From Asanoa siamensis (GTDB lineage Bacteria; Actinomycetota; Actinomycetes; Mycobacteriales; Micromonosporaceae), in NCBI RefSeq assembly GCF_016862555.1, contig NZ_BONE01000042.1:1-64000 (forward strand): a stretch of DNA of 64,000 bases, read 5' to 3'. Each line of letters begins with the position of its first letter. Position 1 is the stretch's first letter. Below are positions 1 to 64,000 of the stretch, one piece after another. Position numbers and translations under genes: made by a program. Below the pieces are notes generated by a model. It worked only from the letters and a program-made list of their open reading frames with translations. It searched no databases and had not been told where the DNA came from.

Positions 1-69
1 CCTGGGCCTCGCCTCGCCCCGGCCCCCACTTCGAGACAGGCCCTGGAACAGATCCGAGAGGGGGTTGCC

Positions 70-426
70 GTGACGCAACAAGCGGGCGGGCCGCGTACCC
101 CGCCATCGGGTCTGTTCCCTACGACGCGGACCCGGCCGGTCTACCGCGAGCCGCATCCCGTGCGGGGCGGTGCCGTCGCCGCCGGTGCCGGGGCCGGCGC
201 GGTGTGGCTGCTCGCCTTCGGTGTGGTCGATTCGACGGTCCGGGGGTACGCCTGGTGGACGTTGCTGGCCGGCGGGATCGCCTGGCTGGTCGCGCTGCTG
301 CTGGCCCGCGTCGGCGACCGCGGCGTGGCGGTCGGTGTCGCGGCCGCCACCGGGGTGGGCTGGAGCGTCGCGGCGGTGGTGGTCGTGGTCTCCTGGCTGA
401 ACCACGGCGACTGGCCACTGTGGTGA
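70..426 (+). CDS. Small membrane protein, unknown function
   Basis: The product is 118 residues. The first ~38 are Pro/Arg-rich and probably cytosolic. Three hydrophobic stretches follow at about 33-53, 60-80 and 86-108, so it is likely an integral inner-membrane protein. A GTG start is used, with a purine-rich GAGAGGGGG stretch just upstream that can serve as ribosome binding site. No enzymatic motif is visible and I do not recognise the family. The next genes lie on the same strand, but a gap of more than 100 bp argues against tight coupling. Function unknown. Confidence 0.6.
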   Translation: MTQQAGGPRTPPSGLFPTTRTRPVYREPHPVRGGAVAAGAGAGAVWLLAFGVVDSTVRGYAWWTLLAGGIAWLVALLLARVGDRGVAVGVAAATGVGWSVAAVVVVVSWLNHGDWPLW

Positions 427-541
427 CTTCAGGTGATCGCCCGGCGACCTCGCGTGGCCGGAACGCCGCTCTGCGTACGGGATTCGCTGCGCAGTGCGAC
501 CGCCCTTGACGAACCGCTCGAGCATCGGAGACGCTGCCGCC

Positions 542-709
542 ATGGCTTGGAAAGTGCAGCGGCTGGACCCTGAGCGCAGCCGCCGCCGGATGCAGCTACT
601 CGCCGAGCTCGCGGGAGCGAAGTCGGTGCGCGAGCGCAGCCAACCGCGCCGCATCCAGGGCGACAAGCTCCGAGAGCTGATCGCGACCCGCCGCCGACTG
701 GCCAGCTGA
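542..709 (+). CDS. Small basic protein (55 aa), unknown
   Basis: The 55-residue product starts MAWKVQRLDPERSRRR and is strongly basic, with Arg/Lys spread over its length and no membrane segment. I chose the ATG at 542 because a CGGAGA motif lies before it; an in-frame ATG at 494 would add 16 residues of non-conserved look. Codon use is GC-rich at third positions, as in the neighbours. It may be a small RNA- or DNA-binding protein, but that rests on charge alone. The following TadA-associated gene starts about 115 bp downstream. Confidence 0.5.
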   Translation: MAWKVQRLDPERSRRRMQLLAELAGAKSVRERSQPRRIQGDKLRELIATRRRLAS

Positions 710-825
710 CCCGTCCCTCCTTCGGGGCGTTGGCGAAGCTGGCGCCGGGCTGACCGGCTACCGTTCCGTCTGTTGGTTTCGCAGGAGTGGCCGCGCGCCG
801 CCGGGGGTCATTGGGGGCAAGTGCC

Positions 826-1335
826 GTGTCGTACTTCGCTGCAGCCGCGGTCCGCGGTTCAGCCGGCTGGGCCGCCGCTGAGGTCAACCTGAACGGCGCC
901 GCCGACATCGAAGAGGCCGCCGACCGGCTCCGCGACGTCGACCTGGAAGCCGACATCTCCCTGCTCTTCGTCGAAGCCGACGACACCTACCTGGTCATCC
1001 TGCGCCTCGACGAGGGCGAGGACCTGCGGGTCTTCGGCTCCGACTCCGCCTTCGCCGAGGAATCCCGGCTCGGCGCGCTGCTGGTCGGCGACATCAAGGC
1101 CCCGGCCATCGAGATCGACGAGGTGGTCGAGCAGCAGGCCGACCCCGACAAGCCCGCCGCGGACCCCGACGCCGACCCGGTCGGTGACGCCGACCTGCTG
1201 GCCGACCTCGGCATCCCGGCCCGCCGGCTGCTGGAGCTGTGCGCGCACGACGGGCTGATGCCCGCCGACGTCACCGCCGAGCTGTGCCAGACCATCGGCT
1301 GCGGCGACGAGGTCGAGGAGTTGCGGGAGGCGTGA
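826..1335 (+). CDS. tRNA adenosine deaminase-associated protein
   Basis: This 169-residue acidic protein fits the actinobacterial family always encoded just before tadA. The GTG at 826, giving VSYFAAAAVR, matches the usual family N-terminus (SYFAAAL-like) and follows a GGGGGCAA ribosome site; an upstream in-frame GTG at 787 would add 13 odd residues. The middle (about 40-75) is a beta-rich core, followed by an Asp/Pro-rich linker and a helical C-terminus with two Cys. The stop overlaps the tadA start as GTGA, so the two are translationally coupled. Its molecular role is not established; a partner or stabiliser of TadA is inferred from the context. Confidence 0.85.
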   Translation: MSYFAAAAVRGSAGWAAAEVNLNGAADIEEAADRLRDVDLEADISLLFVEADDTYLVILRLDEGEDLRVFGSDSAFAEESRLGALLVGDIKAPAIEIDEVVEQQADPDKPAADPDADPVGDADLLADLGIPARRLLELCAHDGLMPADVTAELCQTIGCGDEVEELREA

Positions 1336-1802
1336 CGTCCGCCCGGCGCGACCGCCACGAGGAATGGATGCGGCGGGCGTTGACCGTCGCGGCCGGGGCG
1401 GCGGCCACCGACGCCGCCGACGTGCCGGTCGGCGCGGTGCTCCTGGACGCGGCCGGCACCGAGCTCGCGGTCGGGCACAACGAGCGCGAGCTGACCGGCG
1501 ACCCCACGGGGCACGCCGAGATCGTCGCGATGCGCCGCGCCGCGGCGGCGCTGGGCACGTGGCGGCTCGAGGGCTGCACTCTCGTGGTCACCCTCGAGCC
1601 GTGCACGATGTGCGCCGGCGCCCTGGTGCTGGCGCGGGTGTCCACGCTGGTCTTCGGCGCCTGGGAGCCGAAGACGGGCGCGGTGGGCTCGCTCTGGGAC
1701 GTGGTCCGGGACCGCCGGTTGACCCACCGCCCCGAGGTGTACGGCGGCGTGCTCGCGACCGAGGCCGCGGACCTGCTACGCGGCTTCTTCCGGCTGCGTT
1801 AG
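1332..1802 (+). CDS. tadA: tRNA-specific adenosine deaminase TadA
   Basis: TadA converts adenosine-34 of tRNA-Arg(ACG) to inosine in the cytosol. The 156-residue product has the zinc-deaminase signature: His61-Ala-Glu63 (GHAEIVAM) with Glu63 as proton shuttle, and Pro90-Cys91-x-x-Cys94 (PCTMCAGA). Length matches bacterial TadA. The start is the GTG at 1332, which overlaps the stop of the TadA-associated gene and has CGGGAGG before it. The 3' end overlaps the convergent thioesterase gene by 27 bp, so antisense interference at the ends is possible. Confidence 0.93.
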   Translation: MTSARRDRHEEWMRRALTVAAGAAATDAADVPVGAVLLDAAGTELAVGHNERELTGDPTGHAEIVAMRRAAAALGTWRLEGCTLVVTLEPCTMCAGALVLARVSTLVFGAWEPKTGAVGSLWDVVRDRRLTHRPEVYGGVLATEAADLLRGFFRLR

Positions 1803-2237
1803 CGCGGGCCGCATCAGCGGGCCGGCGACCGCACGGGCGGCCGGGGTCCACTCGGTCGGTCGCATGGTCGCCGGGTCCAGCCGGACGATCGCACGGTGCC
1901 CCTCCGCGTGCACCGTTTTCCCGTCGGCCGAGGTGATCCGGAAGCCGTACACCCCGCTGGTCCGGCCGAACTTGTCGAGCCAGAAGTGGATCAGGACGTC
2001 GCCCGTGCCGCGGATCGGCGCCCGGTAGTTGATGGTGAACTCGGCGACGGCGTTGAACACGTCCGGCGCGGTCGGTCGGCCGTTCGCGATGGAGAAGCCG
2101 CGTTCCTCCCAGTACGAGGTCAGCGCGCGTTCGAGCAGCACGGCGTAGCGGGCGTTGTGCACTATGCCCATCTGGTCTAGGTCGTCGTAGTGGATGCGGA
2201 CCCGCTCCTGGTGTCCGTAATCCAGCACGGTCGTCAT
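1776..2237 (-). CDS. Acyl-CoA thioesterase, YbgC/4HBT hotdog family
   Basis: The 153-residue product has the hotdog-fold thioesterase pattern near its N-terminus: IHYDDLDQMGIVHNARY, in which the Asp after DDL corresponds to the catalytic Asp of the YbgC/FcbC group (D-x-x-G-[IV]-x-H-x-x-Y). It should hydrolyse a short or aromatic acyl-CoA in the cytosol; the substrate cannot be read from sequence. It lies 3 bp downstream of a TetR regulator on the same strand, so the two form an operon and the regulator may sense the acyl-CoA or acid product. Confidence 0.85.
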   Translation of the reverse strand: MTTVLDYGHQERVRIHYDDLDQMGIVHNARYAVLLERALTSYWEERGFSIANGRPTAPDVFNAVAEFTINYRAPIRGTGDVLIHFWLDKFGRTSGVYGFRITSADGKTVHAEGHRAIVRLDPATMRPTEWTPAARAVAGPLMRPALTQPEEAA

Positions 2238-2240
2238 TTC

Positions 2241-2876
2241 TTATTCCTCCGGTAGCAGTTCGGGATCGGTGGCCAGCGCGCGCAGGCGGTCGTGGGCCGC
2301 ACGGCGCGCGTAACCGTAGGCGACCTCGGGAAACAGCAGCAGGCGGGACTTCAACACCGCGGTGAGAGCGAACGACTCGAACTCGTACGCCAGTTGGCGC
2401 GTGTCGGTGCCGGCGACCAGATGGCCGGCGGCCACCGCCTCCCGACCGAGGCGGTCGACCATGTCGGTGTATTCCTGGAAGTTGGCGGCGAGCCGGTCGC
2501 GGATGACGCCCGGCCGCGCGCTGAACTCGAACTGCACCTTGGCGAAGAAGCACCCGCCGGGCAGGTAGCTGGCCTCGTAGAAGGCGATCCGGTGATCGTG
2601 CAGCGACCACAACCGGTGCACGCCACGACCCGCCCGCAGCGCGGGCCGGACGACGTGCTCGCGGAACTGGTCGGCGGCGCGTTCGATCGTGGCGAGCTGG
2701 AGCTCTTCCTTGGAGCGCCAGTGCGCGAACAGGCCCGACTTGCTGACGCCGAGGTCGGTGGCGAGCTGGCCGAGCGACAGGCCGTCGAGGCCGTCCTCGG
2801 TGGCCCGGGCGACCGCGCGGTCGAGCACGGCCGCCCGGGTGCGGTCGCCGCGCGCGATGCGGCCGTCGATCGTCAC
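2241..2876 (-). CDS. TetR-family transcriptional regulator
   Basis: The 211-residue product has a classical TetR N-terminus: helix-turn-helix at about 33-53 (LGQLATDLGVSKSGLFAHW) after an R-x-x-I/V-L-x-x-A helix. The C-terminal ligand domain is helical and of the type seen in acyl-CoA or drug-sensing members. The GTG at 2876 has no Shine-Dalgarno; a TACCGT box ends 6 nt before it, suggesting a leaderless mRNA. A palindrome CGACCGGTCG covers the expected -35 position, which fits autorepression. The thioesterase follows after 3 bp and is its likely co-regulated partner. Confidence 0.88.
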   Translation of the reverse strand: MTIDGRIARGDRTRAAVLDRAVARATEDGLDGLSLGQLATDLGVSKSGLFAHWRSKEELQLATIERAADQFREHVVRPALRAGRGVHRLWSLHDHRIAFYEASYLPGGCFFAKVQFEFSARPGVIRDRLAANFQEYTDMVDRLGREAVAAGHLVAGTDTRQLAYEFESFALTAVLKSRLLLFPEVAYGYARRAAHDRLRALATDPELLPEE

Positions 2877-2882
2877 CCGGTC

Positions 2883-2888
2883 ACGGTA
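2883..2888 (-). promoter_or_regulatory. Leaderless -10 box (TACCGT) of the TetR gene
   Basis: On the minus strand TACCGT is followed by 6 nt and then the GTG start at 2876. With a 17-nt spacer the -35 would fall at 2906-2911, inside the palindrome. Confidence 0.45.
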
Positions 2889-2902
2889 CCGAGCTATCTG
2901 AC

Positions 2903-2912
2903 CGACCGGTCG
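2903..2912. promoter_or_regulatory. Palindromic TetR operator candidate
   Basis: CGACCGGTCG is a perfect 10-bp palindrome upstream of the TetR gene and overlaps the predicted -35 position. TetR proteins commonly bind such dyads in their own promoters; binding here is inferred. Confidence 0.5.
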
Positions 2913-2921
2913 TAAATATTG

Positions 2922-2967
2922 TTGTGGCGCACGTCTCTTCGCGGCTGTCGAGCGATCTGTGCCACAA
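2922..2967 (-). terminator. Possible hairpin after deoD
   Basis: Arms 2922-2931 (TTGTGGCGCA) and 2958-2967 (TGTGCCACAA) pair at 9 of 10 positions with a 26-nt loop. There is no clear U-tract, so termination is uncertain. Confidence 0.3.
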
Positions 2968-2976
2968 GGGCGATCG

Positions 2977-3684
2977 CTACGCGATCGCGGTGTCCAGGGC
3001 GATCTCGACCATCTGGCCGAACGTCTGCTCCCGCTCCTGCGAGGTGGTCTTCTCGCCGCGCTTGATGTGGTCGGAGACGGTCAGCACGGTCAACGCCCGC
3101 GCCTTGAACCGGGCCGCGATCGTGTAGAGCGCCGCGGACTCCATCTCGACGGCCAGCACGCCGTAGTCGGCCAGGGCGTCGTAGAGGTCGGGGCGGTCGG
3201 TATAGAACGCGTCGGCGGCGAGGATCGGGCCGACCGTCATCGGGATGCCGCGCCGCTCCGCGATGTCGACGGCGGTGCGCAGCAGGTGGAAGTCGGCCAC
3301 CGGGGCGTAGTCGATGAGGCCGTCGAACCGGGCGCGGTTCATGTTGGAGTCGGTCGACGCGCCGCTGGCCGCGATCACGTCGCGGAGCTGCAACTCCTCG
3401 GCCAGGGCGCCGCAGGAGCCGACGCGGATCAGCGTCTTCACGCCGTAGTCGTTGATCAGCTCGTGCGCGTAGATGGACGCGGACGGCATGCCCATGCCGG
3501 AGCCCTGCACCGAGACCTCGACGCCCTGCCAGCGGCCGGTGAAGCCGAGCATGCCGCGAACCTCGGTGTAGCACTTGGCGTCGTCGAGGTAGGTCTCGGC
3601 GATCCACTTCGCCCGGAGCGGGTCGCCGGGCATGAGGACGCGCTCCGCGATATCGCCGGGCTCCGCACCGATGTGAATACTCAT
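2977..3684 (-). CDS. deoD: Purine-nucleoside phosphorylase DeoD
   Basis: DeoD cleaves purine (deoxy)nucleosides with phosphate to base and (deoxy)ribose-1-phosphate in purine salvage. The 235-residue length and the sequence match the hexameric DeoD type: N-terminal [20 protein letters not shown] (phosphate-binding Gly and Arg), RVGSCGAL near residue 90, the nucleoside-binding VEMESAALY near 180, and SDH near 205 with the catalytic Asp. The ATG at 3684 lacks a Shine-Dalgarno; CAGTAT lies 7 nt before it, a possible leaderless -10. The end of the gene contains two GCGATCGC octamers separated by TAC, which can fold as a short hairpin. Confidence 0.95.
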
Positions 3685-3761
3685 GCGGGCGATACTGCCA
3701 GGTCGGCGCGGTGTGGATGCCGCCGCGCCGCCCGTTGTGGTGGTCGGGTAGCCTACTCGGC

Positions 3762-3851
3762 GGTGGTGTGTCCGAGTGGCCTAAGGAGCACGCCTCGAAA
3801 GCGTGTGAGGGTTTACGCCCTCCGCGGGTTCAAATCCCGCCACCACCGCCA
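3762..3851 (+). tRNA. tRNA-Ser (anticodon CGA)
   Basis: The 90-nt gene forms a full cloverleaf. The acceptor stem GGTGGTG pairs with CACCACC, followed by discriminator G and an encoded CCA. The anticodon stem CACGC/GCGTG encloses loop CTCGAAA, giving anticodon CGA, which reads UCG. The long variable arm (TGAGGG...CCCTCC) is typical of serine tRNAs. A TAGCCT box at 3749-3754 sits 7 nt before the mature 5' end and may be its -10. The 3' half is a classic integration site, and a decayed integrase gene lies just downstream. Confidence 0.97.
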
Positions 3852-3906
3852 GTAGCAGGGCAAACGCCCGGCAGCGTGACTCACGCGGCCGGGCGTCGCT
3901 CGTTGT

Positions 3907-3928
3907 GGTCTCAGTTTCGGTCTCAGTT
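3907..3928 (+). repeat. Tandem 10-bp direct repeat next to the tRNA
   Basis: GGTCTCAGTT occurs at 3907-3916 and again at 3919-3928, a 12-bp period about one helical turn. It lies between the tRNA 3' end and the integrase remnant, where integrase arm-type or accessory sites are usually found. That function is inferred. Confidence 0.4.
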
Positions 3929-4413
3929 GCCCGTCAGGGTGCCCCTCTGAGCGTCCCTGCCGGGCCGTCGCCCGGGTCGTCGGGTTGCCAGAGCAGACCC
4001 GCCCACACGCTTCGCTACGTCGCGTTGAACGTGCTTCGTGACGTGCTGGTATCGGCGGGCCCCATGCCGGAGTCAGACCAGCCCATGATGCCCATCACCG
4101 CGCGGTCGGCGACGCCGAGAATCAGCAGGACAGTTGCGGCGGCATGCCGGGCGTCGTGTAGCCGTCCGTCCCGAATGCCTGCCCGCGCGAGTAGGCGCTT
4201 CCATTCCGTGTAGTCGGTTCGCGGATTCAGCGGCTGTCCGGTCGGCGTTGCGAACACCCATCCGCCGTCCGTCCGGAGCTGAGCCGCATTCTCGCATTCG
4301 GCTTCCTGCTCCTTTTGGTGCCGTTCGAGTAAGGCGACTAGTTCGTCGGGCAGTCCGATATTGCGGTGTCCGGCCCGCGACTTCGTATCCGCTGTTTCTT
4401 TCCGAAGCGGCAC
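3923..4413 (-). pseudogene. Tyrosine integrase, truncated and frameshifted
   Basis: This is the C-terminal half of a phage- or AICE-type tyrosine recombinase pointing toward the tRNA. Readable parts are TADTKSRAGHRNIGLPDEL, the box with catalytic His-x-x-Arg (LHDARHAAATVLL) and MGWSDSGM. Directly after this the frame breaks near 4058-4064: the continuation with the catalytic tyrosine, RRYQHVTKHVQRDVAKRVGG, lies in another frame and ends at a stop at 3923-3925. The N-terminal DNA-binding and core domains upstream of about 4413 are not recognisable. With both a broken frame and a missing N-terminus it cannot be an active recombinase. Confidence 0.85.
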
Positions 4414-4612
4414 CCGGTCGGGGCAATGACCGCCGAGCTTCCGGCCGCACGGGCTTTCGCAACCAAGTCGCCACCGCGGGCGTTGCCGCTTCGTGCGCCA
4501 CCGGCAGCCGCTCTAGTACCGGCCACAGAGCGAGTTCCGCCCGCAACCGAAGACTCCGGAGATGGATCGCTTCATGGCGGATCACTCGGCAGAGGGGGCG
4601 TGAGCCGCGGCA
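4414..4612. other. Unassigned stretch inside the element remnant
   Basis: This stretch lies between the integrase fragment and the GntR fragment. I see no convincing reading frame, repeat or hairpin in it. It probably holds scrambled remains of the lost integrase N-terminus and the regulator N-terminus. Confidence 0.4.
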
Positions 4613-5055
4613 GTCCCTCGACGTTTCAATCGTGTCGCCTCCACCCGAAGTGGCCTCGCGGCTGCGCCTAAAGGACGGCGAGCTGACAGTCGTCCGTCGG
4701 CGCGTCCGCTACCTCGATGGCGAACCGTACAACACGAACGATAGCTACTTCCCGTTGTCGCTGCTCCAGGACACCGGATCATGCGACCAGTCGACATTGC
4801 TCGTGGTGCGAATGAGGTACTCGCCGAACAGGGCTACCGCCAAAGTCCGCGCCCTTGATGAAATCTACGTTCGTATGCCGACGCCGGACGAGGTAAGGCG
4901 TCTAGATCTTGGCCCCGGAAACCCCGATCGCGTCCCACATCTGCACGGGTCTCACTACGGACGGCACCCCGGTGAGGGTCGTTGTAAACGTGCTTGCCGG
5001 CGACCGCCACGTGGTCGTATATGAACGGGAAGAAATGGAAGCAACTGCGAAATGA
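4613..5055 (+). pseudogene. GntR-family UTRA regulator, multiply frameshifted
   Basis: The effector-binding UTRA domain of a GntR regulator of the type carried by actinomycete integrative elements can be pieced together from two frames. The first piece reads VSPPPEVASRLRLKDGELTV to FPLSLLQDTG. A second frame gives IMRPVDIARGANEVLAEQGY. The first frame resumes with ALDEIYVRMPTPDEVRRLDL. The other frame finishes with SHICTGLTTDGTPVRVVVNV and VVVYERE, ending at TGA 5053-5055. At least three frame changes are needed, and the N-terminal winged helix is absent. It is a clear pseudogene. The stop overlaps the ATG of the next fragment (ATGA), preserving an old operon junction. Confidence 0.8.
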
Positions 5056-5489
5056 GTGAATTGGAAATGAGGCGGGCCGACTCAGCCGAGCTGGACATCA
5101 TTGTAGATTTTTGCGAGAGGGTTCACCCCACGCGCCGTCCCCACTGGGCGAGGTCCACGCCCGCGCAGGGTCCACGCCCGCGCAAGGTCCGCGCCCACGC
5201 ACCGCCCCGTACCGGGGCGAGGCCCGCGCATGCGCAAGGTCCGCGCCCACGCGCCGTCCCCAATTGGCAAGGCTCACGCCCGCGCAAAGGTCCGCGCCCA
5301 CGCTCCGTCCGTGCCGGGGCGAGGTCCGCGCATGCGCAAGGTCCGCGCCCTTGCGCCGTCCTCGCCGTGGGCAAGGTCCGCGCAAACGCACCGCCCGCGC
5401 CGGAGCTAGGTCCGCGCCCGCGCAAGGTCCGCTCCTACGCCCCTTTCGTGCCGCGCCGCTGGTGGCTGTTACGCCGGGTCGGGGGCTAG
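5052..5489 (+). pseudogene. GNAT-like N-terminal stub running into repeats
   Basis: The ATG at 5052 overlaps the GntR stop. The first ~24 residues (MSELEMRRADSAELDIIVDF) look like the beta1-alpha1 start of a GNAT acetyltransferase, a frequent companion of the GntR gene in such elements. From about 5125 on the frame is pure repeat translation (Arg/Pro/Gly/Ala) up to a stop at 5489. No acetyl-CoA-binding motif is present, so this is a stub whose tail was replaced by, or fused to, the repeat array. Confidence 0.5.
5139..5440. repeat. GC-rich tandem repeat array, unit about 52 bp
   Basis: Degenerate units begin with GCGCAAGGTCCGCGCCC at 5180, 5232, 5282 (one extra A), 5334 and 5420. The core AGGTCCGCGC also recurs at half-unit spacing. 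Spacings are 52, 50, 52 and 86. Because 52 is not a multiple of 3, all frames on both strands stay open, so long ORFs here are artefacts. The array separates the decayed element from the EamA gene and may mark its distal end. Confidence 0.75.
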
Positions 5490-6443
5490 CTCCGACTCCG
5501 GGACCGATGGCGCCGGCTTCGCTGGCTTGCGTCGGGTGAACAAACCCTGGGCGACCGCGACGCCGACCAGCACGACCAGCGCGCCCACCGGCTGGTGCCA
5601 GGTGACGTGTTCGTCGAGGGCCAGCACGCCGAGGATGACGGCGAACACCGGGATCAGGTAGGTGACCATCGACGCCGTGGTCGCGCCGACGAGTTTGATG
5701 TTGCGCATGTTGAGTACGAAGGCCAGGCCCGTGCCGATCGCGCCGAGGGCCAGGATGCTGGCGATCGCCTTGAACGACAGGTCGGTGAGCGGGGTCGGCG
5801 CGCCGACCGCCAGCGGGGCGACGATGGCCAGGGCGATCGTCGCGGTGACCAGTTGGCCGGCCGCCAGCGAGATGCCCGACTCGCGGCGGTCGCTGATGAA
5901 ACGCTTCGTGTAGGGGATCGCGACCGCGTAGCAGGCCGCCGCCGCGATGCACATGAGCTGGCCGGTGAACTGGGCGCCGCCGAGACCCTCCCAGACGCCC
6001 AGCACGACCAGGACGCCGACGAAACCGATCAGCAGGCCCGCCGCGCGGCGTGCGGTCATCCGCTCGGTGCGGAACAGGTAGACCGCGAGCGGCAGCACCA
6101 GCAGGGCCGTCGTCGCGTTCCAGATGCCGGCCAGGGACGACGAGACGCGCTCCTCCCCGTAGCCGAAGAGGGTGAACGGCATCGCCGTGCCGATGACGCC
6201 GGTGACCGACAGGTGCAGCCAGAGACGCGGGTCACGGGGCAGTCGGTCGCGGGTGACGAGCAGCACGGCCAACAGCGTCAGCACGCCGGCCAGCACGCGG
6301 CCGAGCGTCACGTAGAGGGGGTGCAGCTCGGCCACCCCGACCTTGATGAACAGGAAGCTGGAGCCCCAGATCACCCCGAGAAGCACAAATCCTGGCAGCC
6401 AGGCGCGCGGGTCGGCCTTGTCAGGAGTGTTAGCGGTCGTCAC
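5469..6443 (-). CDS. EamA/DMT-superfamily transporter
   Basis: The 324-residue product has ten predicted membrane helices in two EamA halves, the first starting at LPGFVLLGVIWGSSFLFIKV, a hallmark of the drug/metabolite exporter (RhaT/YdcZ-like) superfamily. The second half begins near FTGQLMCIAAAACYAVA. A short charged tail follows. It probably exports a small metabolite or amino acid across the inner membrane; the substrate is unknown. I chose the GTG at 6443 (VTTANTPDKADPRAWLPGF), since the frame upstream lacks hydrophobic or conserved character. It is divergent from the DUF885 gene. Confidence 0.85.
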   Translation of the reverse strand: MTTANTPDKADPRAWLPGFVLLGVIWGSSFLFIKVGVAELHPLYVTLGRVLAGVLTLLAVLLVTRDRLPRDPRLWLHLSVTGVIGTAMPFTLFGYGEERVSSSLAGIWNATTALLVLPLAVYLFRTERMTARRAAGLLIGFVGVLVVLGVWEGLGGAQFTGQLMCIAAAACYAVAIPYTKRFISDRRESGISLAAGQLVTATIALAIVAPLAVGAPTPLTDLSFKAIASILALGAIGTGLAFVLNMRNIKLVGATTASMVTYLIPVFAVILGVLALDEHVTWHQPVGALVVLVGVAVAQGLFTRRKPAKPAPSVPESELAPDPA

Positions 6444-6554
6444 CCGTGACACTCTGCCTGATGGGTACGACAGAACGCGCGCGGGTTTCGGACCGGACCC
6501 TCGACGCTCCCCTAGCCCCGGTTCGGGGGACCGAAATTCGGCTGACCTGTGCCG

Positions 6555-6560
6555 TAGGGT
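6555..6560 (+). promoter_or_regulatory. Leaderless -10 box (TAGGGT) of the DUF885 gene
   Basis: TAGGGT ends 7 nt before the GTG at 6568 and no Shine-Dalgarno is present, as expected for a leaderless transcript starting at or near the start codon. Confidence 0.55.
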
Positions 6561-6567
6561 CGAACGC

Positions 6568-8238
6568 GTGGGACGAATCGACGACCTCGCCAACCGCTAC
6601 GTCGACGAGTGGGCGCCACTCAACCCGGCGGGCGCGACCTTTGTCGGCATCACAGGCTTCGACGACAGGTTCGAGGACCTGTCACCCGATGGCTTCGCCG
6701 CCGGCGCCGACCTGACCCGGCGCACGCTGAGCGAGCTGGCCGGTGTCACACCCGAGACCGAGTCCGAGCGGGTCGCCAAGGAGGCGATGCAGGAGCGGCT
6801 GGGCCTGGAGCTGGCGCGCTACGACGCCGGTGAGGTCACCAGCGAGATCAACGTGATCTCCAGCGCCGTGCACGGGCTGCGCGGCGCGTTCGACCTGATG
6901 CCCACCGAGGGCGCCGAGGCGGTCGGCAACATCGCGGCCCGGCTCAACGCGTTCCCGCGGGCGGTCGAGCAGCTGCAGGTCACGCTCCGCGAGGCCGCCG
7001 CGCAGGGGCACGTCAGCGCCCGCCACCAGATGATCGAGGTGGCCAAGCAGTGCGACATCTGGACCGACCCGGCGCGCGACAACTTCTTCCACGCGCTGGC
7101 CGACCGTCTCGAGGCCGACGGCGCGCTGCGCGGCGAGCTCGACCGCGGCGCGGCCGCGTCCACCGCCGCCACTCAGGCCTTCGGCCTGTTCCTGCGCGAC
7201 GAGCTGGCCCCGCTCGGTCGTGAGAAGCAGGCCGCCGGGCGCGAGCGCTACCAGCTCGCCTCGCAATACTTCCTCGGCGCCAAGATCGACCTTGACGAGA
7301 CGTACGCGTGGGGTTTCGAAGAACTGGCCCGCATCGAGGGTGACATGCGCGCGGTGGCCGCCCGGATCGTCGGGCCCGGCGCGTCGATCGACGACGCGGT
7401 GCGCGCGCTCGACGACGACCCGGCCCGCCGCATCGAGGGCAAGGAAGCGTTCCGCGACTGGATGCAGAGCTTGGCCGACAAGGCCATCGGCGAGCTGCAC
7501 GGCACGCACTTCGACATCCCCGAGCAGATCCGGCGGATCGAGTGCATGATCGCGCCGACCAGCGACGGCGGCATCTACTACACGGGCCCGAGCGAGGACT
7601 TCACCCGGCCGGGCCGCATGTGGTGGGCGGTGCCCGCGGGCCAGACCGAGTTCTCGACGTGGAAGGAGGTCACGACCGTCTACCACGAGGGCGTTCCGGG
7701 CCACCACCTCCAGGTCGCCCAGACGGCGGTACGCACGGAGCTGCTCAACCGCTACCAGCGCCTGCTGCTCTGGGTCTCCGGCCACGGTGAGGGCTGGGCG
7801 CTCTACGCCGAGCGCCTGATGGACGACCTGGGCTACCTGGCCGACCCGGGCGACCGCCTCGGCATGCTCGACGCGCAGGCGTTCCGGGCCGCGCGGGTCA
7901 TCGTCGACATCGGCATGCACCTCGAGCTCGAGATCCCGCGCGACAACCCGTTCGGCTTCCACCCGGGCGAGCGCTGGACGCCGGAGCTGGGCTGGGAGTT
8001 CATGCGCGCCCACTGCCGCGTGCAAGATGACGTGCTGCGCTTCGAGCTCAACCGCTACCTGGGCTGGCCGGGGCAGGCGCCGTCCTACAAGGTCGGCGAG
8101 CGCATCTGGCTCCAGGCCCGCGACGACGCCCGCGCCCGCAAGGGAGCCGACTTCAACCTGAAGGAGTTCCACCGCCAGGCGCTCGACCTGGGCTCGATCG
8201 GGCTCGACCCGCTCAAGTCGGCCCTGGGCCGCATCTAG
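6568..8238 (+). CDS. DUF885 family protein (metallopeptidase-like)
   Basis: The 556-residue product matches the DUF885 family over its full length. The key motif is TTVYHEGVPGHHLQ at about 370-383, an H-E-G-x-P-G-H-H signature that resembles a zinc-metallopeptidase active site with His373 and the later HH as probable ligands. A glycine-rich GHGEGWALYAERL follows at about 405, also typical. No signal peptide is visible, so it is probably cytosolic. A peptidase role is inferred from the motif; the natural substrate is not known. The start is fixed by the -10 box 7 nt upstream. Confidence 0.88.
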   Translation: MGRIDDLANRYVDEWAPLNPAGATFVGITGFDDRFEDLSPDGFAAGADLTRRTLSELAGVTPETESERVAKEAMQERLGLELARYDAGEVTSEINVISSAVHGLRGAFDLMPTEGAEAVGNIAARLNAFPRAVEQLQVTLREAAAQGHVSARHQMIEVAKQCDIWTDPARDNFFHALADRLEADGALRGELDRGAAASTAATQAFGLFLRDELAPLGREKQAAGRERYQLASQYFLGAKIDLDETYAWGFEELARIEGDMRAVAARIVGPGASIDDAVRALDDDPARRIEGKEAFRDWMQSLADKAIGELHGTHFDIPEQIRRIECMIAPTSDGGIYYTGPSEDFTRPGRMWWAVPAGQTEFSTWKEVTTVYHEGVPGHHLQVAQTAVRTELLNRYQRLLLWVSGHGEGWALYAERLMDDLGYLADPGDRLGMLDAQAFRAARVIVDIGMHLELEIPRDNPFGFHPGERWTPELGWEFMRAHCRVQDDVLRFELNRYLGWPGQAPSYKVGERIWLQARDDARARKGADFNLKEFHRQALDLGSIGLDPLKSALGRI

Positions 8239-8295
8239 TTCCTGGCCGAGCGGCTGTGCCGGGCGGGGGGATGCCCGACACAGCCGCTCGCGCCG

Positions 8296-9999
8296 TCAAG
8301 CGGCGACGAACCCCTCGTCCAACGTGGGGGCGCGCAACTCGTGGCACGACACGTACATGAGTTGGATCTGCGGGTCGTCGAAGTCGATCCGCGGGATGGT
8401 CAGCGGGATGCCGTCCGGGGGCAGCGGCGAGTCCGGCGTCAGGGTGAGCTTGATGCCGTGGAAGCGGCCGACGAACCGGGTCGCGTAGAACGCGACGTCG
8501 CCGCTCACGGTCAGCGAGCCGCTGGTGAACAGCAGCGGGTCACGGCTGCCCTGCGGCACACGCAGCGCGAACGTCTCGACCACCGAGCGGCTCATCGTGA
8601 ACTTCAGGGCCCGCACCTGACCGTCGGCGGTGTCCAGGGGTTGGATGCCGGCCAGGCGCAGGTTCCACATCGTCAGCTTCGTGCCGGTCAGGAGTGACGG
8701 CTTCGCGTTGACGCTGGGGAGGTTCGGGTCCGGGTCGAGCAGCGGTACGACCGGTTGTTCTTCATCAGCCTTACCGGGGTTGCCGGGTTTCGGGCCGCAG
8801 GCGCCCGGCTTCGGCTTGGGCGTCGACGGGGTGGCCCTACCGGGCGCGCCGGGCGTCGGGGTCGCGGTCGGACCGGCGGCGGCCGCGGCGGTCGCGGGCT
8901 CAGGCTCCGGATCGGGATCGGGCTCGTCGGAGTCGCCGCCACCGAAGATGCCGGTGATCCCGTCGATGATGCCGCCGATGATCCCGCCGTCCTTCTCCTC
9001 CTCCTGCGGCTCCTGCTCGGTCGCGGAGGGGGAAGGGGTCGCCGCGGGTTTGCTGGCGGTCTCGGCCGGCTTCGGCGCGGTGACGCCGCCCGATCCGGGA
9101 CAGGACGGCGCCGCATAGGCCGGCGTAGCCACCCGCATCCCGACGACGACGCTGGTCGCCAACACGAGCAGAAACCCGACCACGGCGTAGAACCGCGGCC
9201 CGTCCCGCCGCGGCAACGGCGCGTCCCCCGCCGCGTCGTCCTCCTCGGTGGAACCCACCGATCCCGACTCGCCCGCGCCCGTCGAATCAGCACCGGCTGC
9301 AGCCATCGCCGACGTGCCCGCGTCCGAACGACCCGCGGGGGCCGAGCCACCGAACGAACCCGCGGCCGAATCGGAGCGATCCGCCACGGCCCGATCGCCC
9401 GCCTCAGCTTCGGACCTGGACCGTTCCGCGCCCGGACGATTCGCCCAGGTTGTCGCGGGCGTCGCCGTCGTCGGCGAGTCCGCGGGCGATGGCTCCTCCT
9501 GGTCCGGGTCGTCCAGGCCGGGCACGAGGTGGCCGGTCGATGCAATCTCGCCGGTGTCCGCGTCGGGCTCGTCCGGCGGCGCCGGCTCCGCCGGGGCGGC
9601 GGCCGCGCCGGCGCCCGGTGTCCAGGCGAACACCAGCCCCGCGCCCAGGATGCCGAAGACCAGGCCCAGGAAGAACCCGCCCAGGTTGACGCCGATCAGC
9701 GAGAACACCGCCGTCACCGCGCCCACGATGGCGTAGAACATCCGTTGGGCCGGGGTCCCCCAGGCCAGCGCGCCGCACGCCACCAGGATCGTGGGGATCA
9801 GCCACGACAGGAACCCGGTCGGGCCGAGCTGAAAGCTCAACCCGCCGAGGCTCATCTGCGTGGTCATGAAGATCTCCACGCCGCTGACGATCAGTAGCAG
9901 GCCGCCCCAGAACGGGCGGGTACGACGCCAGCGGCGGAAGTGGCGCCAGGCCCGGCCCGCGAATCCGGGCCGGGCATGGGACGCGCTAGTGGGACTCAT
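8296..9999 (-). CDS. DUF6114 membrane protein with a secreted C-terminal domain
   Basis: The 567-residue product has four parts. Residues about 25-135 hold four membrane helices (FWGGLLLIVSGVEIFMTTQM onward), the DUF6114 core. A Ser/Ala/Glu-rich disordered stretch follows to about 265. A further helix at about 272-292 ends in ATPAYAAPS, which looks like an internal signal sequence. After a Pro/Thr/Glu-rich linker, a C-terminal domain of roughly 160 residues (from LLTGTKLTMWNLRLAG) is beta-rich and probably extracytoplasmic. The start overlaps the end of the DUF6230 gene by 14 bp, so the two are made together. Function is uncharacterised; an envelope role is inferred. Confidence 0.8.
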   Translation of the reverse strand: MSPTSASHARPGFAGRAWRHFRRWRRTRPFWGGLLLIVSGVEIFMTTQMSLGGLSFQLGPTGFLSWLIPTILVACGALAWGTPAQRMFYAIVGAVTAVFSLIGVNLGGFFLGLVFGILGAGLVFAWTPGAGAAAAPAEPAPPDEPDADTGEIASTGHLVPGLDDPDQEEPSPADSPTTATPATTWANRPGAERSRSEAEAGDRAVADRSDSAAGSFGGSAPAGRSDAGTSAMAAAGADSTGAGESGSVGSTEEDDAAGDAPLPRRDGPRFYAVVGFLLVLATSVVVGMRVATPAYAAPSCPGSGGVTAPKPAETASKPAATPSPSATEQEPQEEEKDGGIIGGIIDGITGIFGGGDSDEPDPDPEPEPATAAAAAGPTATPTPGAPGRATPSTPKPKPGACGPKPGNPGKADEEQPVVPLLDPDPNLPSVNAKPSLLTGTKLTMWNLRLAGIQPLDTADGQVRALKFTMSRSVVETFALRVPQGSRDPLLFTSGSLTVSGDVAFYATRFVGRFHGIKLTLTPDSPLPPDGIPLTIPRIDFDDPQIQLMYVSCHELRAPTLDEGFVAA

Positions 10000-10609
10000 C
10001 CTCGAAACATTCCTTGGCGTCGGCGCCGACGTTGACCTTCAGCTTCAGCCCGGTCAGCTTGAACGTGCCCGCCGAGGTGGACCACGCGACCTGCTTGAGG
10101 TCGTTGATGACGACCTTGTCGGCCTGCTGGCCGAACGCGCCCGAGGTGCCCTTCGTGTTGGCCTTGTTCAGGGTCCCGGCGTCGCGGCCGATCTCGATGT
10201 TGGTGAACGTCGCGTCGCCGCGCAGCTCGGTCATGTCGATGAGCAGGTTGTCGGCGCTGGCCGGCTTGTCGCCACCACCGGCGTTGATCGTCAGAACGAT
10301 CGGCATGCCGGGCACCCGTACGGACTGGCACAGGTTGGCCAGCGTCGCGTGGTTGATCCCGGAGACGGCGACCGGGTGCTGACCACCCTTGGCGTCCTCG
10401 ACCATGCTGCCGTACTGGACGAAGCCGTTGCCCACGAGCTTGTCCGCCGAGACCTTGAACGTCTGGCCGGACACGGCGAACGACGCGGCGATGGCCCCGT
10501 TGGCCATGCCGAAGACGATGAATCCGGCCGCCGCTACGGCGGGCAGGATGAGCGCGGCGAACCGCCGCCAGCGGGTCCTTCCCCGCGGTGTTTCAAGGGG
10601 TTCCGACAC
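9986..10609 (-). CDS. DUF6230 family secreted or membrane-anchored protein
   Basis: The 207-residue product has a basic N-terminus and a hydrophobic segment at about 17-42 (RRFAALILPAVAAAGFIVFG), followed by a beta-rich domain beginning ASFAVSGQTFKVSADKL. This matches DUF6230 proteins, which are regularly encoded directly before DUF6114. The segment may act as signal peptide or anchor. The GTG at 10609 has a very strong GGAGGAGG ribosome site. A -35/-10 pair and two identical-pattern inverted repeats lie upstream, pointing to tight repression. Function unknown; the domain may bind a lipid or wall component. Confidence 0.82.
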   Translation of the reverse strand: MSEPLETPRGRTRWRRFAALILPAVAAAGFIVFGMANGAIAASFAVSGQTFKVSADKLVGNGFVQYGSMVEDAKGGQHPVAVSGINHATLANLCQSVRVPGMPIVLTINAGGGDKPASADNLLIDMTELRGDATFTNIEIGRDAGTLNKANTKGTSGAFGQQADKVVINDLKQVAWSTSAGTFKLTGLKLKVNVGADAKECFEDESH

Positions 10610-10625
10610 GGGTCCTCCTCCGCGC

Positions 10626-10641
10626 GTTACTCACTGGTAAC
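10626..10641. promoter_or_regulatory. Operator candidate O1 (GTTAC-N6-GTAAC)
   Basis: Perfect 5-bp arms with 6-nt spacer (GTTAC TCACTG GTAAC). It lies between the predicted transcription start and the ribosome site of the DUF6230 gene. TetR-family regulators often bind such TTAC/GTAA dyads. Confidence 0.6.
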
Positions 10642-10654
10642 CAAGAACGGACCG

Positions 10655-10683
10655 ATGGTGCTCCCGTGCGACGCACCTCACAA
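10655..10683 (-). promoter_or_regulatory. Promoter of the DUF6230-DUF6114 operon
   Basis: On the minus strand TTGTGA (10683-10678) is followed by a 17-nt spacer and CACCAT (10660-10655). It lies between the two GTTAC-N6-GTAAC sites. Confidence 0.5.
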
Positions 10684-10689
10684 GGCCTA

Positions 10690-10705
10690 GTTACCGAGCA
10701 GTAAC
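10690..10705. promoter_or_regulatory. Operator candidate O2 (GTTAC-N6-GTAAC)
   Basis: GTTAC CGAGCA GTAAC has the same arms and spacer as the site at 10626-10641, 64 bp away (about six helical turns), and lies just upstream of the predicted -35. Confidence 0.6.
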
Positions 10706-10866
10706 CACGCCCCGGCAACAAGACCACCGACGGCGATCAACAGCCGCGCCGCGAATGCCCACAAAGGCCGACAGACCATGCCGGTGCGCGGACGCTCCGT
10801 GACAATCACATTGATGCATCACGATTTGATAACAGCGACAGTCGCCTACACGCCAACCGTTTGCCT

Positions 10867-10872
10867 TAGGCT
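10867..10872 (+). promoter_or_regulatory. Leaderless -10 box (TAGGCT) of the flippase-like gene
   Basis: TAGGCT ends 7 nt before the GTG at 10880 and there is no Shine-Dalgarno. Confidence 0.55.
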
Positions 10873-10879
10873 GCACGGC

Positions 10880-12073
10880 GTGTCTGCGCTGACCGACAAA
10901 CCAGCCGCACCGGCTCCCACGCGCGCTCGGCGGATCGCCACCGCCGGCGCGGCGGTCGCCATCGCCGGCGCCCTGACCAACGCGCTCGGCTACCTGGTGC
11001 CCGTGATCGGTGCCCGCCAGCTCAGCAGCGCCGACCTCAGCGCGCTGGCCACGGTGCTCGGCCTCACCGCGATCGCCTCCGTGCCGGGCCTCGGCCTGCA
11101 GATCGCGATCGCCGTGCACCGCGCCCGCAACGGCGCCGCGTCGACCACCCGGATCAGCCTGCTGACGGCGGCGATCAGCGCGGGCGCGCTGCTCGTGCTC
11201 ACGCCGGCACTGATCCCGGTGCTCGACCTGCCGGTGCAGTATCCGCTGCTCGCCGCGCTCGCCACCGTGCCGACCGTGTACGCCGGCCGCTGGCTCGGCG
11301 AGATGCAGGGCGACCAGCGCTTCCTGCGCCTGGCGGCCGGCATGGCGGTCCTCGCGTTCGGCCGCTACGGCGGTCTGGTCGCCGGCCTCGTCCTCGGCGC
11401 CGGCCTCACCACGTCGCTGGTCGCCGGCGCCCTGGTCGCCTGGGTCGTCCCGCCGATCCTGGTCTTCCTCTGCCGCAGCCGGAAGCCGCTCGTCGCCGAC
11501 CCGATCCGCGGCCGCGAGGTGCTGACCGCCTGCTCCGCGACGCTCGCCATGCTGGTCGCCTCGTACGCGGACCTGCTCCTCGCCCGCTACCTGCTGACCC
11601 CCGAACTCTCGGGTGAGTACTCGGTCGGCACCGTGCTGACCAAGGGCGCGCTCTGGGCGCCGCAGGTCGTCACCGTGCTCGCCCTGCCCCGGCTGGCCCA
11701 GGGCAGCAAGCGCGCCCTGCGCAAGGCACTCCTGCTGGTCGCGGCGAGTGGCGCGTTCCTGGTCGCCGCGTCCGCCGTGGCCGGCAGCTTCGCCTTCCGC
11801 CTGGCCGGCGGGCCCGACTACACCCACCTGGGCGGGTACGCCGCGGTGTTCGCCGCCACCGGCGCCGTCTACGCCCTCGTCTTCGTGCTGATCAACGACC
11901 GGGTCGCCAGCGGCGCCAAGTGGGCCGCCGCGCCCGTCTGGGTGGCCTGCGTCGCCCTGGTCGTCGTCGCCGAGTTCGTCGCGCCGCACACCCTCACCGG
12001 CGTGATGTGGAGCGCCCTGGGCGCCGCGATCCTGGCGTTCGCGCTCGGCTTCGTCGGCAGGAACCGGAAGTGA
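10880..12073 (+). CDS. Polysaccharide-export/flippase-like membrane protein
   Basis: The 397-residue product has about twelve hydrophobic helices and resembles the MATE/Wzx (polysaccharide biosynthesis protein) group: paired helices, a conserved ASYADLLLARYLLTPELSGEY near two thirds, and VLTKGALWAPQVVTVLALPR. It probably moves a lipid-linked glycan across the membrane, but no sugar-transferase genes are nearby to indicate the substrate. The GTG at 10880 (VSALTDKPAAP) is chosen because of the TAGGCT box 7 nt upstream. Its stop overlaps the GTG of the next gene (GTGA). Confidence 0.75.
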   Translation: MSALTDKPAAPAPTRARRIATAGAAVAIAGALTNALGYLVPVIGARQLSSADLSALATVLGLTAIASVPGLGLQIAIAVHRARNGAASTTRISLLTAAISAGALLVLTPALIPVLDLPVQYPLLAALATVPTVYAGRWLGEMQGDQRFLRLAAGMAVLAFGRYGGLVAGLVLGAGLTTSLVAGALVAWVVPPILVFLCRSRKPLVADPIRGREVLTACSATLAMLVASYADLLLARYLLTPELSGEYSVGTVLTKGALWAPQVVTVLALPRLAQGSKRALRKALLLVAASGAFLVAASAVAGSFAFRLAGGPDYTHLGGYAAVFAATGAVYALVFVLINDRVASGAKWAAAPVWVACVALVVVAEFVAPHTLTGVMWSALGAAILAFALGFVGRNRK

Positions 12074-12617
12074 CGGTCACCGTCCGGCCGGAGACGGCCG
12101 ACGACGAAGCGGCCGTCGCGCACGTCCACGCCGCCGCGTTCGGCGACGACCTCGTGCCGCGCCTGGTCGACCGGCTGCGCGAACGGCCGGCGCCGCTGGC
12201 GCCCCAGGGCTTCGTGGCCGTCGTCGACGGCGAGATCGCCGGCCACGTCATGAACACCGCGTCCTGGCTCGACGCGCCCCGCGCGCTGGTCGACGTGCTG
12301 GTGCTCTCACCGCTCGGGGTGCTGCCGCGGCACCAGCGGCGCGGCCTCGGCACCCTGCTCGTGGCCACGGCGATCGAGGCGGCCGACCAGGCCGGCGCAC
12401 CGCTGCTCTTCCTCGAGGGCGACCCCGCCTACTACCGCGAGCGCGGGTTCCAGCCGGGCGAGCCGTCGGCTTCCGCAAGCCGAGCCTGCGCATCCCGGAC
12501 GCCGCGTTCCAGGTCGTGAAACTCAGCGCGTACGAGTCGTGGATGACCGGCACCCTGGTCTACGCGGAACCGTTCTGGGCGCTCGACTGCGTCGGCCTGC
12601 GCGACAGTCAGGCCTGA
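12070..12617 (+). pseudogene. GNAT N-acetyltransferase with one frameshift
   Basis: The GTG at 12070 overlaps the stop of the flippase-like gene. The first 130 residues form a normal GNAT fold with the acetyl-CoA loop GVLPRHQRRGLGTLL and the later LFLEGDPAYYRERGF. Right after QPGEP (near 12459-12465) one base is missing: the expected continuation VGFRKPSLRIPDAAFQVVKL to WALDCVGLRDSQA is in the next frame and ends at TGA 12615-12617. Restored length is about 182 residues. Either a recent mutation or a sequencing error is possible; everything else looks intact. The 3' end overlaps the convergent glycosylase by 10 bp. Confidence 0.8.
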
Positions 12618-13411
12618 CAACCAGGGCACCAGTACGAGTTGCGCCCCGCCAGCCCCGACCGCGCGATCGGCGTGCCGCAGACGAGGCAGGGCTGGCCCGT
12701 CCGGCGGTAGACGTAGACCTCGCCGCCGTGCCGGTCCACCCGCGGTGCCCGGCCCATCGCCTCCGGCAGGTGCCGGCTGTGCACGGTGTCGATCCGCCCG
12801 CGGCTGACCCCTTCGGCCATCAGCCCGCGCAGGTCGGCCCAGATCGCCCGGACCTGCTCGGCCGGCACGGAACGCCCCGGCCTGGTCGGCGCGATGCCGG
12901 CCCGGAACAGCACCTCGTTGGTGTAGACCAGCCCCGACCCCGCGATGATCGACTGATCGAGCAGCCGGCCGGCGATCGCCGACGCGCTCCGCGTGATGCG
13001 GGCGATCGCGGCCGACGGGTCGGCGCCGGCCCGCAACGGGTCGGCGCCCAACCGCGCCCGCAGCGCCGCGACCTCGGGCGGCGCCAGCACCGAGCAGTCG
13101 GTCGGCCCGCGCAGGTCGAGCCAGTGGCCGCCGCCCACCATCCGCATCCGCACCTGCCCGACCGGCGCCGGCGGCTCCCCCGGGCCGTCGGTCACCGTGC
13201 CGTAGAGCCCGAGATGGACATGCACGGTGGCGTCGTCGTAGTGGTGCAGCAGATGCTTCCCGTGCGCCTCCGTCGAGGTCAGAAGCCGTCCCGACAGCAG
13301 CGCCGCGCCTTCCGCGAACCGGCCCTGCGGGCTGCTGAGCTCGATCTTGTGCCCGGCGAAGAGCGCGCGATGCCGGGCCGCCAACCGATGGATCGTGTGA
13401 CCTTCCGGCAT
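12608..13411 (-). CDS. Fpg/Nei-family DNA glycosylase (Nei2-like)
   Basis: The 267-residue product begins MPEGHTIHRLA with the catalytic Pro2 and Glu3 of the Fpg/Nei family; PEGHT is typical of the endonuclease VIII (Nei) branch of actinobacteria. Lys in HGKHLL near residue 52 is the conserved DNA-contacting lysine. A helix-two-turn-helix region follows (ITRSASAIAGRLLDQSIIAG SG part), then a C-terminal zinc finger with CLVC and CPGC pairs. It should excise oxidised pyrimidines and nick at the lesion in base excision repair. The start ATG has GAGGT nearby. Substrate preference within the family is not resolved. Confidence 0.92.
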   Translation of the reverse strand: MPEGHTIHRLAARHRALFAGHKIELSSPQGRFAEGAALLSGRLLTSTEAHGKHLLHHYDDATVHVHLGLYGTVTDGPGEPPAPVGQVRMRMVGGGHWLDLRGPTDCSVLAPPEVAALRARLGADPLRAGADPSAAIARITRSASAIAGRLLDQSIIAGSGLVYTNEVLFRAGIAPTRPGRSVPAEQVRAIWADLRGLMAEGVSRGRIDTVHSRHLPEAMGRAPRVDRHGGEVYVYRRTGQPCLVCGTPIARSGLAGRNSYWCPGCQA

Positions 13412-13418
13412 CGAGACC

Positions 13419-13994
13419 TCAGGGTGCGTCGGGCGCCGCCTCGGCTGCCGGCGACGGGGTGCCGGTCGGCCCCCCGCTGACGGTAGCCGTCGCCGTGATC
13501 GTCTTCTTCGCCACGGGGCCGCCGCCGACGGTCTGCAGCAGGTAGGTGTGCTTGGCGGTCTCGCCGGGACCCCAGTCGCCGCAGGGGAAGGAGAACTCCT
13601 GCGACCCCGAGGCGCCGTAGGTGCCGTAGACGCCCGGGCCGTCGACCGAGAGCGTGACCTTGTCGGTGCCGGTGACCTTCCACTCGACGATCACCTCGCG
13701 GCCGTTGGGCCACTGGCCGGACGGGCACTTCGGCGACTGCTTGATCTTGAAGTATTGGATCCACGGGCCCTGCGGCTGGTTGCCGTCGTCGCCGCCGCCG
13801 GAGGGCGCCTTGGTGGTGGGCGCCGGGCTCGGGCTGACGTCGGCGTCGGTCGGCGTGTCCTCACCGATCACATAGGACGTGGCCGGCGTCGACGAGCCGG
13901 AGGTCAGGTTGGCGCCGGTCTTGTCGCCACACGCCGACAGCAGCGTGGCCGCGACCGCGGCGAGCAGCACGAGAGGGATGCGGAAGGTCCTCAT
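13419..13994 (-). CDS. Secreted lipoprotein with extracellular Ig-like domain
   Basis: The 191-residue product has a lipoprotein signal peptide (MRTFRIPLVLLAAVAATLLS) with lipobox LSAC, so Cys22 is the likely lipidated residue. A Ser/Thr/Pro-rich linker up to about 75 is followed by a domain that contains two Cys (SPKCPSGQW and FPCGDWGPG) and alternates beta-strands, suggesting a small Ig-like fold held by a disulfide. The ATG at 13994 has TACCGT 6 nt upstream and no Shine-Dalgarno, so it is probably leaderless. No family function is known to me. Confidence 0.8.
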   Translation of the reverse strand: MRTFRIPLVLLAAVAATLLSACGDKTGANLTSGSSTPATSYVIGEDTPTDADVSPSPAPTTKAPSGGGDDGNQPQGPWIQYFKIKQSPKCPSGQWPNGREVIVEWKVTGTDKVTLSVDGPGVYGTYGASGSQEFSFPCGDWGPGETAKHTYLLQTVGGGPVAKKTITATATVSGGPTGTPSPAAEAAPDAP

Positions 13995-14000
13995 GGCGAT

Positions 14001-14006
14001 ACGGTA
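14001..14006 (-). promoter_or_regulatory. Leaderless -10 box (TACCGT) of the lipoprotein gene
   Basis: On the minus strand TACCGT lies 6 nt before the ATG at 13994, the same arrangement as for the TetR gene. Confidence 0.45.
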
Positions 14007-14080
14007 CGAAGCGATAGAGCTGGGCGAATCCCGCTTTCGTGCCGCGTCACCGTCGCGTTCCCGACGACCGCCCGATGTGA

Positions 14081-15325
14081 TTAGTCCGGGATCCGGATGC
14101 GGTTTTCGACCGCGGCCAGCGCGATGTCCCGGCGGATCACCGCACCTGCCAGGGAAACCCGGTCCACCAGCGCGTAGGCGGCGTCCCGCGCGGTCGCCAG
14201 GTCGGCGCCGGTCGCCGTCACCGACAGCACCCGCCCGCCCGCGGTGACCAGGTCGCCGTTCGCCGCGCGCGCCGTGCCCGCGTGGATGAAGCCCGGCCCG
14301 TCGGCGCCCGTGATCACGTCGCCCTTGTGCGCCGACTCCGGATAGCCGGCCGACGCGACCACCACCGTGACCGCGGCGCCCGACCGCCAGCGCAACGGCG
14401 GTTCGGCGGCGAGTTGACCGGTCGCGGCCGCCCGCAGCAGACCCGCCAGCGGCGTCTCCAGCAGGGCGAGCACCACCTGCGTCTCCGGGTCGCCGAAGCG
14501 CGCGTTGAACTCGATCACCCGCGGCCCGGTGCGGGTCAGCGCGAGCCCCACGTAGAGCACCCCGGCGAACGGCCGGCCGCGCCGGCGCATCTCCGCCAGG
14601 GTCGGGTGGACGATCCGCTCGAGCACGTCCGGCACGAGCGACGGCGGGGTCCACGGCAGCGGCGCGTACGCCCCCATGCCTCCGGTGTTGAGCCCGGTGT
14701 CGCCCTCGCCGATCCGCTTGAAGTCCTGCGCCGGCACCAGCGGCACCGCGGTCTCGCCATCGGTGATCACGAAGAGCGAGACCTCGGGGCCCGCGAGGTA
14801 TTCCTCGATCACCACCCGGCCGCAGGCGGCGGCGTGGGCGAGCGCGGCGTCCCGGTCGTCGGTGACCAGGACACCCTTGCCGGCCGCCAGCCCGTCGTCC
14901 TTCACCACGTACGGCGCGCCGAACCGGTCCAGGGCCGCCGCGACCTCGTCGAGGTCACTGGTCGAGACCGAACCGGCCGTCGGCACGCCCGCGGCGCGCA
15001 TGACGTCCTTCGCGAAGGTCTTCGAACCCTCGATCTCGGCGGCCGCCGCGGTCGGGCCGAAGCAGGCGATGCCCTTGGCCCGCACCGCGTCGGCCACGCC
15101 GGCCACCAGCGGCGCCTCCGGGCCGACCACCACGAGGTCGGCGGCGACCTCGACGGCCAGCGCGGCGACCGCGTCGGGGTTCATCGCGTCGACGTCCCGC
15201 AGCGCGGCGACCTCGGCGATGCCCGGGTTGCCGGGCGCCGCGATCAGCGTGACGCCGGGAGAGGAAGCGAGACCGAGGGCGAGGGCGTGCTCACGCCCGC
15301 CGCTACCAATGAGAAGAACGCGCAC
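14081..15325 (-). CDS. purD: Phosphoribosylamine-glycine ligase PurD
   Basis: PurD (GAR synthetase) makes glycinamide ribonucleotide in step 2 of purine synthesis. The 414-residue product starts VRVLLIGSGGREHALALGLA, the diagnostic N-terminus, and continues with GIACFGPTAAAAEIEGSKTF, the ATP-grasp core (VVKDDGLAAGKGVLV) and FNARFGDPETQVVL with the Mg-binding Glu/Asn. Length is as expected. I chose the GTG at 15325 because the family begins here; an ORF extension upstream merely overlaps purA. The gap to the purA stop is 11 bp. A TAGGAT box 8 nt before the GTG could give a second, leaderless transcript. Confidence 0.97.
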   Translation of the reverse strand: MRVLLIGSGGREHALALGLASSPGVTLIAAPGNPGIAEVAALRDVDAMNPDAVAALAVEVAADLVVVGPEAPLVAGVADAVRAKGIACFGPTAAAAEIEGSKTFAKDVMRAAGVPTAGSVSTSDLDEVAAALDRFGAPYVVKDDGLAAGKGVLVTDDRDAALAHAAACGRVVIEEYLAGPEVSLFVITDGETAVPLVPAQDFKRIGEGDTGLNTGGMGAYAPLPWTPPSLVPDVLERIVHPTLAEMRRRGRPFAGVLYVGLALTRTGPRVIEFNARFGDPETQVVLALLETPLAGLLRAAATGQLAAEPPLRWRSGAAVTVVVASAGYPESAHKGDVITGADGPGFIHAGTARAANGDLVTAGGRVLSVTATGADLATARDAAYALVDRVSLAGAVIRRDIALAAVENRIRIPD

Positions 15326-15336
15326 GATGTCCGATC

Positions 15337-16695
<1,359 letters not shown>

Positions 16696-16759
16696 TCAGG
16701 CTAACAACAAACCGACGAACGCCTGGACGCGACAGCGGTTCGGCGCGAGGAGATCGACC

Positions 16760-17692
16760 GTGTACGACGTGGTGCTGCTGACCCTGGCCGAAGGGGCGGG
16801 TGACGCCTGCTGTGGCTCGGACGCCTGCGCCGCACAGCCCGTGCGGGCGCCCGTCCGGGCGTGCGTCGACGCGCTCGGCGCCGCCGGTGCCCGGGTCGAG
16901 ACGGTCACCGCGCACTCCGACAAGGAGATCGACGCGGTCCTGGCCCGCTTCGACGGCCCCGCCCGCTCGGACGGGCTGACCTGGCCCGAAACCGACAGCA
17001 AGACCCGCCTGGTGGTGGGCGTCGCGACCGACGGCCAGTTGCGGCACGTCGTGCGGCGGCTGGTCCGCCGGTACGCGCCACCGCCCAGCCGGAGGCCCGC
17101 CGACCTGGCCGGCGACCGCACGGTGCCAGACCTGCCGGCGATCGCCGTGCTGCCGATGGGCCCCGCGCAGCAGGATCTGATCGCCCAACTCGACTTGCCC
17201 CGCGACCCGTCGGCGGTGGCGGCGGCCGCGCTGTCGTCCACGGTGCGGCGCCTGGACCTGCTGCGCACCGACGCCGGCTCGGTCACGCTGGACGGCGCCC
17301 TGGTCGGCGGCCAGGCGCAGGGACAGCAGCTCACCTGGCGCGGCCGGGTCGAGGTCGACGACGCGGTGCTCACCGACGGCAACGAGCCGGTGCTGGCCTG
17401 CGCGGTGGGCAACGCGGGCGGCTACGCGACGCTCGACGGGTTGCCGCTGCTGAACGGCCCGGACCCGACGTCGGGGCAGATCGAGGTCGCGGTCGCCGTA
17501 CCCGTGGTGTCCCGGTCTTTGCTCGGCAAGTCCAAGGTCCGCGTGGAGGTACGCCGCGCCCGCGGCCGCGCGGCGGCGGTGCTCCCTCGGGACGACGAGG
17601 TGCCTTTCGTCGACGACGGCGTCACGGGCACCCTGACCCGCAAGCGCTCGTGGTGGATCGAACCGGGCGCCTGGGCGGTCTACACCGGTTGA
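16760..17692 (+). CDS. Diacylglycerol-kinase-like protein
   Basis: The 310-residue product resembles the C-terminal beta-sandwich half of the DAGK/NAD-kinase superfamily (VLACAVGNAGGYATLDGLPL, TSGQIEVAVAVPVV), preceded by an N-terminal alpha/beta half. A Cys-rich GDACCGSDAC near residue 14 is unusual. The classical GGDGT nucleotide loop of lipid kinases is not clearly present, so catalytic activity is doubtful. The GTG at 16760 has GAGGAG upstream. It is divergent from purA. Assignment rests on C-terminal similarity only. Confidence 0.55.
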   Translation: MYDVVLLTLAEGAGDACCGSDACAAQPVRAPVRACVDALGAAGARVETVTAHSDKEIDAVLARFDGPARSDGLTWPETDSKTRLVVGVATDGQLRHVVRRLVRRYAPPPSRRPADLAGDRTVPDLPAIAVLPMGPAQQDLIAQLDLPRDPSAVAAAALSSTVRRLDLLRTDAGSVTLDGALVGGQAQGQQLTWRGRVEVDDAVLTDGNEPVLACAVGNAGGYATLDGLPLLNGPDPTSGQIEVAVAVPVVSRSLLGKSKVRVEVRRARGRAAAVLPRDDEVPFVDDGVTGTLTRKRSWWIEPGAWAVYTG

Positions 17693-17741
17693 TCTCCTGG
17701 TCGCAGCGGGATTGATCTCGGCCATTGGCCGCGCGGCCCTT

Positions 17742-17747
17742 TAGGCT
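17742..17747 (+). promoter_or_regulatory. -10 box (TAGGCT) of the ParA-like gene
   Basis: TAGGCT lies 8-10 nt before overlapping GTG codons at 17756 and 17758, giving a leaderless or near-leaderless mRNA. Confidence 0.5.
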
Positions 17748-17757
17748 TGGGGCTGGT

Positions 17758-20706
17758 GTGACCGCTGTGACGGAGGTGACCGGCGTGGTCGACGATCCGG
17801 ACCGGGTATACCGGCCCAGTGGCAACGGCCCGGCGCCGTGGCAGGGCGCCGAGCAGCCGTGGCCCCCGGACGATCCGCCGGCCGCGCCCGCCGACCAGCC
17901 GGAAGGCTTCTTCCACGGCGGCCCGCCGGTGCCGCCGCCACCACCCCCGATCCGGGTGCCTGCGCCGCCCGCTCCCCCGCCCATCAACCGGCCTGGCTTG
18001 GCGCCGCCGCCGGGGTTGGGCGGTTATCCGCAGCATCGCCCGGGGGCGGGCTTCGCGCCGGGGGTCGGTGGCGTGCCGCCCGCGGGCCACTACCCGCCGG
18101 CCGGTCCTGGCCGCTTCCCGCCGGCCAGTCCCGGCGGCTTCCCACCGGCAAGTCACCCCCAGCAGCCGGCGCCGCATCCGGTCGCACCTCCGCCACCGGC
18201 GACAGCGCATCCGGCTGTGCCGCCGTGGACAGGCACGCGGCCGAACCCGACGGCGCGACCGGCGTCAGCCCAGCCGTTCTCACCTGCGGCCCCGCCGCCC
18301 GCCGGTCCGGACAACGCGGCACGGCACGCGGCCCACGGACCGCACCACGCCGGATCGTCGCCGCCACCGCCAGAGGGCATGGCGCCGCACGCTGCCCATG
18401 GCCCGCACCACGCCAGGCCCACCGGATCGTCGCCGACATCGCCAGACGGCGGTGCACCCTTCACGTCCGACCGGCTGCACCCCGCCGCCAGGCCGGGTCC
18501 CGGCGCGACCGCCGCGCCGTCGCCATTCGGACCAGCCAGCGCGACGCAGCATTCGGCGGCCCACGCTGCGGACCCCGCCGCGGCAATGCCGCACGGCACG
18601 ACGACCGGACCGTCGCCGACACCGCCAGACGGTGCCCAACCGTTCCCATCCGCCCAGCCGCACCCTGCCGCGACGCCCCGTCCAAGCACGAACGGGCCCG
18701 CGCCGTTCGAGTCCGCAGACCAAGCAGCGCACGCTGTTGACGGATCGCTACCCGCCACTACGCCCCATCCGTCCGCGACCGCCGCTGCAACCGAATCCGG
18801 GCTCGAAGGTGCAGCGCCCGACGAACCGCAGCCCACGGCGCCCACTGCGGCGGCCAGGCAAAACGGTGCAGCGGCGCATGCGGCCGACGCTTCGCACGCC
18901 GCGGATGACGCGTCGTCCCCGAGCGGGTCGGCGGCGGCACCTGTCGCGGACGAAGTGCGGCAGACGGCCAACACGGTCCAGGTAGGCACGACGCCGCAGC
19001 CGGGCTCGGGCAACGGGTCGACGCCCGGCGGGGAATCGGTGGTCGGCCCGATGCCGGCCACGGCCAACGGTGATGGCAACCGGGTGGTCCCGGCGCAGCC
19101 GGTCTCACCGGCCGGCGAGCAGCCAGGCGCCCGCCAGACCGCCGCCGTGCCCATGCAGCGCGGTGGTGACGGGCACGTGGCCGGCACGCCGTGGTCCCAC
19201 CCACCGCAGCGACCGCCGCACGCCGAATCGGTCCATCCCGCCGAGCGGCACACCGGCGGCTACCCGGTCACGCCGGCTCCGGCCCCAGCGCCGCGGACCG
19301 GCGCCTACCCGGTCACACCGCCACCCGCAACGGCGCCGCAGGACACCTCCGGCTACCCGACGACGCCGCGCCCGGAACCGGCCCAGCCCGACACCGCCGC
19401 CTACCCGCCGACGCCACGTCCGCGCGCCGAACCGGCACAACCCGACACCGCCGCCTACCCCCCGACGCCACGCCCGCGCCCCGAACCGGCACAACCCGAC
19501 ACCGCCGCCTACCCGGTCACCCCGCGCCCGCGCCACGAAACAGCGGCGGCCGACACCGGCGCGTATCCGGTCACGCCATATCCGCGTCACGAGCCCGCCC
19601 CGGCGGACGCGTCCGCCCATCCGCGACCCGAACCGGACCCGGCGGACGCCGGCGGTTACGGCGAGGTCGGGCCCGGCGTGGTCGAGGTGCCGCAGCACGG
19701 CGTCTATCGCATGCCCGCCCCCGCGACGCCCCCGGCGACCGCCAACCCCCGTGCCGAATGGCCCCCAGACGGCGCCGTCCCCACCGCCGACGACTTCGCC
19801 CGGCGGCGGGCCGTGCGCGCGCCCGACCCCGTCGCCACGACCGGCGTCCGGGCCGTGCTCAACAACGCCTCGATGGGGCTCGTCAAACTGCCGCCCGGCG
19901 CGCACGAGCGGGAGCGCCGCCAAGAGATCGACACCGTCCGCCGGAACTTCGGCGGGCTGCGGCAGGTTACCGTCGTCAATCCCAAGGGTGGTGCGGGCAA
20001 GACCGTGGCCATCCTGCTGCTCGCGATGACCTTCGGGCAGAAGCGCGGCGGGTACGTCCTGGCCTGGGACAACAACGAAACTCAGGGCACCCTCGGCATG
20101 CGCGCCCAGCAGGACTTCCACAACCGCACCGTGCGGGATCTGCTGCGCGATCTCGCCCAGTTCCGCGGGGCGCAGGGGCGGGTCGGCGACCTTTCGCAGT
20201 ACGTGCGGGCGCAGGGCGAGGGCATGTTCGACGTGCTGGCGTCCGACGAGTCCGCCACCGCCGGCGAGATGTTGACCGCCGCCGCGTTCGCGCACATCCG
20301 GGACGTCGTCAGCCGGTTCTACAAGTTGATCTTCGTGGACACCGGCAACAACGTACGCGCGCAGAACTGGCAGGCCGCCATCGACGCGACCGACCAGCTC
20401 GTGGTGACGATGTCTGCCCGCAACGACTCCGCCGAGACCGCCGCGCGCATGCTCGACCACCTGGAGCAGACGGGCCGGCACCGGCTGGTCCGGCAGGCCG
20501 TGACCGTGGTGTCGATGCCACCGTCCCGCCGCGAGATCGACCTGCCGCCGATCCAGAACCACTTCGCCGCGCGCACCCGGGCGGTCCTGCTCGCACCCTA
20601 CGAGCGCTTGATCGACACCGGCGAACCCATGCGGTACGCGTCGCTGAGCCGCGAGACGCGAGACGCCTGGCTAAAGATCGCCGCCGCGGTCGCCGAAGGC
20701 CTCTAG
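17758..20706 (+). CDS. Pro-rich MinD/ParA-type ATPase (EspI-like layout)
   Basis: The 982-residue product has two very different halves. Residues 1 to about 690 are disordered, rich in Pro, Ala, Thr and His, with an 18-residue repeat block at about 500-635. From about 735 a MinD/ParA ATPase domain follows: deviant Walker A NPKGGAGKT at 741-749, then WDNNETQGTLGMRAQ, and LIFVDTGNNVRAQNW as Walker B region. This layout is that of EspI (ESX-1 associated) and similar actinobacterial proteins. No ESX core genes are in this window. A role in positioning or regulating a membrane-linked machine is inferred. It probably starts at GTG 17758, shortly after a TAGGCT -10 box. Confidence 0.8.
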   Translation: MTAVTEVTGVVDDPDRVYRPSGNGPAPWQGAEQPWPPDDPPAAPADQPEGFFHGGPPVPPPPPPIRVPAPPAPPPINRPGLAPPPGLGGYPQHRPGAGFAPGVGGVPPAGHYPPAGPGRFPPASPGGFPPASHPQQPAPHPVAPPPPATAHPAVPPWTGTRPNPTARPASAQPFSPAAPPPAGPDNAARHAAHGPHHAGSSPPPPEGMAPHAAHGPHHARPTGSSPTSPDGGAPFTSDRLHPAARPGPGATAAPSPFGPASATQHSAAHAADPAAAMPHGTTTGPSPTPPDGAQPFPSAQPHPAATPRPSTNGPAPFESADQAAHAVDGSLPATTPHPSATAAATESGLEGAAPDEPQPTAPTAAARQNGAAAHAADASHAADDASSPSGSAAAPVADEVRQTANTVQVGTTPQPGSGNGSTPGGESVVGPMPATANGDGNRVVPAQPVSPAGEQPGARQTAAVPMQRGGDGHVAGTPWSHPPQRPPHAESVHPAERHTGGYPVTPAPAPAPRTGAYPVTPPPATAPQDTSGYPTTPRPEPAQPDTAAYPPTPRPRAEPAQPDTAAYPPTPRPRPEPAQPDTAAYPVTPRPRHETAAADTGAYPVTPYPRHEPAPADASAHPRPEPDPADAGGYGEVGPGVVEVPQHGVYRMPAPATPPATANPRAEWPPDGAVPTADDFARRRAVRAPDPVATTGVRAVLNNASMGLVKLPPGAHERERRQEIDTVRRNFGGLRQVTVVNPKGGAGKTVAILLLAMTFGQKRGGYVLAWDNNETQGTLGMRAQQDFHNRTVRDLLRDLAQFRGAQGRVGDLSQYVRAQGEGMFDVLASDESATAGEMLTAAAFAHIRDVVSRFYKLIFVDTGNNVRAQNWQAAIDATDQLVVTMSARNDSAETAARMLDHLEQTGRHRLVRQAVTVVSMPPSRREIDLPPIQNHFAARTRAVLLAPYERLIDTGEPMRYASLSRETRDAWLKIAAAVAEGL
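19250..19660 (+). repeat. 54-bp coding tandem repeat in the ParA-like gene
   Basis: Near-identical 54-bp units (18 codons) start at 19389, 19443 and 19497, encoding PDTAAYPPTPRPRAEPAQ. Degenerate copies with the pattern (T/A)(G/A)xYPVTPxP extend on both sides. The frame is kept, so copy number may vary without loss of the protein. Confidence 0.8.
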
Positions 20707-20725
20707 GGAGCGCGGCGGAGGGTCG

Positions 20726-21151
20726 TCAGCCGCCGAGCGCGTCAGCGGCGGCCGGGTCGCAGTCGCGGACGAACTGGGCGCACCGCGCCGCCTCGTCCGC
20801 CTCGCCGATCAGGTCGGCGGCCCGGGACAGCACGTACAGGCTGTGCAGGAACCCCCGGTTCCCCTCGTGCGACCACGGCACCGGGCCGTGTCCCTTCCAG
20901 CCGTTGCGGCGCAGCTGGTCCAGGCCACGGTGGTAGCCGGTCCGGGCGTACGCGTACGCCGTGACCGCGTGCCCCTCGTCGAGCGCCCGCTGGGCCAGCT
21001 CCGCCCACGCCGCACTCGAGGTCGGGTGCGCGGCGGCGGCCTGCTCGTAGGCGGCGTCGCTGCCGTCCTTCGCGGCCGCTTCCAGGGCGGCGGCCGCCGC
21101 CTCGTCGACCGGGATCAGGGTCGCCGGCGGCTCGGGCATCAGGTTCTGCAT
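20726..21151 (-). CDS. DUF3151 family protein
   Basis: The 141-residue product matches actinobacterial DUF3151: an N-terminal MQNL-x-PEPPATLIP, then TPR-like helices with HPTSSAAWAELAQRAL and the conserved YAYARTGYHRGLDQLRRNGW and GNRGFLHSLYVL. No membrane segment. The ATG at 21151 gives the usual family start; an upstream in-frame ATG at 21163 adds four residues. In many actinobacteria the gene lies near fructose-bisphosphate aldolase, as here (2.4 kb away). Function is unknown; the helical repeat suggests protein binding. Confidence 0.85.
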   Translation of the reverse strand: MQNLMPEPPATLIPVDEAAAAALEAAAKDGSDAAYEQAAAAHPTSSAAWAELAQRALDEGHAVTAYAYARTGYHRGLDQLRRNGWKGHGPVPWSHEGNRGFLHSLYVLSRAADLIGEADEAARCAQFVRDCDPAAADALGG

Positions 21152-21228
21152 CAGCACATTCAACCGTGTGACCAGTGGCGCAGGGTGACGCGACGGCTGA
21201 GGCTTTCGTCACGCGTGCGGCTCTCGCG

Positions 21229-21234
21229 TACGTT
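21229..21234 (+). promoter_or_regulatory. Leaderless -10 box (TACGTT) of the LOG-family gene
   Basis: TACGTT ends 7 nt before the GTG at 21242; no Shine-Dalgarno is present. Confidence 0.45.
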
Positions 21235-21241
21235 GTCTTGC

Positions 21242-22423
21242 GTGCCGACCCCACCTCCCGCCGACATCGTCGCGCTCCCCGACTCCACCCCCGACGAGAT
21301 CGAGTCCCGGGCGGAGCTCGACCACCACCTCCGCCGCGGCAGCCTCGCCGGCCTGACCGTGCAGGGCCTGCGCCTCGACCTGGACCCGATCCCGGAGCTC
21401 GCCGACGTCGACCTGACCAACGCGCTCTTCGTCGGCTGCCAGTTCGAGACCCCGGAGGTCGAGGCGGCGCTGGTGCTGCGCGGCGCGCACGTGATCCCGG
21501 GCTTCCCGACGCTGCCCTACCCGAGCCACCCGTCGCGCCTCTACACCGCCGAGGACCTGGCGAAGGGCTTCGAGACCGACGGCTTCGCCGGCATGTACGA
21601 CACGGTGGTGTACGAGCACTTCCGCGCGGCCGGCGGCGCGACCCCGGACGTCCGGGAGGCCCTGGCGCAGCGGCTGCACGACCACGCGATCGACAACGGC
21701 CTGGCCGACGCGACGCGGACCTGGGTCGCCGAGCACGGCGCCGACACGGTCGTCGGGGTGATGGGCGGCCACGCGGTGCCGCGCGGCTCGGCCGCCTACC
21801 GGCTCGCCGCCACGCTCGGCTGGGAGCTGACCCGGGCGGGCCAGCTCGTGGTGACCGGCGGTGGCCCGGGCGTGATGGAGGCGGCCAACCTCGGCTCGTT
21901 CCTGTCCAACCGGTCGGCCGACGACCTGACCAGCGCGATCGACGACCTGGCCGAGGCACCCGACTTCCTCGATCACGACCCGTTCACGGCGGCGGCCCTG
22001 CGGGTCCGCGCGCGGTTCGCGCCCACCGGCGACGACTGGCCGCGCCAGGGTGGCCTGGCGATCCCGACGTGGCTCTACGGCCACGAGCCGGCCAACCTGT
22101 TCGCGGGCCGGATCGCCAAGTACTTCTCGAACGCGATCCGCGAGGACATGATCCTGCGGCTGGCCCGCGGCGGCATCGTGTTCGCGCCCGGCCGGGCGGG
22201 CACGGTCCAGGAGGTCTTCCAGGCGGCGACCAAGACCTTCTACGGCACCGACGGCGCGAGCGGGGCGTACGTCTTCCTGGACACCGCCTACTGGACGCGG
22301 ACGCTGCCCATCGAGACCCTGCTCCGCCCGCTGATGGCCCTGTCCCGCTTCGGCGACCTGTCGCAGACGATCCACGTCACCGACGACGTCCAGGAAGCCG
22401 TCCGGGTGCTGACCAAGCCCTAG
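21242..22423 (+). CDS. LOG-family (lysine decarboxylase-like) nucleotide hydrolase
   Basis: The 393-residue product carries the Rossmann-fold LOG domain in its second half: VVTGGGPGVMEAANLGSFL (nucleotide-binding GGGPG with catalytic Glu) and APGRAGTVQEVFQAATKTFY, the PGGxGTxxE motif in a variant form (PGRAGT). LOG enzymes release the base from nucleoside monophosphates. The N-terminal ~170 residues are specific to a longer bacterial subgroup. The start follows from the TACGTT box. It ends with a 4-bp overlap with the convergent SEC-C gene. The exact substrate is unknown. Confidence 0.82.
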   Translation: MPTPPPADIVALPDSTPDEIESRAELDHHLRRGSLAGLTVQGLRLDLDPIPELADVDLTNALFVGCQFETPEVEAALVLRGAHVIPGFPTLPYPSHPSRLYTAEDLAKGFETDGFAGMYDTVVYEHFRAAGGATPDVREALAQRLHDHAIDNGLADATRTWVAEHGADTVVGVMGGHAVPRGSAAYRLAATLGWELTRAGQLVVTGGGPGVMEAANLGSFLSNRSADDLTSAIDDLAEAPDFLDHDPFTAAALRVRARFAPTGDDWPRQGGLAIPTWLYGHEPANLFAGRIAKYFSNAIREDMILRLARGGIVFAPGRAGTVQEVFQAATKTFYGTDGASGAYVFLDTAYWTRTLPIETLLRPLMALSRFGDLSQTIHVTDDVQEAVRVLTKP

Positions 22424-23436
22424 GAGGCCCGCCGGGAGCGCGGCAGGCAGCACTTCTTGTATTTCGCGCCCGAGCCGCACCAGCACGCGTCGTTGCGGGC
22501 CGGCGGCCACGCGATGTGCGGCCCACGGCCGTCGAGCTCGTCGGCGTAGTCGTAGATGACGTCGTCCACCGTGGCGTCCTCGGCGTGTTCCCACAAGGCG
22601 ACGAGCTCGTCGGCGGAGCCGGCCACGATCCCCCGCGCGGTGGTGATCCCCGCCTCCGCGCCCATCGCGAGCACCTGCTCGATGTCGGCACGGTGTGCGT
22701 CCCAGGTCGGCCCGCAGCTCTCCGCCGCCGCGGGCAGGCGCTCGGCCAGACGGTCGAACTCGGCCGCGGAGAAGAAGACGACCGGCTCGGTGAGCGCCGC
22801 GGTCAGCTCGGCCCGCTGCTCCTCCTCGGCCGCGACGGCCAGCTCCTCGGCCATCTCGTCGAACGAGTCATGCGGCAGGCCCAGCTCGTGGCGGACCTCA
22901 TGGCGCTCGATGACCAGCGCGGCCACGATCGCGGTCGCCAGCTCCCCGGCCTCGTCGAGGTCGTCGGTTTCGGGCAGCGTCGCGCGCGCCTCGTGGACGG
23001 CCGCCGTCAGCCACTCGTGGGCGGTCTCGCCCCGGCCACCGGCCAGCAGCGCCTCGGCGATCTCCGTCGCCGCGTCCGGGTCGCTGGTCAGCAGCGGGCG
23101 CAGCGGCGTCAGCTCGGCCATGGCCTCGTCGGCCCGGTCGAGCCGGAACAACAACTGTGCCCTGAAGATCTGGGCGAACTCGGGTGCGGAGCCGTGCGCC
23201 CGGCGCGCGTCGAGGGCCCGGTCGGTCAGCGCGAGGCTGCCCGCCAGGTCGTCGGCCTGGAACAGCAGCTCGGCCGCCATGCCGAGCGCGACGACGGCGT
23301 CCTGCGGATCGGTCAGGCGGCCGTCGTCGACGACCGCCACCAGCTCGGCGGCGCCGGCCGCCGGCTCGCCGCGCTCCGCGGCCCGCTCGGCGATCAGCTC
23401 CAGTTGGTCCACGGTCAGCGGAGAAGCGATGGTCAC
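22420..23436 (-). CDS. SEC-C motif protein with TPR-like helices
   Basis: The 338-residue product ends in a SEC-C zinc-binding motif: CWCGSGAKYKKCCLP with three or four Cys ligands, as at the C-terminus of SecA and many accessory proteins. The rest is acidic and helical, resembling TPR-type helices (AAELLFQADDLAGSLALTDR). The GTG at 23436 has GAGGTG upstream. The protein is probably cytosolic and may bind partner proteins or ribosomes through the SEC-C knuckle; no enzymatic motif is visible. The aldolase terminator lies just upstream, so it has its own promoter. Confidence 0.78.
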   Translation of the reverse strand: MTIASPLTVDQLELIAERAAERGEPAAGAAELVAVVDDGRLTDPQDAVVALGMAAELLFQADDLAGSLALTDRALDARRAHGSAPEFAQIFRAQLLFRLDRADEAMAELTPLRPLLTSDPDAATEIAEALLAGGRGETAHEWLTAAVHEARATLPETDDLDEAGELATAIVAALVIERHEVRHELGLPHDSFDEMAEELAVAAEEEQRAELTAALTEPVVFFSAAEFDRLAERLPAAAESCGPTWDAHRADIEQVLAMGAEAGITTARGIVAGSADELVALWEHAEDATVDDVIYDYADELDGRGPHIAWPPARNDACWCGSGAKYKKCCLPRSRRAS

Positions 23437-23460
23437 CCGGCACCTCGATCATCGAGCGAC

Positions 23461-23494
23461 GAAGGCCGACCCCGGCGAAACGGGGTCGGCCTTC
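23461..23494 (-). terminator. Terminator after fructose-bisphosphate aldolase
   Basis: A perfect 14-bp stem (23461-23474 with 23481-23494) and loop GCGAAA lies 12 bp past the aldolase stop. The stem is GC-rich with an AAGG/CCTT base. Confidence 0.85.
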
Positions 23495-23506
23495 GGGCGA
23501 AACGGA

Positions 23507-24532
23507 CTACTTCGAGAGGGTCGTGCCGGTCGAGCGCAGGTTCTCGCAGGCGTGCGAGACGCGCTCGGCCATGCCGGCCTCGGCGGTCTTACCCCAGGCG
23601 CGCGGGTCGTACAGCTTCTTGTTGCCGACCTCGCCGTCGATCTTGAGGACGCCGTCGTAGTTCTTCAGCATGTGGTCGGCCACCGGGCGCGTGAACGCGT
23701 ACTGCGTATCGGTGTCGATGTTCATCTTGACCACGCCGCAGTCGAGCGCCTCGCGGATCTCCGAGAGCAGCGAGCCCGAACCGCCGTGGAAGACGAGCGA
23801 GAGCGGCTTCTCCTTGCCGGTGCGGGCGCCGACCGCGTCCTGGATCTCCTTGAGGATCTCCGGGCGCAGCTTGACGTTGCCCGGCTTGTAGACGCCGTGC
23901 ACGTTGCCGAAGGTCAGCGCCGCCATGTAGCGGCCCTTCTCACCCAGGCCGAGCTTGTCGACCATGGCCAGGCCGTCCTCGACGGTGGTGTAGAGCTTCT
24001 CGTTGATCGCGTTCTCGACGCCGTCCTCCTCGCCGCCGACCACGCCGACCTCGATCTCCAGCACGACGTGCGCCGCGGCGGACTCGTCGAGGAGGTCGGC
24101 GGCGATGTCGAGGTTCTCGGCGAGCGGCACGGCCGAGCCGTCCCACATGTGCGACTGGAACAGCGGACCCTCGCCCCGGGCGACCCGCTCCTTGGAGATC
24201 GCGAGCAGCGGCCGGACGTACCCGTCGAGCTTGTCCTTGGGGCAGTGGTCGGTGTGCAGTGCGATGTTGATGTTGTAGTTCTTGGCCACCTCGTGCGCGT
24301 AGGTGGCGAGCGCCACGGCGCCGGTGACCATGTTCTTGACGGTGGGCCCGGAGAGGTATTCGGCACCGCCGGTCGAGACCTGGATGATGCCGTCGCTCTC
24401 CGCCTCGGCGAAGCCGCGCAGCGCCGCGTTGAGCGTCTGCGAGGACGTCACGTTGATTGCGGGGTACGCGAACGCGCCGGCCTTGGCGCGATCGAGCATT
24501 TCGGCGTACACCTCGGGCGAAGCGATGGGCAT
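23507..24532 (-). CDS. fbaA: Class II fructose-bisphosphate aldolase
   Basis: This enzyme splits fructose-1,6-bisphosphate into DHAP and glyceraldehyde-3-phosphate in glycolysis. The 341-residue product has the zinc-dependent class II pattern: ALHTDHCPKD with catalytic Asp and zinc His, LEIEVGVVGGEEDG, zinc His in TFGNVHGVY, and LVFHGGSGS for phosphate binding; KMNIDTDTQYAFTR closes the barrel. Length is typical of the long class IIA form. The ATG at 24532 has AAGGAG upstream. A strong terminator follows directly, so it is monocistronic. Confidence 0.97.
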   Translation of the reverse strand: MPIASPEVYAEMLDRAKAGAFAYPAINVTSSQTLNAALRGFAEAESDGIIQVSTGGAEYLSGPTVKNMVTGAVALATYAHEVAKNYNINIALHTDHCPKDKLDGYVRPLLAISKERVARGEGPLFQSHMWDGSAVPLAENLDIAADLLDESAAAHVVLEIEVGVVGGEEDGVENAINEKLYTTVEDGLAMVDKLGLGEKGRYMAALTFGNVHGVYKPGNVKLRPEILKEIQDAVGARTGKEKPLSLVFHGGSGSLLSEIREALDCGVVKMNIDTDTQYAFTRPVADHMLKNYDGVLKIDGEVGNKKLYDPRAWGKTAEAGMAERVSHACENLRSTGTTLSK

Positions 24533-24625
24533 GTCTGCCGCTCCTTGTCTAATCCGGTTGCCGGACCGCGCTGTCCTGTAGTTTCTGGCAGTATCCCGCA
24601 ACCACGGAACCGGCTGACACGCAGG

Positions 24626-25024
24626 TCAGTCGCGATCACCCGAGCGCGGTTCGGGCACCACGAAGTTCAATACCCAGCTCACCACGGCCATCACGATGGC
24701 GCCCCAGAAGGCGGGCCAGAAGCCGTCGATGGTGAACGGGAGGTCGAACTGGTGACCGAGCCAGTCGGTGAGAAGGAAGAGGAGCGCGTTGACGACGAGG
24801 GCGATCAGACCCAGCGTCAGGATGTAGAAAACGCACCCGACGACCTTGATGATCGGTTTCAGGATCGCGTTGACGAGCCCGAAGATCACCGCCACGACGA
24901 GTACGGTCAGCACGGTGTGGCCGGCATTGCTGCCGCCGACGTCGATGCCGGGCACGACCAGCGCCGTGATCCACAGGGCGATCGCGTTGATGACCACCCG
25001 GATCAGCATTCCCATGGCACCCAT
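24626..25024 (-). CDS. Four-helix membrane protein (phage holin 4 superfamily)
   Basis: The product of about 132 residues has four hydrophobic helices (IRVVINAIALWITALVVPGI, TVLTVLVVAVIFGLVNAI, VFYILTLGLIALVVNALLFL, AFWGAIVMAVVSWVLNFVV). This matches the PF04020-type family (mycobacterial four-TM). The family name says holin, but members are common chromosomal proteins and nothing else phage-like is here. ATGs at 25024, 25015 and 25009 are possible starts; none has a perfect ribosome site. Function unknown. Confidence 0.75.
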   Translation of the reverse strand: MGAMGMLIRVVINAIALWITALVVPGIDVGGSNAGHTVLTVLVVAVIFGLVNAILKPIIKVVGCVFYILTLGLIALVVNALLFLLTDWLGHQFDLPFTIDGFWPAFWGAIVMAVVSWVLNFVVPEPRSGDRD

Positions 25025-25180
25025 CGTGGCACCGCCCCGCTCACCCCGGTGCCCTGGATCCTGCCGAGTCCTCAGCCGCGTGGATGCTGGCGCCTCCGGC
25101 CGCCTTCCGGGCATGTTTCGCCGCCCGCCCGATGGGCAACGTCAGTCGCCGTACGGTGAGTAGGAAGGGAGGCGGCACCG

Positions 25181-25357
25181 ATGACTGACCCTGACGAGCG
25201 GGACCCGGAAGCGAACGAGGCCGACGCCAGCGAGCAGGCCACCCCGGCCGTGCCCGACGATCCCCGCGACGACGCGGTGCGCGTGGGTCCGGAGGTGCCG
25301 GAGGCCGACGCGGTGGAGCAGTCCCGGTCGGTCCGCCCCGACGACGACTACCGCTGA
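25181..25357 (+). CDS. Small acidic protein (58 aa), unknown
   Basis: A 58-residue frame starts MTDPDERDPEANEADASEQA and ends VRPDDDYR. It is very acidic and lacks hydrophobic segments, so it is likely disordered. A strong GGAAGGGAGG ribosome site lies 7 nt before the ATG, which makes expression credible. Codon third positions are GC-rich as in neighbouring genes. It ends with a 10-bp overlap with the convergent LCP gene. No function can be given. Confidence 0.65.
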   Translation: MTDPDERDPEANEADASEQATPAVPDDPRDDAVRVGPEVPEADAVEQSRSVRPDDDYR

Positions 25358-26397
25358 CGCACCGACTGCGGGTTGGCGACGACCCAGTCGGTCAGCCGGT
25401 TCTCCTTGATCGCGGCGAACACCGGCCCGCTGCGCGCCGGGTCGAGGCGCTCGTAGGTGACGCGTTCGATGGTCACCGGGCGGAAGTTCGAGCCGATGTC
25501 GATCGGGCTGACCGTGTCGACCCCGGTAGCGACCCGGAGCAGTTCGGGCGTGCTGATCCCGGTGCCGGCCACGTCGATGCCGGTGGACGCGGCCTGCGCC
25601 ACCCGGGCCAGCCGCACCGGGTCTCGGACCTCGGTGTCGATCAGACCGCGCACGAACGCCCGCCCGTTGGCGTCCCGGTCGTAGGCGCCGTGCGGCAGGT
25701 CGTAGCGCTGCCGGAGCAGGTCGAGCATGGTGCGGCCGTCGAGCCGCTGGCAGCCCGCCGGATAGACCCGGCCGCTGTGCCGCGACGGCACCGCGCGGTC
25801 CAGGCAGATCTCGACACCGCCGAGGGCGTCGGTCACCGCCCGCAGCCCCGAGTAGCGCACGGTCACGGTCGCGTCGACCGGCAGGCCCGTGGTCGCGGTG
25901 ATCGTGCCGGCCGTCAACTGGGCACCGGCCGCCAGGTCCGGCCCCTGGCCCCGGCGCTGGCTGCCGAAATAGAACGTCTCACCCAGCTTGGCGCGACCCT
26001 TGCCGGGGATCTCCACGAGCAGGTCGGCGGGCAGCGAGACGAGGTACGCGGTGTGGCTGGCCGCCGGCACGTGCGCGAGCAGCACGGTGTCGGCCCGGTA
26101 GCTGCGGCCGCCGTCGTCGTCGACGCCGAGGACCGCCACCGTGAGCGGCCGGTCGACGGCAGGCGCGTCGGCCGGCAGGAACGTGTCGCCGATGGGCGGC
26201 AGGGCCGCGGTGCCACCGAGCGCGAACGGCAGCGAGACGGCGGCGGCGACCGCCACCGCGGCGGCGGCCAGCCCCTTGGTGAAGCGGTTCCGCCGGCGGC
26301 GTACCACTGCCCGATCGATGGCCGCCCGCAGCGGCGCCGACGGCGGCGCGAGGATCTCGTGCCGCTCGAACGTCTCGCGCAGTTGCTCTTCGATCAT
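25348..26397 (-). CDS. LytR-CpsA-Psr (LCP) protein with anti-sigma-like N-terminus
   Basis: LCP enzymes attach glycopolymers to the cell wall. The 349-residue product has a cytosolic N-terminus (MIEEQLRETFERHEILAPPS), a basic stretch RRRRNRF, one membrane helix (about 42-62) and an extracytoplasmic LCP domain. Domain marks are VLGVDDDGGRSYRADTVLLA (Arg and Asp that bind pyrophosphate), PADLLVEIPGKG and LGGVEICLD. The start overlaps the sigma factor stop by 4 bp, so both are co-translated. The N-terminal part looks like that of proteins co-encoded with SigE-family sigmas and could act on the sigma factor; that is inference. Confidence 0.85.
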   Translation of the reverse strand: MIEEQLRETFERHEILAPPSAPLRAAIDRAVVRRRRNRFTKGLAAAAVAVAAAVSLPFALGGTAALPPIGDTFLPADAPAVDRPLTVAVLGVDDDGGRSYRADTVLLAHVPAASHTAYLVSLPADLLVEIPGKGRAKLGETFYFGSQRRGQGPDLAAGAQLTAGTITATTGLPVDATVTVRYSGLRAVTDALGGVEICLDRAVPSRHSGRVYPAGCQRLDGRTMLDLLRQRYDLPHGAYDRDANGRAFVRGLIDTEVRDPVRLARVAQAASTGIDVAGTGISTPELLRVATGVDTVSPIDIGSNFRPVTIERVTYERLDPARSGPVFAAIKENRLTDWVVANPQSVRQR

Positions 26398-26891
26398 GGG
26401 ATGGTCTCCACCATTTCGGCCCGCAGCGTCGCGAGCGCCCGCGAGATCGACGACCGCACCGTCCCGACGGCACAGCCGAGGATCTCCGCGATTTCGGCGT
26501 CGGGCAGGTCCTCGTAGTAACGGAGCACGAGGGCCGCGCGTTGCGCCTTGGGCAGTCGGGCCAGCCAGGACCAGATCTGGTCACGGTCCGCGGTGGCCTG
26601 CGCGTGGTCGACGGGTACGGTTCGCGCCGCCTCGTCGGGTTCGGCGCGCAACAGCACCCGGCGCAGCCACGGCCCGCGTCGCCAGTCGAGGTACTGGTTG
26701 GTGATCATGCGGCGGACGTAGCGCTCCGGTGCGTCGGCCCGGACCACCTTCCGCCAGTTGAGCTGGACCCGCACCATCGTCTCCTGCACCAGGTCCTGAG
26801 CGAGGTGTGGGTCGCCGCAGAGCATCACGGCGTACCGGAGCATGTTGCCGAGTTGGACATCGGCGAACTCCTCGTACGTCAGCGGCGTCAC
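26394..26891 (-). CDS. SigE-family RNA polymerase sigma factor (sigma-70, ECF-like)
   Basis: The 165-residue product has only regions 2 and 4, as ECF sigmas do. Region 2 includes LAQDLVQETMVRVQLNWRKV and RRMITNQYLDWRR. Region 4 is LRYYEDLPDAEIAEILGCAV followed by GTVRSSISRALATLR, the helix-turn-helix that reads -35. This is the SigE-family (SACE_1801-like) branch of actinobacteria, often without a canonical anti-sigma. It is co-translated with the LCP protein and divergent from the LPXTG pair. Two tandem 12-bp-spaced repeats lie in the shared promoter region. Confidence 0.92.
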   Translation of the reverse strand: MTPLTYEEFADVQLGNMLRYAVMLCGDPHLAQDLVQETMVRVQLNWRKVVRADAPERYVRRMITNQYLDWRRGPWLRRVLLRAEPDEAARTVPVDHAQATADRDQIWSWLARLPKAQRAALVLRYYEDLPDAEIAEILGCAVGTVRSSISRALATLRAEMVETIP

Positions 26892-26960
26892 GGGTACCTC
26901 CGGGTGGCTCTGCCAGAACGACGCGCGCCGGAACCCAAAGCGCTGCGAAGATCACCGATA

Positions 26961-26970
26961 TTCGGCCGAA
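26961..26970. promoter_or_regulatory. Perfect palindrome TTCGGCCGAA
   Basis: A 10-bp palindrome in the divergent promoter region between the sigma gene and the first LPXTG gene. It may be an operator; no factor is known. Confidence 0.35.
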
Positions 26971-26976
26971 CGGCCA

Positions 26977-26996
26977 GACTATCGGTCGGACTATCG
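26977..26996 (+). promoter_or_regulatory. Tandem GACTATCG repeats in divergent promoter
   Basis: GACTATCG occurs at 26977-26984 and 26989-26996 with a 12-bp period. A TAGGCT -10 candidate for the LPXTG gene lies at 27017-27022. The repeats fit an activator or repressor dimer site, or sigma -35 elements. Confidence 0.45.
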
Positions 26997-27052
26997 CGAT
27001 CGTGATCTCCGATGGCTAGGCTCCGCGTCGATCCCTGGGGAGGACGTCCGGT

Positions 27053-28513
27053 ATGCCGCGCAGTGTGACCGGCCAGCTCGCCGCCGTGTGCGGCGCGGTC
27101 GGCCTCGCGCTGGCGCTGGGAGCTTCGCCGGCCTTCGCGGCGCCGGAGGACATCGCCGTCGACCTGCGCGACGTGACCGTCGCCGCCGGGCATCCCGGTG
27201 TGGTCGCCAGCGCCACGCTGATCTCGTCACGGCCGGTCGTCCTCGACGACGTCGTGGTCACCTACGACTTCGGCGCGGTGGCCCGGCTGATCGAGGTGGT
27301 CCCGTCCGCGTCCTGCTCCCTTGTGGACACCACCATCGTGGCCTGCACCCGCGACCAGGTCCGGCTCGGCAGCGCGCCAGTGTCCGACCTGTTCGACGTC
27401 GTGATCCGGGCCGGCGCCGCCGGACGGGTCGGCGAGGGCCCGCTCCAGGTCGGTGTCTCGGCCGCCGGCCTCGATCCCGTCTTCACCGGCTCGTGGGTCC
27501 GCGTCGGCGACCCGGTCGACCTGGTGGCCGGGCCGTCGACCGCGCTGAGCCGGCGGCCGGGCGAGACCTTCACGCTGCCGCTGCGGGTCGAGGTGGCGGG
27601 CGCGACCGCGGTCGAGCGACCCAGCGTCTTCTTCAGCGACACGTACGCGTTCCGGTCCACCCGCAAGTTCAGCAACTGCCTCTACGTCGAGGACCGGATC
27701 CGCCACTGCTGGTTCGACGAGACGTTCCCGCCGGGCGCCGCCTACACGGCGGTGCTGCCGTTCCGGCTCGGCCCGGACACCGCGGCGCCGAGCACGAAGA
27801 AGCTCGACGCGCTGTGGCTCACCGCGGCGGAGGCCGAGGACTACGAGTCGTTCCTGGCCGGCCACGGTTATTCCGGTGGCGAGCCGGGCACCGACGGCGA
27901 GCTGACGCTGACGGGTGAGCTCCAGCTCAAGGCAGACAGCCAGGCCGACACCGAGCCCAGCAACAACCGCGGCGGGCTGACGGTCACGGTGACCGGTCGC
28001 AACGGCCTCGACCTGGCGGCGGTCGGCGCGGCGACGCGCGGCGAGGTCGGCCAGCGCCGGCCGGTGCTGGTGGGCCTGCGCAACCTCGGGCCGGCGGCGG
28101 CCGAACAGCCCGTGGCCATGGTCGACGTGACGATCCCACCGGGTACGACCGCCACCGGGGTGCCGCCCGAGTGCGCGCCGCCGACCGACCCGCGGGCGGC
28201 CGGGGTGCCGGGGGCGCCCGTCTACCGCTGCCGGCCGGGCTTACTGGTCCACCCGGGCCTCACCGTCGGCTTCGACTTCGAGTTGCGGATCGACCGGGCC
28301 GGGCCGACCGAGGGCTCGGTCCGGCTCACCGGCGCGAGCGATCTCGACGCGGCCAACAACGTTGCCGCGATCACCGTCAACCGCGCGCCACCACCGGCGG
28401 CCGACCGGCTGCCCATCACCGGCGCACCGGCCGATGTCCTGGCGGCCCTCGGCGCACTCATGATCATCGTCGGCGCGTGCGCCGTCGCACTGGCGCGAGC
28501 CCGCGTCAGCTGA
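27053..28513 (+). CDS. LPXTG-anchored secreted surface protein A
   Basis: The 486-residue product has a signal peptide (LALALGASPAFA-A cleavage near residue 29) and a C-terminal sorting signal: LPITG, a hydrophobic helix and a short basic tail ARARVS. Sortase should link it to peptidoglycan. The exported part contains repeated beta-domains of DUF11-like or Ig-like character, with Cys pairs in FSNCLYVEDRIRHCW. The ATG at 27053 has GGGGAGGA upstream. A paralog follows after 31 bp, and the sigma/LCP operon is divergent. Confidence 0.88.
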   Translation: MPRSVTGQLAAVCGAVGLALALGASPAFAAPEDIAVDLRDVTVAAGHPGVVASATLISSRPVVLDDVVVTYDFGAVARLIEVVPSASCSLVDTTIVACTRDQVRLGSAPVSDLFDVVIRAGAAGRVGEGPLQVGVSAAGLDPVFTGSWVRVGDPVDLVAGPSTALSRRPGETFTLPLRVEVAGATAVERPSVFFSDTYAFRSTRKFSNCLYVEDRIRHCWFDETFPPGAAYTAVLPFRLGPDTAAPSTKKLDALWLTAAEAEDYESFLAGHGYSGGEPGTDGELTLTGELQLKADSQADTEPSNNRGGLTVTVTGRNGLDLAAVGAATRGEVGQRRPVLVGLRNLGPAAAEQPVAMVDVTIPPGTTATGVPPECAPPTDPRAAGVPGAPVYRCRPGLLVHPGLTVGFDFELRIDRAGPTEGSVRLTGASDLDAANNVAAITVNRAPPPAADRLPITGAPADVLAALGALMIIVGACAVALARARVS

Positions 28514-28544
28514 GCCCAACTCAACGGGGAGAAGAAAGAACACC

Positions 28545-30096
28545 ATGCGACTCACCCCTGCCCGGCGTGCCCTCGCCGGGATCGGCATCGCCGGGCACGC
28601 TGTTCGCGACCGCCGCCCTGCCGGCCGCCGCCGCGGCGGCCGCGCCCACGATCGCTGTCTTCATGGGCGACCAGACCGTCGCGGTCGGCGGACCTGGCGT
28701 CGAGGCCGGCCCCTGGCTCGCGGCCTCCGAGCGGGTCGACCTGACCGACGACACGACCGTGACATACGACTCGAGCGGGCTCTCCGGCGTCGCCGCCGTG
28801 GTCGACCAGGCGTTCGGCGGCCCGACCTGCACCAAGAAGGAATCGTTCGTGCTGGTCTGCAGCCGGTCCAACCCCGGCTGGCTCACGCCCGAGCCCAGCC
28901 GGGGCAGCTACGACATCGTGATCCGAGGTCTCGCCGAGGGGAGCGGCACGCTCAAGACGACCCTCAAGGTTCCCGGGCGGCCCGCGGTGTCCACCGAGTC
29001 GACGGTGCGCGTCGGCGTTGGTGTCGATCTGGCCGTGGGTCCGGACGACACCAACCAGTCGGTCGCGCCTGGCGCCGCGTTCACCCACGAGTTCTCGGTC
29101 ACCAACGTCGGCAAGGTGTCCGTCGAGGGCTTCAACGCGGTCTTCGACAACACCTACGGGGTTCGGGCGGGCAAGAAGTTCACCAACTGCAGCTACGTCG
29201 GTGACCGCCTGCGCGCCTGCGCCTTCGACCTGACCATCGCGCCGGGCGAGACGCTTCGTGGCGAACTGCCCTACAAGCTGGGCGCTGACACCGCGGCGCC
29301 CGGCCGTCAGGGCGCCAGCCTGCTGGTCTACACCCGCGCGGAGTTCGCGGACTACGCGGACCTCAGCGAGCGGACGGGCGACACGTTGGGCAAGCCGGGC
29401 ACCGACGGCAAGCTCGAACTGACCGCAGCGCCCGCTCGCAAGGCCCGCGGCACCCAGGCCGACACCAACCCGTCCAACGACGGGACCAGCGTCGACATCC
29501 GGGTGACCGGCGAGAACGGCTCCGACATGCGGGCCCTGGGCGCCCGGATCACCGGCCAGGTCGGCGACGTGGCCGAGGTCCAGTTGGGCTTCCGCAACGA
29601 CGGCCCGGCGACGATCGACAAGTGGACGGAGGCGACCCTCGTCGACGTCACGGTGCCGAAGGGCACCACGGCCGTCGAGGTCCCCGAGCAGTGCGCGCCG
29701 GTGAAGAACGGCCAGTTCGACTCCGCCAACCGCGGGCAGCCCGGCAAGCCCGCCTACCGCTGCCTGCCCGGCGGGTTCGTCCCGGTGGGCGAGACGGTCG
29801 GCTTCCCGTTCTCGCTGCGGATCGACCAGGCGGCGACCGAGCCCGGCCAGGTCGCCATCAACGTGCCGTGCGACTGCGACGTGCGGCCGGACGACACCAA
29901 CTCCGCCAACGACACCGCGCCCATCGAGATCAAGATCGACACCACCGCCGGCGGTGGCGGCGGCTCCGACGGCGGCGGCCTGCCGATCACCGGCCCGGCG
30001 GCCGGCATGATCGCGGGCGCCGGCGGCCTGCTCCTCGTCGCCGGCCTCGCGGGCGTCGTGGTGGCCTGGCGCCGCCGCACCCGCTTCGTCTCCTGA
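28545..30096 (+). pseudogene. LPXTG surface protein B, frameshift in signal peptide
   Basis: This paralog of protein A has the same domain order: FTNCSYVGDRLRACAFD matches FSNCLYVEDRIRHCWFD, and it ends in LPITG, a membrane helix and RRRTRFVS. The ATG at 28545 has GGGGAGAAG and gives MRLTPARRALAGIGIAG, but then one extra base near 28592-28597 shifts the frame. The continuation LFATAALPAAAAAAAPTIAV lies in the frame that runs intact to 30096. Without the extra base, a normal signal peptide would result. Sequencing error, phase variation in a GC run, or true inactivation are possible. Confidence 0.8.
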
Positions 30097-30109
30097 TCGA
30101 ACACACCGG

Positions 30110-30145
30110 AAACGCCCCGCCGCGGCCCCCCGCGGCGGGGCGTTT
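30110..30145 (+). terminator. Strong terminator after LPXTG gene B
   Basis: A perfect 16-bp stem (30110-30125 with 30130-30145) with loop CCCC, followed by CGCCGTTTTG. It separates the LPXTG pair from DedA. Confidence 0.88.
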
Positions 30146-30188
30146 CGCCGTTTTGCCCGCCCTACCCGCCCCGGCTTGCCAGGCCCGG

Positions 30189-30194
30189 TAGCCT
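30189..30194 (+). promoter_or_regulatory. Leaderless -10 box (TAGCCT) of the DedA gene
   Basis: TAGCCT ends 8 nt before the GTG at 30203; no Shine-Dalgarno is present. Confidence 0.55.
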
Positions 30195-30202
30195 TCCTAC
30201 CC

Positions 30203-30979
30203 GTGGAGACGACCCGCGCCCTAGCCGAGAACCTCGCCTTCAACCCGTTGGACCCGAAGGACCTGGTCCACACGTTCGGTCTGTACGGGGTCTGGGCGAT
30301 CCTGTTCGCCGAGACGGGCCTGCTGGTCGGCTTCTTCTTCCCGGGCGACTCGCTGCTGTTCCTGGCGGGCGTCGCGGCCACGCCGGTAGCCGACGCCATC
30401 TTCGGCGACGGCACCAAGCTCTCCCTGGCGGGCTTGCTGATCGGCGCCCCGATCTGCGCCATCATCGGCGCGCAACTAGGCCACTTCCTCGGCGCCCGCT
30501 ACGGCACGCGAATGTTCGAGAAGCCGGACTCCCGCCTGTTCAAGCGCGAATATGTCGAGAAGGCAGAGCACTATTTCCAGAAGTTCGGCCCGGCCAAGGC
30601 AGTAGTCCTGGCCCGCTTCATCCCGATCGTCCGCACGTTCCTGAACCCGGTAGCCGGCGTCCTCGGCATGCCGGCCAAGCAGTTCTTCCTCTGGAACGTG
30701 GTAGGCGCGATCCTCTGGACCGACGGCATCCTGCTGGTGGGTTACCTGCTGGCCGACCGCATCTACGAGGCCATCGGCACGCACATCGACCGCTACATCC
30801 TGCCGTTCGTCGCCCTCATCATTTTGCTGTCGGTCCTCCCGATCATCATCGAGATCATCCGCGACCGCCGCGCCCGCAAGCGCGCGAAGGAGATGGCGGT
30901 CATCGGCATCTCCCCGGTAGCCGGCATCGCCGACGCGATCGAGGACAACCACCACCACGGCAGCCACCGCGCCGAATAG
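30203..30979 (+). CDS. DedA-family membrane protein
   Basis: The 258-residue product has the DedA (SNARE-associated, VTT) pattern: ETGLLVGFFFPGDSLLFLAG near the N-terminus with the acidic E and D residues needed for function, then KFGPAKAVVLARFIPIVRTF with the conserved ARFIPxxR, and NPVAGVLGMP. DedA proteins take part in membrane lipid recycling (undecaprenyl-phosphate or phospholipid scrambling). Four to five membrane helices are seen. The tail is basic and His-rich. The GTG start is fixed by the TAGCCT box 8 nt upstream. Confidence 0.92.
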   Translation: METTRALAENLAFNPLDPKDLVHTFGLYGVWAILFAETGLLVGFFFPGDSLLFLAGVAATPVADAIFGDGTKLSLAGLLIGAPICAIIGAQLGHFLGARYGTRMFEKPDSRLFKREYVEKAEHYFQKFGPAKAVVLARFIPIVRTFLNPVAGVLGMPAKQFFLWNVVGAILWTDGILLVGYLLADRIYEAIGTHIDRYILPFVALIILLSVLPIIIEIIRDRRARKRAKEMAVIGISPVAGIADAIEDNHHHGSHRAE

Positions 30980-31573
30980 GCCCTTTTCAGAGCGAAGATC
31001 AGGGGCATGTCCCGGGTCCGCCCAGGGCACGACCGTCGCTCCCGCCGGACACCGCTCCGCTACGCTCCGCTGCCACGCCCGCGATACCTCGATCTCACCC
31101 CAAAGGCCCGAGCCAAACCAGGCGCCCGACCCGCATAGCGGGGCCCCGCCTGGCCGGTGCCTACTGATCTGGTTCCGGCGCACCCAGAAGCGCGCCCGCC
31201 CAGGGGCCGCCGGCTGATCGCGGACACCGCCAACCCTGGCCGCGCTCGTCCGGGCAGAGCGGTAGCGAAAGCGCCCAGCCGCACCCTGCGTCCAATCGGG
31301 AACTGCCGCAACGCAACCGGACGCTCATTCGAGGCAAACGCGGAGGGTGCAAACCGAGAGCCCGCCCCCCGCCAGGCAACCGCCGGACCGCCGCCCCTCC
31401 CCCTGCAGCTTGGTGAGGCCGGGTTTCCGGGAACCCACCCCGCAGCTCGGTCAGACCAGGTTCTCGGGAACCCGCCCTCCGTCGGGGCAAACCGCAGCCG
31501 TGCCCCATCCCGGGAATGCGGGAACAGCCGAGCAAAGCCACACCCGTTGTCGGGCGGGGTGATCGGCTGGAAG
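30980..31573. other. Intergenic region (594 bp), no gene recognised
   Basis: No frame here has family features or a ribosome site, though several GC-driven frames are open. Base composition is less extreme than in the genes. The only structure noticed is an imperfect 37-bp duplication at 31405-31478. It may hold regulatory DNA for neither gene: DedA ends into it and the aldolase gene also ends into it, so it is a convergent spacer. Confidence 0.5.
31405..31478 (+). repeat. Imperfect 37-bp tandem duplication
   Basis: GCAGCTTGGTGAGGCCGGG at 31405 recurs as GCAGCTCGGTCAGACCAGG at 31442, both followed by a TTC/TCC-GGGAACCC block. Non-coding. Confidence 0.5.
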
Positions 31574-32245
31574 CTAGGCGCCCATGGGTGGGGGCTGGTC
31601 GGTGAGCTCCGCCGCGCGGCCCAAGACCAAGGCGCGGTAGGTGAGTTGCGCCGCCTCTTCCAGATTGTGGGCGCGTTTGTGGGCCAGCTCGATGCTGTCC
31701 GCGAGCACTGAGCAGCCGTGCCGGCTCAGGATCAGGCAGTTCGTGCCGTCGCGGGATGCGTCGGCCGCGGCAGAGGCGATTTCCGCTGAACCCGGTGGGA
31801 AGAACGGCACCGTCGCCACCCGGCGCACGTAGAAAGCGTGATCCGTCGTCAACAGGCGGATCCGCTCACCCAGCGCGTCGAGCAACAGCGACGTCTGCGG
31901 GTGCAGGTGGATGATCGCCGCCACGTCCGGGCGGGCGCGGTAGGTCGCGAGGTGCAGCGCGACCTCGGAGCTCGGCGACAGCGCATCGGTGCGCAGCGCC
32001 AGGCCGTCGCTGATGCGCATGCTGACGAACGACCGGTGGTCGAGCCGGTCGAGCCAGGTGCCCGCGCCCGTCACCCAGCACGTATCGCTGCCCGGGTGGC
32101 GGGCCGACAGGTTGCCACCGGAGCCGACCACCAGGCCGGCACGGACCACTGCAGCCCCGACCTCGGCGAGTTGGTCGCGGAGGTCGCGCTGGTCAGCGGA
32201 CCCGGCGTCGAGTCTGGACGGCGACGCCGGGTCAGTGGTCGTCAC
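31574..32245 (-). CDS. Class II aldolase/adducin-family protein
   Basis: The 223-residue product matches the L-fuculose-phosphate aldolase/L-ribulose-5-phosphate epimerase fold: GLVVGSGGNLSAR (phosphate loop), SSEVALHLATYRARPDVAAI with catalytic Glu, IIHLHPQTS with two zinc His, and a third His in LSRHGCSVL. It should cleave or isomerise a phosphorylated sugar or a related substrate. It lies 4 bp behind an ArsR-type regulator, an unusual partner. Substrate unknown. Confidence 0.85.
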   Translation of the reverse strand: MTTTDPASPSRLDAGSADQRDLRDQLAEVGAAVVRAGLVVGSGGNLSARHPGSDTCWVTGAGTWLDRLDHRSFVSMRISDGLALRTDALSPSSEVALHLATYRARPDVAAIIHLHPQTSLLLDALGERIRLLTTDHAFYVRRVATVPFFPPGSAEIASAAADASRDGTNCLILSRHGCSVLADSIELAHKRAHNLEEAAQLTYRALVLGRAAELTDQPPPMGA

Positions 32246-32249
32246 CGAG

Positions 32250-32630
32250 TCAGCGCGCGGCCTTCTTGGTGGCCCGCTTGCGCGGCGGCGTGAGCAGGTC
32301 GGCGATCGTCGCGATAGCCGACGGGACGAGGCGGTAGTAGGCCCACACGCCCCGCTTCTCCCGCTCGAGCAGCCCCGCCTCGGTCAGGATCCGGAGGTGG
32401 TGGCTCACGGTCGGCTGGGAGAGCCCGAGCGGTGCGGTCAGGTCGCAGACGCAGGCCTCGCCTTCCGGTGCCGACTGGATGAGGCTCAAGAGCCGCAGTC
32501 GGGCCGGGTCGGCGAGAGCCTTGAGCACCCCGGCGAGGCGCTCGGCATCGGCACGTTCGATTGGCTCGCCGGCGAGCGGCGAGATCTGAGGCATGGTCAT
32601 TTCAGCCAACGCAGTTCCCACGTATTCCAT
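32250..32630 (-). CDS. ArsR/SmtB-family regulator with CxC metal motif
   Basis: The ~126-residue winged-helix protein has the ArsR fold: LKALADPARLRLLSLIQSA, then the arsenite-sensing type motif EACVCDLT with two Cys, then LSQPTVSHHLRILTEAGLLE (recognition helix) and GVWAYYRL. The CVCDLT motif is the site for As(III)/Sb(III) in ArsR proteins. However, no arsenic resistance gene is near. ATGs at 32630, 32600 and 32594 are possible starts; the first has GGAAGG very close. It is co-transcribed with the aldolase-type gene. Confidence 0.85.
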   Translation of the reverse strand: MEYVGTALAEMTMPQISPLAGEPIERADAERLAGVLKALADPARLRLLSLIQSAPEGEACVCDLTAPLGLSQPTVSHHLRILTEAGLLEREKRGVWAYYRLVPSAIATIADLLTPPRKRATKKAAR

Positions 32631-32654
32631 CCTTCCACTTACAGCATCGACCCG

Positions 32655-32670
32655 CCTGCATATGAGCAGG
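32655..32670. promoter_or_regulatory. Possible ArsR operator (CCTGC-N6-GCAGG)
   Basis: Perfect 5-bp arms with spacer ATATGA, located 25 bp before the first possible start of the ArsR gene. ArsR proteins bind such AT-centred dyads in their own promoter. Confidence 0.45.
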
Positions 32671-32687
32671 TCCGAATCGGCAAACTT

Positions 32688-33227
32688 TTACGCCACTAGG
32701 CCGAGGTCAGCCATCGAGTAGGCCGCCTTAAAGGGGAGGCCGGCCGCCCGAATGGCGTCACCGCCGCCCCGATCGACGATAACGGCTACGCCGACCACCT
32801 CAGCCCCGGCTTCCCGGAGCGCCTCGACGGCGGTCAACGGGCTTCCCCCGGTCGTGGAGGCGTCTTCCACGACCAGCACCCGTCGTCCGGCAACATCAGG
32901 ACCCTCGATCCGGCGTTGGAGACCGTGCGCCTTGGCCGTCTTGCGGACGACGAACGCGTCGAGAGGTCGCCCGGTTGCCGCCGCCGCGTGCATCATGGCG
33001 GTCGCCACCGGGTCGGCACCGAGGGTGAGGCCACCCACCGCGTCGAAGTCCCAGTCGGAAGTCAGGTCGAGCAGCACGCGTCCGAGCACTGGTGCGGACG
33101 CATAGTGAAGAGAGACGCGGCGAAGGTCGACATACCAGTCGGCCTCCTGACCCGAAGACAGCACCACCCGGCCGTGCACCACGGCTCGGTCAGTGATGAA
33201 TTTACGCAGGTCGTCGTGGTCCCCCAT
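32688..33227 (-). CDS. pyrE: Orotate phosphoribosyltransferase PyrE
   Basis: PyrE converts orotate and PRPP to orotidine-5-phosphate in pyrimidine synthesis. The 179-residue product shows the PRPP-binding motif VLVVEDASTTGGSPLTAVEA (consensus VEDvxTTGgS) and FVVRKTAKAHGLQRRIEG with the flexible catalytic loop Lys/His. The ATG at 33227 (MGDHDDLRKF) gives the family start. TACGCT ends 8 nt upstream and there is no Shine-Dalgarno, so a leaderless transcript is probable. It is upstream of the ArsR gene on the same strand with 57 bp between. Confidence 0.95.
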   Translation of the reverse strand: MGDHDDLRKFITDRAVVHGRVVLSSGQEADWYVDLRRVSLHYASAPVLGRVLLDLTSDWDFDAVGGLTLGADPVATAMMHAAAATGRPLDAFVVRKTAKAHGLQRRIEGPDVAGRRVLVVEDASTTGGSPLTAVEALREAGAEVVGVAVIVDRGGGDAIRAAGLPFKAAYSMADLGLVA

Positions 33228-33235
33228 GGCAGATA

Positions 33236-33241
33236 AGCGTA
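33236..33241 (-). promoter_or_regulatory. Leaderless -10 box (TACGCT) of pyrE
   Basis: On the minus strand TACGCT lies 8 nt before the pyrE ATG at 33227. Confidence 0.45.
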
Positions 33242-33338
33242 CTGGTCGATCCTGTGAACCTGCTGGGCGCCCCACCAGCGATCGGGAAATTTCCACCGAT
33301 AGCGCACCCTGACAGATCACGGACTCCCGTGTCGGTCG

Positions 33339-34094
33339 TCACCGACCGTCGCGACTGCGGGTGTCCTTGGCGACCCGGGCGAAGACGCCGCGCGGCGCGT
33401 GCCGCATGCCGAACACGGCCACCTTGTATTTCCAGTCGGGCACGCTCACGAGCCGGCCGCGGGCGAGGTCGCGCAGCCCGTGCGCGACCACGTCCTCGGC
33501 GCGCAACCACATCCAGGACGGCGTTCTCGACATGTCGATGCCCGCTCGACTGTGGAACTCGGTGCGCGTGTAGCCGGGGCACAACGCCATCACCCGGACA
33601 CCGTGCCGGCCCACCGCACGCCCGATCGACTCACTGAAATGGGTGACCCAGGCCTTGCTCGCGGGATAGGTCGAGCCCGGCATGACCGGTGCGAACGAGG
33701 AGGCCGACGAGACATTGATCACAGCCCCTGAACCGCGGCTGGTCATGCCCGGCAGCGCCGCGTGCGTGAGCCGCATGACAGCGTGGACGTTCAGCCGCAG
33801 CAACCGCGCCTCGTCGTCCGCGGTGGACCGCAGGAACGACCGGTTGAGGCTGACGCCGGCGTTGTTGACCAGCAGGTCGACGTCGCCCAACCGATCGGCG
33901 ACCGCCGTCAGCCCGGCGTCGGTCGACAGGTCGGCGGGCAGCACTTCGGTGGTGTCGCCGAGGTCGGCGGCGAGCGCGGTGAGGCGTTCGGCGTCGCGGG
34001 CGACGACTACCAGTCGGTAACCATCGGCGGAAAGGCGACGGGCGAACGCCGCACCGATCCCGGAACTGGCACCGGTGACGAGTGCGGTCGGCAC
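33339..34094 (-). CDS. Short-chain dehydrogenase/reductase
   Basis: The 251-residue product is a classical SDR: TALVTGASSGIGAAFAR (NAD(P) loop TGxxxGIG), LLVNNAGVS, INVSSASSFAP with catalytic Ser, and YPASKAWV with Tyr-x-x-x-Lys. Basic residues after the first strand (VVARDAERL) favour NADP. The tail PDWKYKVAVFGMRHAPRGVF is typical of DltE-like or cyclopropane-associated SDRs of actinobacteria. The GTG at 34094 follows GAGGGA. It lies 7 bp downstream of a membrane protein gene and may be co-transcribed with it. Substrate unknown. Confidence 0.88.
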   Translation of the reverse strand: MPTALVTGASSGIGAAFARRLSADGYRLVVVARDAERLTALAADLGDTTEVLPADLSTDAGLTAVADRLGDVDLLVNNAGVSLNRSFLRSTADDEARLLRLNVHAVMRLTHAALPGMTSRGSGAVINVSSASSFAPVMPGSTYPASKAWVTHFSESIGRAVGRHGVRVMALCPGYTRTEFHSRAGIDMSRTPSWMWLRAEDVVAHGLRDLARGRLVSVPDWKYKVAVFGMRHAPRGVFARVAKDTRSRDGR

Positions 34095-34101
34095 GGGTCC
34101 C

Positions 34102-34767
34102 TCACATGGGGGCGGGGGTGGTCGCCGGCGGGTCCGGGCGCTGCCAGTCCGTCGGGTCGACCGGGGGTGGGGGTGGGGGTGTCGGCGCGCCGGCAGCCGG
34201 CGTGCGCCGGAAGTAGCCGTTGGCCGCGGGGGTGGCCAGCAGCAACGCCACCACAACGTAGCCGAGCGCCTGCAGCAGCGAAAGAGCCACGCTGGTCCAT
34301 GGCCACCAGCCCGGGTGGGCCTCGCCCATCGCGGCGAGCACGGCCTCGTCACCGAACGACCCGGCCTGTTGTACGAAGCCGAAGACCGCGGCCAGACCGC
34401 CGGACACGAGGCCCAGGGCGCAGACGATCCAGGTGGCGATCCGGACGGCCGGGTTGCCGCGCAGCGTGCCGACCGCGAGAACGGCCAGCAGCACGGTGGC
34501 GACCACACTGACGAAGGCCGCGGCCATCGGGACGCCGCGCAGCACGGTCGTGCCGCCGTCGATGTCGGCGCTGGGCAGCCCGGCGGCGGCCGCGGCGTTC
34601 TGGAAGTTATCGACGATGCCGGGCATCAGGGCGAGCCCGATCGCGCCGTAGGCCAGGCCGCCGATCGCCATCAGCGACAGGACCGCCGCCGCGGCGCGGA
34701 CGACGCCCGGCGGGCGACGGGCACTGCTCACCGGCTGTTGCACGAGGGGTTGCGCTGGGTACGACAC
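34102..34767 (-). CDS. Four-helix membrane protein with Pro-rich tail (paralog 1)
   Basis: The 221-residue product has a short polar N-terminus, four membrane helices (about 22-46, 80-102, 110-132, 155-180) and a Pro-rich C-terminal tail of about 35 residues. Helices 1 and 2 enclose a loop that is probably outside the cell. Layout and tail match the next gene, so the two are paralogs. No known domain is recognised. It is upstream of the SDR gene with 7 bp spacing. Confidence 0.65.
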   Translation of the reverse strand: MSYPAQPLVQQPVSSARRPPGVVRAAAAVLSLMAIGGLAYGAIGLALMPGIVDNFQNAAAAAGLPSADIDGGTTVLRGVPMAAAFVSVVATVLLAVLAVGTLRGNPAVRIATWIVCALGLVSGGLAAVFGFVQQAGSFGDEAVLAAMGEAHPGWWPWTSVALSLLQALGYVVVALLLATPAANGYFRRTPAAGAPTPPPPPPVDPTDWQRPDPPATTPAPM

Positions 34768-34826
34768 GGGGCCCTCCGGTACATCCGTTGTGGAGAAACT
34801 ACTCGGAAGGCCCCTGTCGCGCGCGG

Positions 34827-35558
34827 CTACCTGGGCGGAGCGGGTGTCTCCGGCGGTTCGGCGTCACGTGCCGGCGGCGCCGGCGGTGGCGGCAGCGGGG
34901 GTTCGCCGCCCTGCTGCGGGTACGGCGAGGTCGGGTACGGCGTGTTCGGGTAGCTGGAGCCCGGCATCACCGGGTAGCCCGGCGTCGGCGGCTCCCACGT
35001 GCCGGCCCGCGGCTTGAACCACTCGTTGGACGCCGGCAGGGCGAGCAGCACGAGCGAGCCCAGCACGAGCAGGATCGGGATGATCAGCAGCACCATGTTG
35101 ACGGCGTTGTACCAACCGGGCATCGCGGCGTCGATCTCCGCCTGCACGTCGGGGGTGTCGCCGGTCGTGGTCTCCAGGTTCATCGCGCCGCTGACCGCGT
35201 TGCCGGCCGCGCTGAGCCCGCAGCAGAGCACGAACAGGCCGCCGACCACCCAGGTGACGATCCGGGACGCGTTCTTGCCCCGCAGGTTGAGGAAGCCGAG
35301 CACGACGAGACCGATGCCGACGACGAGCGCGATGACGCCGAAGATGACGGCGACGGCGACCGCGGCGGCGTCACCCGTGCCGGCGAGGTCGGTGCCGGCG
35401 TACGCGTCGTTCACCGCCTGGCGCAGCGTGCCGAGGGTCGAGAGCGTGACGATGAGGCTGATGACCTCGATCGCGGCGACGGCGTAAAGAAGGTAGCTGG
35501 AAATCCGGACCGTGCCCGGCGGTCGGGCACGGTCCGGACCGGGGGCGAACTCCGACAC
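34827..35558 (-). CDS. Four-helix membrane protein with Pro-rich tail (paralog 2)
   Basis: The 243-residue product has four helices: about 18-41 (YLLYAVAAIEVISLIVTL), 62-88, 94-118 and 146-172. A Pro/Tyr-rich tail follows (repeated P-x-x-PYP). It shares helix order, the loop before helix 2 and the NxxSRIVTW/NPAVRIATW motif with paralog 1, 59 bp downstream. I chose the GTG at 35558 because GAGGAGGGAG lies before it; an ATG at 35582 would make the ribosome site coding. Function unknown. Confidence 0.65.
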   Translation of the reverse strand: MSEFAPGPDRARPPGTVRISSYLLYAVAAIEVISLIVTLSTLGTLRQAVNDAYAGTDLAGTGDAAAVAVAVIFGVIALVVGIGLVVLGFLNLRGKNASRIVTWVVGGLFVLCCGLSAAGNAVSGAMNLETTTGDTPDVQAEIDAAMPGWYNAVNMVLLIIPILLVLGSLVLLALPASNEWFKPRAGTWEPPTPGYPVMPGSSYPNTPYPTSPYPQQGGEPPLPPPPAPPARDAEPPETPAPPR

Positions 35559-35643
35559 GGCACTCCCTCCTCGATACATCACGATAAGTGAAGATCAAGG
35601 TACCGGTAGCGCGCCAGTCTGTCGCCCCAGGAGCGTCCGGCGC

Positions 35644-38241
35644 TCAGCGGACCAGGGCCATCACCGTCAGGCCGTCCTTGCCGTCGGCCAGGTCGACCGC
35701 GACCGTGTCGCCGTCCCGGATCTCACCGGCCAGCAGCGCCTTGGCCAGGCTGTCGCCGATCGACGACTGCACCAGCCGGCGCAGCGGCCGGGCGCCGTAG
35801 ATCGGGTCGAAGCCGTGCTCGGCGAGCCACGTGCGGGCGGTGTCGGTGACGTCGAGCGTGAGCCGCCGCTCCGCCAGCCGCCGCCGCAGCAGGTCGAGCT
35901 GGATGTCGACGATGGCCCGCAGCTCCGGCCCGGACAGCGCGGCGAACACCACGATGTCGTCGAGCCGGTTGAGGAACTCCGGCTTGAAGTGGGCGCGGAC
36001 CACCGCGAGCACCGCCTCGCGGCGCTGATCCTCGCCCAGCGTCGGGTCGGCGATCAGCGTCGAGCCGAGGTTGGACGTGAGGATCAGGATCGCGTTGCGG
36101 AAGTCGACGGTGCGGCCCTGCCCGTCGGTCAGCCGGCCGTCGTCGAGCACCTGGAGCAGCACGTCGAAGACGTCCGGGTGGGCCTTCTCCACCTCGTCGA
36201 GCAGGATCACCGAGTACGGCCGGCGGCGCACCGCCTCGGTCAGCTGCCCGCCCTCCTCGTAGCCGACGTAGCCGGGCGGGGCGCCGACGAGCCGGGCGAC
36301 GCTGTGCTTCTCGCCGTATTCGCTCATGTCGATGCGCACCATCGCGCGCTCGTCGTCGAACAGGAACCCAGCGAGCGCCTTGGCCAGCTCGGTCTTGCCG
36401 ACACCGGTCGGGCCGAGGAACAGGAAGCTGCCGGTGGGCCGGTCGGGGTCGGCGATGCCGGCCCGGGCGCGGCGGACCGCGTCGGAGACGGCCGCGACGG
36501 CCTCGCGCTGGCCGACGACCCGGGTGGCCAGCGACTCCTCCATCCGCAGCAGCTTGGCGGTCTCACCCTCCAGCAGCCGCCCGGCGGGGATGCCGGTCCA
36601 GGACGCCACCACCGCGGCGATGTCGTCGGCGCTGACCTCTTCCTTCAGCATCGCGCCGCTGGTCTGCAGCGCGACGAGCTCGGCCTCGGCCGCAGTCAGC
36701 TCCGCCTCGAGCGCCGGGATCTTCCCGTAGCGCAGCTCGGACGCGCGGGCGAAGTCGCCGTCGCGCTCCGCGTGGCTCTCGTCGCCGCGCAGCCGCTCCA
36801 GCTCCTCCTTGGCCGTGGAGATTTTGGTGATGTGCTCCTTCTCCAGGCGCCACCGCTCGGAGAGCGCGGTGAGCTGCTCGCGCTTGTCGGCCAGCTCCTT
36901 GCGTAGCCGGGCGAGCCGCTCGGCGGAGGCCGGGTCGGGCTCCTTGGCCAGCGCCATCTCCTCGATCTCCAGGCGCCGCACGGCCCGCTCGACCTCGTCG
37001 ACCTCGACCGGCCGTGAGTCGATCTCCATGCGCAGCCGGGAGCCGGCCTCGTCGACCAGGTCGATCGCCTTGTCGGGCAGGAACCGGTCGGTGATGTAGC
37101 GGTCGGACAGGGCGGCCGCCGCGACCAGCGCGGCGTCGGTGATCCGCACGCCGTGGTGCACCTCGTACCGCTCCTTGAGGCCACGCAGGATGCCGATGGT
37201 GTCCTCGACGGACGGCTCGCCGACCACGACGGGCTGGAACCGCCGCTCGAGGGCGGGGTCCTTCTCGATGTGCTCGCGGTACTCGTCCAGCGTGGTGGCG
37301 CCGACCATCCGCAGCTCGCCGCGGGCCAGCATCGGCTTGAGCATGTTGCCGGCGTCCATCGAGCCCTCGCCGCGGCCGGCACCGACCACGGTGTGCAGCT
37401 CGTCGAGGAAGGTGATCACCTGGCCGTCGGAGTTCTTGATCTCCTCGAGGACCGACTTGAGCCGCTCCTCGAACTGGCCCCGATATTGCGCACCCGCCAC
37501 CATCGCGGCGAGGTCGAGGGCGACCAGCTTCTTGTCGCGCAGTGACTCGGGCACGTCGCCGGCCACGATCCGCTGGGCGAGGCCCTCGACGATCGCGGTC
37601 TTGCCGACGCCCGGCTCGCCGATCAGCACCGGGTTGTTCTTGGTCTTGCGGGACAGCACCTGCATGACGCGGCGGATCTCCGAGTCGCGGCCGATCACCG
37701 GGTCGGTCTTGCCGTCCCGGGCGCGCGCGGTCAGGTCGACGCCGTATTTCTCCAGTGCCTGGTAGGTCTGCTCCGGGTCGGCGTTGGTGACCCGGCGGTC
37801 GCCGCCCCGGATGGCCGGGAACGCGGCGACGAGGTTGTCCTCGGTGGCGCCCGCCTGCTTGAGCAGGTCGGCGACGGCGCCGCCGACCCGGGCGAGGCCG
37901 GCGAGGAGGTGCTCGGTGGAGACGAACTCGTCGCCGAGCGGGCGGGCGATCTGCTCGGCCGCGCCGATGGCGTTGACGAACTCGCGGGACAGGGTGGGCT
38001 CGGCGACGCTCGGGCCCTGCGCGGTGGGCAGGCTCTCGATCGCCCGGGCCGCGGCGCGGCGGATGTCGGCGGCGTTGGCGCCGACGGCGCGGAGCAGGCC
38101 GGCGGCGGTCGACCCGCCGGTGTCGAGCAGCGAGAGCAGCAGGTGCCACGGCTCGACGGTCGCGTTGCCGCGCTGCGCGGCACTCGCGGCCGCGCCGGTG
38201 ATGACCTCACGACTCTTGGTCGTCAGACGTTCGGTGTTCAT
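35644..38241 (-). CDS. clpB: ClpB disaggregase
   Basis: ClpB, with DnaK, extracts proteins from aggregates. The 865-residue product has an N-domain ([14 protein letters not shown]), a first AAA module with Walker [11 protein letters not shown] and [20 protein letters not shown] pore segment, a coiled-coil M-domain (about 400-520), and a second AAA module with [10 protein letters not shown] and [20 protein letters not shown]. The ATG at 38241 has GGGGAG upstream. A HAIR-type inverted repeat lies 46 bp before the start and covers a TAGACT -10 candidate, so HspR very probably represses it. Confidence 0.97.
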
Positions 38242-38286
38242 GGGCTCCCCTGGTAGCTGGCGTCCACTAGGAACGACGAAACCAGA

Positions 38287-38307
38287 GTTGAGTCTATTCC
38301 GCTCAAC
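38287..38307. promoter_or_regulatory. HAIR (HspR) operator of clpB
   Basis: GTTGAGT-N7-GCTCAAC is an inverted repeat close to the HAIR consensus CTTGAGT-N7-ACTCAAG. It has the same arms as the dnaK site. TAGACT within it is a candidate clpB -10. Confidence 0.8.
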
Positions 38308-38326
38308 CTCGGAGGTGTGATCTGCA

Positions 38327-39419
38327 TCACCCGGCGCCGCCGACCAGGACCCTGATCCACTTCCACCTGCCCGGCCCACCGACGCCCAGCCAGTTGACCT
38401 GCCCGTCGCCACAGAACAGCGTGCCATCGGCCAGCAACCGCAGCCCGCACCGTCCCCCGATCGGCCAGTCGACCCACTGGAACGCGCCGCCGGACACGAG
38501 ACCCGGCCGGTCCCGGGTGGTGACGGCGAGGGTCGCGTCGGGCAGCGCGACCGCGGAGAGGAAGTTGTCGGGGTGGCCGGTGGCGCCCATCGACCGCCAG
38601 CCCTGGCCGTCGAAGAACCAGATCGCCGGCCAGCCGATCGGATCGGGTTGCCCGATCAACCAGGCGTACGTCCGGTCGTGGTCGACGACGATCTGCGCCG
38701 CGGCGATGTCGCCACTCTCGCCCGCGATCGGCACCTGCCGCCAGGTCGAACCCAGGTCGTTGGAGACCGACCCGACCGGCCGGCCGCCGCTGTCCACGCC
38801 GATGGCGTAGAGCCAGTGCAGCGCCGAGCCCACCACCCGCAGGTTGGGCACGTCCGGCTGCGCCGGCGTCGCGATCGGCCGGTCCTTGAGACCGAAGAAG
38901 ACGACCTTCTGCTTCGTGTCGCCGTCGCAGCAGACCTGGTAGTCGCCGGCCAGCGGGCGCGCCGGATCGGCTGCGCCGGGTTCGTGCGTATAGGTGCGGC
39001 CCTGGTCGTAGGACACGTAGTAGCCGTCGGGCTCGACGTGGAGGACCAGCCGGTCGTCACCCGCGTACAACTGATGGCTCTTGCCCTCGGGTTGCGGGTG
39101 GAGGGCCTGGTGCCAGCTCTGCCCGCCGTCCTCTGTGCGCACCACGGCGGCCGAGCAGGTCTGGGCCGGGCGCGCCGCTGCCGGACCCGCACCGGGTGAA
39201 CAGCGCGTACCCGAGCGCCTGGTTGACGAACTCGACGTGCTGCACCTGGTAACTGGGCGGCACCGGCACCGGCGGGTGGCGGACCTCGAAGCCGGCCTGC
39301 GTCGCCGCGGGTGGCGGTGGCGTGGACGGGGCGGGCGGCGGGCGCCGGATCGGCCCGATCGAACAGCCACCGAGCAGCGCGATCACCGCCAGCGTCGCCA
39401 CCGTCATCCGTCCACGCAT
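38327..39419 (-). pseudogene. BNR/beta-propeller lipoprotein with one frameshift
   Basis: The N-terminus is a lipoprotein signal (MTVATLAVIALLGGCS) with lipobox LGGC and a Pro-rich linker, then the frame reads to GYALFTRCGSGSG. A one-base shift near 39178-39186 moves the rest to another frame: AARPAQTCSAAVVRTEDGGQ onward to the stop at 38327. The body carries Asp-box/BNR repeats (TEDGGQSW, SYDQGRTY, SNDLGSTW), so it is a sialidase- or Ycf48-like beta-propeller without obvious catalytic residues. Whether the frameshift is real or a sequencing error is open. ClpB and its HAIR site follow. Confidence 0.75.
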
Positions 39420-39478
39420 GACACCTCCCCGTGCGGGTTCCGAGTCGCCATGGATGGGCACGGTTCCCGATCTTTGGA

Positions 39479-39484
39479 TAGGTT
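39479..39484 (+). promoter_or_regulatory. Leaderless -10 box (TAGGTT) of the antiporter operon
   Basis: TAGGTT ends 6 nt before the GTG at 39491; no Shine-Dalgarno is present. Confidence 0.55.
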
Positions 39485-39490
39485 GCCACC

Positions 39491-39991
39491 GTGCGAGTAC
39501 GGGTGGAACAGACGTCGTTACCCGGGATCGGTGTGCGGCACGACTTCGTCACGGAGTTGGGCCGGCGGCTCGGTGTGGTGTCGCATCGCGACGGCCGCCG
39601 TGCCCTGATCATCTACGACCGCGACGATCCCGACGCGCGGTTGGCCGCGATCCAGCTCACCGACGACGAGGCCGAGGCCCTCGCCGACCTGCTCGGCGCC
39701 TCGCTGATGCTGGGCCAGCTGGCCGGTCTGCGCGACCAGGCCGCCGGCCTGCTCACCGAGCAGATCGCGCTGCCGGCCAGCTCGCCGTTCGTGAACCGGC
39801 AGCTCGGCGACACCCGGGCCCGCACCCGCACCAGCTCGTCCATCGTCGCGGTCCTCCGCGCTGCCCGGGTGATCCCGTCCCCCGGCCCGGATTTCCGCTT
39901 CGAGAGCGGTGACGTGGTCGTCGCCGTCGGCACCCGCAAGGGGCTCGACGCGCTGACCCGCATCCTCGCCGACAACGACCCGGACGGCTGA
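39491..39991 (+). CDS. TrkA-C-type regulatory subunit of a cation:H+ antiporter (KhtT-like)
   Basis: The 166-residue cytosolic protein starts VRVRVEQTSLPGIGVRHDF, as in KhtT-type subunits, and has a C-terminal TrkA-C (RCK_C) domain with FRFESGDVVVAVGTRKGLDA. KhtT controls the KhtU antiporter by binding c-di-AMP or other ligands. It is 7 bp upstream of the antiporter gene in the same operon. The ligand here is inferred from family knowledge. Confidence 0.88.
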   Translation: MRVRVEQTSLPGIGVRHDFVTELGRRLGVVSHRDGRRALIIYDRDDPDARLAAIQLTDDEAEALADLLGASLMLGQLAGLRDQAAGLLTEQIALPASSPFVNRQLGDTRARTRTSSSIVAVLRAARVIPSPGPDFRFESGDVVVAVGTRKGLDALTRILADNDPDG

Positions 39992-39998
39992 ACCGACG

Positions 39999-41273
39999 AT
40001 GCACGAGAGCACGACGATCCTGTTGATCGAGGTCGGGGCGCTGATGTTCCTCCTCGGCCTGCTCGGGCGACTCAGCCGCCGATTCGGCATCTCGCCGATC
40101 CCGCTCTACCTCCTCGCCGGCCTGGCCTTCGGCCACGGTGGACTGTTGCCCCTCAACGCCAGCGAGGAGTTCTTCTCGGTCGGCGCCGAGATCGGCGTGA
40201 TCCTCCTGCTCGTGCTGCTCGGCCTCGAATACTCGGCCGGCGAGCTCGTCGCGAACCTGCGTACGGCGGCCCCGGTGGGCCTGCTCGACGCCGCCCTCAA
40301 CGCGCTGCCCGGCGCGGCGTTCGCCCTGCTGCTGGGCTGGGGCTGGGTGGCCGCGGTGGTACTCGCCGGCGTCACCTGGGTGACCTCCTCGGGCGTGGTC
40401 GCGAAGGTGCTCGCCGACCTCGGCCGGCTCGGCAACCGGGAAACGCCGGTCGTGCTCTCCGTGCTGGTCATGGAAGACCTGGCGATGGCGCTCTACCTGC
40501 CGTTGCTGACCGCGCTGCTGGCCGGCACCGGCCTGCTCGGCGGCGGCGTCGCGCTGGTCGTGGCGGTCGGCACGGTCTCGATCGTGCTGCTGGTCGCGAT
40601 CAGGTTCGGCGGTTGGATCTCCAAGGCCATCTCCGCCCGCGACCCCGAGGCGCTGCTGCTCGGCGTCTTCGGCCTGACGCTGCTGGTCGCCGGCCTCGCC
40701 GCGCAGCTCAAGGTGTCGGCCGCGGTCGGCGCGTTCCTCGTCGGCATCGCGGTCTCCGGCCCGGTCGCGCACCACGCGACCGAACTGCTCTCGCCCCTGC
40801 GCGACATCTTCGCCGCCGTGTTCTTCGTGTTCTTCGGCCTGACCACCAACCCCGCCGACATCCCGCCGGTGCTGGTGCCGGCGATCGGGCTCGCGATCGT
40901 CACGATCGCGACCAAGACCATCACGGGGTACGTCGCGGCGAAGCGCGCCGGCATCGCGGTGCGCGGCCGGTGGCGGGCCGGGTTGTCGCTGACACCACGC
41001 GGTGAGTTCTCGATCGTCATCGCCGGGCTGGCGGTGGCGACACCGGGCATTCCGGCGAAGCTGGGCGCGCTCGCCACCGCGTACGTGTTGATCACGGTTG
41101 TGGTCGGTCCGGTGATCGCGCGGCTGCCGGACTTCGAGTGGTTCAAGGCGCTGCTGCAGCCGCGGCCCGGCGGCGGCGCGGTGCTGGCGACCAGTGACGG
41201 ACCGGGTGTGACCGACCTCACCGACGCGCCAGGTCCGCTAAGTCGGCACACACCGGACGCTACTGGCCAGTAA
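39999..41273 (+). CDS. CPA2-family K+(Na+)/H+ antiporter (KhtU-like)
   Basis: The 424-residue product has 12-13 membrane helices of the KefB/KhtU (CPA2) type. Marks are LGLLGRLSRRFGISPIPLYL, ILLLVLLGLEYSAGEL, TWVTSSGVVAKVL, VLVMEDLAMALYLPLL with the conserved E-D ion site, and SLTPRGEFSIVIAGLA. No cytosolic TrkA-N domain is attached, consistent with the separate regulatory subunit encoded just before. It should exchange K+ or Na+ for H+ across the inner membrane. Confidence 0.92.
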   Translation: MHESTTILLIEVGALMFLLGLLGRLSRRFGISPIPLYLLAGLAFGHGGLLPLNASEEFFSVGAEIGVILLLVLLGLEYSAGELVANLRTAAPVGLLDAALNALPGAAFALLLGWGWVAAVVLAGVTWVTSSGVVAKVLADLGRLGNRETPVVLSVLVMEDLAMALYLPLLTALLAGTGLLGGGVALVVAVGTVSIVLLVAIRFGGWISKAISARDPEALLLGVFGLTLLVAGLAAQLKVSAAVGAFLVGIAVSGPVAHHATELLSPLRDIFAAVFFVFFGLTTNPADIPPVLVPAIGLAIVTIATKTITGYVAAKRAGIAVRGRWRAGLSLTPRGEFSIVIAGLAVATPGIPAKLGALATAYVLITVVVGPVIARLPDFEWFKALLQPRPGGGAVLATSDGPGVTDLTDAPGPLSRHTPDATGQ

Positions 41274-41287
41274 CTGAGCGCGCTCAG
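41274..41287. other. 14-bp perfect palindrome CTGAGCGCGCTCAG
   Basis: The palindrome begins directly after the antiporter TAA. It may be a short terminator stem or an operator for the next gene; no U-tract follows. Confidence 0.35.
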
Positions 41288-41402
41288 CGGATCGTGCCCG
41301 GGTCTTAACCTTTGGCCCCTTCCGTTCCCATCCCGCCAGGCGCTACGGTGACGCCGCAGAGGGGCTGGCAGCGGAAGATCGACCATTGGGCGAGATCGAC
41401 GC

Positions 41403-41858
41403 ATGACCATGCGGAGCGAGGTGTCCGTGAGCGTGCAGTCGACGTCGTTCAGCGGGTTCGCCAATCCCGTCGATCCAACTTCGGCGGAGCTGCGGGCCTG
41501 GGCCTACCACCCGGGCACGGTGGCGCTGCAATCCATGCCGCCCGACTGGGACCTGCTCGTCTCGGGCGACCATCTGGTCACCACGCTGTTCGAGCTCGCG
41601 ATGGACCGGTCCTGCCCCGCCCGCCGGTTCGCCCTGCACTGCCTCTACATCTACGCGGCCGACGGCATCCGCACGAAGTTCCGCGCGCACCCCAAGCGGC
41701 GGCTGCGCAAGCTCGTGCAGCAGGCCGAGACGCTCGGCGACGACCTGATGCGCACCTGGGCCCACAACAGCCGGGTGCTGCTGGCCAAGCCGGATCTCTT
41801 CGACTACCGCGACTGGTGCGAGGGCGGGCTGGTCCGTTCGGGCCGCCGACTCTCCTGA
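41403..41858 (+). CDS. Conserved hypothetical cytosolic protein
   Basis: The 151-residue product is soluble and helical, with TSFSGFANPVDPTSAELRAW near the start and FALHCLYIYAADGIRTKFRA and RRLRKLVQQAETLGDDLMRT later. No known domain or catalytic motif is recognised. An ATG two codons inside (41409) is an alternative start. Codon use equals that of neighbours, and a strong terminator follows, so it is a real gene. I do not know its function. Confidence 0.7.
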   Translation: MTMRSEVSVSVQSTSFSGFANPVDPTSAELRAWAYHPGTVALQSMPPDWDLLVSGDHLVTTLFELAMDRSCPARRFALHCLYIYAADGIRTKFRAHPKRRLRKLVQQAETLGDDLMRTWAHNSRVLLAKPDLFDYRDWCEGGLVRSGRRLS

Positions 41859-41867
41859 CCGACGCGG

Positions 41868-41903
41868 GAAGGCCGGGACCCCCCGTGGATCCCGGCCTTC
41901 TTT
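41868..41903 (+). terminator. Terminator after the hypothetical gene
   Basis: Stem GAAGGCCGGGA (41868-41878) pairs with TCCCGGCCTTC (41890-41900) and is followed by TTT. Confidence 0.85.
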
Positions 41904-41947
41904 GTCCGATATGGTGAGGTTAGTCCTCCGCAGGCTCTCGCGGCGCC

Positions 41948-42406
41948 TTATCGCGTCGGCGGGTCGGCCGCGCGGCGTGGCCGCCACACCACCAGCGCGG
42001 TCGACGCGCGGGCCGTGGGCACCAGGTCGCCCCGCGGATACGCGCTGACCGACTCGAGATCGGCGATCCGCTGGTAGGCCGCGGACAGCGCTGCCTCCAG
42101 GTCGGCGATCCGCTCGCGCAGGTCGCCCACCTCCTGCTCCAGGCCGATGATCCGGCGGATGCCCTCCAGGTTGACGCCCTCGTCCTGGCTGAGCCGCTGC
42201 ACCTCGCGGAGCAACTCGACGTCGCGGGCGCTGTAGCGGCGCCCACCGCCGGCCGCCCGGCCCGGCTGCACCAGCCCGAGCCGGTCGTACTGCCGAAGGG
42301 TCTGCGGATGCATCCCGGCCATCCGCGCCGCGACCGAGATGATCAGGACCTTGGCGTCGGACGACGTCTCGACCGTGACCGAGATTTCCTCTTCGTAGGG
42401 CTGCAT
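41948..42406 (-). CDS. hspR: Heat-shock repressor HspR (MerR family)
   Basis: The 152-residue product is HspR: a MerR-type winged helix (VAARMAGMHPQTLRQYDRLG, GRRYSARDVELLREVQRL) followed by a coiled-coil (about 85-115). HspR binds HAIR sites and represses dnaK, clpB and often lon, with DnaK as co-repressor. It is the last gene of dnaK-grpE-dnaJ-hspR, 7 bp behind dnaJ, so its own level rises with the operon. HAIR sites are visible before dnaK and clpB. Confidence 0.96.
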   Translation of the reverse strand: MQPYEEEISVTVETSSDAKVLIISVAARMAGMHPQTLRQYDRLGLVQPGRAAGGGRRYSARDVELLREVQRLSQDEGVNLEGIRRIIGLEQEVGDLRERIADLEAALSAAYQRIADLESVSAYPRGDLVPTARASTALVVWRPRRAADPPTR

Positions 42407-42413
42407 GGCCGCC

Positions 42414-43616
42414 TCACCTCCGCCACAACGTCTCGCGGCCCGCGTCCGGCGACAGCACGGCGAACTTCTCCAGCGCCTCGCGGGCTTCGTCGGTCAGCGC
42501 CGTCGGGACGGCCACCTCGATCGTGACGAGGAGGTCGCCGGCCTGTCCGTCGCGCTTGACCACGCCCTTGCCGCGGGCCCGCAGGACGCGCCCGCTCGGT
42601 GTGCCCGGCGGCACCCGCAGCGTCACGTAGCCGTCCAGCGTCGGGACCCGCAGGTCCGTGCCGAACACCGCCTCGGGGTAGGTGATCGGCGCGGTTATCG
42701 TCAGGTCGTTGCCCGTGCGGCCGAACATGTCGTCGGCCCGGACGCGGACCAGCACGTAGAGGTCGCCGGGCGGCCCGCCGCGATCGCCGGGCTCGCCCCG
42801 GCCGGCCAGCCGGATGCGCTGCCCGTCGGAGACGCCGGCCGGGAATCGCACGTTGAGCGTGCGGGCCTTGGTGACGCCGCCGGTGCCGCGGCACTCGGGG
42901 CACTTCTCGTCGACGATGGAGCCGACGCCCTGGCACTCGCGGCACGGCTCCGAGAAGCTGAACGAACCCTGGTTGCGGGTGATCAGGCCGGAGCCCTGGC
43001 ACTGTGGACAGGTGCGCGGCTGGGTGCCGGGCTTGGCACCGTTGCCGTGACAGGTGTCGCAGACGCCGGGCGCCCGCAAGGTGAGCGGCAGGGTGACACC
43101 CCGCACCGCGTCGCCGAAGTCGAGGGTGACCTCGGCCTCCACGTCACGGCCGCGGGCCGGGCCGCGCGGCTGCTGCTGCTGACCGCGCCCACCCGAGAAG
43201 ATCGAGCCGAACAGGTCGGAGAAGCCCGCGCCGCCGAACCGGCCGTCGCGGCCCGTGCCCGTCGTCGGCCCACCGCCACCGCCGCCGAAGCCGCCGAAGA
43301 GGTCCGACAGGTCCGACGGGTCGAACCCGCCCGGACCGGTGCCGCCGCCGGTGCGGGCACCACGCCGGAACGCGCCCGCGCCGAAGAGCGAGCGCATCTC
43401 GTCGTACTCCTTGCGCCGGCCCGTGTCCGACAGGACGTCGTAGGCCTCGGAGACCGCCTTGAACCGGTCTTCCGCCTCGGGGTTGCCCGGGTTGTGGTCC
43501 GGGTGCAACTCCCGCGCGAGCTTGCGGTAGCTGCGCTTGATCTCGTCGGCGGAGGCGGACTTCGGAACGCCGAGCACGGCGTAGAAGTCCTTCTCCAGCC
43601 AGTCCTTGGAGCCCAC
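42414..43616 (-). CDS. dnaJ: Chaperone DnaJ
   Basis: The 400-residue DnaJ has a J-domain with His-Pro-Asp (LARELHPDHNPG), a Gly/Phe-rich stretch (about 85-150), four zinc-binding repeats of C-x-x-C-x-G-x-G type (CDTCHGNG, CPQCQGSG, CRECQGVG, CPECRGTG) and the C-terminal substrate-binding domains. It delivers clients to DnaK and stimulates its ATPase. The N-terminus MGSKDWLEKDFYAVLGV is of the actinobacterial DnaJ1 type. The gap to grpE is 39 bp. Confidence 0.97.
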   Translation of the reverse strand: MGSKDWLEKDFYAVLGVPKSASADEIKRSYRKLARELHPDHNPGNPEAEDRFKAVSEAYDVLSDTGRRKEYDEMRSLFGAGAFRRGARTGGGTGPGGFDPSDLSDLFGGFGGGGGGPTTGTGRDGRFGGAGFSDLFGSIFSGGRGQQQQPRGPARGRDVEAEVTLDFGDAVRGVTLPLTLRAPGVCDTCHGNGAKPGTQPRTCPQCQGSGLITRNQGSFSFSEPCRECQGVGSIVDEKCPECRGTGGVTKARTLNVRFPAGVSDGQRIRLAGRGEPGDRGGPPGDLYVLVRVRADDMFGRTGNDLTITAPITYPEAVFGTDLRVPTLDGYVTLRVPPGTPSGRVLRARGKGVVKRDGQAGDLLVTIEVAVPTALTDEAREALEKFAVLSPDAGRETLWRR

Positions 43617-43655
43617 GTCAGTCCGCCTCCCTTCCGACTGCTCGCCGGTTGAACG

Positions 43656-44420
43656 TCACTCGGGGTCGGCCACCGCGACCAGCGCGGGTCGCAGCAACCG
43701 GTCGCCGAGCTGGTAGCCGCGGCGCATCACGTCGATGCACGTCGGCTCCGTGACCTCGGGCGAGGTCAGGTGGGCCACCGCGTCGTGGCGGGTCGGGTCG
43801 AACGGGTCGCCCTTCTCGCCGAACGCGGTCAGCCCGAACTTGCCCAGGGCCGTGGTGAGCTGTTCCGCCACACTGCCGAACGGCCCGACCAGGTCGCCGT
43901 GTTCCCGCGCCCGGTCGAGGTCGTCCAGCACCGGCAGCAGGGCACTGATCACCAGGCCGGTGGTCTGCTCGGCCGCCAACCCCCGGTCGCGGTCGACCCG
44001 CTTGCGGTAGTTGGCGTATTCGGCCGAGACCCGCTGGACGTCGCGCGTGCGCTCCTCCAGGTCGGCCCGGAGTGACTCCAGCTCGGCACCCAGCCCGGCC
44101 GGCGCCTTGTCTTCAGGCTCGGCCGGCTTCGCCTCCGTGACCGGGTCGGCCGCCGGCGCCGGCGTGTCGACCGGCTGCTGCTCGGCCGGCGCCTGCGGGC
44201 CGGGGACCTCGGTGCTCTCGGTGCTTTCCACTGTCTGCTCGCTGTCGGCCTGCTCAGCCGGCTCGTCCTGCTCGCCCCTGAGCTTGCCGCTCGCGTCGAT
44301 CCGTCGCTTGTCCCGGATGACGATCCGCTCCGCTCCCTTGCCGTCGGCCTGGTCGCGCTCGGTGCCACCCGGCGCCGACCCGGCGTCGACCGGGTCGGCG
44401 GCTCGTGGCTTTTCCGTCAT
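43656..44420 (-). CDS. grpE: Nucleotide exchange factor GrpE
   Basis: GrpE releases ADP from DnaK. The 254-residue product has a long acidic, disordered N-terminus (about 1-105) rich in Glu, Pro and Ala, then the coiled-coil and beta domain: VQRVSAEYANYRKRVDRDR, VISALLPVLDDLDRAREHGD and DPTRHDAVAHL. Actinobacterial GrpE proteins often carry such an extension. It lies 34 bp behind dnaK and before dnaJ. Confidence 0.95.
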   Translation of the reverse strand: MTEKPRAADPVDAGSAPGGTERDQADGKGAERIVIRDKRRIDASGKLRGEQDEPAEQADSEQTVESTESTEVPGPQAPAEQQPVDTPAPAADPVTEAKPAEPEDKAPAGLGAELESLRADLEERTRDVQRVSAEYANYRKRVDRDRGLAAEQTTGLVISALLPVLDDLDRAREHGDLVGPFGSVAEQLTTALGKFGLTAFGEKGDPFDPTRHDAVAHLTSPEVTEPTCIDVMRRGYQLGDRLLRPALVAVADPE

Positions 44421-44454
44421 GCCGACATCCTCACTGACGTCGCGTGCCCTCGGG

Positions 44455-46329
<1,875 letters not shown>

Positions 46330-46348
46330 GGCTACTTCCTTATCTCAA

Positions 46349-46369
46349 GTTGAGTGGATCGGGCTCAAT
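46349..46369. promoter_or_regulatory. HAIR (HspR) operator of the dnaK operon
   Basis: GTTGAGT-N7-GCTCAAT matches the HAIR pattern and the clpB site. It overlaps the 3' end of the -10 and the expected transcription start. A third half-site GTTGAGT lies at 46401-46407. Confidence 0.85.
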
Positions 46370-46395
46370 AATGCCACGATCACGCCAGGCGTCAA
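46368..46395 (-). promoter_or_regulatory. Promoter of dnaK-grpE-dnaJ-hspR
   Basis: On the minus strand TTGACG (46395-46390), 16 nt, then CATTAT (46373-46368). The HAIR dyad begins at the end of this -10. Confidence 0.65.
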
Positions 46396-46475
46396 ATTGG
46401 GTTGAGTGTGGTACGCGCAACTTCTTCCGCCGCGTTCCTGTTGAACAGGCCGCATAGATCGGGCACGCTTTACCC

Positions 46476-48245
46476 GTGACGACGCAGGTGGCGGCGGTGG
46501 TGCCCGAGGGGCTACCCGGCGCGCTGGGCCGACTACGGGCGGCGATATCAGCGGCCGACTACCCCCTGTCGCTGACCTCCGCGGCCGAGGCCCGCGAGGT
46601 CGGCGCCGCGCTCGTCGCACAGCTCGACGACTACCTGCTGCCCCGGCTGTCCCGGCTCGACGCACCGTTACTGGTCGTGGTCGGCGGCTCCACCGGCGCC
46701 GGCAAGTCGACCTTGGTCAACAGCCTGGTCCAGGCCCGGGTCAGCGCGCCCGGCGTGCTCCGCCCGACCACCCGGGCGCCGGTCCTCGTCTGCAACCCCT
46801 CCGACAGCCAGTGGTTCCGCTCGGGCGACCTGCTCCCGGGCCTGACCCGCACGAGCCAGCCCAGTGACGACCCGCACACCCTGCAGCTCGTCGCCGCGCC
46901 CGCGCTCACCCCGGGCCTCGCCTTCCTCGACGCGCCGGACATCGACTCGGTGGTCGACCAGAACCGCCAGCTCGCCGCCCAGCTGCTGGCCGCCGCCGAC
47001 CTGTGGCTGTTCGTGACGACCGCCGCCCGCTACGCCGACGCCGTGCCGTGGGGGCTGCTGCGCACCGCCCGGCTGCGCGGCACCGTCATCGCGCTGGTGC
47101 TCGACCGCGTGCCCGAGGAGGCCGGCGGCGAGGTGACCGCCCACCTCGCCGAGATGCTCGACGCCAACGACCTTGCCGAGGCGCCGCTGTTCGTGCTCCC
47201 CGAGACCACGGTCGACGGGCAGGGCCTGCTGCCGCCCGCCGACACCGCCGAGCTGCGGGCCTGGTTCGACCGGCTGGCCAGCGATGCCGGCGCCCGGGCC
47301 GCCGTGGTCCGGCAGACGCTCGACGGTGCCGTCGCGGCGCTGCGGCCGGCGGCCGACGGGCTCGCGGTCGCCGCCGACGAGCAGGCCGCGGCCGCCCGGG
47401 CCCTGCGCGACCGGGTCCGCAGCGCCTACCGGGGCGCGTCGGAGACCGTCGAGCGCAGCCTCAAGGACGGCCGGCTCCTCCGCGGCGAGGTGCTCTCCCG
47501 CTGGCACGAGTTCGTCGGCACCGGCGACTTCTTCCGCGGCCTCGAGGCCCGGATCGGCCGCCTGCGCGACCGCATCACGGCGGCCGTCACCGGCCGGCCG
47601 CAGCCTGGCAGCCAGCTCAAGTCGGCGATCGAGTCGCAGCTCACCACGCTGCTGCGGGGCGTCGCGGCGGACGCCGCCGAGAACGCGTACACCGGGTGGC
47701 AGGCCCATCCGGCCGGGGCCGGGCTGCTGGAGCCCGCGCTGGCCCGCCCGACACCCGACCTCGCCGAGCGGGCCGACCGGCTGGTCCGCGACTGGCAGCG
47801 CGGGGTGCTGGAGCTCGTCCGCCAGGAGGGCAGCGACAAGCGCTTCGTCGCGCGGACGGCGGCGTACGCGGTCAACGCCACCGGCCTGGCCGTCATGATC
47901 GCGGTGTTCGCGTCGACCGCGTTCATCCCGACCGGCCTGGAGATCGGCACCGCGGCCGGCACCACGCTCGCGGCGCAGAAGGTGCTCGAGGCGATCTTCG
48001 GCGACCAGGCGATCCGCCGGCTCGCCGCGAAGGCCCGGCAGGACCTGCTCGACCGGGTCGACGTGCTGATGGCCGACGAGGCCGCCCGCTACTTCGACCG
48101 CATCGAGCAGGTCGGCGTCGACGCCGACCCGGGCGGTGAGCTGCGCGCGGCGGCCGACGAGGTCGAGCGGGCCCGGGCCGCGGCCGCGCTGACCGGCGGC
48201 ACCAAGTTCGCGCTGCCGCAGCGGGATCCGGGGGCGACGCGGTGA
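46476..48245 (+). CDS. Dynamin-like GTPase, first of a pair
   Basis: The 589-residue product has a P-loop GGSTGAGKSTL at about 70-80, a threonine switch in LRPTTRAPVLVC, and LAFLDAPDIDSV as G3 (DxPG-like). A helical region of 300 residues follows, with a hydrophobic hairpin at about 465-500 (GLAVMIAVFASTAFIPTGLE). This is the layout of bacterial dynamin-like or large septum GTPases. The stop overlaps the next start (GTGA), so the pair is co-translated. In Streptomyces a DynA/DynB pair supports sporulation septa; equivalence is inferred, not shown. Confidence 0.75.
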   Translation: MTTQVAAVVPEGLPGALGRLRAAISAADYPLSLTSAAEAREVGAALVAQLDDYLLPRLSRLDAPLLVVVGGSTGAGKSTLVNSLVQARVSAPGVLRPTTRAPVLVCNPSDSQWFRSGDLLPGLTRTSQPSDDPHTLQLVAAPALTPGLAFLDAPDIDSVVDQNRQLAAQLLAAADLWLFVTTAARYADAVPWGLLRTARLRGTVIALVLDRVPEEAGGEVTAHLAEMLDANDLAEAPLFVLPETTVDGQGLLPPADTAELRAWFDRLASDAGARAAVVRQTLDGAVAALRPAADGLAVAADEQAAAARALRDRVRSAYRGASETVERSLKDGRLLRGEVLSRWHEFVGTGDFFRGLEARIGRLRDRITAAVTGRPQPGSQLKSAIESQLTTLLRGVAADAAENAYTGWQAHPAGAGLLEPALARPTPDLAERADRLVRDWQRGVLELVRQEGSDKRFVARTAAYAVNATGLAVMIAVFASTAFIPTGLEIGTAAGTTLAAQKVLEAIFGDQAIRRLAAKARQDLLDRVDVLMADEAARYFDRIEQVGVDADPGGELRAAADEVERARAAAALTGGTKFALPQRDPGATR

Positions 48246-49930
48246 CCCAGTTCGTCGGCCGGGTCCGCGAGGCCCTGCGCGGCAACCGTCGTGTCGACCC
48301 CGACGTGCTGCTCGGCCGCCTCGACGCGGTGCGGGGCTTCCTCGACGCCGCCGACGGCCACCTGCCGTCGGAGCGGCTCGTGCCCGCGCACACCCTGGTC
48401 GAACGGGCCACCGGCCGGCTCGCCCTGTCCCGCGACCACACCCTGGTCGCCCTGGCCGGTGCCACCGGCAGCGGCAAGTCCAGCCTGTTCAACGCGCTGG
48501 CGCACATGAACCTCTCGCCGGTCGGGGTCCGCCGCCCGACCACGGGCCAGGCGTTCGCCTGCGTCTGGGGCCACGCCGACGAGGCCGGCGGGCTGCTCGA
48601 CTGGGTCGGCGTGCTGCCCCGCAACCGGTTCGCCCGGGAGAGCCCGCTCGACGGTGACGACGAGGCCCCGCTGCGCGGCCTGGTCCTGCTCGACCTGCCC
48701 GACTTCGACTCCGTCGAGGCCGCCCACCGCGTCGAGGTCGACCGGCTGCTCGGCCTCGTCGACCTGATCGTCTGGGTCGTCGACCCCCAGAAATACGCCG
48801 ACCGCGTGGTGCACGACGCCTACCTGCGCGAGTTCCACCGCCACAAGGACGTCACCGTCGTCGTGCTCAACCAGGCCGACCGGCTGTCCACCGCGGACCT
48901 GCCGAAGGTGCTCGGCGACCTGCGCCGGCTGCTCGAGGAGGACGGTCTCGGCGGGGTGCCCGTGCTGGCCACCGCGGCCGTCCAGGACGCGGCCATGATC
49001 GAGCTACGCCGGTTGCTGGAGCGCACCGTGGCCGAGCGCCAGGCCGCGTTGCGCCGGCTCAGCGGCGACGTCGACACCGTCCTGGCGCGCCTCGAGGACC
49101 TGGTCGGCGGCCCGGCTCCCGGCGACGTCGACAAGACCACCACCCGCCACCTCGCCGACGCGCTGGCCGGCGTCGCGGGCGTGCCGGCGGTGGCCGACGC
49201 GACCGAGCGGGCCTACCGGCACCGGGCCGGCACGGCGACCGGCTGGCCGCTGGTCAAGTTCTGGCGCAAGCTGCGACCCGATCCGCTGCGCCGGCTCCAC
49301 CTGCACACGCCGGCCGTGGTGGGCACCGAGCTCGCGCCCGGTGACTCCGCTCCGCCGGTGACCTCGCTGCCCGACCCGACCGCCGCGCAGCGCGCCTCGC
49401 TCGGCATCGCCCTGCGGTCGGTCACCGACAGCGCCGCCGCCGACCTGCCCGAGCCGTGGCGGGTGGCGGTCGGCGACGCCGCCCGGTCCCGGCTCGGCGA
49501 CCTGCCGGACGCGCTCGACAAGGCGGTCGCCGGCACGCAGCTCGGCGTCGAGCGCAAGCGCGCCTGGTGGCGGGTCGTGGGGCTGCTGCAGTGGTTGCTC
49601 ACGCTGGCCGCCGTGGCCGGGCTGGGCTGGCTCGTGGCCGGCTACATCGTCCGGGCGCTCGGGCTGCCCCGGTTCGACTACCCGATGCTGGGCGAGGTGC
49701 CGGCGCCGACGGCGGGCCTGATCGGCGGCCTGGTCGCCGGCATCCTGCTGGCGTTGCTGACCAAGCCGTTCATCCGCTGGGGCGCCCGGCGGGCCCGGCG
49801 GCGGGCCGAGGCGCGGATGCGGGAGTCGGTCGCCGAGGTCGGCCGCGAGCACGTCATCGCGCCGGTCCGGCTGGTCCTGCGCGACTACACGACCGCTCGC
49901 GACGCCTATGCGGCCGCCGGGCCACAGTAG
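48242..49930 (+). CDS. Dynamin-like GTPase, second of a pair
   Basis: The 562-residue product has P-loop AGATGSGKSSLFNAL at about 72-86, switch VRRPTTGQAFACV, G3 VLLDLPDFDSVE and G4 VVVLNQADRL. Two membrane helices follow at about 445-470 (WLLTLAAVAGLGWLVAGYIV) and 485-510, then a basic C-terminal tail. It is co-translated with the preceding GTPase. Together they could form a membrane-bound hetero-oligomer that shapes or tethers membrane during division; this is inference from family behaviour. Confidence 0.75.
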   Translation: MTQFVGRVREALRGNRRVDPDVLLGRLDAVRGFLDAADGHLPSERLVPAHTLVERATGRLALSRDHTLVALAGATGSGKSSLFNALAHMNLSPVGVRRPTTGQAFACVWGHADEAGGLLDWVGVLPRNRFARESPLDGDDEAPLRGLVLLDLPDFDSVEAAHRVEVDRLLGLVDLIVWVVDPQKYADRVVHDAYLREFHRHKDVTVVVLNQADRLSTADLPKVLGDLRRLLEEDGLGGVPVLATAAVQDAAMIELRRLLERTVAERQAALRRLSGDVDTVLARLEDLVGGPAPGDVDKTTTRHLADALAGVAGVPAVADATERAYRHRAGTATGWPLVKFWRKLRPDPLRRLHLHTPAVVGTELAPGDSAPPVTSLPDPTAAQRASLGIALRSVTDSAAADLPEPWRVAVGDAARSRLGDLPDALDKAVAGTQLGVERKRAWWRVVGLLQWLLTLAAVAGLGWLVAGYIVRALGLPRFDYPMLGEVPAPTAGLIGGLVAGILLALLTKPFIRWGARRARRRAEARMRESVAEVGREHVIAPVRLVLRDYTTARDAYAAAGPQ

Positions 49931-49968
49931 TCGGCTTTCGGGCTAATGCCCCCGGTGCCCGTTGAGCG

Positions 49969-49974
49969 TAGGGT
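49969..49974 (+). promoter_or_regulatory. Leaderless -10 box (TAGGGT) of the 405-aa gene
   Basis: TAGGGT ends 6 nt before the ATG at 49981; no Shine-Dalgarno is present. Confidence 0.55.
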
Positions 49975-49980
49975 CGTCAC

Positions 49981-51198
49981 ATGACGACGCCACAGACACC
50001 GTACGAGGCCGTGCTGAAGGCCGCGCGTGACGTCGACAAGCTCGACTGCGCGCTGGACGCCGAGATGCTCGGCACCGCCCTGCTCGGCAGCGTCTACGCG
50101 GTCGCCGAGGAGGACCGCGCCGGCGCCGTGCGTACCTTCGTGGAAGGTTTCCTGACCGCCACCTCCCGGCGGCGTGCCGCGGCCGCGACCACCATCCGGT
50201 CCGTTTTCGCCTCCCTCGTCCCCGACGCGACCGGCGCCGCGGCGGTCAAGCCCGGCGCGGCGGCCCCGTCGTGGTCCGGCCAGCTCGGGCGCGTGCGGCC
50301 GACCGGGACCTATGCCTACGGCGACGTGTACGGCGACCAGACGTCCTATCTCGCCACGTTCGCCTACGAGGACGACGCCGAGGGTGGGCCGGAGCACGCG
50401 GTCGTGGCCCTCGTCGACCACAACATCGGCATCACCAAGGACGTGTTCGTCGGCGGGCCGGCCGAGCGGATCCTCGGCCAGGTGCGGCGGATGTGCGCCG
50501 CCGACGGGCTGACCTGGTTCCGCGAGGAGGACCCACGCACCCTGCGCGGCGAGGTGGCCCGGCACCTGCGGATCACCGACGAGCTCGGCGACCTGCCCGG
50601 CGAGGGCTCGCTGGCCACCGACCGGGCGCTGGTCGGCGCCCGGCTGGCCCTGCTGCCCGCGCCGGCTCTCTCGGTGGTGCCCGACCTGCCGGAGCCCCTC
50701 GGCGACGAGGCGCGCACCGCGCTGATCCGCACGTTCCTGTCGTCGCCGGAGGCGACCCGCTTCGAGCTCGACCGGGTGCCGGAGAGCGACCTGGGCTCGC
50801 TGCACTTCTGCCTGGGCCTCGTCCTCGACCACGCGGCGAGCCTGCCCGACGCCGACCCGATGCGGTGGAGCCCGATCGTGGTCGAGTTGTTCCTGCTCGA
50901 CTGGGTGCACCGGCGCGCGGTGCTCGACATGGACGACGCCGCCCTGCTCCCGCGGGTCGTGCGCGCCTGGGCCGCGTACGCGTCGCGGGTCCGCGGCCTC
51001 CCGGCCGAGGCGGTGGCCGCCACCGACCAGGCCGTGGAGGACACCGTGCCGGAGTTCGTCCGCCTCTACACGACCGGCGAGCGCCGCAGCCCGGCGACGG
51101 CCGCGGTGGCCCAGCTCATCGCCGAGGGCGTCGACCTCAACGACCCGGCCGCGCTGGACGCCTGGCTGGCGGAAAACCGGGACCGCCTTGGCGAGTGA
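49981..51198 (+). CDS. Conserved hypothetical protein (405 aa)
   Basis: The 405-residue soluble protein has an N-terminal helical region (ALDAEMLGTALLGSVYAVAE), a beta-containing centre (GDVYGDQTSYLATFAYED, VVALVDHNIGITKDVFVGGP) and a long helical C-terminus. I know no function; it looks like a conserved actinobacterial protein. It starts leaderless from a TAGGGT box. It lies 50 bp behind the GTPase pair but with its own promoter. A 42-bp palindromic terminator follows. Confidence 0.75.
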   Translation: MTTPQTPYEAVLKAARDVDKLDCALDAEMLGTALLGSVYAVAEEDRAGAVRTFVEGFLTATSRRRAAAATTIRSVFASLVPDATGAAAVKPGAAAPSWSGQLGRVRPTGTYAYGDVYGDQTSYLATFAYEDDAEGGPEHAVVALVDHNIGITKDVFVGGPAERILGQVRRMCAADGLTWFREEDPRTLRGEVARHLRITDELGDLPGEGSLATDRALVGARLALLPAPALSVVPDLPEPLGDEARTALIRTFLSSPEATRFELDRVPESDLGSLHFCLGLVLDHAASLPDADPMRWSPIVVELFLLDWVHRRAVLDMDDAALLPRVVRAWAAYASRVRGLPAEAVAATDQAVEDTVPEFVRLYTTGERRSPATAAVAQLIAEGVDLNDPAALDAWLAENRDRLGE

Positions 51199-51201
51199 CC
51201 T

Positions 51202-51243
51202 GAACGAGAAAAGGGCGGCCGATCGGCCGCCCTTTTCTCGTTC
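51202..51243. terminator. 42-bp perfect palindrome, bidirectional terminator
   Basis: Bases 51202-51243 form a perfect palindrome with no unpaired loop, GC core flanked by AAAA/TTTT. It separates two convergent genes by 46 bp and works in both directions. Confidence 0.9.
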
Positions 51244-51244
51244 G

Positions 51245-54200
51245 TCAGTTGGTCGCTTCGGGTGACGGGCTGTTGCCGTTGCCGGCCGGAGGGGCCGCCT
51301 TCGGGGTCAGGCAGAGCACGTTGTCGGAGCGGCCGCCGGAGACCTCGATGATCGGCTGACCCTTGTCGGGGCACTTGGCCGCGTCGTCGACCCGGCTGAC
51401 CACCTGGAAGGCGTCGGGTTCCGTGCAGGCCGCCGCGACGGCGCTCTCGCCGGACTGGCGGACGCAGTCGCCGACCGCCGGGTTGAAGGCGTCGCCGCCC
51501 GAGCGGGTGAACAGGTAGACCACCGCGAGCGGAATGACCAGCAGGAGTACGGCCGCGCCGAGGACCATCGCCAGCACCCGGCCGTTGCGCTCCTTGGCCG
51601 GCGGTTCCGGCTTGTCGTCGGTCGTGGCCGGCGCCGCGGCCGGCTCCGCGTCGGGGCGGAACGCGTCGAACCGGCTCTGGTCGTTGTCGGGCGCCCCGGC
51701 CGACCAGGTCGCGGTCGGCGGCCCACCCGGCGTGCCGGGACGGTTGGGGTTGGCACCGGCGAAGGGCCGGCCCGAGTTCAGCGGGCCGCTGATCCGGCCG
51801 TGCGGGCCGGCGGGCGGCGTACCCGGCACCTGCGGGCCACCGGCGTAGCCGCCCGGCGGGCGGATGCCCTGCGGCCCCTCCGGCAGGTCGGCGGGCCGAC
51901 CGTCGGGCGGTGCGACCCGGGCGCTGGACCGGAAGCTACCCGGCGGACCGGGCGGCGGAGGCGGCACCTCGATCGGCGGACCGAACGCGGTCGGCGGGCC
52001 CTGGCCGTCGCCTGGGCCGAAGCCCTCGGCGCGACCGCCGGGACCCCCGAACGGCGCGCCGAAGGCCGCCGGCGGGCCACCGCGCCCACTCTCGTCACCG
52101 CGCGCGCCCGGGAAGCTCCCGAACCCACCCTCGTCGCCGCGTGCGGCCGGGGAGCCAGGGAAGCCCTGTGGGCCACCTTCGTGCCCCGGCGCGCCCGCGA
52201 AGCCACCCTCGTCGCCGCGACCGGCGGGCGAACCCGGCGGGCCACCGAAGCCGTCACCACGGCCCGGGCCACCCGGGAAGCCAGGCTGCTGGCCGCCGAA
52301 GCCACCCTCACCGCCGCGCGCCGCGGGTGAGCCGGGGAAGCCTTGAGGTCCGCCGGAGCCACCCTCGTCACCGCGACCCGGCGCACCGGCGAAGCCCTGA
52401 GGCCCACCGAAACCACCCTCGTCACCGCGACCGGCGGGCGAACCCGGCGCACCCTGCGGACCGCCAAGGCCCTCGCCGCCGCGACCCGGCGCACCGGCAA
52501 AGCCCTGCGGACCGCCGAAACCACCCTCGTCACGACGAGCAGCGGGCGAACCCGGCGCACCCTGCGGACCGCCAAAGCCCTCGCCGCCGCGACCAGGCCC
52601 GCCGGCAAAGCCCTGAGGCCCACCGAAACCACCCTCGTCACCGCGACCAGCGGGCGAACCCGGCGCACCCTGCGGACCGCCGAAGCCGCCTTCGCGACCC
52701 GGCGCACCGGCGAAGCCCTGCGGGCCACCGAAGCCACCCTCTTCGCCGCGGCCTGCGGGCGAACCCGGCGCACCCTGCGATCCGCCGAAACCACCCTCGT
52801 CACCGCGGGGCGGGAAGCCCGGCTGGCCACGGAACCCACCCTCGTCGCCGCCGCGGCCGGGGCCGCCGAAGCCGCCCTCGTCGCCGCCGCGGCCGGGTGC
52901 GCCGGCGAAGCCCTGCGGGCCGCCGAAACCACCCTCGTCAGCCCGGCCCGGGAAGCCTGGCTCGCCGCCGCGGCCGCCCTCGTCGCCGCGGCCGGGGAAG
53001 CCGGGCCGCGCGTTGCCGAAGGCGTTGCTGTCGTCGCGGGCCGGAGAGCCCGGGAAGCCCGGCGGGAAGCCCTGCTGGCCCGCGCCCGCGAAGGCGCTCT
53101 CGCCCGGCCGGGCCGGCGTGCCCGGGCCCGACTGGGGGGCGAAGCCGCCCGAACCCGCGTCGGCGCCGCCGTCGCGGCCGGACGCGTCGCCGAAGCCGGG
53201 GAAGCTGCTGCCGTCGTCGCCGGGCACGGCGCCGAAGCGGCCGCCCGCCGGTGAGCCAGGGAAGGCCGGGCCGGGTCGGCCGAAGCCCTCGTCGCCGGCC
53301 TGGTCGCCGCGGGGCGCGAAGCCGCTCGGGCCGCGGACCGACTCCGCGCCGAAGCCCGGCGCCTCGGCGGGCTCGGACGGGGCGCCGACGGCGCGGCCGT
53401 AGACGCGGGACTGCGGTGGCGCGGCCGCCGGCGATGGCAATGGCTGGTCGGTCGCCGGCTGGACGCGGCTCGCGGTCGGCACCGATGCGCTGGCGCTCAC
53501 CGCGCGGCCGGCCGCCGAGGCCTGCCCACTGGGCGGGCCGGACGTCTGGCCGGGGCCGCCCTGGCTCGGCACCGCGGGGTGCCCGGAGCGCTGCTCGTCG
53601 GCGTCGGCCTGCTCACCGCCGGTGCCGAACTGGCCCGGGTCGACCCGCACGGCGCCCATCGGCACCGAGGCGGCGCCGCCGACCCGTGCGGAGCCGACCG
53701 AGGCGGAACCCTTGGGTGCGGAGCCGCCGGGCGGCGGGCCCTGCGGCGGCACGGCCGGAGCGGGGCTGAACCCGCCCGCGTCACCGAAGTCGCGGGGCTG
53801 GGCCGCGGCGAAGCCGGAGAACCCACCGGAGTCGCCCGGCCGGCCGGCACCAGGGTTGCTGCCCTCCGGGGACGGCGGCGTCCAGCCGCTCGGCCCGGCG
53901 GAATAGCCGTTGGGCGCGCCGCCGGGGTAGTGCGAACCGCCGGAGGACGGCTCGTCGGCGCCCGGGTCGGTCGGCTGCGGGATCTGCACCCGGCCGGTGG
54001 CGGAGCTGTCGCTCGACGTGCGCGGCTGGGGAACGCTCGGTGGGTATTCGGTCTTGCCGTGGTAGTCGATCGCACCGAAGCCGCCGCCGTCGGACGGTGA
54101 CTCGCCCGGCGGGAACGCGCCGAACGACGCACCCGGGACGCGGGTCTGCTGCGGCGGGAGCGGGGTCGGCTCGGGGGCCTGCGGGATCGGCGCGGGCGCG

Positions 54201-54511
54201 GGCGTGTAGTGCGCCGGCGGCTGGTCGTCGGGCGAGCCCGGCCGGCGGCCGTTGGCGGGGCCGTGCTCGGCCCGGGGGCCGCCGTAGATGTCGCCCGGGC
54301 GACCCGGTGCGGCGGGAGCGCCCCACTGCCCGGGCTGGGCGCCCGGCGGGGTCCACTGGTCCGTCCGCTGTGGTGGGTCGTAGCCCGGCGGCGCCCAGGA
54401 CTCCCCGGCCTGACGACGCTGGGAGTCGGGCTCACCGAACCGGGGCCGACCCGCGTCCGGGGCAGCCTCGTCCGGCTCGTAGCCGGGATGCTGCGGACCC
54501 TCGGACGTCAT
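51245..54511 (-). CDS. Giant Gly/Pro/Phe repeat protein with one membrane helix
   Basis: The 1088-residue product begins MTSEGPQHPGYEPDEAAPDA with a GAGGAGG ribosome site. Residues 1-500 are disordered and Pro/Gly-rich; about 505-805 hold tandem 36-residue repeats (GGPQGFAGAPGRGGE plus GGPQGAPGSPAGRGDE); a Pro-rich stretch leads to a single membrane helix at about 980-1000 (MVLGAAVLLLVIPLAVVYLF). The C-terminal ~85 residues lie outside and contain four Cys (GDCV, AAC, KCPD, LC) in a pattern like LppU-type domains. The long cytosolic repeat part could form a condensate or scaffold. Function unknown. Confidence 0.8.
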   Translation of the reverse strand: MTSEGPQHPGYEPDEAAPDAGRPRFGEPDSQRRQAGESWAPPGYDPPQRTDQWTPPGAQPGQWGAPAAPGRPGDIYGGPRAEHGPANGRRPGSPDDQPPAHYTPAPAPIPQAPEPTPLPPQQTRVPGASFGAFPPGESPSDGGGFGAIDYHGKTEYPPSVPQPRTSSDSSATGRVQIPQPTDPGADEPSSGGSHYPGGAPNGYSAGPSGWTPPSPEGSNPGAGRPGDSGGFSGFAAAQPRDFGDAGGFSPAPAVPPQGPPPGGSAPKGSASVGSARVGGAASVPMGAVRVDPGQFGTGGEQADADEQRSGHPAVPSQGGPGQTSGPPSGQASAAGRAVSASASVPTASRVQPATDQPLPSPAAAPPQSRVYGRAVGAPSEPAEAPGFGAESVRGPSGFAPRGDQAGDEGFGRPGPAFPGSPAGGRFGAVPGDDGSSFPGFGDASGRDGGADAGSGGFAPQSGPGTPARPGESAFAGAGQQGFPPGFPGSPARDDSNAFGNARPGFPGRGDEGGRGGEPGFPGRADEGGFGGPQGFAGAPGRGGDEGGFGGPGRGGDEGGFRGQPGFPPRGDEGGFGGSQGAPGSPAGRGEEGGFGGPQGFAGAPGREGGFGGPQGAPGSPAGRGDEGGFGGPQGFAGGPGRGGEGFGGPQGAPGSPAARRDEGGFGGPQGFAGAPGRGGEGLGGPQGAPGSPAGRGDEGGFGGPQGFAGAPGRGDEGGSGGPQGFPGSPAARGGEGGFGGQQPGFPGGPGRGDGFGGPPGSPAGRGDEGGFAGAPGHEGGPQGFPGSPAARGDEGGFGSFPGARGDESGRGGPPAAFGAPFGGPGGRAEGFGPGDGQGPPTAFGPPIEVPPPPPGPPGSFRSSARVAPPDGRPADLPEGPQGIRPPGGYAGGPQVPGTPPAGPHGRISGPLNSGRPFAGANPNRPGTPGGPPTATWSAGAPDNDQSRFDAFRPDAEPAAAPATTDDKPEPPAKERNGRVLAMVLGAAVLLLVIPLAVVYLFTRSGGDAFNPAVGDCVRQSGESAVAAACTEPDAFQVVSRVDDAAKCPDKGQPIIEVSGGRSDNVLCLTPKAAPPAGNGNSPSPEATN
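52100..53000 (-). repeat. 108-bp (36-codon) coding tandem repeat
   Basis: Within the giant protein gene, the block AACCCGGCGCACCCTGCG recurs at 52441, 52549, 52657 and 52762, spacings 108, 108 and 105. More diverged copies extend to both sides. All spacings are multiples of 3, so the frame stays open. Confidence 0.85.
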
Positions 54512-54660
54512 CTGCGCCTCCTCGATCGCGGAACAGCGGCCCGGCCCGTCATGCCGACGGCGGGCAGCCGGACCAACCGTACCGGGCGGTGCGACGGCTA
54601 GGAATCCCGGTGCTGTGAGCAGCACCGCTACGGCGGATCCGGTGACCACGCCGATACGAA

Positions 54661-54689
54661 AGGCCCGCCCGGACGAGCCGGACGGGCCT
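54661..54689 (-). terminator. Terminator of the 47-aa gene
   Basis: A 12-bp stem with one G-U pair and loop CTCGT, followed on the minus strand by TTTCG. It lies 15 bp past the stop of the small gene. Confidence 0.75.
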
Positions 54690-54704
54690 GACGGTCACGC
54701 ACTG

Positions 54705-54848
54705 TCAGTACTGGCTGCGCTGCGAGATCGCGATGATCTCCGCGCGAACAGCCGGCGAGTGCGTCTGGCTGAGCGCGCGCTCGAGGGCACGGGCCCGGCG
54801 CAGGCGCTCACGGTGTGCGCGGTAGCGGTCCATCATGGTGCTGTCCAT
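54705..54848 (-). CDS. Small basic protein (47 aa), unknown
   Basis: The 47-residue frame reads MDSTMMDRYRAHRERLRRAR to AIISQRSQY-like end (AEIIAISQRSQY). It is Arg-rich and likely all-helical. GGGAG lies 6 nt before the ATG, a hairpin terminator follows, and a promoter-like TTACGG-N16-TAGGTA lies upstream, so it is a complete transcription unit. It could bind nucleic acid or a membrane protein; no family is recognised by me. Confidence 0.7.
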   Translation of the reverse strand: MDSTMMDRYRAHRERLRRARALERALSQTHSPAVRAEIIAISQRSQY

Positions 54849-54867
54849 CTGTGACTCCCTGGTCTCG

Positions 54868-54889
54868 CACCGGTCGCCCCCAACCGGTG
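54868..54889 (-). promoter_or_regulatory. Inverted repeat in leader of the 47-aa gene
   Basis: CACCGGT (54868-54874) pairs with ACCGGTG (54883-54889) around an 8-nt loop. It lies in the 5' leader, between the candidate -10 and the ribosome site. Confidence 0.45.
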
Positions 54890-55002
54890 TCGATACCTAT
54901 TGAACCGCAACACACCCGTAACATGCCAACGATTATTCGGTGATGCCGCCCACTTGCCTAACAAACTAAGGCGGCTGCCCGGGTTAACGGCGCATAAACG
55001 AA

Positions 55003-55036
55003 GGAGCCGGTACGACCCGCAGGTCGTACCGGCTCC
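55003..55036 (-). terminator. Terminator of the 2-oxo acid dehydrogenase operon
   Basis: A perfect 15-bp stem (55003-55017 with 55022-55036) and loop CGCA, 16 bp past the E2 stop. Confidence 0.88.
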
Positions 55037-55051
55037 GACAAAAGCCGCGTA

Positions 55052-56461
55052 TCAGGTCCAAGCGAGCAGCGTCGCCTCGGGGTCACTGAGGAACGCGCCC
55101 ACGTCGCGCAGGTACTTCGCCCCCAGCTCACCGTCGATGATCCGGTGATCGAACGACATCGCGAGCTGGGTGACCTGACGGATCTGGATCTGACCCTCGT
55201 GCACCCACGGCGTCTCGCGAACGGCGCCGAACGCGACGATCGCCGACTCGCCGGGCGGCAGGATCGGCGTGCCGGCGTCGACACCGAACACACCCACGTT
55301 GGTGATCGTGAGCGTGCCGCCGGACATGTCGGCGGGCGGCGTCTTGCCCGACTTCGCGGTCTGCACCAGCGCGGTCATCGCGTCGGCGAGCTCGCGGAGC
55401 GAGAGCCGGCCGGCGTCCTTGATGTTGGGCACGATCAGCCCACGCTCGGTCGCCGCCGCGATGCCCAGGTTGACGTAGTCCTTGACGATGATCTCGTCGC
55501 CGGCCCAGGTCGAGTTGACCATCGGGTGTCGCTTGGCCGCCAGCAGGATCGCCTTGGCCACCAGCAGCAGCGGCGAGATCCGCACGTCGCGCCAGTCGGG
55601 CAGCGCCCGCAGCCGGTCGATCACCTGCATCGTGCGGGTCATGTCGACGGTGAGGAACACGGTGACGTGCGGCGCGGTGAACGCCGACGCCACCATGTTC
55701 TCCGCGGTCAGCTTGCGGACGCCCTTGACCGGGATGCGCTGCTCGCGCTCCCCGGCCGGGATCGCCACCACCGGCGCGGCCGCGACGGCACCACCGCCAC
55801 CGCCGTTCTGGGCCGCCAGCACGTCATCACGGGTGATCGAGCCGAGGGGGCCCGACCCGACCAGACCACGCAGGTCGACACCGAGATCCTTGGCCAGCTT
55901 CCGCACCGGCGGCTTGGCCAGCGCGACCTGGTCGGTGCGTCCGGCACCGGGGGCGGGTGCCGGCGGCTCGACCGGAGCAGCCGGAGCCGGCACCACCGGT
56001 GCCGGAGCGGCCGCGGCCGGCGCAGGAGCGGTGTCGCCCTTGCGCGGCCGCCGCTTCGCCGACGGCGTCTTCGGCCCGTAGCCGACCAGCACCGCGTTGG
56101 CCTTGGGCGCCGGGCTGCCGATCAGACCAGGCTCGACGGCACCCTCGGTCGGTGCGACGTCGACCGCGGCCAGCGAAGCGGCGGACGGTTCGAGGTCACC
56201 CGCGGTGGGGTCGGTATCGATCGAGATGATGGGGCTGCCCACCTCGACGGTCGTACCCTCGGGGTGGTGGATCTCGACGACCTTGCCGGCCCACTTCGCC
56301 GGGATCTCCACGGCCGCCTTGGCCGTCTCGACCTCGACGATCGGCTGGTTGAGCTCGATCTCCTGGCCGACCTCGACGAGCCACTTGATGATCTCGCCCT
56401 CGACCAACCCCTCACCGAGGTCGGGCAGGTTGAACGTTTTCATCCGGGACATCGCGGTCAC
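55052..56461 (-). CDS. bkdC: Dihydrolipoamide acyltransferase E2 (BkdC-like)
   Basis: E2 passes the acyl group to CoA in a 2-oxo acid dehydrogenase complex. The 469-residue product has one lipoyl domain with the modified Lys in VEVETAKAAVEI, a Pro/Ala-rich linker (about 130-175), a peripheral subunit-binding domain (AKPPVRKLAKDLGVDLRGL) and a catalytic domain ending in MSFDHRIIDGELGAKYL with the active His. The GTG at 56461 overlaps the E1beta stop (GTGA); an ATG at 56443 is an alternative. A strong terminator follows. Confidence 0.92.
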   Translation of the reverse strand: MTAMSRMKTFNLPDLGEGLVEGEIIKWLVEVGQEIELNQPIVEVETAKAAVEIPAKWAGKVVEIHHPEGTTVEVGSPIISIDTDPTAGDLEPSAASLAAVDVAPTEGAVEPGLIGSPAPKANAVLVGYGPKTPSAKRRPRKGDTAPAPAAAAPAPVVPAPAAPVEPPAPAPGAGRTDQVALAKPPVRKLAKDLGVDLRGLVGSGPLGSITRDDVLAAQNGGGGGAVAAAPVVAIPAGEREQRIPVKGVRKLTAENMVASAFTAPHVTVFLTVDMTRTMQVIDRLRALPDWRDVRISPLLLVAKAILLAAKRHPMVNSTWAGDEIIVKDYVNLGIAAATERGLIVPNIKDAGRLSLRELADAMTALVQTAKSGKTPPADMSGGTLTITNVGVFGVDAGTPILPPGESAIVAFGAVRETPWVHEGQIQIRQVTQLAMSFDHRIIDGELGAKYLRDVGAFLSDPEATLLAWT

Positions 56462-57444
56462 CAGCCGAAGGTACGGTCGACGGCGTCGAGCACCCGGTCC
56501 AGGTCGGGCAGGTACTCCTCTTCGACCCTAGCCGCGGGGTACGGCGTGTTGGGCGCGGTCACCCGCAGCACCGGGGCCTCCAGGGAGTAGAAGCACTCCT
56601 CGGTGATCCGGGCGGCCAGTTCGGCGCCCAGGCCGACGTTGCTCGGCGCCTCGTGCACGACCACGCAGCGGCCGGTGCGCTTGACCGACTCGTACACCGG
56701 AGCCAGGTCGAGCGGCGAGAGCGTCCGCAGGTCGATCACCTCGAGCGAGCGCCCGTCCTCCTCGGCCGCGGCGGCCGCGTCGAGCGAGGTGCGCACCATC
56801 GGCCCGTACGCCAGAACGGTCACGTCCGTGCCGGCGCGCACCGTCTTGGACGCGTGCAGCGGGTATGCCGAATCCAGGTCCAGCCCGAGCTCGACGTCAC
56901 CCTTCTCCCAGTAGCGCCGCTTCGGCTCCAGGAACACGATCGGGTCGTCGGACGCGATCGCCTGCTGGATCATGTAGTGCGCGTCCTCCGGCGACGAGCA
57001 CGCGACGACCTTGAGACCGGCGGTGTGCGCGAAGTAGGCCTCGGGCGACTCGGAGTGGTGCTCCACCGCGCCGATGCCGCCGCCGAACGGGATGCGGATG
57101 ACGATCGGCAGCCGCACCTTGCCCTGCGAACGGAAGTGCATCTTCGCCACCTGCGAGACGATCTGGTCGTACGCGGGGTAGACGAAGCCGTCGAACTGGA
57201 TCTCGCAGACCGGGCGGTAGCCACGGATCGCGAGGCCGACGGCGGTGCCGATGATGCCGGACTCGGCGAGCGGGGTGTCGATCACCCGGTCCTCGCCGAA
57301 GTCCTTCTGGAGGCCGTCGGTGATCCGGAAGACGCCGCCGAGCTTGCCGACGTCCTCACCCATGATCACGACCTTGGGGTCGTTCTCCAGCGCCCGCCGC
57401 ATGCCGGTGGTGAGCGCCTTACCGATTGTCAGCTTCTCGGCCAT
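56458..57444 (-). CDS. bkdB: 2-oxo acid dehydrogenase E1 beta subunit (BkdB-like)
   Basis: The 328-residue product matches E1beta: IMGEDVGKLGGVFRITDGL, TPLAESGIIGTAVGLAIRG, and the C-terminal VVVHEAPSNVGLGAEL. It contributes to the TPP site and to binding E2. The ATG at 57444 overlaps the E1alpha stop by one base (TGATG). In actinobacteria a two-subunit E1 is normally the branched-chain enzyme, since pyruvate uses AceE; the specificity is thus inferred. Confidence 0.92.
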   Translation of the reverse strand: MAEKLTIGKALTTGMRRALENDPKVVIMGEDVGKLGGVFRITDGLQKDFGEDRVIDTPLAESGIIGTAVGLAIRGYRPVCEIQFDGFVYPAYDQIVSQVAKMHFRSQGKVRLPIVIRIPFGGGIGAVEHHSESPEAYFAHTAGLKVVACSSPEDAHYMIQQAIASDDPIVFLEPKRRYWEKGDVELGLDLDSAYPLHASKTVRAGTDVTVLAYGPMVRTSLDAAAAAEEDGRSLEVIDLRTLSPLDLAPVYESVKRTGRCVVVHEAPSNVGLGAELAARITEECFYSLEAPVLRVTAPNTPYPAARVEEEYLPDLDRVLDAVDRTFGW

Positions 57445-58568
57445 CAGTGCGCGCTCCCCTCGAACGAGGCCTGGTATTCCACGAACCGCTCGCGCTCTTT
57501 GTCGACCAGCGGCGAGCCGTTGGGGTAGACGTTGTCGAACATCGTCACGGGCGCCGGGTCGGGCATCTCGAGCACCCGCTCGCGCAGGTGCAGCGACTCC
57601 CGCTTGGCCTGCTCGTCGACCTCGGCGAAGAAGGCGGCGTCCGCGATCTGCTCGCGCTCCAGGAAGGCGCGTACCCGCTTGATCGGGTCCTTGGCCTGCC
57701 ACGCCTCGACCTCGCTCGCGATGCGGTAGCGGGTCGGGTCGTCGTTGGTCGTGTGCGCGCCCATCCGGTAGGTGTAGGCCTCGATCAGGGTCGGACCCTG
57801 GCCGAGCCGGGCGTGGTCGAGCGCGGCGCGGGTCACCGCGTAGGTGGCGAGCACGTCGTTGCCGTCGACCCGGATGCCGGGGAAGCCGAAACCGCCGGCG
57901 CGGCGGTAGAGGGGGATGCGCGTCTGCCGCTCGAGGGGCTCGGAGATCGCGTACTGGTTGTTCTGGCAGAAGAAGACCAGCGGGGAGTTGAACACGCCCG
58001 CCCAGATGAACGCCTCGTTGACGTCACCCTGGCTGGTGGCGCCGTCGCCGAAGTAGGCGATGACCGCCTCGCCGTCGTCGGTGCCGGTCTTGCCGTCCAT
58101 CGTCACGCCCATGGCGTACCCGGTGGCGTGCAGGGTCTGCGCCCCGATGACGATCGTGTACATGTTGAACTTGAACTCGTTGGGGTCCCAGCCGCCCTGG
58201 TCGACGCCGCGGAACAGGCCCAGCGGCATGATCGGGTCGATGCCGCGGCAGTAGAGGACGCCGTGCTCGCGGTAGGTCGGGAACGCCATGTCCTGCGGGC
58301 GCAGCGCGCGGCCGGAGCCCACCTGGGCGGCCTCCTGGCCCAGCAGGCTGGCCCAGATGCCCAGCTCACCCTGGCGCTGGAGCGCGGTGGCCTCGGCGTC
58401 CAGCTTCCGGACGATCACCAGGTCGCGGTAGAGACCGCGGTATTCCTCATCGGTGAAGTCGGCGCGGTAGACCGTGCCGTCGGATCCGGTCACCGACTCG
58501 ATCCGCTCACCCTCAGGGGTGAGCAACTGGACAAGCTCCCCGTCGGGGGGCGAGCCTCCCTTGGCCAT
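57444..58568 (-). CDS. bkdA: 2-oxo acid dehydrogenase E1 alpha subunit (BkdA-like)
   Basis: E1alpha decarboxylates the 2-oxo acid with TPP. The 374-residue product has the TPP motif from GDGATSQGDVNEAF to CQNNQYAI, and YRMGAHTTNDDPTRYR, the phosphorylation-loop region. It is the first gene of the operon. The ATG at 58568 is used; GGGAGACACG lies upstream. More than 400 bp before it carry no clear gene, so a long leader or distant promoter exists. Confidence 0.92.
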   Translation of the reverse strand: MAKGGSPPDGELVQLLTPEGERIESVTGSDGTVYRADFTDEEYRGLYRDLVIVRKLDAEATALQRQGELGIWASLLGQEAAQVGSGRALRPQDMAFPTYREHGVLYCRGIDPIMPLGLFRGVDQGGWDPNEFKFNMYTIVIGAQTLHATGYAMGVTMDGKTGTDDGEAVIAYFGDGATSQGDVNEAFIWAGVFNSPLVFFCQNNQYAISEPLERQTRIPLYRRAGGFGFPGIRVDGNDVLATYAVTRAALDHARLGQGPTLIEAYTYRMGAHTTNDDPTRYRIASEVEAWQAKDPIKRVRAFLEREQIADAAFFAEVDEQAKRESLHLRERVLEMPDPAPVTMFDNVYPNGSPLVDKERERFVEYQASFEGSAH

Positions 58569-58994
58569 CGTGTCTCCCTGTCTGTGGTGCGGCGCCGGGG
58601 GTGTCCCGGCTGCGCAGCTTGTCGCCTGCCGGCTGTGCCGACCGGCCCTGTCTCACCGCGCCTGACCCGGTGGGGCCGCCGCGCGGTTGGGAGCCGACAT
58701 CGCGTTCCGCGCCCGCCGCAGGAAGGTGCTTGAGGCCTCGGCCACGTTGCCGTCACCTCCCATCCTCGCATTGCCGGAGGCGGTCCCACAGGTTGGTTGA
58801 CACTCTCCATGATCGTGCTGGGGCTGGTCCAGCATGGTGAAAGTTGGCACATAGACACGCTGTGCATGACTGGCAAACCGAGCGTAACTGCGCGACCCTG
58901 GTTGGTGGACGCGATGACCGAATAGGACTGATTGCCCCCGGTTGGTTCTCGCCGCGTTCCCAGGCTGTTCATCAAGCAGACGAGGAGTTCGGCC
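58569..58994. other. Divergent intergenic region (426 bp) before E1alpha
   Basis: No confident gene is seen. A minus-strand promoter candidate is TTGCCA (58876-58871), 17 nt, TATGTG (58853-58848), which would give the E1alpha mRNA a leader of about 270 nt. A minus-strand frame at 58653-58835 could encode 60 residues (MLDQPQHDHGECQPTCGTAS...), but its third positions are less GC-rich than in real genes nearby. On the plus strand TTGACA occurs at 58797-58802 without a good -10. Confidence 0.45.
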
Positions 58995-59573
58995 GTGCCG
59001 GACCAGGCCCCGTGGCCGCCGCCGGGCGGTCGACATCGCGCCGCCGGACTGTCCGGCCCGGCGCGGCGCTACGCCGTGATCGTCCTGGCCCTCGCGGTGA
59101 CCTCGTCGTTGCCGGTCCTGGCCGCCATCGGGCCCGGGGCCGACTCGATCGGCACCGTCGTCGCGGGGCACGACCTGGGCGCGACCACGCCGTTCATCGC
59201 GCCGCCGTCGCCGGACCCGGTGGTCGTGATCCCGCTGCGGCCGGGCGTGGTGGAGCAGCCGCCGCCGATCACCCGGCTGCGGGCACCGACCGGGTTGGCC
59301 GCGCCGCCCCGTCAGCCCGTGCGCCAACGGACGGGCGTGCCGGCCGGGCGCGCGCAGAAGCCGGAAGCCCGTCGCGTACGTAAGCCGGAAGCCCGGCGCG
59401 TGCGGCACCCGGAGGCCCGGGTGGCGCCGCGCCGATCGGCGGCGAAGCCGCAGCGCGTCCGCAAGGGGCCCACGCGGGTGGTCCGCAAGCTCGAACTCTG
59501 GCGTCGCCCGCCGGCGTCCGTCCTCTGCCGGCCGGGCCGACATGGCCACGGGCACCGGCACTGGCGCCGGTGA
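58995..59573 (+). CDS. Basic membrane-anchored or secreted repeat protein
   Basis: The 192-residue product has a cytosolic N-terminus, one hydrophobic segment at about 27-46 (YAVIVLALAVTSSLPVLA) that may be anchor or signal peptide, a Pro-rich middle and a very basic C-terminal half. KPEARRVR-type octads are repeated three times (about 125-150). The GTG at 58995 has GAGGAG 6 nt before it. The basic exported part could bind teichoic acids or nucleic acid; that is only inference. No family recognised. Confidence 0.55.
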   Translation: MPDQAPWPPPGGRHRAAGLSGPARRYAVIVLALAVTSSLPVLAAIGPGADSIGTVVAGHDLGATTPFIAPPSPDPVVVIPLRPGVVEQPPPITRLRAPTGLAAPPRQPVRQRTGVPAGRAQKPEARRVRKPEARRVRHPEARVAPRRSAAKPQRVRKGPTRVVRKLELWRRPPASVLCRPGRHGHGHRHWRR

Positions 59574-59576
59574 CCC

Positions 59577-60080
59577 TCAGCCGCGCGCGGTGTGCGTCTC
59601 CACCAGCGGCGCGGAACCCCGCCCGCACTCGTCCCACGGCCCGCTGTAGCGGTGCACGGCGATCCCGCTCGTCCGCAGGTCCTCGGCCTTCCCTGGGTCG
59701 AGGAACGCGGAAGCCGACGAGATCGACGGGTTGTGCCCGATGAGCACGACCGTGTTGACCGCGTCGTCCACGGCCTGGATCAGCGCGACGAGGTCGTCCT
59801 CGTCGCCGTCGTAGACCTCGGCCCGGTAGTCGACCTCGGGCGACGGCGGGTCTTCGGCCGCGTCGGCCATGCCCAGCGCGATCCCGTGCCAGGTCTGCCG
59901 GGTCCGCTTCGAGGGAGAACAGATCACCAGCTCAGGACGGACGGACCGGTGCGCGAGCCAGGCGCCGACCGCACCCGCGTCGGCATGGCCCCGCGCGGTG
60001 AGCGGCCGGTCGACGTCGGCCACCCCGTCGGGCCGGTCGGCCTTCGCGTGCCGCACCAGCAGGATCCGCCGCTCACTCAT
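59577..60080 (-). CDS. SixA-like histidine phosphatase
   Basis: The 167-residue product starts MSERRILLVRHAKADRP with the RHG-type catalytic His (RHA-K), a form typical of SixA phosphohistidine phosphatases, then LTARGHADAGAVGAWL, SPSKRTRQTW (second Arg) and VLIGHNPSIS with the second catalytic His. It should remove phosphate from a phosphohistidine protein or a small phosphoester. The ATG at 60080 fits the family start. It converges with the basic repeat protein, 3 bp apart. Confidence 0.9.
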   Translation of the reverse strand: MSERRILLVRHAKADRPDGVADVDRPLTARGHADAGAVGAWLAHRSVRPELVICSPSKRTRQTWHGIALGMADAAEDPPSPEVDYRAEVYDGDEDDLVALIQAVDDAVNTVVLIGHNPSISSASAFLDPGKAEDLRTSGIAVHRYSGPWDECGRGSAPLVETHTARG

Positions 60081-60170
60081 GCCGACAAGCTTGCCTGATT
60101 GACGCGGCGCGCACATGGGTAAGACGGACGGTGCCCGCCTGCTCTACGCATCTCGAAGGAGGCGACCACA

Positions 60171-60464
60171 GTGGGCATTGGTGGCAGCATCTTCCTAATC
60201 GCGGTCGGCGCGATCTTCACGTTCGCGCTCGACGTCAACGTCGGCTGGCTCGACCTCGACGTCGTCGGGTGGGTCCTCATGCTCGCCGGCGTCGCCGGCC
60301 TCATCCTGACCACGTGGTTCTGGCAGAGCCGCCGGCGGACCACCGTCGTGCGCGACACCCGAGCCAACCCGTACGGCACGACCGCCCCGCCGCCCCCCGC
60401 GGCGCCGGCCCCGGGCCGGGTCGAGGAGTACCACGAGGTGCGCCGCGACGACCGGGCCTACTGA
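60171..60464 (+). CDS. DUF6458 small membrane protein
   Basis: The 97-residue product starts VGIGGSIFLIAVGAIFTFAL, has two membrane helices (about 4-20 and 31-51) and a cytosolic, Pro-rich tail. This matches DUF6458 proteins of actinobacteria. The GTG at 60171 has AAGGAGG 8 nt before it. A terminator follows 16 bp past the stop. Function unknown. Confidence 0.85.
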   Translation: MGIGGSIFLIAVGAIFTFALDVNVGWLDLDVVGWVLMLAGVAGLILTTWFWQSRRRTTVVRDTRANPYGTTAPPPPAAPAPGRVEEYHEVRRDDRAY

Positions 60465-60479
60465 CCGTCCTCGAACAGA

Positions 60480-60511
60480 AGAGTGGCCCCCCACCTGGCG
60501 GGGGCCACTCT
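60480..60511. terminator. Bidirectional terminator between DUF6458 and trhA
   Basis: Stem AGAGTGGCCCC (60480-60490) pairs with GGGGCCACTCT (60501-60511); TTTGTG follows on the plus strand. Both flanking genes end into it. Confidence 0.82.
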
Positions 60512-60525
60512 TTGTGTCTCTGGCG

Positions 60526-61203
60526 TCAGGCGAACAGCGCCAGGTAGATCGCCACGTGGTGGCAGATCGCCGCGATCAGCGTGCACGCGTGGAAGAACTC
60601 GTGGTGGCCGAACACCGTCGGCCACGGGTTGGGCCGGCGCATGGCGTAGAAGACCGCACCCACCGTGTACGCCACGCCGCCCGCGAGCAACAGCAGCAGG
60701 CAGGCCACGCCGCCGTTGCGCAGGATGTCCGGGATGACGGCCAGGGCGACCCAACCGAGCGCGAGGTAGAGGGGCGCGGACAGCCACCGCGACCCGTGGG
60801 GTCTTAAAAGCTTGAGCGTCACCCCGCCGAGGGCACCCGCCCAGACGATGCCCAGGATGATCGTCGCCGTGCGGGTCGGGAGCAGCAACACGGCGAACGG
60901 GGTGTACGTGCCGGCGATGAACACGAAGATCATCGAGTGGTCGAGCCGGCGCATGATCTGGTAGCCGCGCTCCGACCAGACGCGGCGGTGGTACAACGCG
61001 CTGGTGCCGAACAGGGCACAGACGGTGACGCTGTAGACGACACAGCTCACTAACGGGGACCAACCCGGCCGGGTCGCCGCGATGGAACAGAGCACGACTC
61101 CCGCCACGACGGCGACGAACGCCGCGTACGCGTGGAGCCACCCGCGCATGCGCGGCTTGCCCAGGTCGACCGGACGCATCCGGGAGCTCGTGGACGTCGT
61201 CAC
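60526..61203 (-). CDS. trhA: Hemolysin III / PAQR-family membrane protein TrhA
   Basis: The 225-residue product has seven membrane helices and the PAQR signature: SALYHRRVW near helix 2-3 with His, LDHSMIFVFIAGTYTPF with Asp and His, and EFFHACTLIAAICHHVAIY with the HxxxH at the end. These residues bind zinc in the family. TrhA members adjust membrane energy or fluidity; hemolytic activity is only a historical name. The ATG at 61203 is the first in frame. Confidence 0.9.
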   Translation of the reverse strand: MTTSTSSRMRPVDLGKPRMRGWLHAYAAFVAVVAGVVLCSIAATRPGWSPLVSCVVYSVTVCALFGTSALYHRRVWSERGYQIMRRLDHSMIFVFIAGTYTPFAVLLLPTRTATIILGIVWAGALGGVTLKLLRPHGSRWLSAPLYLALGWVALAVIPDILRNGGVACLLLLLAGGVAYTVGAVFYAMRRPNPWPTVFGHHEFFHACTLIAAICHHVAIYLALFA

Positions 61204-61275
61204 GGGCTCAGGCTACCGACCCGGGCTGTGCGGTCGCTGGAAGACCGCCTGGTAAGGCGGGTCGACAATGGATCA

Positions 61276-61884
61276 GTGCACATCCGACCCGTGGGCACCA
61301 CCGCCCTGTTGATCGAGTGCCCGCCGGCCGAGGTCGAGGCCTGGCGGGCCGAGTTGTGGCGCCGCCGTGCGGCCGGCGAGCTCGCCGCCGCCGAGATCGT
61401 GCCGGGCGCGCGGACCGTGCTGATCGACGGGCTCGACGACCCGGCCGCCGTGGCCGCGCTCGTCGCGGGCTGGGCGCCGCCACCACCCGCCGACACCGCG
61501 GTCGGCACGCTGCTCACGATCCCGGTCGTGTACGACGGACCCGACCTCGCCGATGTTGCCGCACTGTGGTCGGTGCCCGTACCCACCGTGATTCATCGGC
61601 TCGCCACGACGGAGTTCCGCGTCGCCTTCTGCGGCTTCGCTCCTGGTTTCGGCTATCTGACCGGCTTGCCGGCGACGCTGGCGGTGTCCCGGCTCGCCAC
61701 TCCCCGCACGTCGGTCCCGGCGGGCTCGGTCGGGCTCGCGGGCCCGTACGCCGGGATCTATCCGACCGCCTCCCCCGGCGGCTGGCGGCTCGTCGGACGC
61801 ACCGACGTGACGCTGTTCGACGTCTCGCGAGAGCCACCGGCGCTGCTGGCGCCGGGCACGGCGGTGCGGCTGGTGGCGGCGTGA
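61276..61884 (+). CDS. pxpB: 5-oxoprolinase subunit PxpB
   Basis: PxpABC opens 5-oxoproline to glutamate with ATP. The 202-residue PxpB (KipI-like) starts VHIRPVGTTALLIE and contains VYDGPDLADVAALW and the family block EFRVAFCGFAPGFGYLTGLP, then GSVGLAGPYAGIYPTASPGG. The GTG at 61276 is chosen by family alignment. It overlaps pxpC by 4 bp (GTGA). Confidence 0.93.
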   Translation: MHIRPVGTTALLIECPPAEVEAWRAELWRRRAAGELAAAEIVPGARTVLIDGLDDPAAVAALVAGWAPPPPADTAVGTLLTIPVVYDGPDLADVAALWSVPVPTVIHRLATTEFRVAFCGFAPGFGYLTGLPATLAVSRLATPRTSVPAGSVGLAGPYAGIYPTASPGGWRLVGRTDVTLFDVSREPPALLAPGTAVRLVAA

Positions 61885-62747
61885 GCCTCGAGGTCGTCCG
61901 GGCCTGGGCGTTGACGACGGTGCAGGACCTGGGGCGTCCCGGGTACGCGCATCTCGGCGTGCCGCGCTCCGGGGCGCTGGACGCGCCCGCGCTGCGGCGG
62001 GCGAACGCGCTGGTCGGCAACCCGCCGTCGGCCGCGGGCCTGGAGACGACGCTGCTGGGGTGCTCGTTCCGGCTGCCAGCGGGCGGGGTGATCGCGGTGA
62101 CGGGCGCGCCCGCCCGGATCACGGTCGCGGGCGCGGCGGCCGCCTTCGACGTGGCGGTGTCGGTGGCGGCTGGCGCGCTGGTCGAGATCGGCCGGGCGAC
62201 CGCAGGGGTGCGCTCGTACGTCGCGGTGGCCGGCGGCGTCGCGGTGCCGCCGGTGCTCGGCAGCCGGTCGACGGACACGCTCTCGGGCCTGGGCCCACCC
62301 CGCCTACGCGACGGCGTCGTCCTGCCGGTCGGGCCGAGCCAGCCGATCGAGCCGCACGGCATCCCGGAGGGGTCGGGCGCGGGCGCGGCTGGCCGCGTTC
62401 CGGCGGAGGTCACGTTGGCGGTGCGGCTCGGGCCGCGGGACGGGTGGTTCACCGCGGCGGCGGTCGAGACGCTGCTGACCACCGCGTACACCGTGAGCCC
62501 GAACAGCAACCGGGTCGGCGCGCGGCTGGCCGGCGCGGCGTTGACCCGCGCGGACGCCGGCGAGTTGCCCAGCGAGGGTGTCGTGCTCGGCGCCGTCCAG
62601 GTGCCGGCCGACGGGCAGCCGCTCGTGTTCCTGGCCGACCACCCGACCACCGGCGGATATCCGGTGATCGCCGTGGTCACCGACGTAACCGCCCTGGCCC
62701 AGGCCCGTCCGGGCAGTACCGTCAGATTTCATGGACCTGAACGCTGA
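61881..62747 (+). CDS. pxpC: 5-oxoprolinase subunit PxpC
   Basis: The 288-residue PxpC (KipA-like biotin-independent carboxylase fold) has TTVQDLGRPGYAHLGVPRSG, the family hallmark, then NALVGNPPSAAGLETTLLGC and TTGGYPVIAVV near the end. It forms the catalytic heterodimer with PxpB. It overlaps both neighbours: pxpB by 4 bp and pxpA by 17 bp, so all three are translated together. Confidence 0.93.
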   Translation: MSLEVVRAWALTTVQDLGRPGYAHLGVPRSGALDAPALRRANALVGNPPSAAGLETTLLGCSFRLPAGGVIAVTGAPARITVAGAAAAFDVAVSVAAGALVEIGRATAGVRSYVAVAGGVAVPPVLGSRSTDTLSGLGPPRLRDGVVLPVGPSQPIEPHGIPEGSGAGAAGRVPAEVTLAVRLGPRDGWFTAAAVETLLTTAYTVSPNSNRVGARLAGAALTRADAGELPSEGVVLGAVQVPADGQPLVFLADHPTTGGYPVIAVVTDVTALAQARPGSTVRFHGPER

Positions 62748-63486
62748 CATGGCCGAGGGCTTCGGCATCTGGCGGCTGGGCGACGACGACGCGCTGCTCG
62801 ACGTGATCACGTCGGCGAACGTCGCGTGCGGCTTCCACGGCGGCGACCCGGTGACGATGCGCCGGGTCTGCGCCACCGCGGCCGCCCGGGGTGTCGCGGT
62901 GGGCGCGCAGGTCGGCTACCGGGACCTGGCGGGTTTCGGACGGCGCCGCATCGACTACGCGTTCGACGAGCTGCGGGACGACGTGATCTACCAGATCGGG
63001 GCGCTGGACGCGTTCTGCCGGGTCGCCGGCAAGGCGGTGCGTTACGTGAAGCCGCACGGCGCGCTCTACAACGTCGCTTCCGTCGACGAGGCGCAGGCGG
63101 CGGCCGTGGTGGCCGCGGTGCGCGACTACGACCGCTCGCTGCCGGTGCTCTGCTCGCCCGGGTCGACGCTCGCCGAACTGGCCGTCGGCGCCGGGCTCAC
63201 GGTCGTCGCGGAAGGCTTCGCCGACCGGGCCTACGAGCCCGACGGCCGCCTCGTCTCCCGCTCCCACCCGGGCGCGGTGATCCACGACCCGGAGGCGGTC
63301 GTGCAGCGCGCACTCCGCCTGGCCCGCGAGGGCACCGTGGTGGCGGTCGACGGCACGGTCATCCCGGTCCGGGTCGCCTCGATCTGCCTGCACGGCGACA
63401 CACCGGGCGCGGCCGAACTGGCCCGCCGCATCCGCGACGCCATGACCGCGGCGGACGTCCCGCTCAGCCCTTTCGCCAGCGCCTAG
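62731..63486 (+). CDS. pxpA: 5-oxoprolinase subunit PxpA (LamB/YcsF)
   Basis: The 251-residue PxpA starts MDLNADMAEGFGIWRLGDDD with metal-binding Asp residues, then SANVACGFHGGDPVTM, KPHGALYNVASVDE and SICLHGDTPGAAELA. It belongs to the carbohydrate-deacetylase-like LamB/YcsF fold and works with PxpBC. The ATG at 62731 lies inside the end of pxpC. Confidence 0.95.
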   Translation: MDLNADMAEGFGIWRLGDDDALLDVITSANVACGFHGGDPVTMRRVCATAAARGVAVGAQVGYRDLAGFGRRRIDYAFDELRDDVIYQIGALDAFCRVAGKAVRYVKPHGALYNVASVDEAQAAAVVAAVRDYDRSLPVLCSPGSTLAELAVGAGLTVVAEGFADRAYEPDGRLVSRSHPGAVIHDPEAVVQRALRLAREGTVVAVDGTVIPVRVASICLHGDTPGAAELARRIRDAMTAADVPLSPFASA

Positions 63487-63552
63487 CCCGAGGGCCGATC
63501 AGACCCGCAGCCCCACGTGGAGCCTCCGGATCCCCGGGGCCGCGCCGGCCGG

Positions 63553-64000
63553 TCAGCCCTCGTCGAGGCCGCGGAGGACGAGTGCCACCCGGTGGGTGCC
63601 GTCGGTGGTCACCTGGATCGGGACGCCCCAGTCCTGGCGGGTCAGGTGGCAGGCCGCGTGCTCCGCCTCGGCGTCGCAGGTCGCCGCCTGGGCCACGACC
63701 TGCAGCACCCCGCCCGCGACTCCGTCCGCGATCACCAGGCGGCGGCTCAGGTCGGTGGTCGTACCGTCGCCCTCGATGAGCAACTCCGGCGGCGACGCCG
63801 AGACCACCAGGCGGGTCGACGGCCCGAACGACTCGTCCAGCTTCTGCCCCGGCGCCGGCGTGAAGATCACGTCGAGCGTCACCTCGCCGGCCGCGACCAG
63901 CGTGGGTGGGCGCTCCGTGCGGTGGCGGGTGCCGGGCGCGGACGAGCCGCCCGCCGCCGCCAGCGCGCCCGCGCCGAGTGCCGTGACCCGGTGCCCGGCC
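63553..64000 (-). CDS. NHL/thioredoxin-family protein, C-terminal part (cut by window end)
   Basis: The frame is open through the right edge, so the start is outside the window. The visible ~148 residues are the C-terminal domain that follows the NHL repeats in long thioredoxin-like NHL proteins of actinobacteria: VTLDVIFTPAPGQKLDESFG, RLVVSASPPELL, and ACHLTRQDWGVPIQV with Cys. A GTG at 63882 is internal, not the true start. It converges with pxpA, 66 bp apart. Confidence 0.7.
   Translation of the reverse strand, partial: AGHRVTALGAGALAAAGGSSAPGTRHRTERPPTLVAAGEVTLDVIFTPAPGQKLDESFGPSTRLVVSASPPELLIEGDGTTTDLSRRLVIADGVAGGVLQVVAQAATCDAEAEHAACHLTRQDWGVPIQVTTDGTHRVALVLRGLDEG

Follow-up and report, generated by a model that had tools for sequence, protein, structure and literature searches.

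Twin operators before the DUF6230-DUF6114 genes of Asanoa siamensis point to a FasR-like TetR regulator and a predicted fatty-acid beta-oxidation regulon in Mycobacteriales

The TetR-type FadR of Bacillus represses the genes of beta-oxidation and is released by acyl-CoA. FasR of Mycobacterium tuberculosis (Rv3208), also of the TetR type, senses long-chain acyl-CoA and acts as an activator of fatty-acid synthesis through fas-acpS; it has several sites per promoter with TAC-N6-GTA in its target (PMC7382501), and the published 25-bp crystal target of FasR includes this sequence. The same TAC-N6-GTA motif was described by McGuire et al. (2012) before Rv3229c, Rv3230c and fas and was linked to palmitate, and the passages on it name no regulator (PMC3388012). 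KstR, a mycobacterial TetR repressor, controls cholesterol catabolism through a large, unlinked lipid-catabolism regulon marked by a conserved palindrome (PMC1995591, PMC3388012). The sites described here share with the McGuire motif its core, its spacing, its clustering and its association with fatty-acid genes, with the difference that their targets are genes of beta-oxidation. Among open-licence papers, we found no published regulator of their motif, GTTAC-N6-GTAAC.

The locus lies in a 64,000-nucleotide stretch of A. siamensis DNA (contig NZ_BONE01000042.1), hereafter called the window, and its features are listed in Table 1. The two genes encode members of families DUF6230 (Pfam PF19741, E=1e-55) and DUF6114 (PF19609, E=3e-31). 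Structure prediction gave DUF6230 a confident beta domain, with pLDDT mostly >90; a structure search returned no solved relative of this fold (best match E=0.02, prob 0.06), and therefore no function can be read from it.

Table 1. Positions of the genes and upstream elements of the DUF6230-DUF6114 operon in the window
Feature	Coordinates	Strand	Remarks
OP1 operator GTTACTGCTCGGTAAC	10690..10705	-	Upstream of the promoter; kept through Micromonosporaceae loci
OP2 operator GTTACCAGTGAGTAAC	10626..10641	-	Between the presumed transcription start and the ribosome-binding site; found in a subset of genera
-35-like TTGTGA	10678..10683	-	Conserved 6-8 bp from OP1
-10-like CACCAT	10655..10660	-	Family consensus CANCAT; 17 bp from TTGTGA
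Third element GTTATCAAATCGTGAT	10818..10833	-	Direct repeat with 11-bp period, upstream of both operators
DUF6230 gene	9986..10609	-	One membrane helix at the N terminus; outer domain all beta; start codon GTG
DUF6114 gene	8296..9999	-	Reading frame overlaps the DUF6230 end; contains membrane helices and a long low-complexity linker

The initial annotation had described twin GTTAC-N6-GTAAC dyads bracketing a TTGTGA-N17-CACCAT promoter, and all of these elements were recovered at those positions on the minus strand, both dyads with exact arms and 6-bp spacers. When one mismatch was allowed, three dyads were found in the window, compared to a mean of 0.14 in shuffled windows. OP1 ends 6 bp before TTGTGA, and OP2 begins at about +8 if transcription is presumed to start some 7 bp after CACCAT; the distance between the starts of the two operators is 64 bp, or approximately 6.1 helical turns. 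No regulator gene adjoins DUF6230-DUF6114, as had also been noted: within the window, TetR_N matches come no closer than 2691-2825, about 7.8 kb off, and this one has no dyad nearby. The near-match dyad GCTACTGGCCAGTAAC (window 41259-41274) lies partly within the end of a coding region and was set aside as probably due to chance.

Comparison with related genomes, which had been proposed as a check, was made on 80 named DUF6230 loci: 51 from Micromonosporaceae (one of them an unclassified metagenome bin), 8 from Streptomyces or Kitasatospora and 21 from others. A dyad was counted when 10 or more of its 12 positions matched and it lay no more than 400 bp away, and the reversed motif served as the control. 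By this measure the dyad is kept in 48 of the 51 family loci, compared to none for the control, and outside the family it occurs in 1 of the 8 Streptomyces/Kitasatospora loci and in 0 of the 21 others. OP1 is the operator kept in every genus, at a fixed distance from TTGT(G/A); OP1, a gap of 6 to 8 bp, TTGT(G/A) and then CANCAT form a single block in 43 of 50 loci. A search with DNA alone for the operator followed by TTGT gave 74 matches in 201 genomes (at most 4 in the reversed control), and 19 of the 20 matches that were fetched adjoin DUF6230 on its upstream side. The promoter proposed in the initial annotation is therefore probably real. Its -10-like element is poor.

A downstream operator is found in 13 of 46 loci and in each of these lies 63 to 67 bp from OP1, approximately six helical turns, in agreement with the helical spacing first remarked on in A. 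siamensis. Several other loci have, in its place, a second dyad exactly 43 bp upstream, approximately four turns. The OP1-OP2 spacing would be compatible with the looping or cooperative binding suggested in the initial annotation.

The dyads recur well beyond this locus. Exact copies of GTTAC-N6-GTAAC number 6 in the 8.78-Mb A. siamensis genome and 0 in the reversed control. A pyrimidine and a purine flank the inner spacer in all six, and so we adopted GTTACY-N4-RGTAAC as a working consensus. This consensus occurs at 66 sites in 21 genomes of the order, with 0 in the control, and 173 of the 200 genomes searched across the order hold at least one copy. For 64 sites we retrieved the neighboring sequence, in which genes were predicted by a simple script based on codon composition; all except one of these sites (63/64) have a gene start no more than 250 bp downstream. 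Among the recurrent targets, an EtfD-like iron-sulfur protein is the target in 11 genomes and a fadE5-type acyl-CoA dehydrogenase likewise in 11, a secreted GDSL lipase in all six Asanoa genomes, crotonyl-CoA reductase in 4 and another secreted GDSL protein, this one carrying a lectin domain, in 3; thiolases, etfBA and enoyl-CoA hydratase also recur. The key assignments in A. siamensis are backed by Pfam and NCBIfam, and some names in other genomes were given by eye. One-mismatch dyads in the A. siamensis genome are only twice as frequent as in the control (41 compared to 20), and many of them were discounted as background; one-mismatch sites do stand before fadAB, etfBA, a thiolase gene and a further gene for an acyl-CoA dehydrogenase.

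The first description of this promoter had supposed a wider regulon, perhaps one of envelope genes. The existence of a regulon is borne out by these counts. The envelope proposal holds only in part, as the core consists of genes for fatty-acid beta-oxidation and for lipases. The sequence comparisons thus support the dyads as genuine sites of a conserved beta-oxidation regulon in Mycobacteriales, a regulon that is new, but of a known kind. At fadE5 (L017, L238) the dyads are again twinned: the second lies 23 to 25 bp upstream of the first and overlaps the likely -10 region (TAATAA, TAATAC or TATAGT), a layout that fits repression.

Which protein would bind these sites? A profile search gave 110 TetR_N matches in the genome, and comparison of their places with the list of dyads singled out the gene at C34:1134-1739, here called the C34 TetR. 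A dyad lies in the gap between this gene and a divergent SCP2-domain gene and acyl-CoA dehydrogenase gene. In 39 of 39 family loci, a dyad matching 9 to 11 of 12 positions precedes the TetR gene, with hardly any change in its position; the reversed control reached 9 positions once at these loci. The unlinked TetR-type factor that had been postulated therefore has a good candidate, a FasR-like protein whose own gene is predicted to carry an operator in its divergent promoter. In many of the TetR/SCP2 intergenic regions compared (L179-L207), another dyad, weaker than the first, begins 16 bp away from it, and the TetR promoter may therefore hold a pair too. A first candidate, the TetR gene beside fadA2-fabG4-htdX in another genome (G025, L079), was dropped, as its best match in A. 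siamensis has only 29% identity.

The C34 TetR scores above the curated cut-offs for both PF00440 (62.7 bits compared to 24) and TetR_C_46 (81.5 compared to 27). Its closest solved relative, aligned over the whole length (E=2e-46), is the TetR-like regulator of PDB 3f1b, for which the structure-search result gives no function or operator. Profile comparison identified FasR as the closest characterised relative, alike in TetR fold and in sequence (PDB 6o6n, E=2e-14). FasR also has in common with the predicted system TAC-N6-GTA in the target, more than one site per promoter and a part in fatty-acid metabolism. The C34 TetR nonetheless falls well below the cut-off for the FasR equivalog NF053731 (72 bits compared to 330), and sites of its type precede genes of degradation, whereas FasR activates genes of synthesis (PMC7382501). 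Bacillus FadR offers the repressor logic proposed below, and operators before beta-oxidation genes are a FadR-like trait that the C34-type TetR displays; in sequence it is remote (PDB 3whb, E=6e-8; NF053878, 40 bits compared to a cut-off of 200). The match to KstR is weak, 20 bits compared to 280.

A counterpart with 41% identity to the C34 TetR is found in three mycobacterial-type genomes (L238, L239 and L244), where it stands between lpqI and htdX-fabG4-fadA2-fadE5. This is apparently the neighborhood of M. tuberculosis Rv0238, and the counterpart would then correspond to Rv0238. In these genomes dyads occur at fadA2 and, where it is covered, at fadE5. Five TetR regulators, Rv0238 among them, are conserved throughout the mycobacteria examined, and these include M. 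leprae (PMC4482099). A search of open-licence papers found none on the regulon of Rv0238.

Taking these observations together, we consider it likely that the twin dyads serve as binding sites for a FasR-like TetR protein that represses fatty-acid beta-oxidation genes in Mycobacteriales and is released by acyl-CoA. One dimer of the C34 TetR would occupy OP1 (about -50) and a second OP2 (about +8 to +24), and the two would keep the DUF6230-DUF6114 promoter off. Fatty acyl-CoA, the presumed ligand, would free the protein from its operators, and as a result of this release the operon would rise together with fadE5, etfD, etfBA, fadAB and the secreted GDSL lipases. It counts against this model that some members of the order bear the motif and have no close match to a C34-type TetR.

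It is possible, if rather doubtful, that the TetR acts at DUF6230 as an activator, with OP1 bringing polymerase to a weak promoter and OP2, where present, serving as a brake. Only OP1 is kept in all genera at its fixed distance from TTGT(G/A), its upstream place is one also used by activators, the -10-like element is poor and the relative FasR is an activator; the place of OP1 and the poor -10-like element both count against the repressor model. Since OP1 is the operator kept throughout, activation at DUF6230 retains some probability. The fadE5 sites and OP2, on the other hand, are in positions typical of repression, and most TetR proteins act as repressors.

That a paralogous FasR-type regulator, rather than the C34 TetR, binds the dyads seems improbable to us. 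The genome does contain a partial FasR match (202 bits, contig C155) and a desaturase-linked TetR on contig C1, and their presence counts against the repressor model as framed, as does the TAC-N6-GTA shared by the dyads with the crystal target of FasR and the motif of McGuire et al. However, the fetched flanks of these two paralogs hold no dyad that matches at 10 positions or more, the C155 flank being short because the gene is at a contig end, whereas the C34-type TetR has one of at least 9 positions in all 39 loci. The published targets of FasR are, moreover, fas and acpS, and the published TAC-N6-GTA sites precede desaturase and fas genes, not genes of beta-oxidation. The C1 gene (G000 C1:73777-74355, L328), a FasR-like TetR, lies directly 3' of a fatty-acid desaturase-like gene with no dyad nearby, and its product is possibly a desaturase regulator. 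Although short palindromes are generally abundant, the idea that these dyads arose by chance or as structural repeats, with no regulatory role, is hardly credible given controls at or near zero, family-wide conservation, fixed spacing and coherent targets.

A third conserved element lies upstream of both operators. It occurs about 115 to 149 bp upstream of OP1 in 45 of the 46 family loci that have the first operator, counted with the pattern GTTAY-NRAANY-GTDAY, which was drawn up after the alignment had shown the element and which held part of the motif fixed. The published MtrA consensus of Actinoplanes is GTKAYS-N5-GTKAYS (PMC10714768), and a consensus is also published for Streptomyces MtrA (PMC5650626); the element fits both. 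It is a putative MtrA box, which would add control of the operon by MtrAB.

Tentatively, and as a reading less likely than not, DUF6230-DUF6114 may be an envelope module for the uptake or handling of acyl lipids, under joint control of the envelope sensor MtrA and of a master beta-oxidation repressor that would correspond to Rv0238 in mycobacteria. Two uncharacterised families would gain a first testable function, and envelope genes of no assigned role would be tied to fat breakdown, with a little-studied TetR-type repressor as their likely controller. More broadly, a beta-oxidation regulon is predicted across Mycobacteriales, together with its regulator, operator and target genes. Fatty acids are a central growth substrate for these organisms.

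In the Streptomyces and Kitasatospora DUF6230 loci L312, L315, L317 and L321, the family operator is absent and a different sequence, GTAGCTTMCCAGTTAC, is common about 190 to 206 bp upstream of the DUF6230 match; it is perhaps the operator of another regulator.
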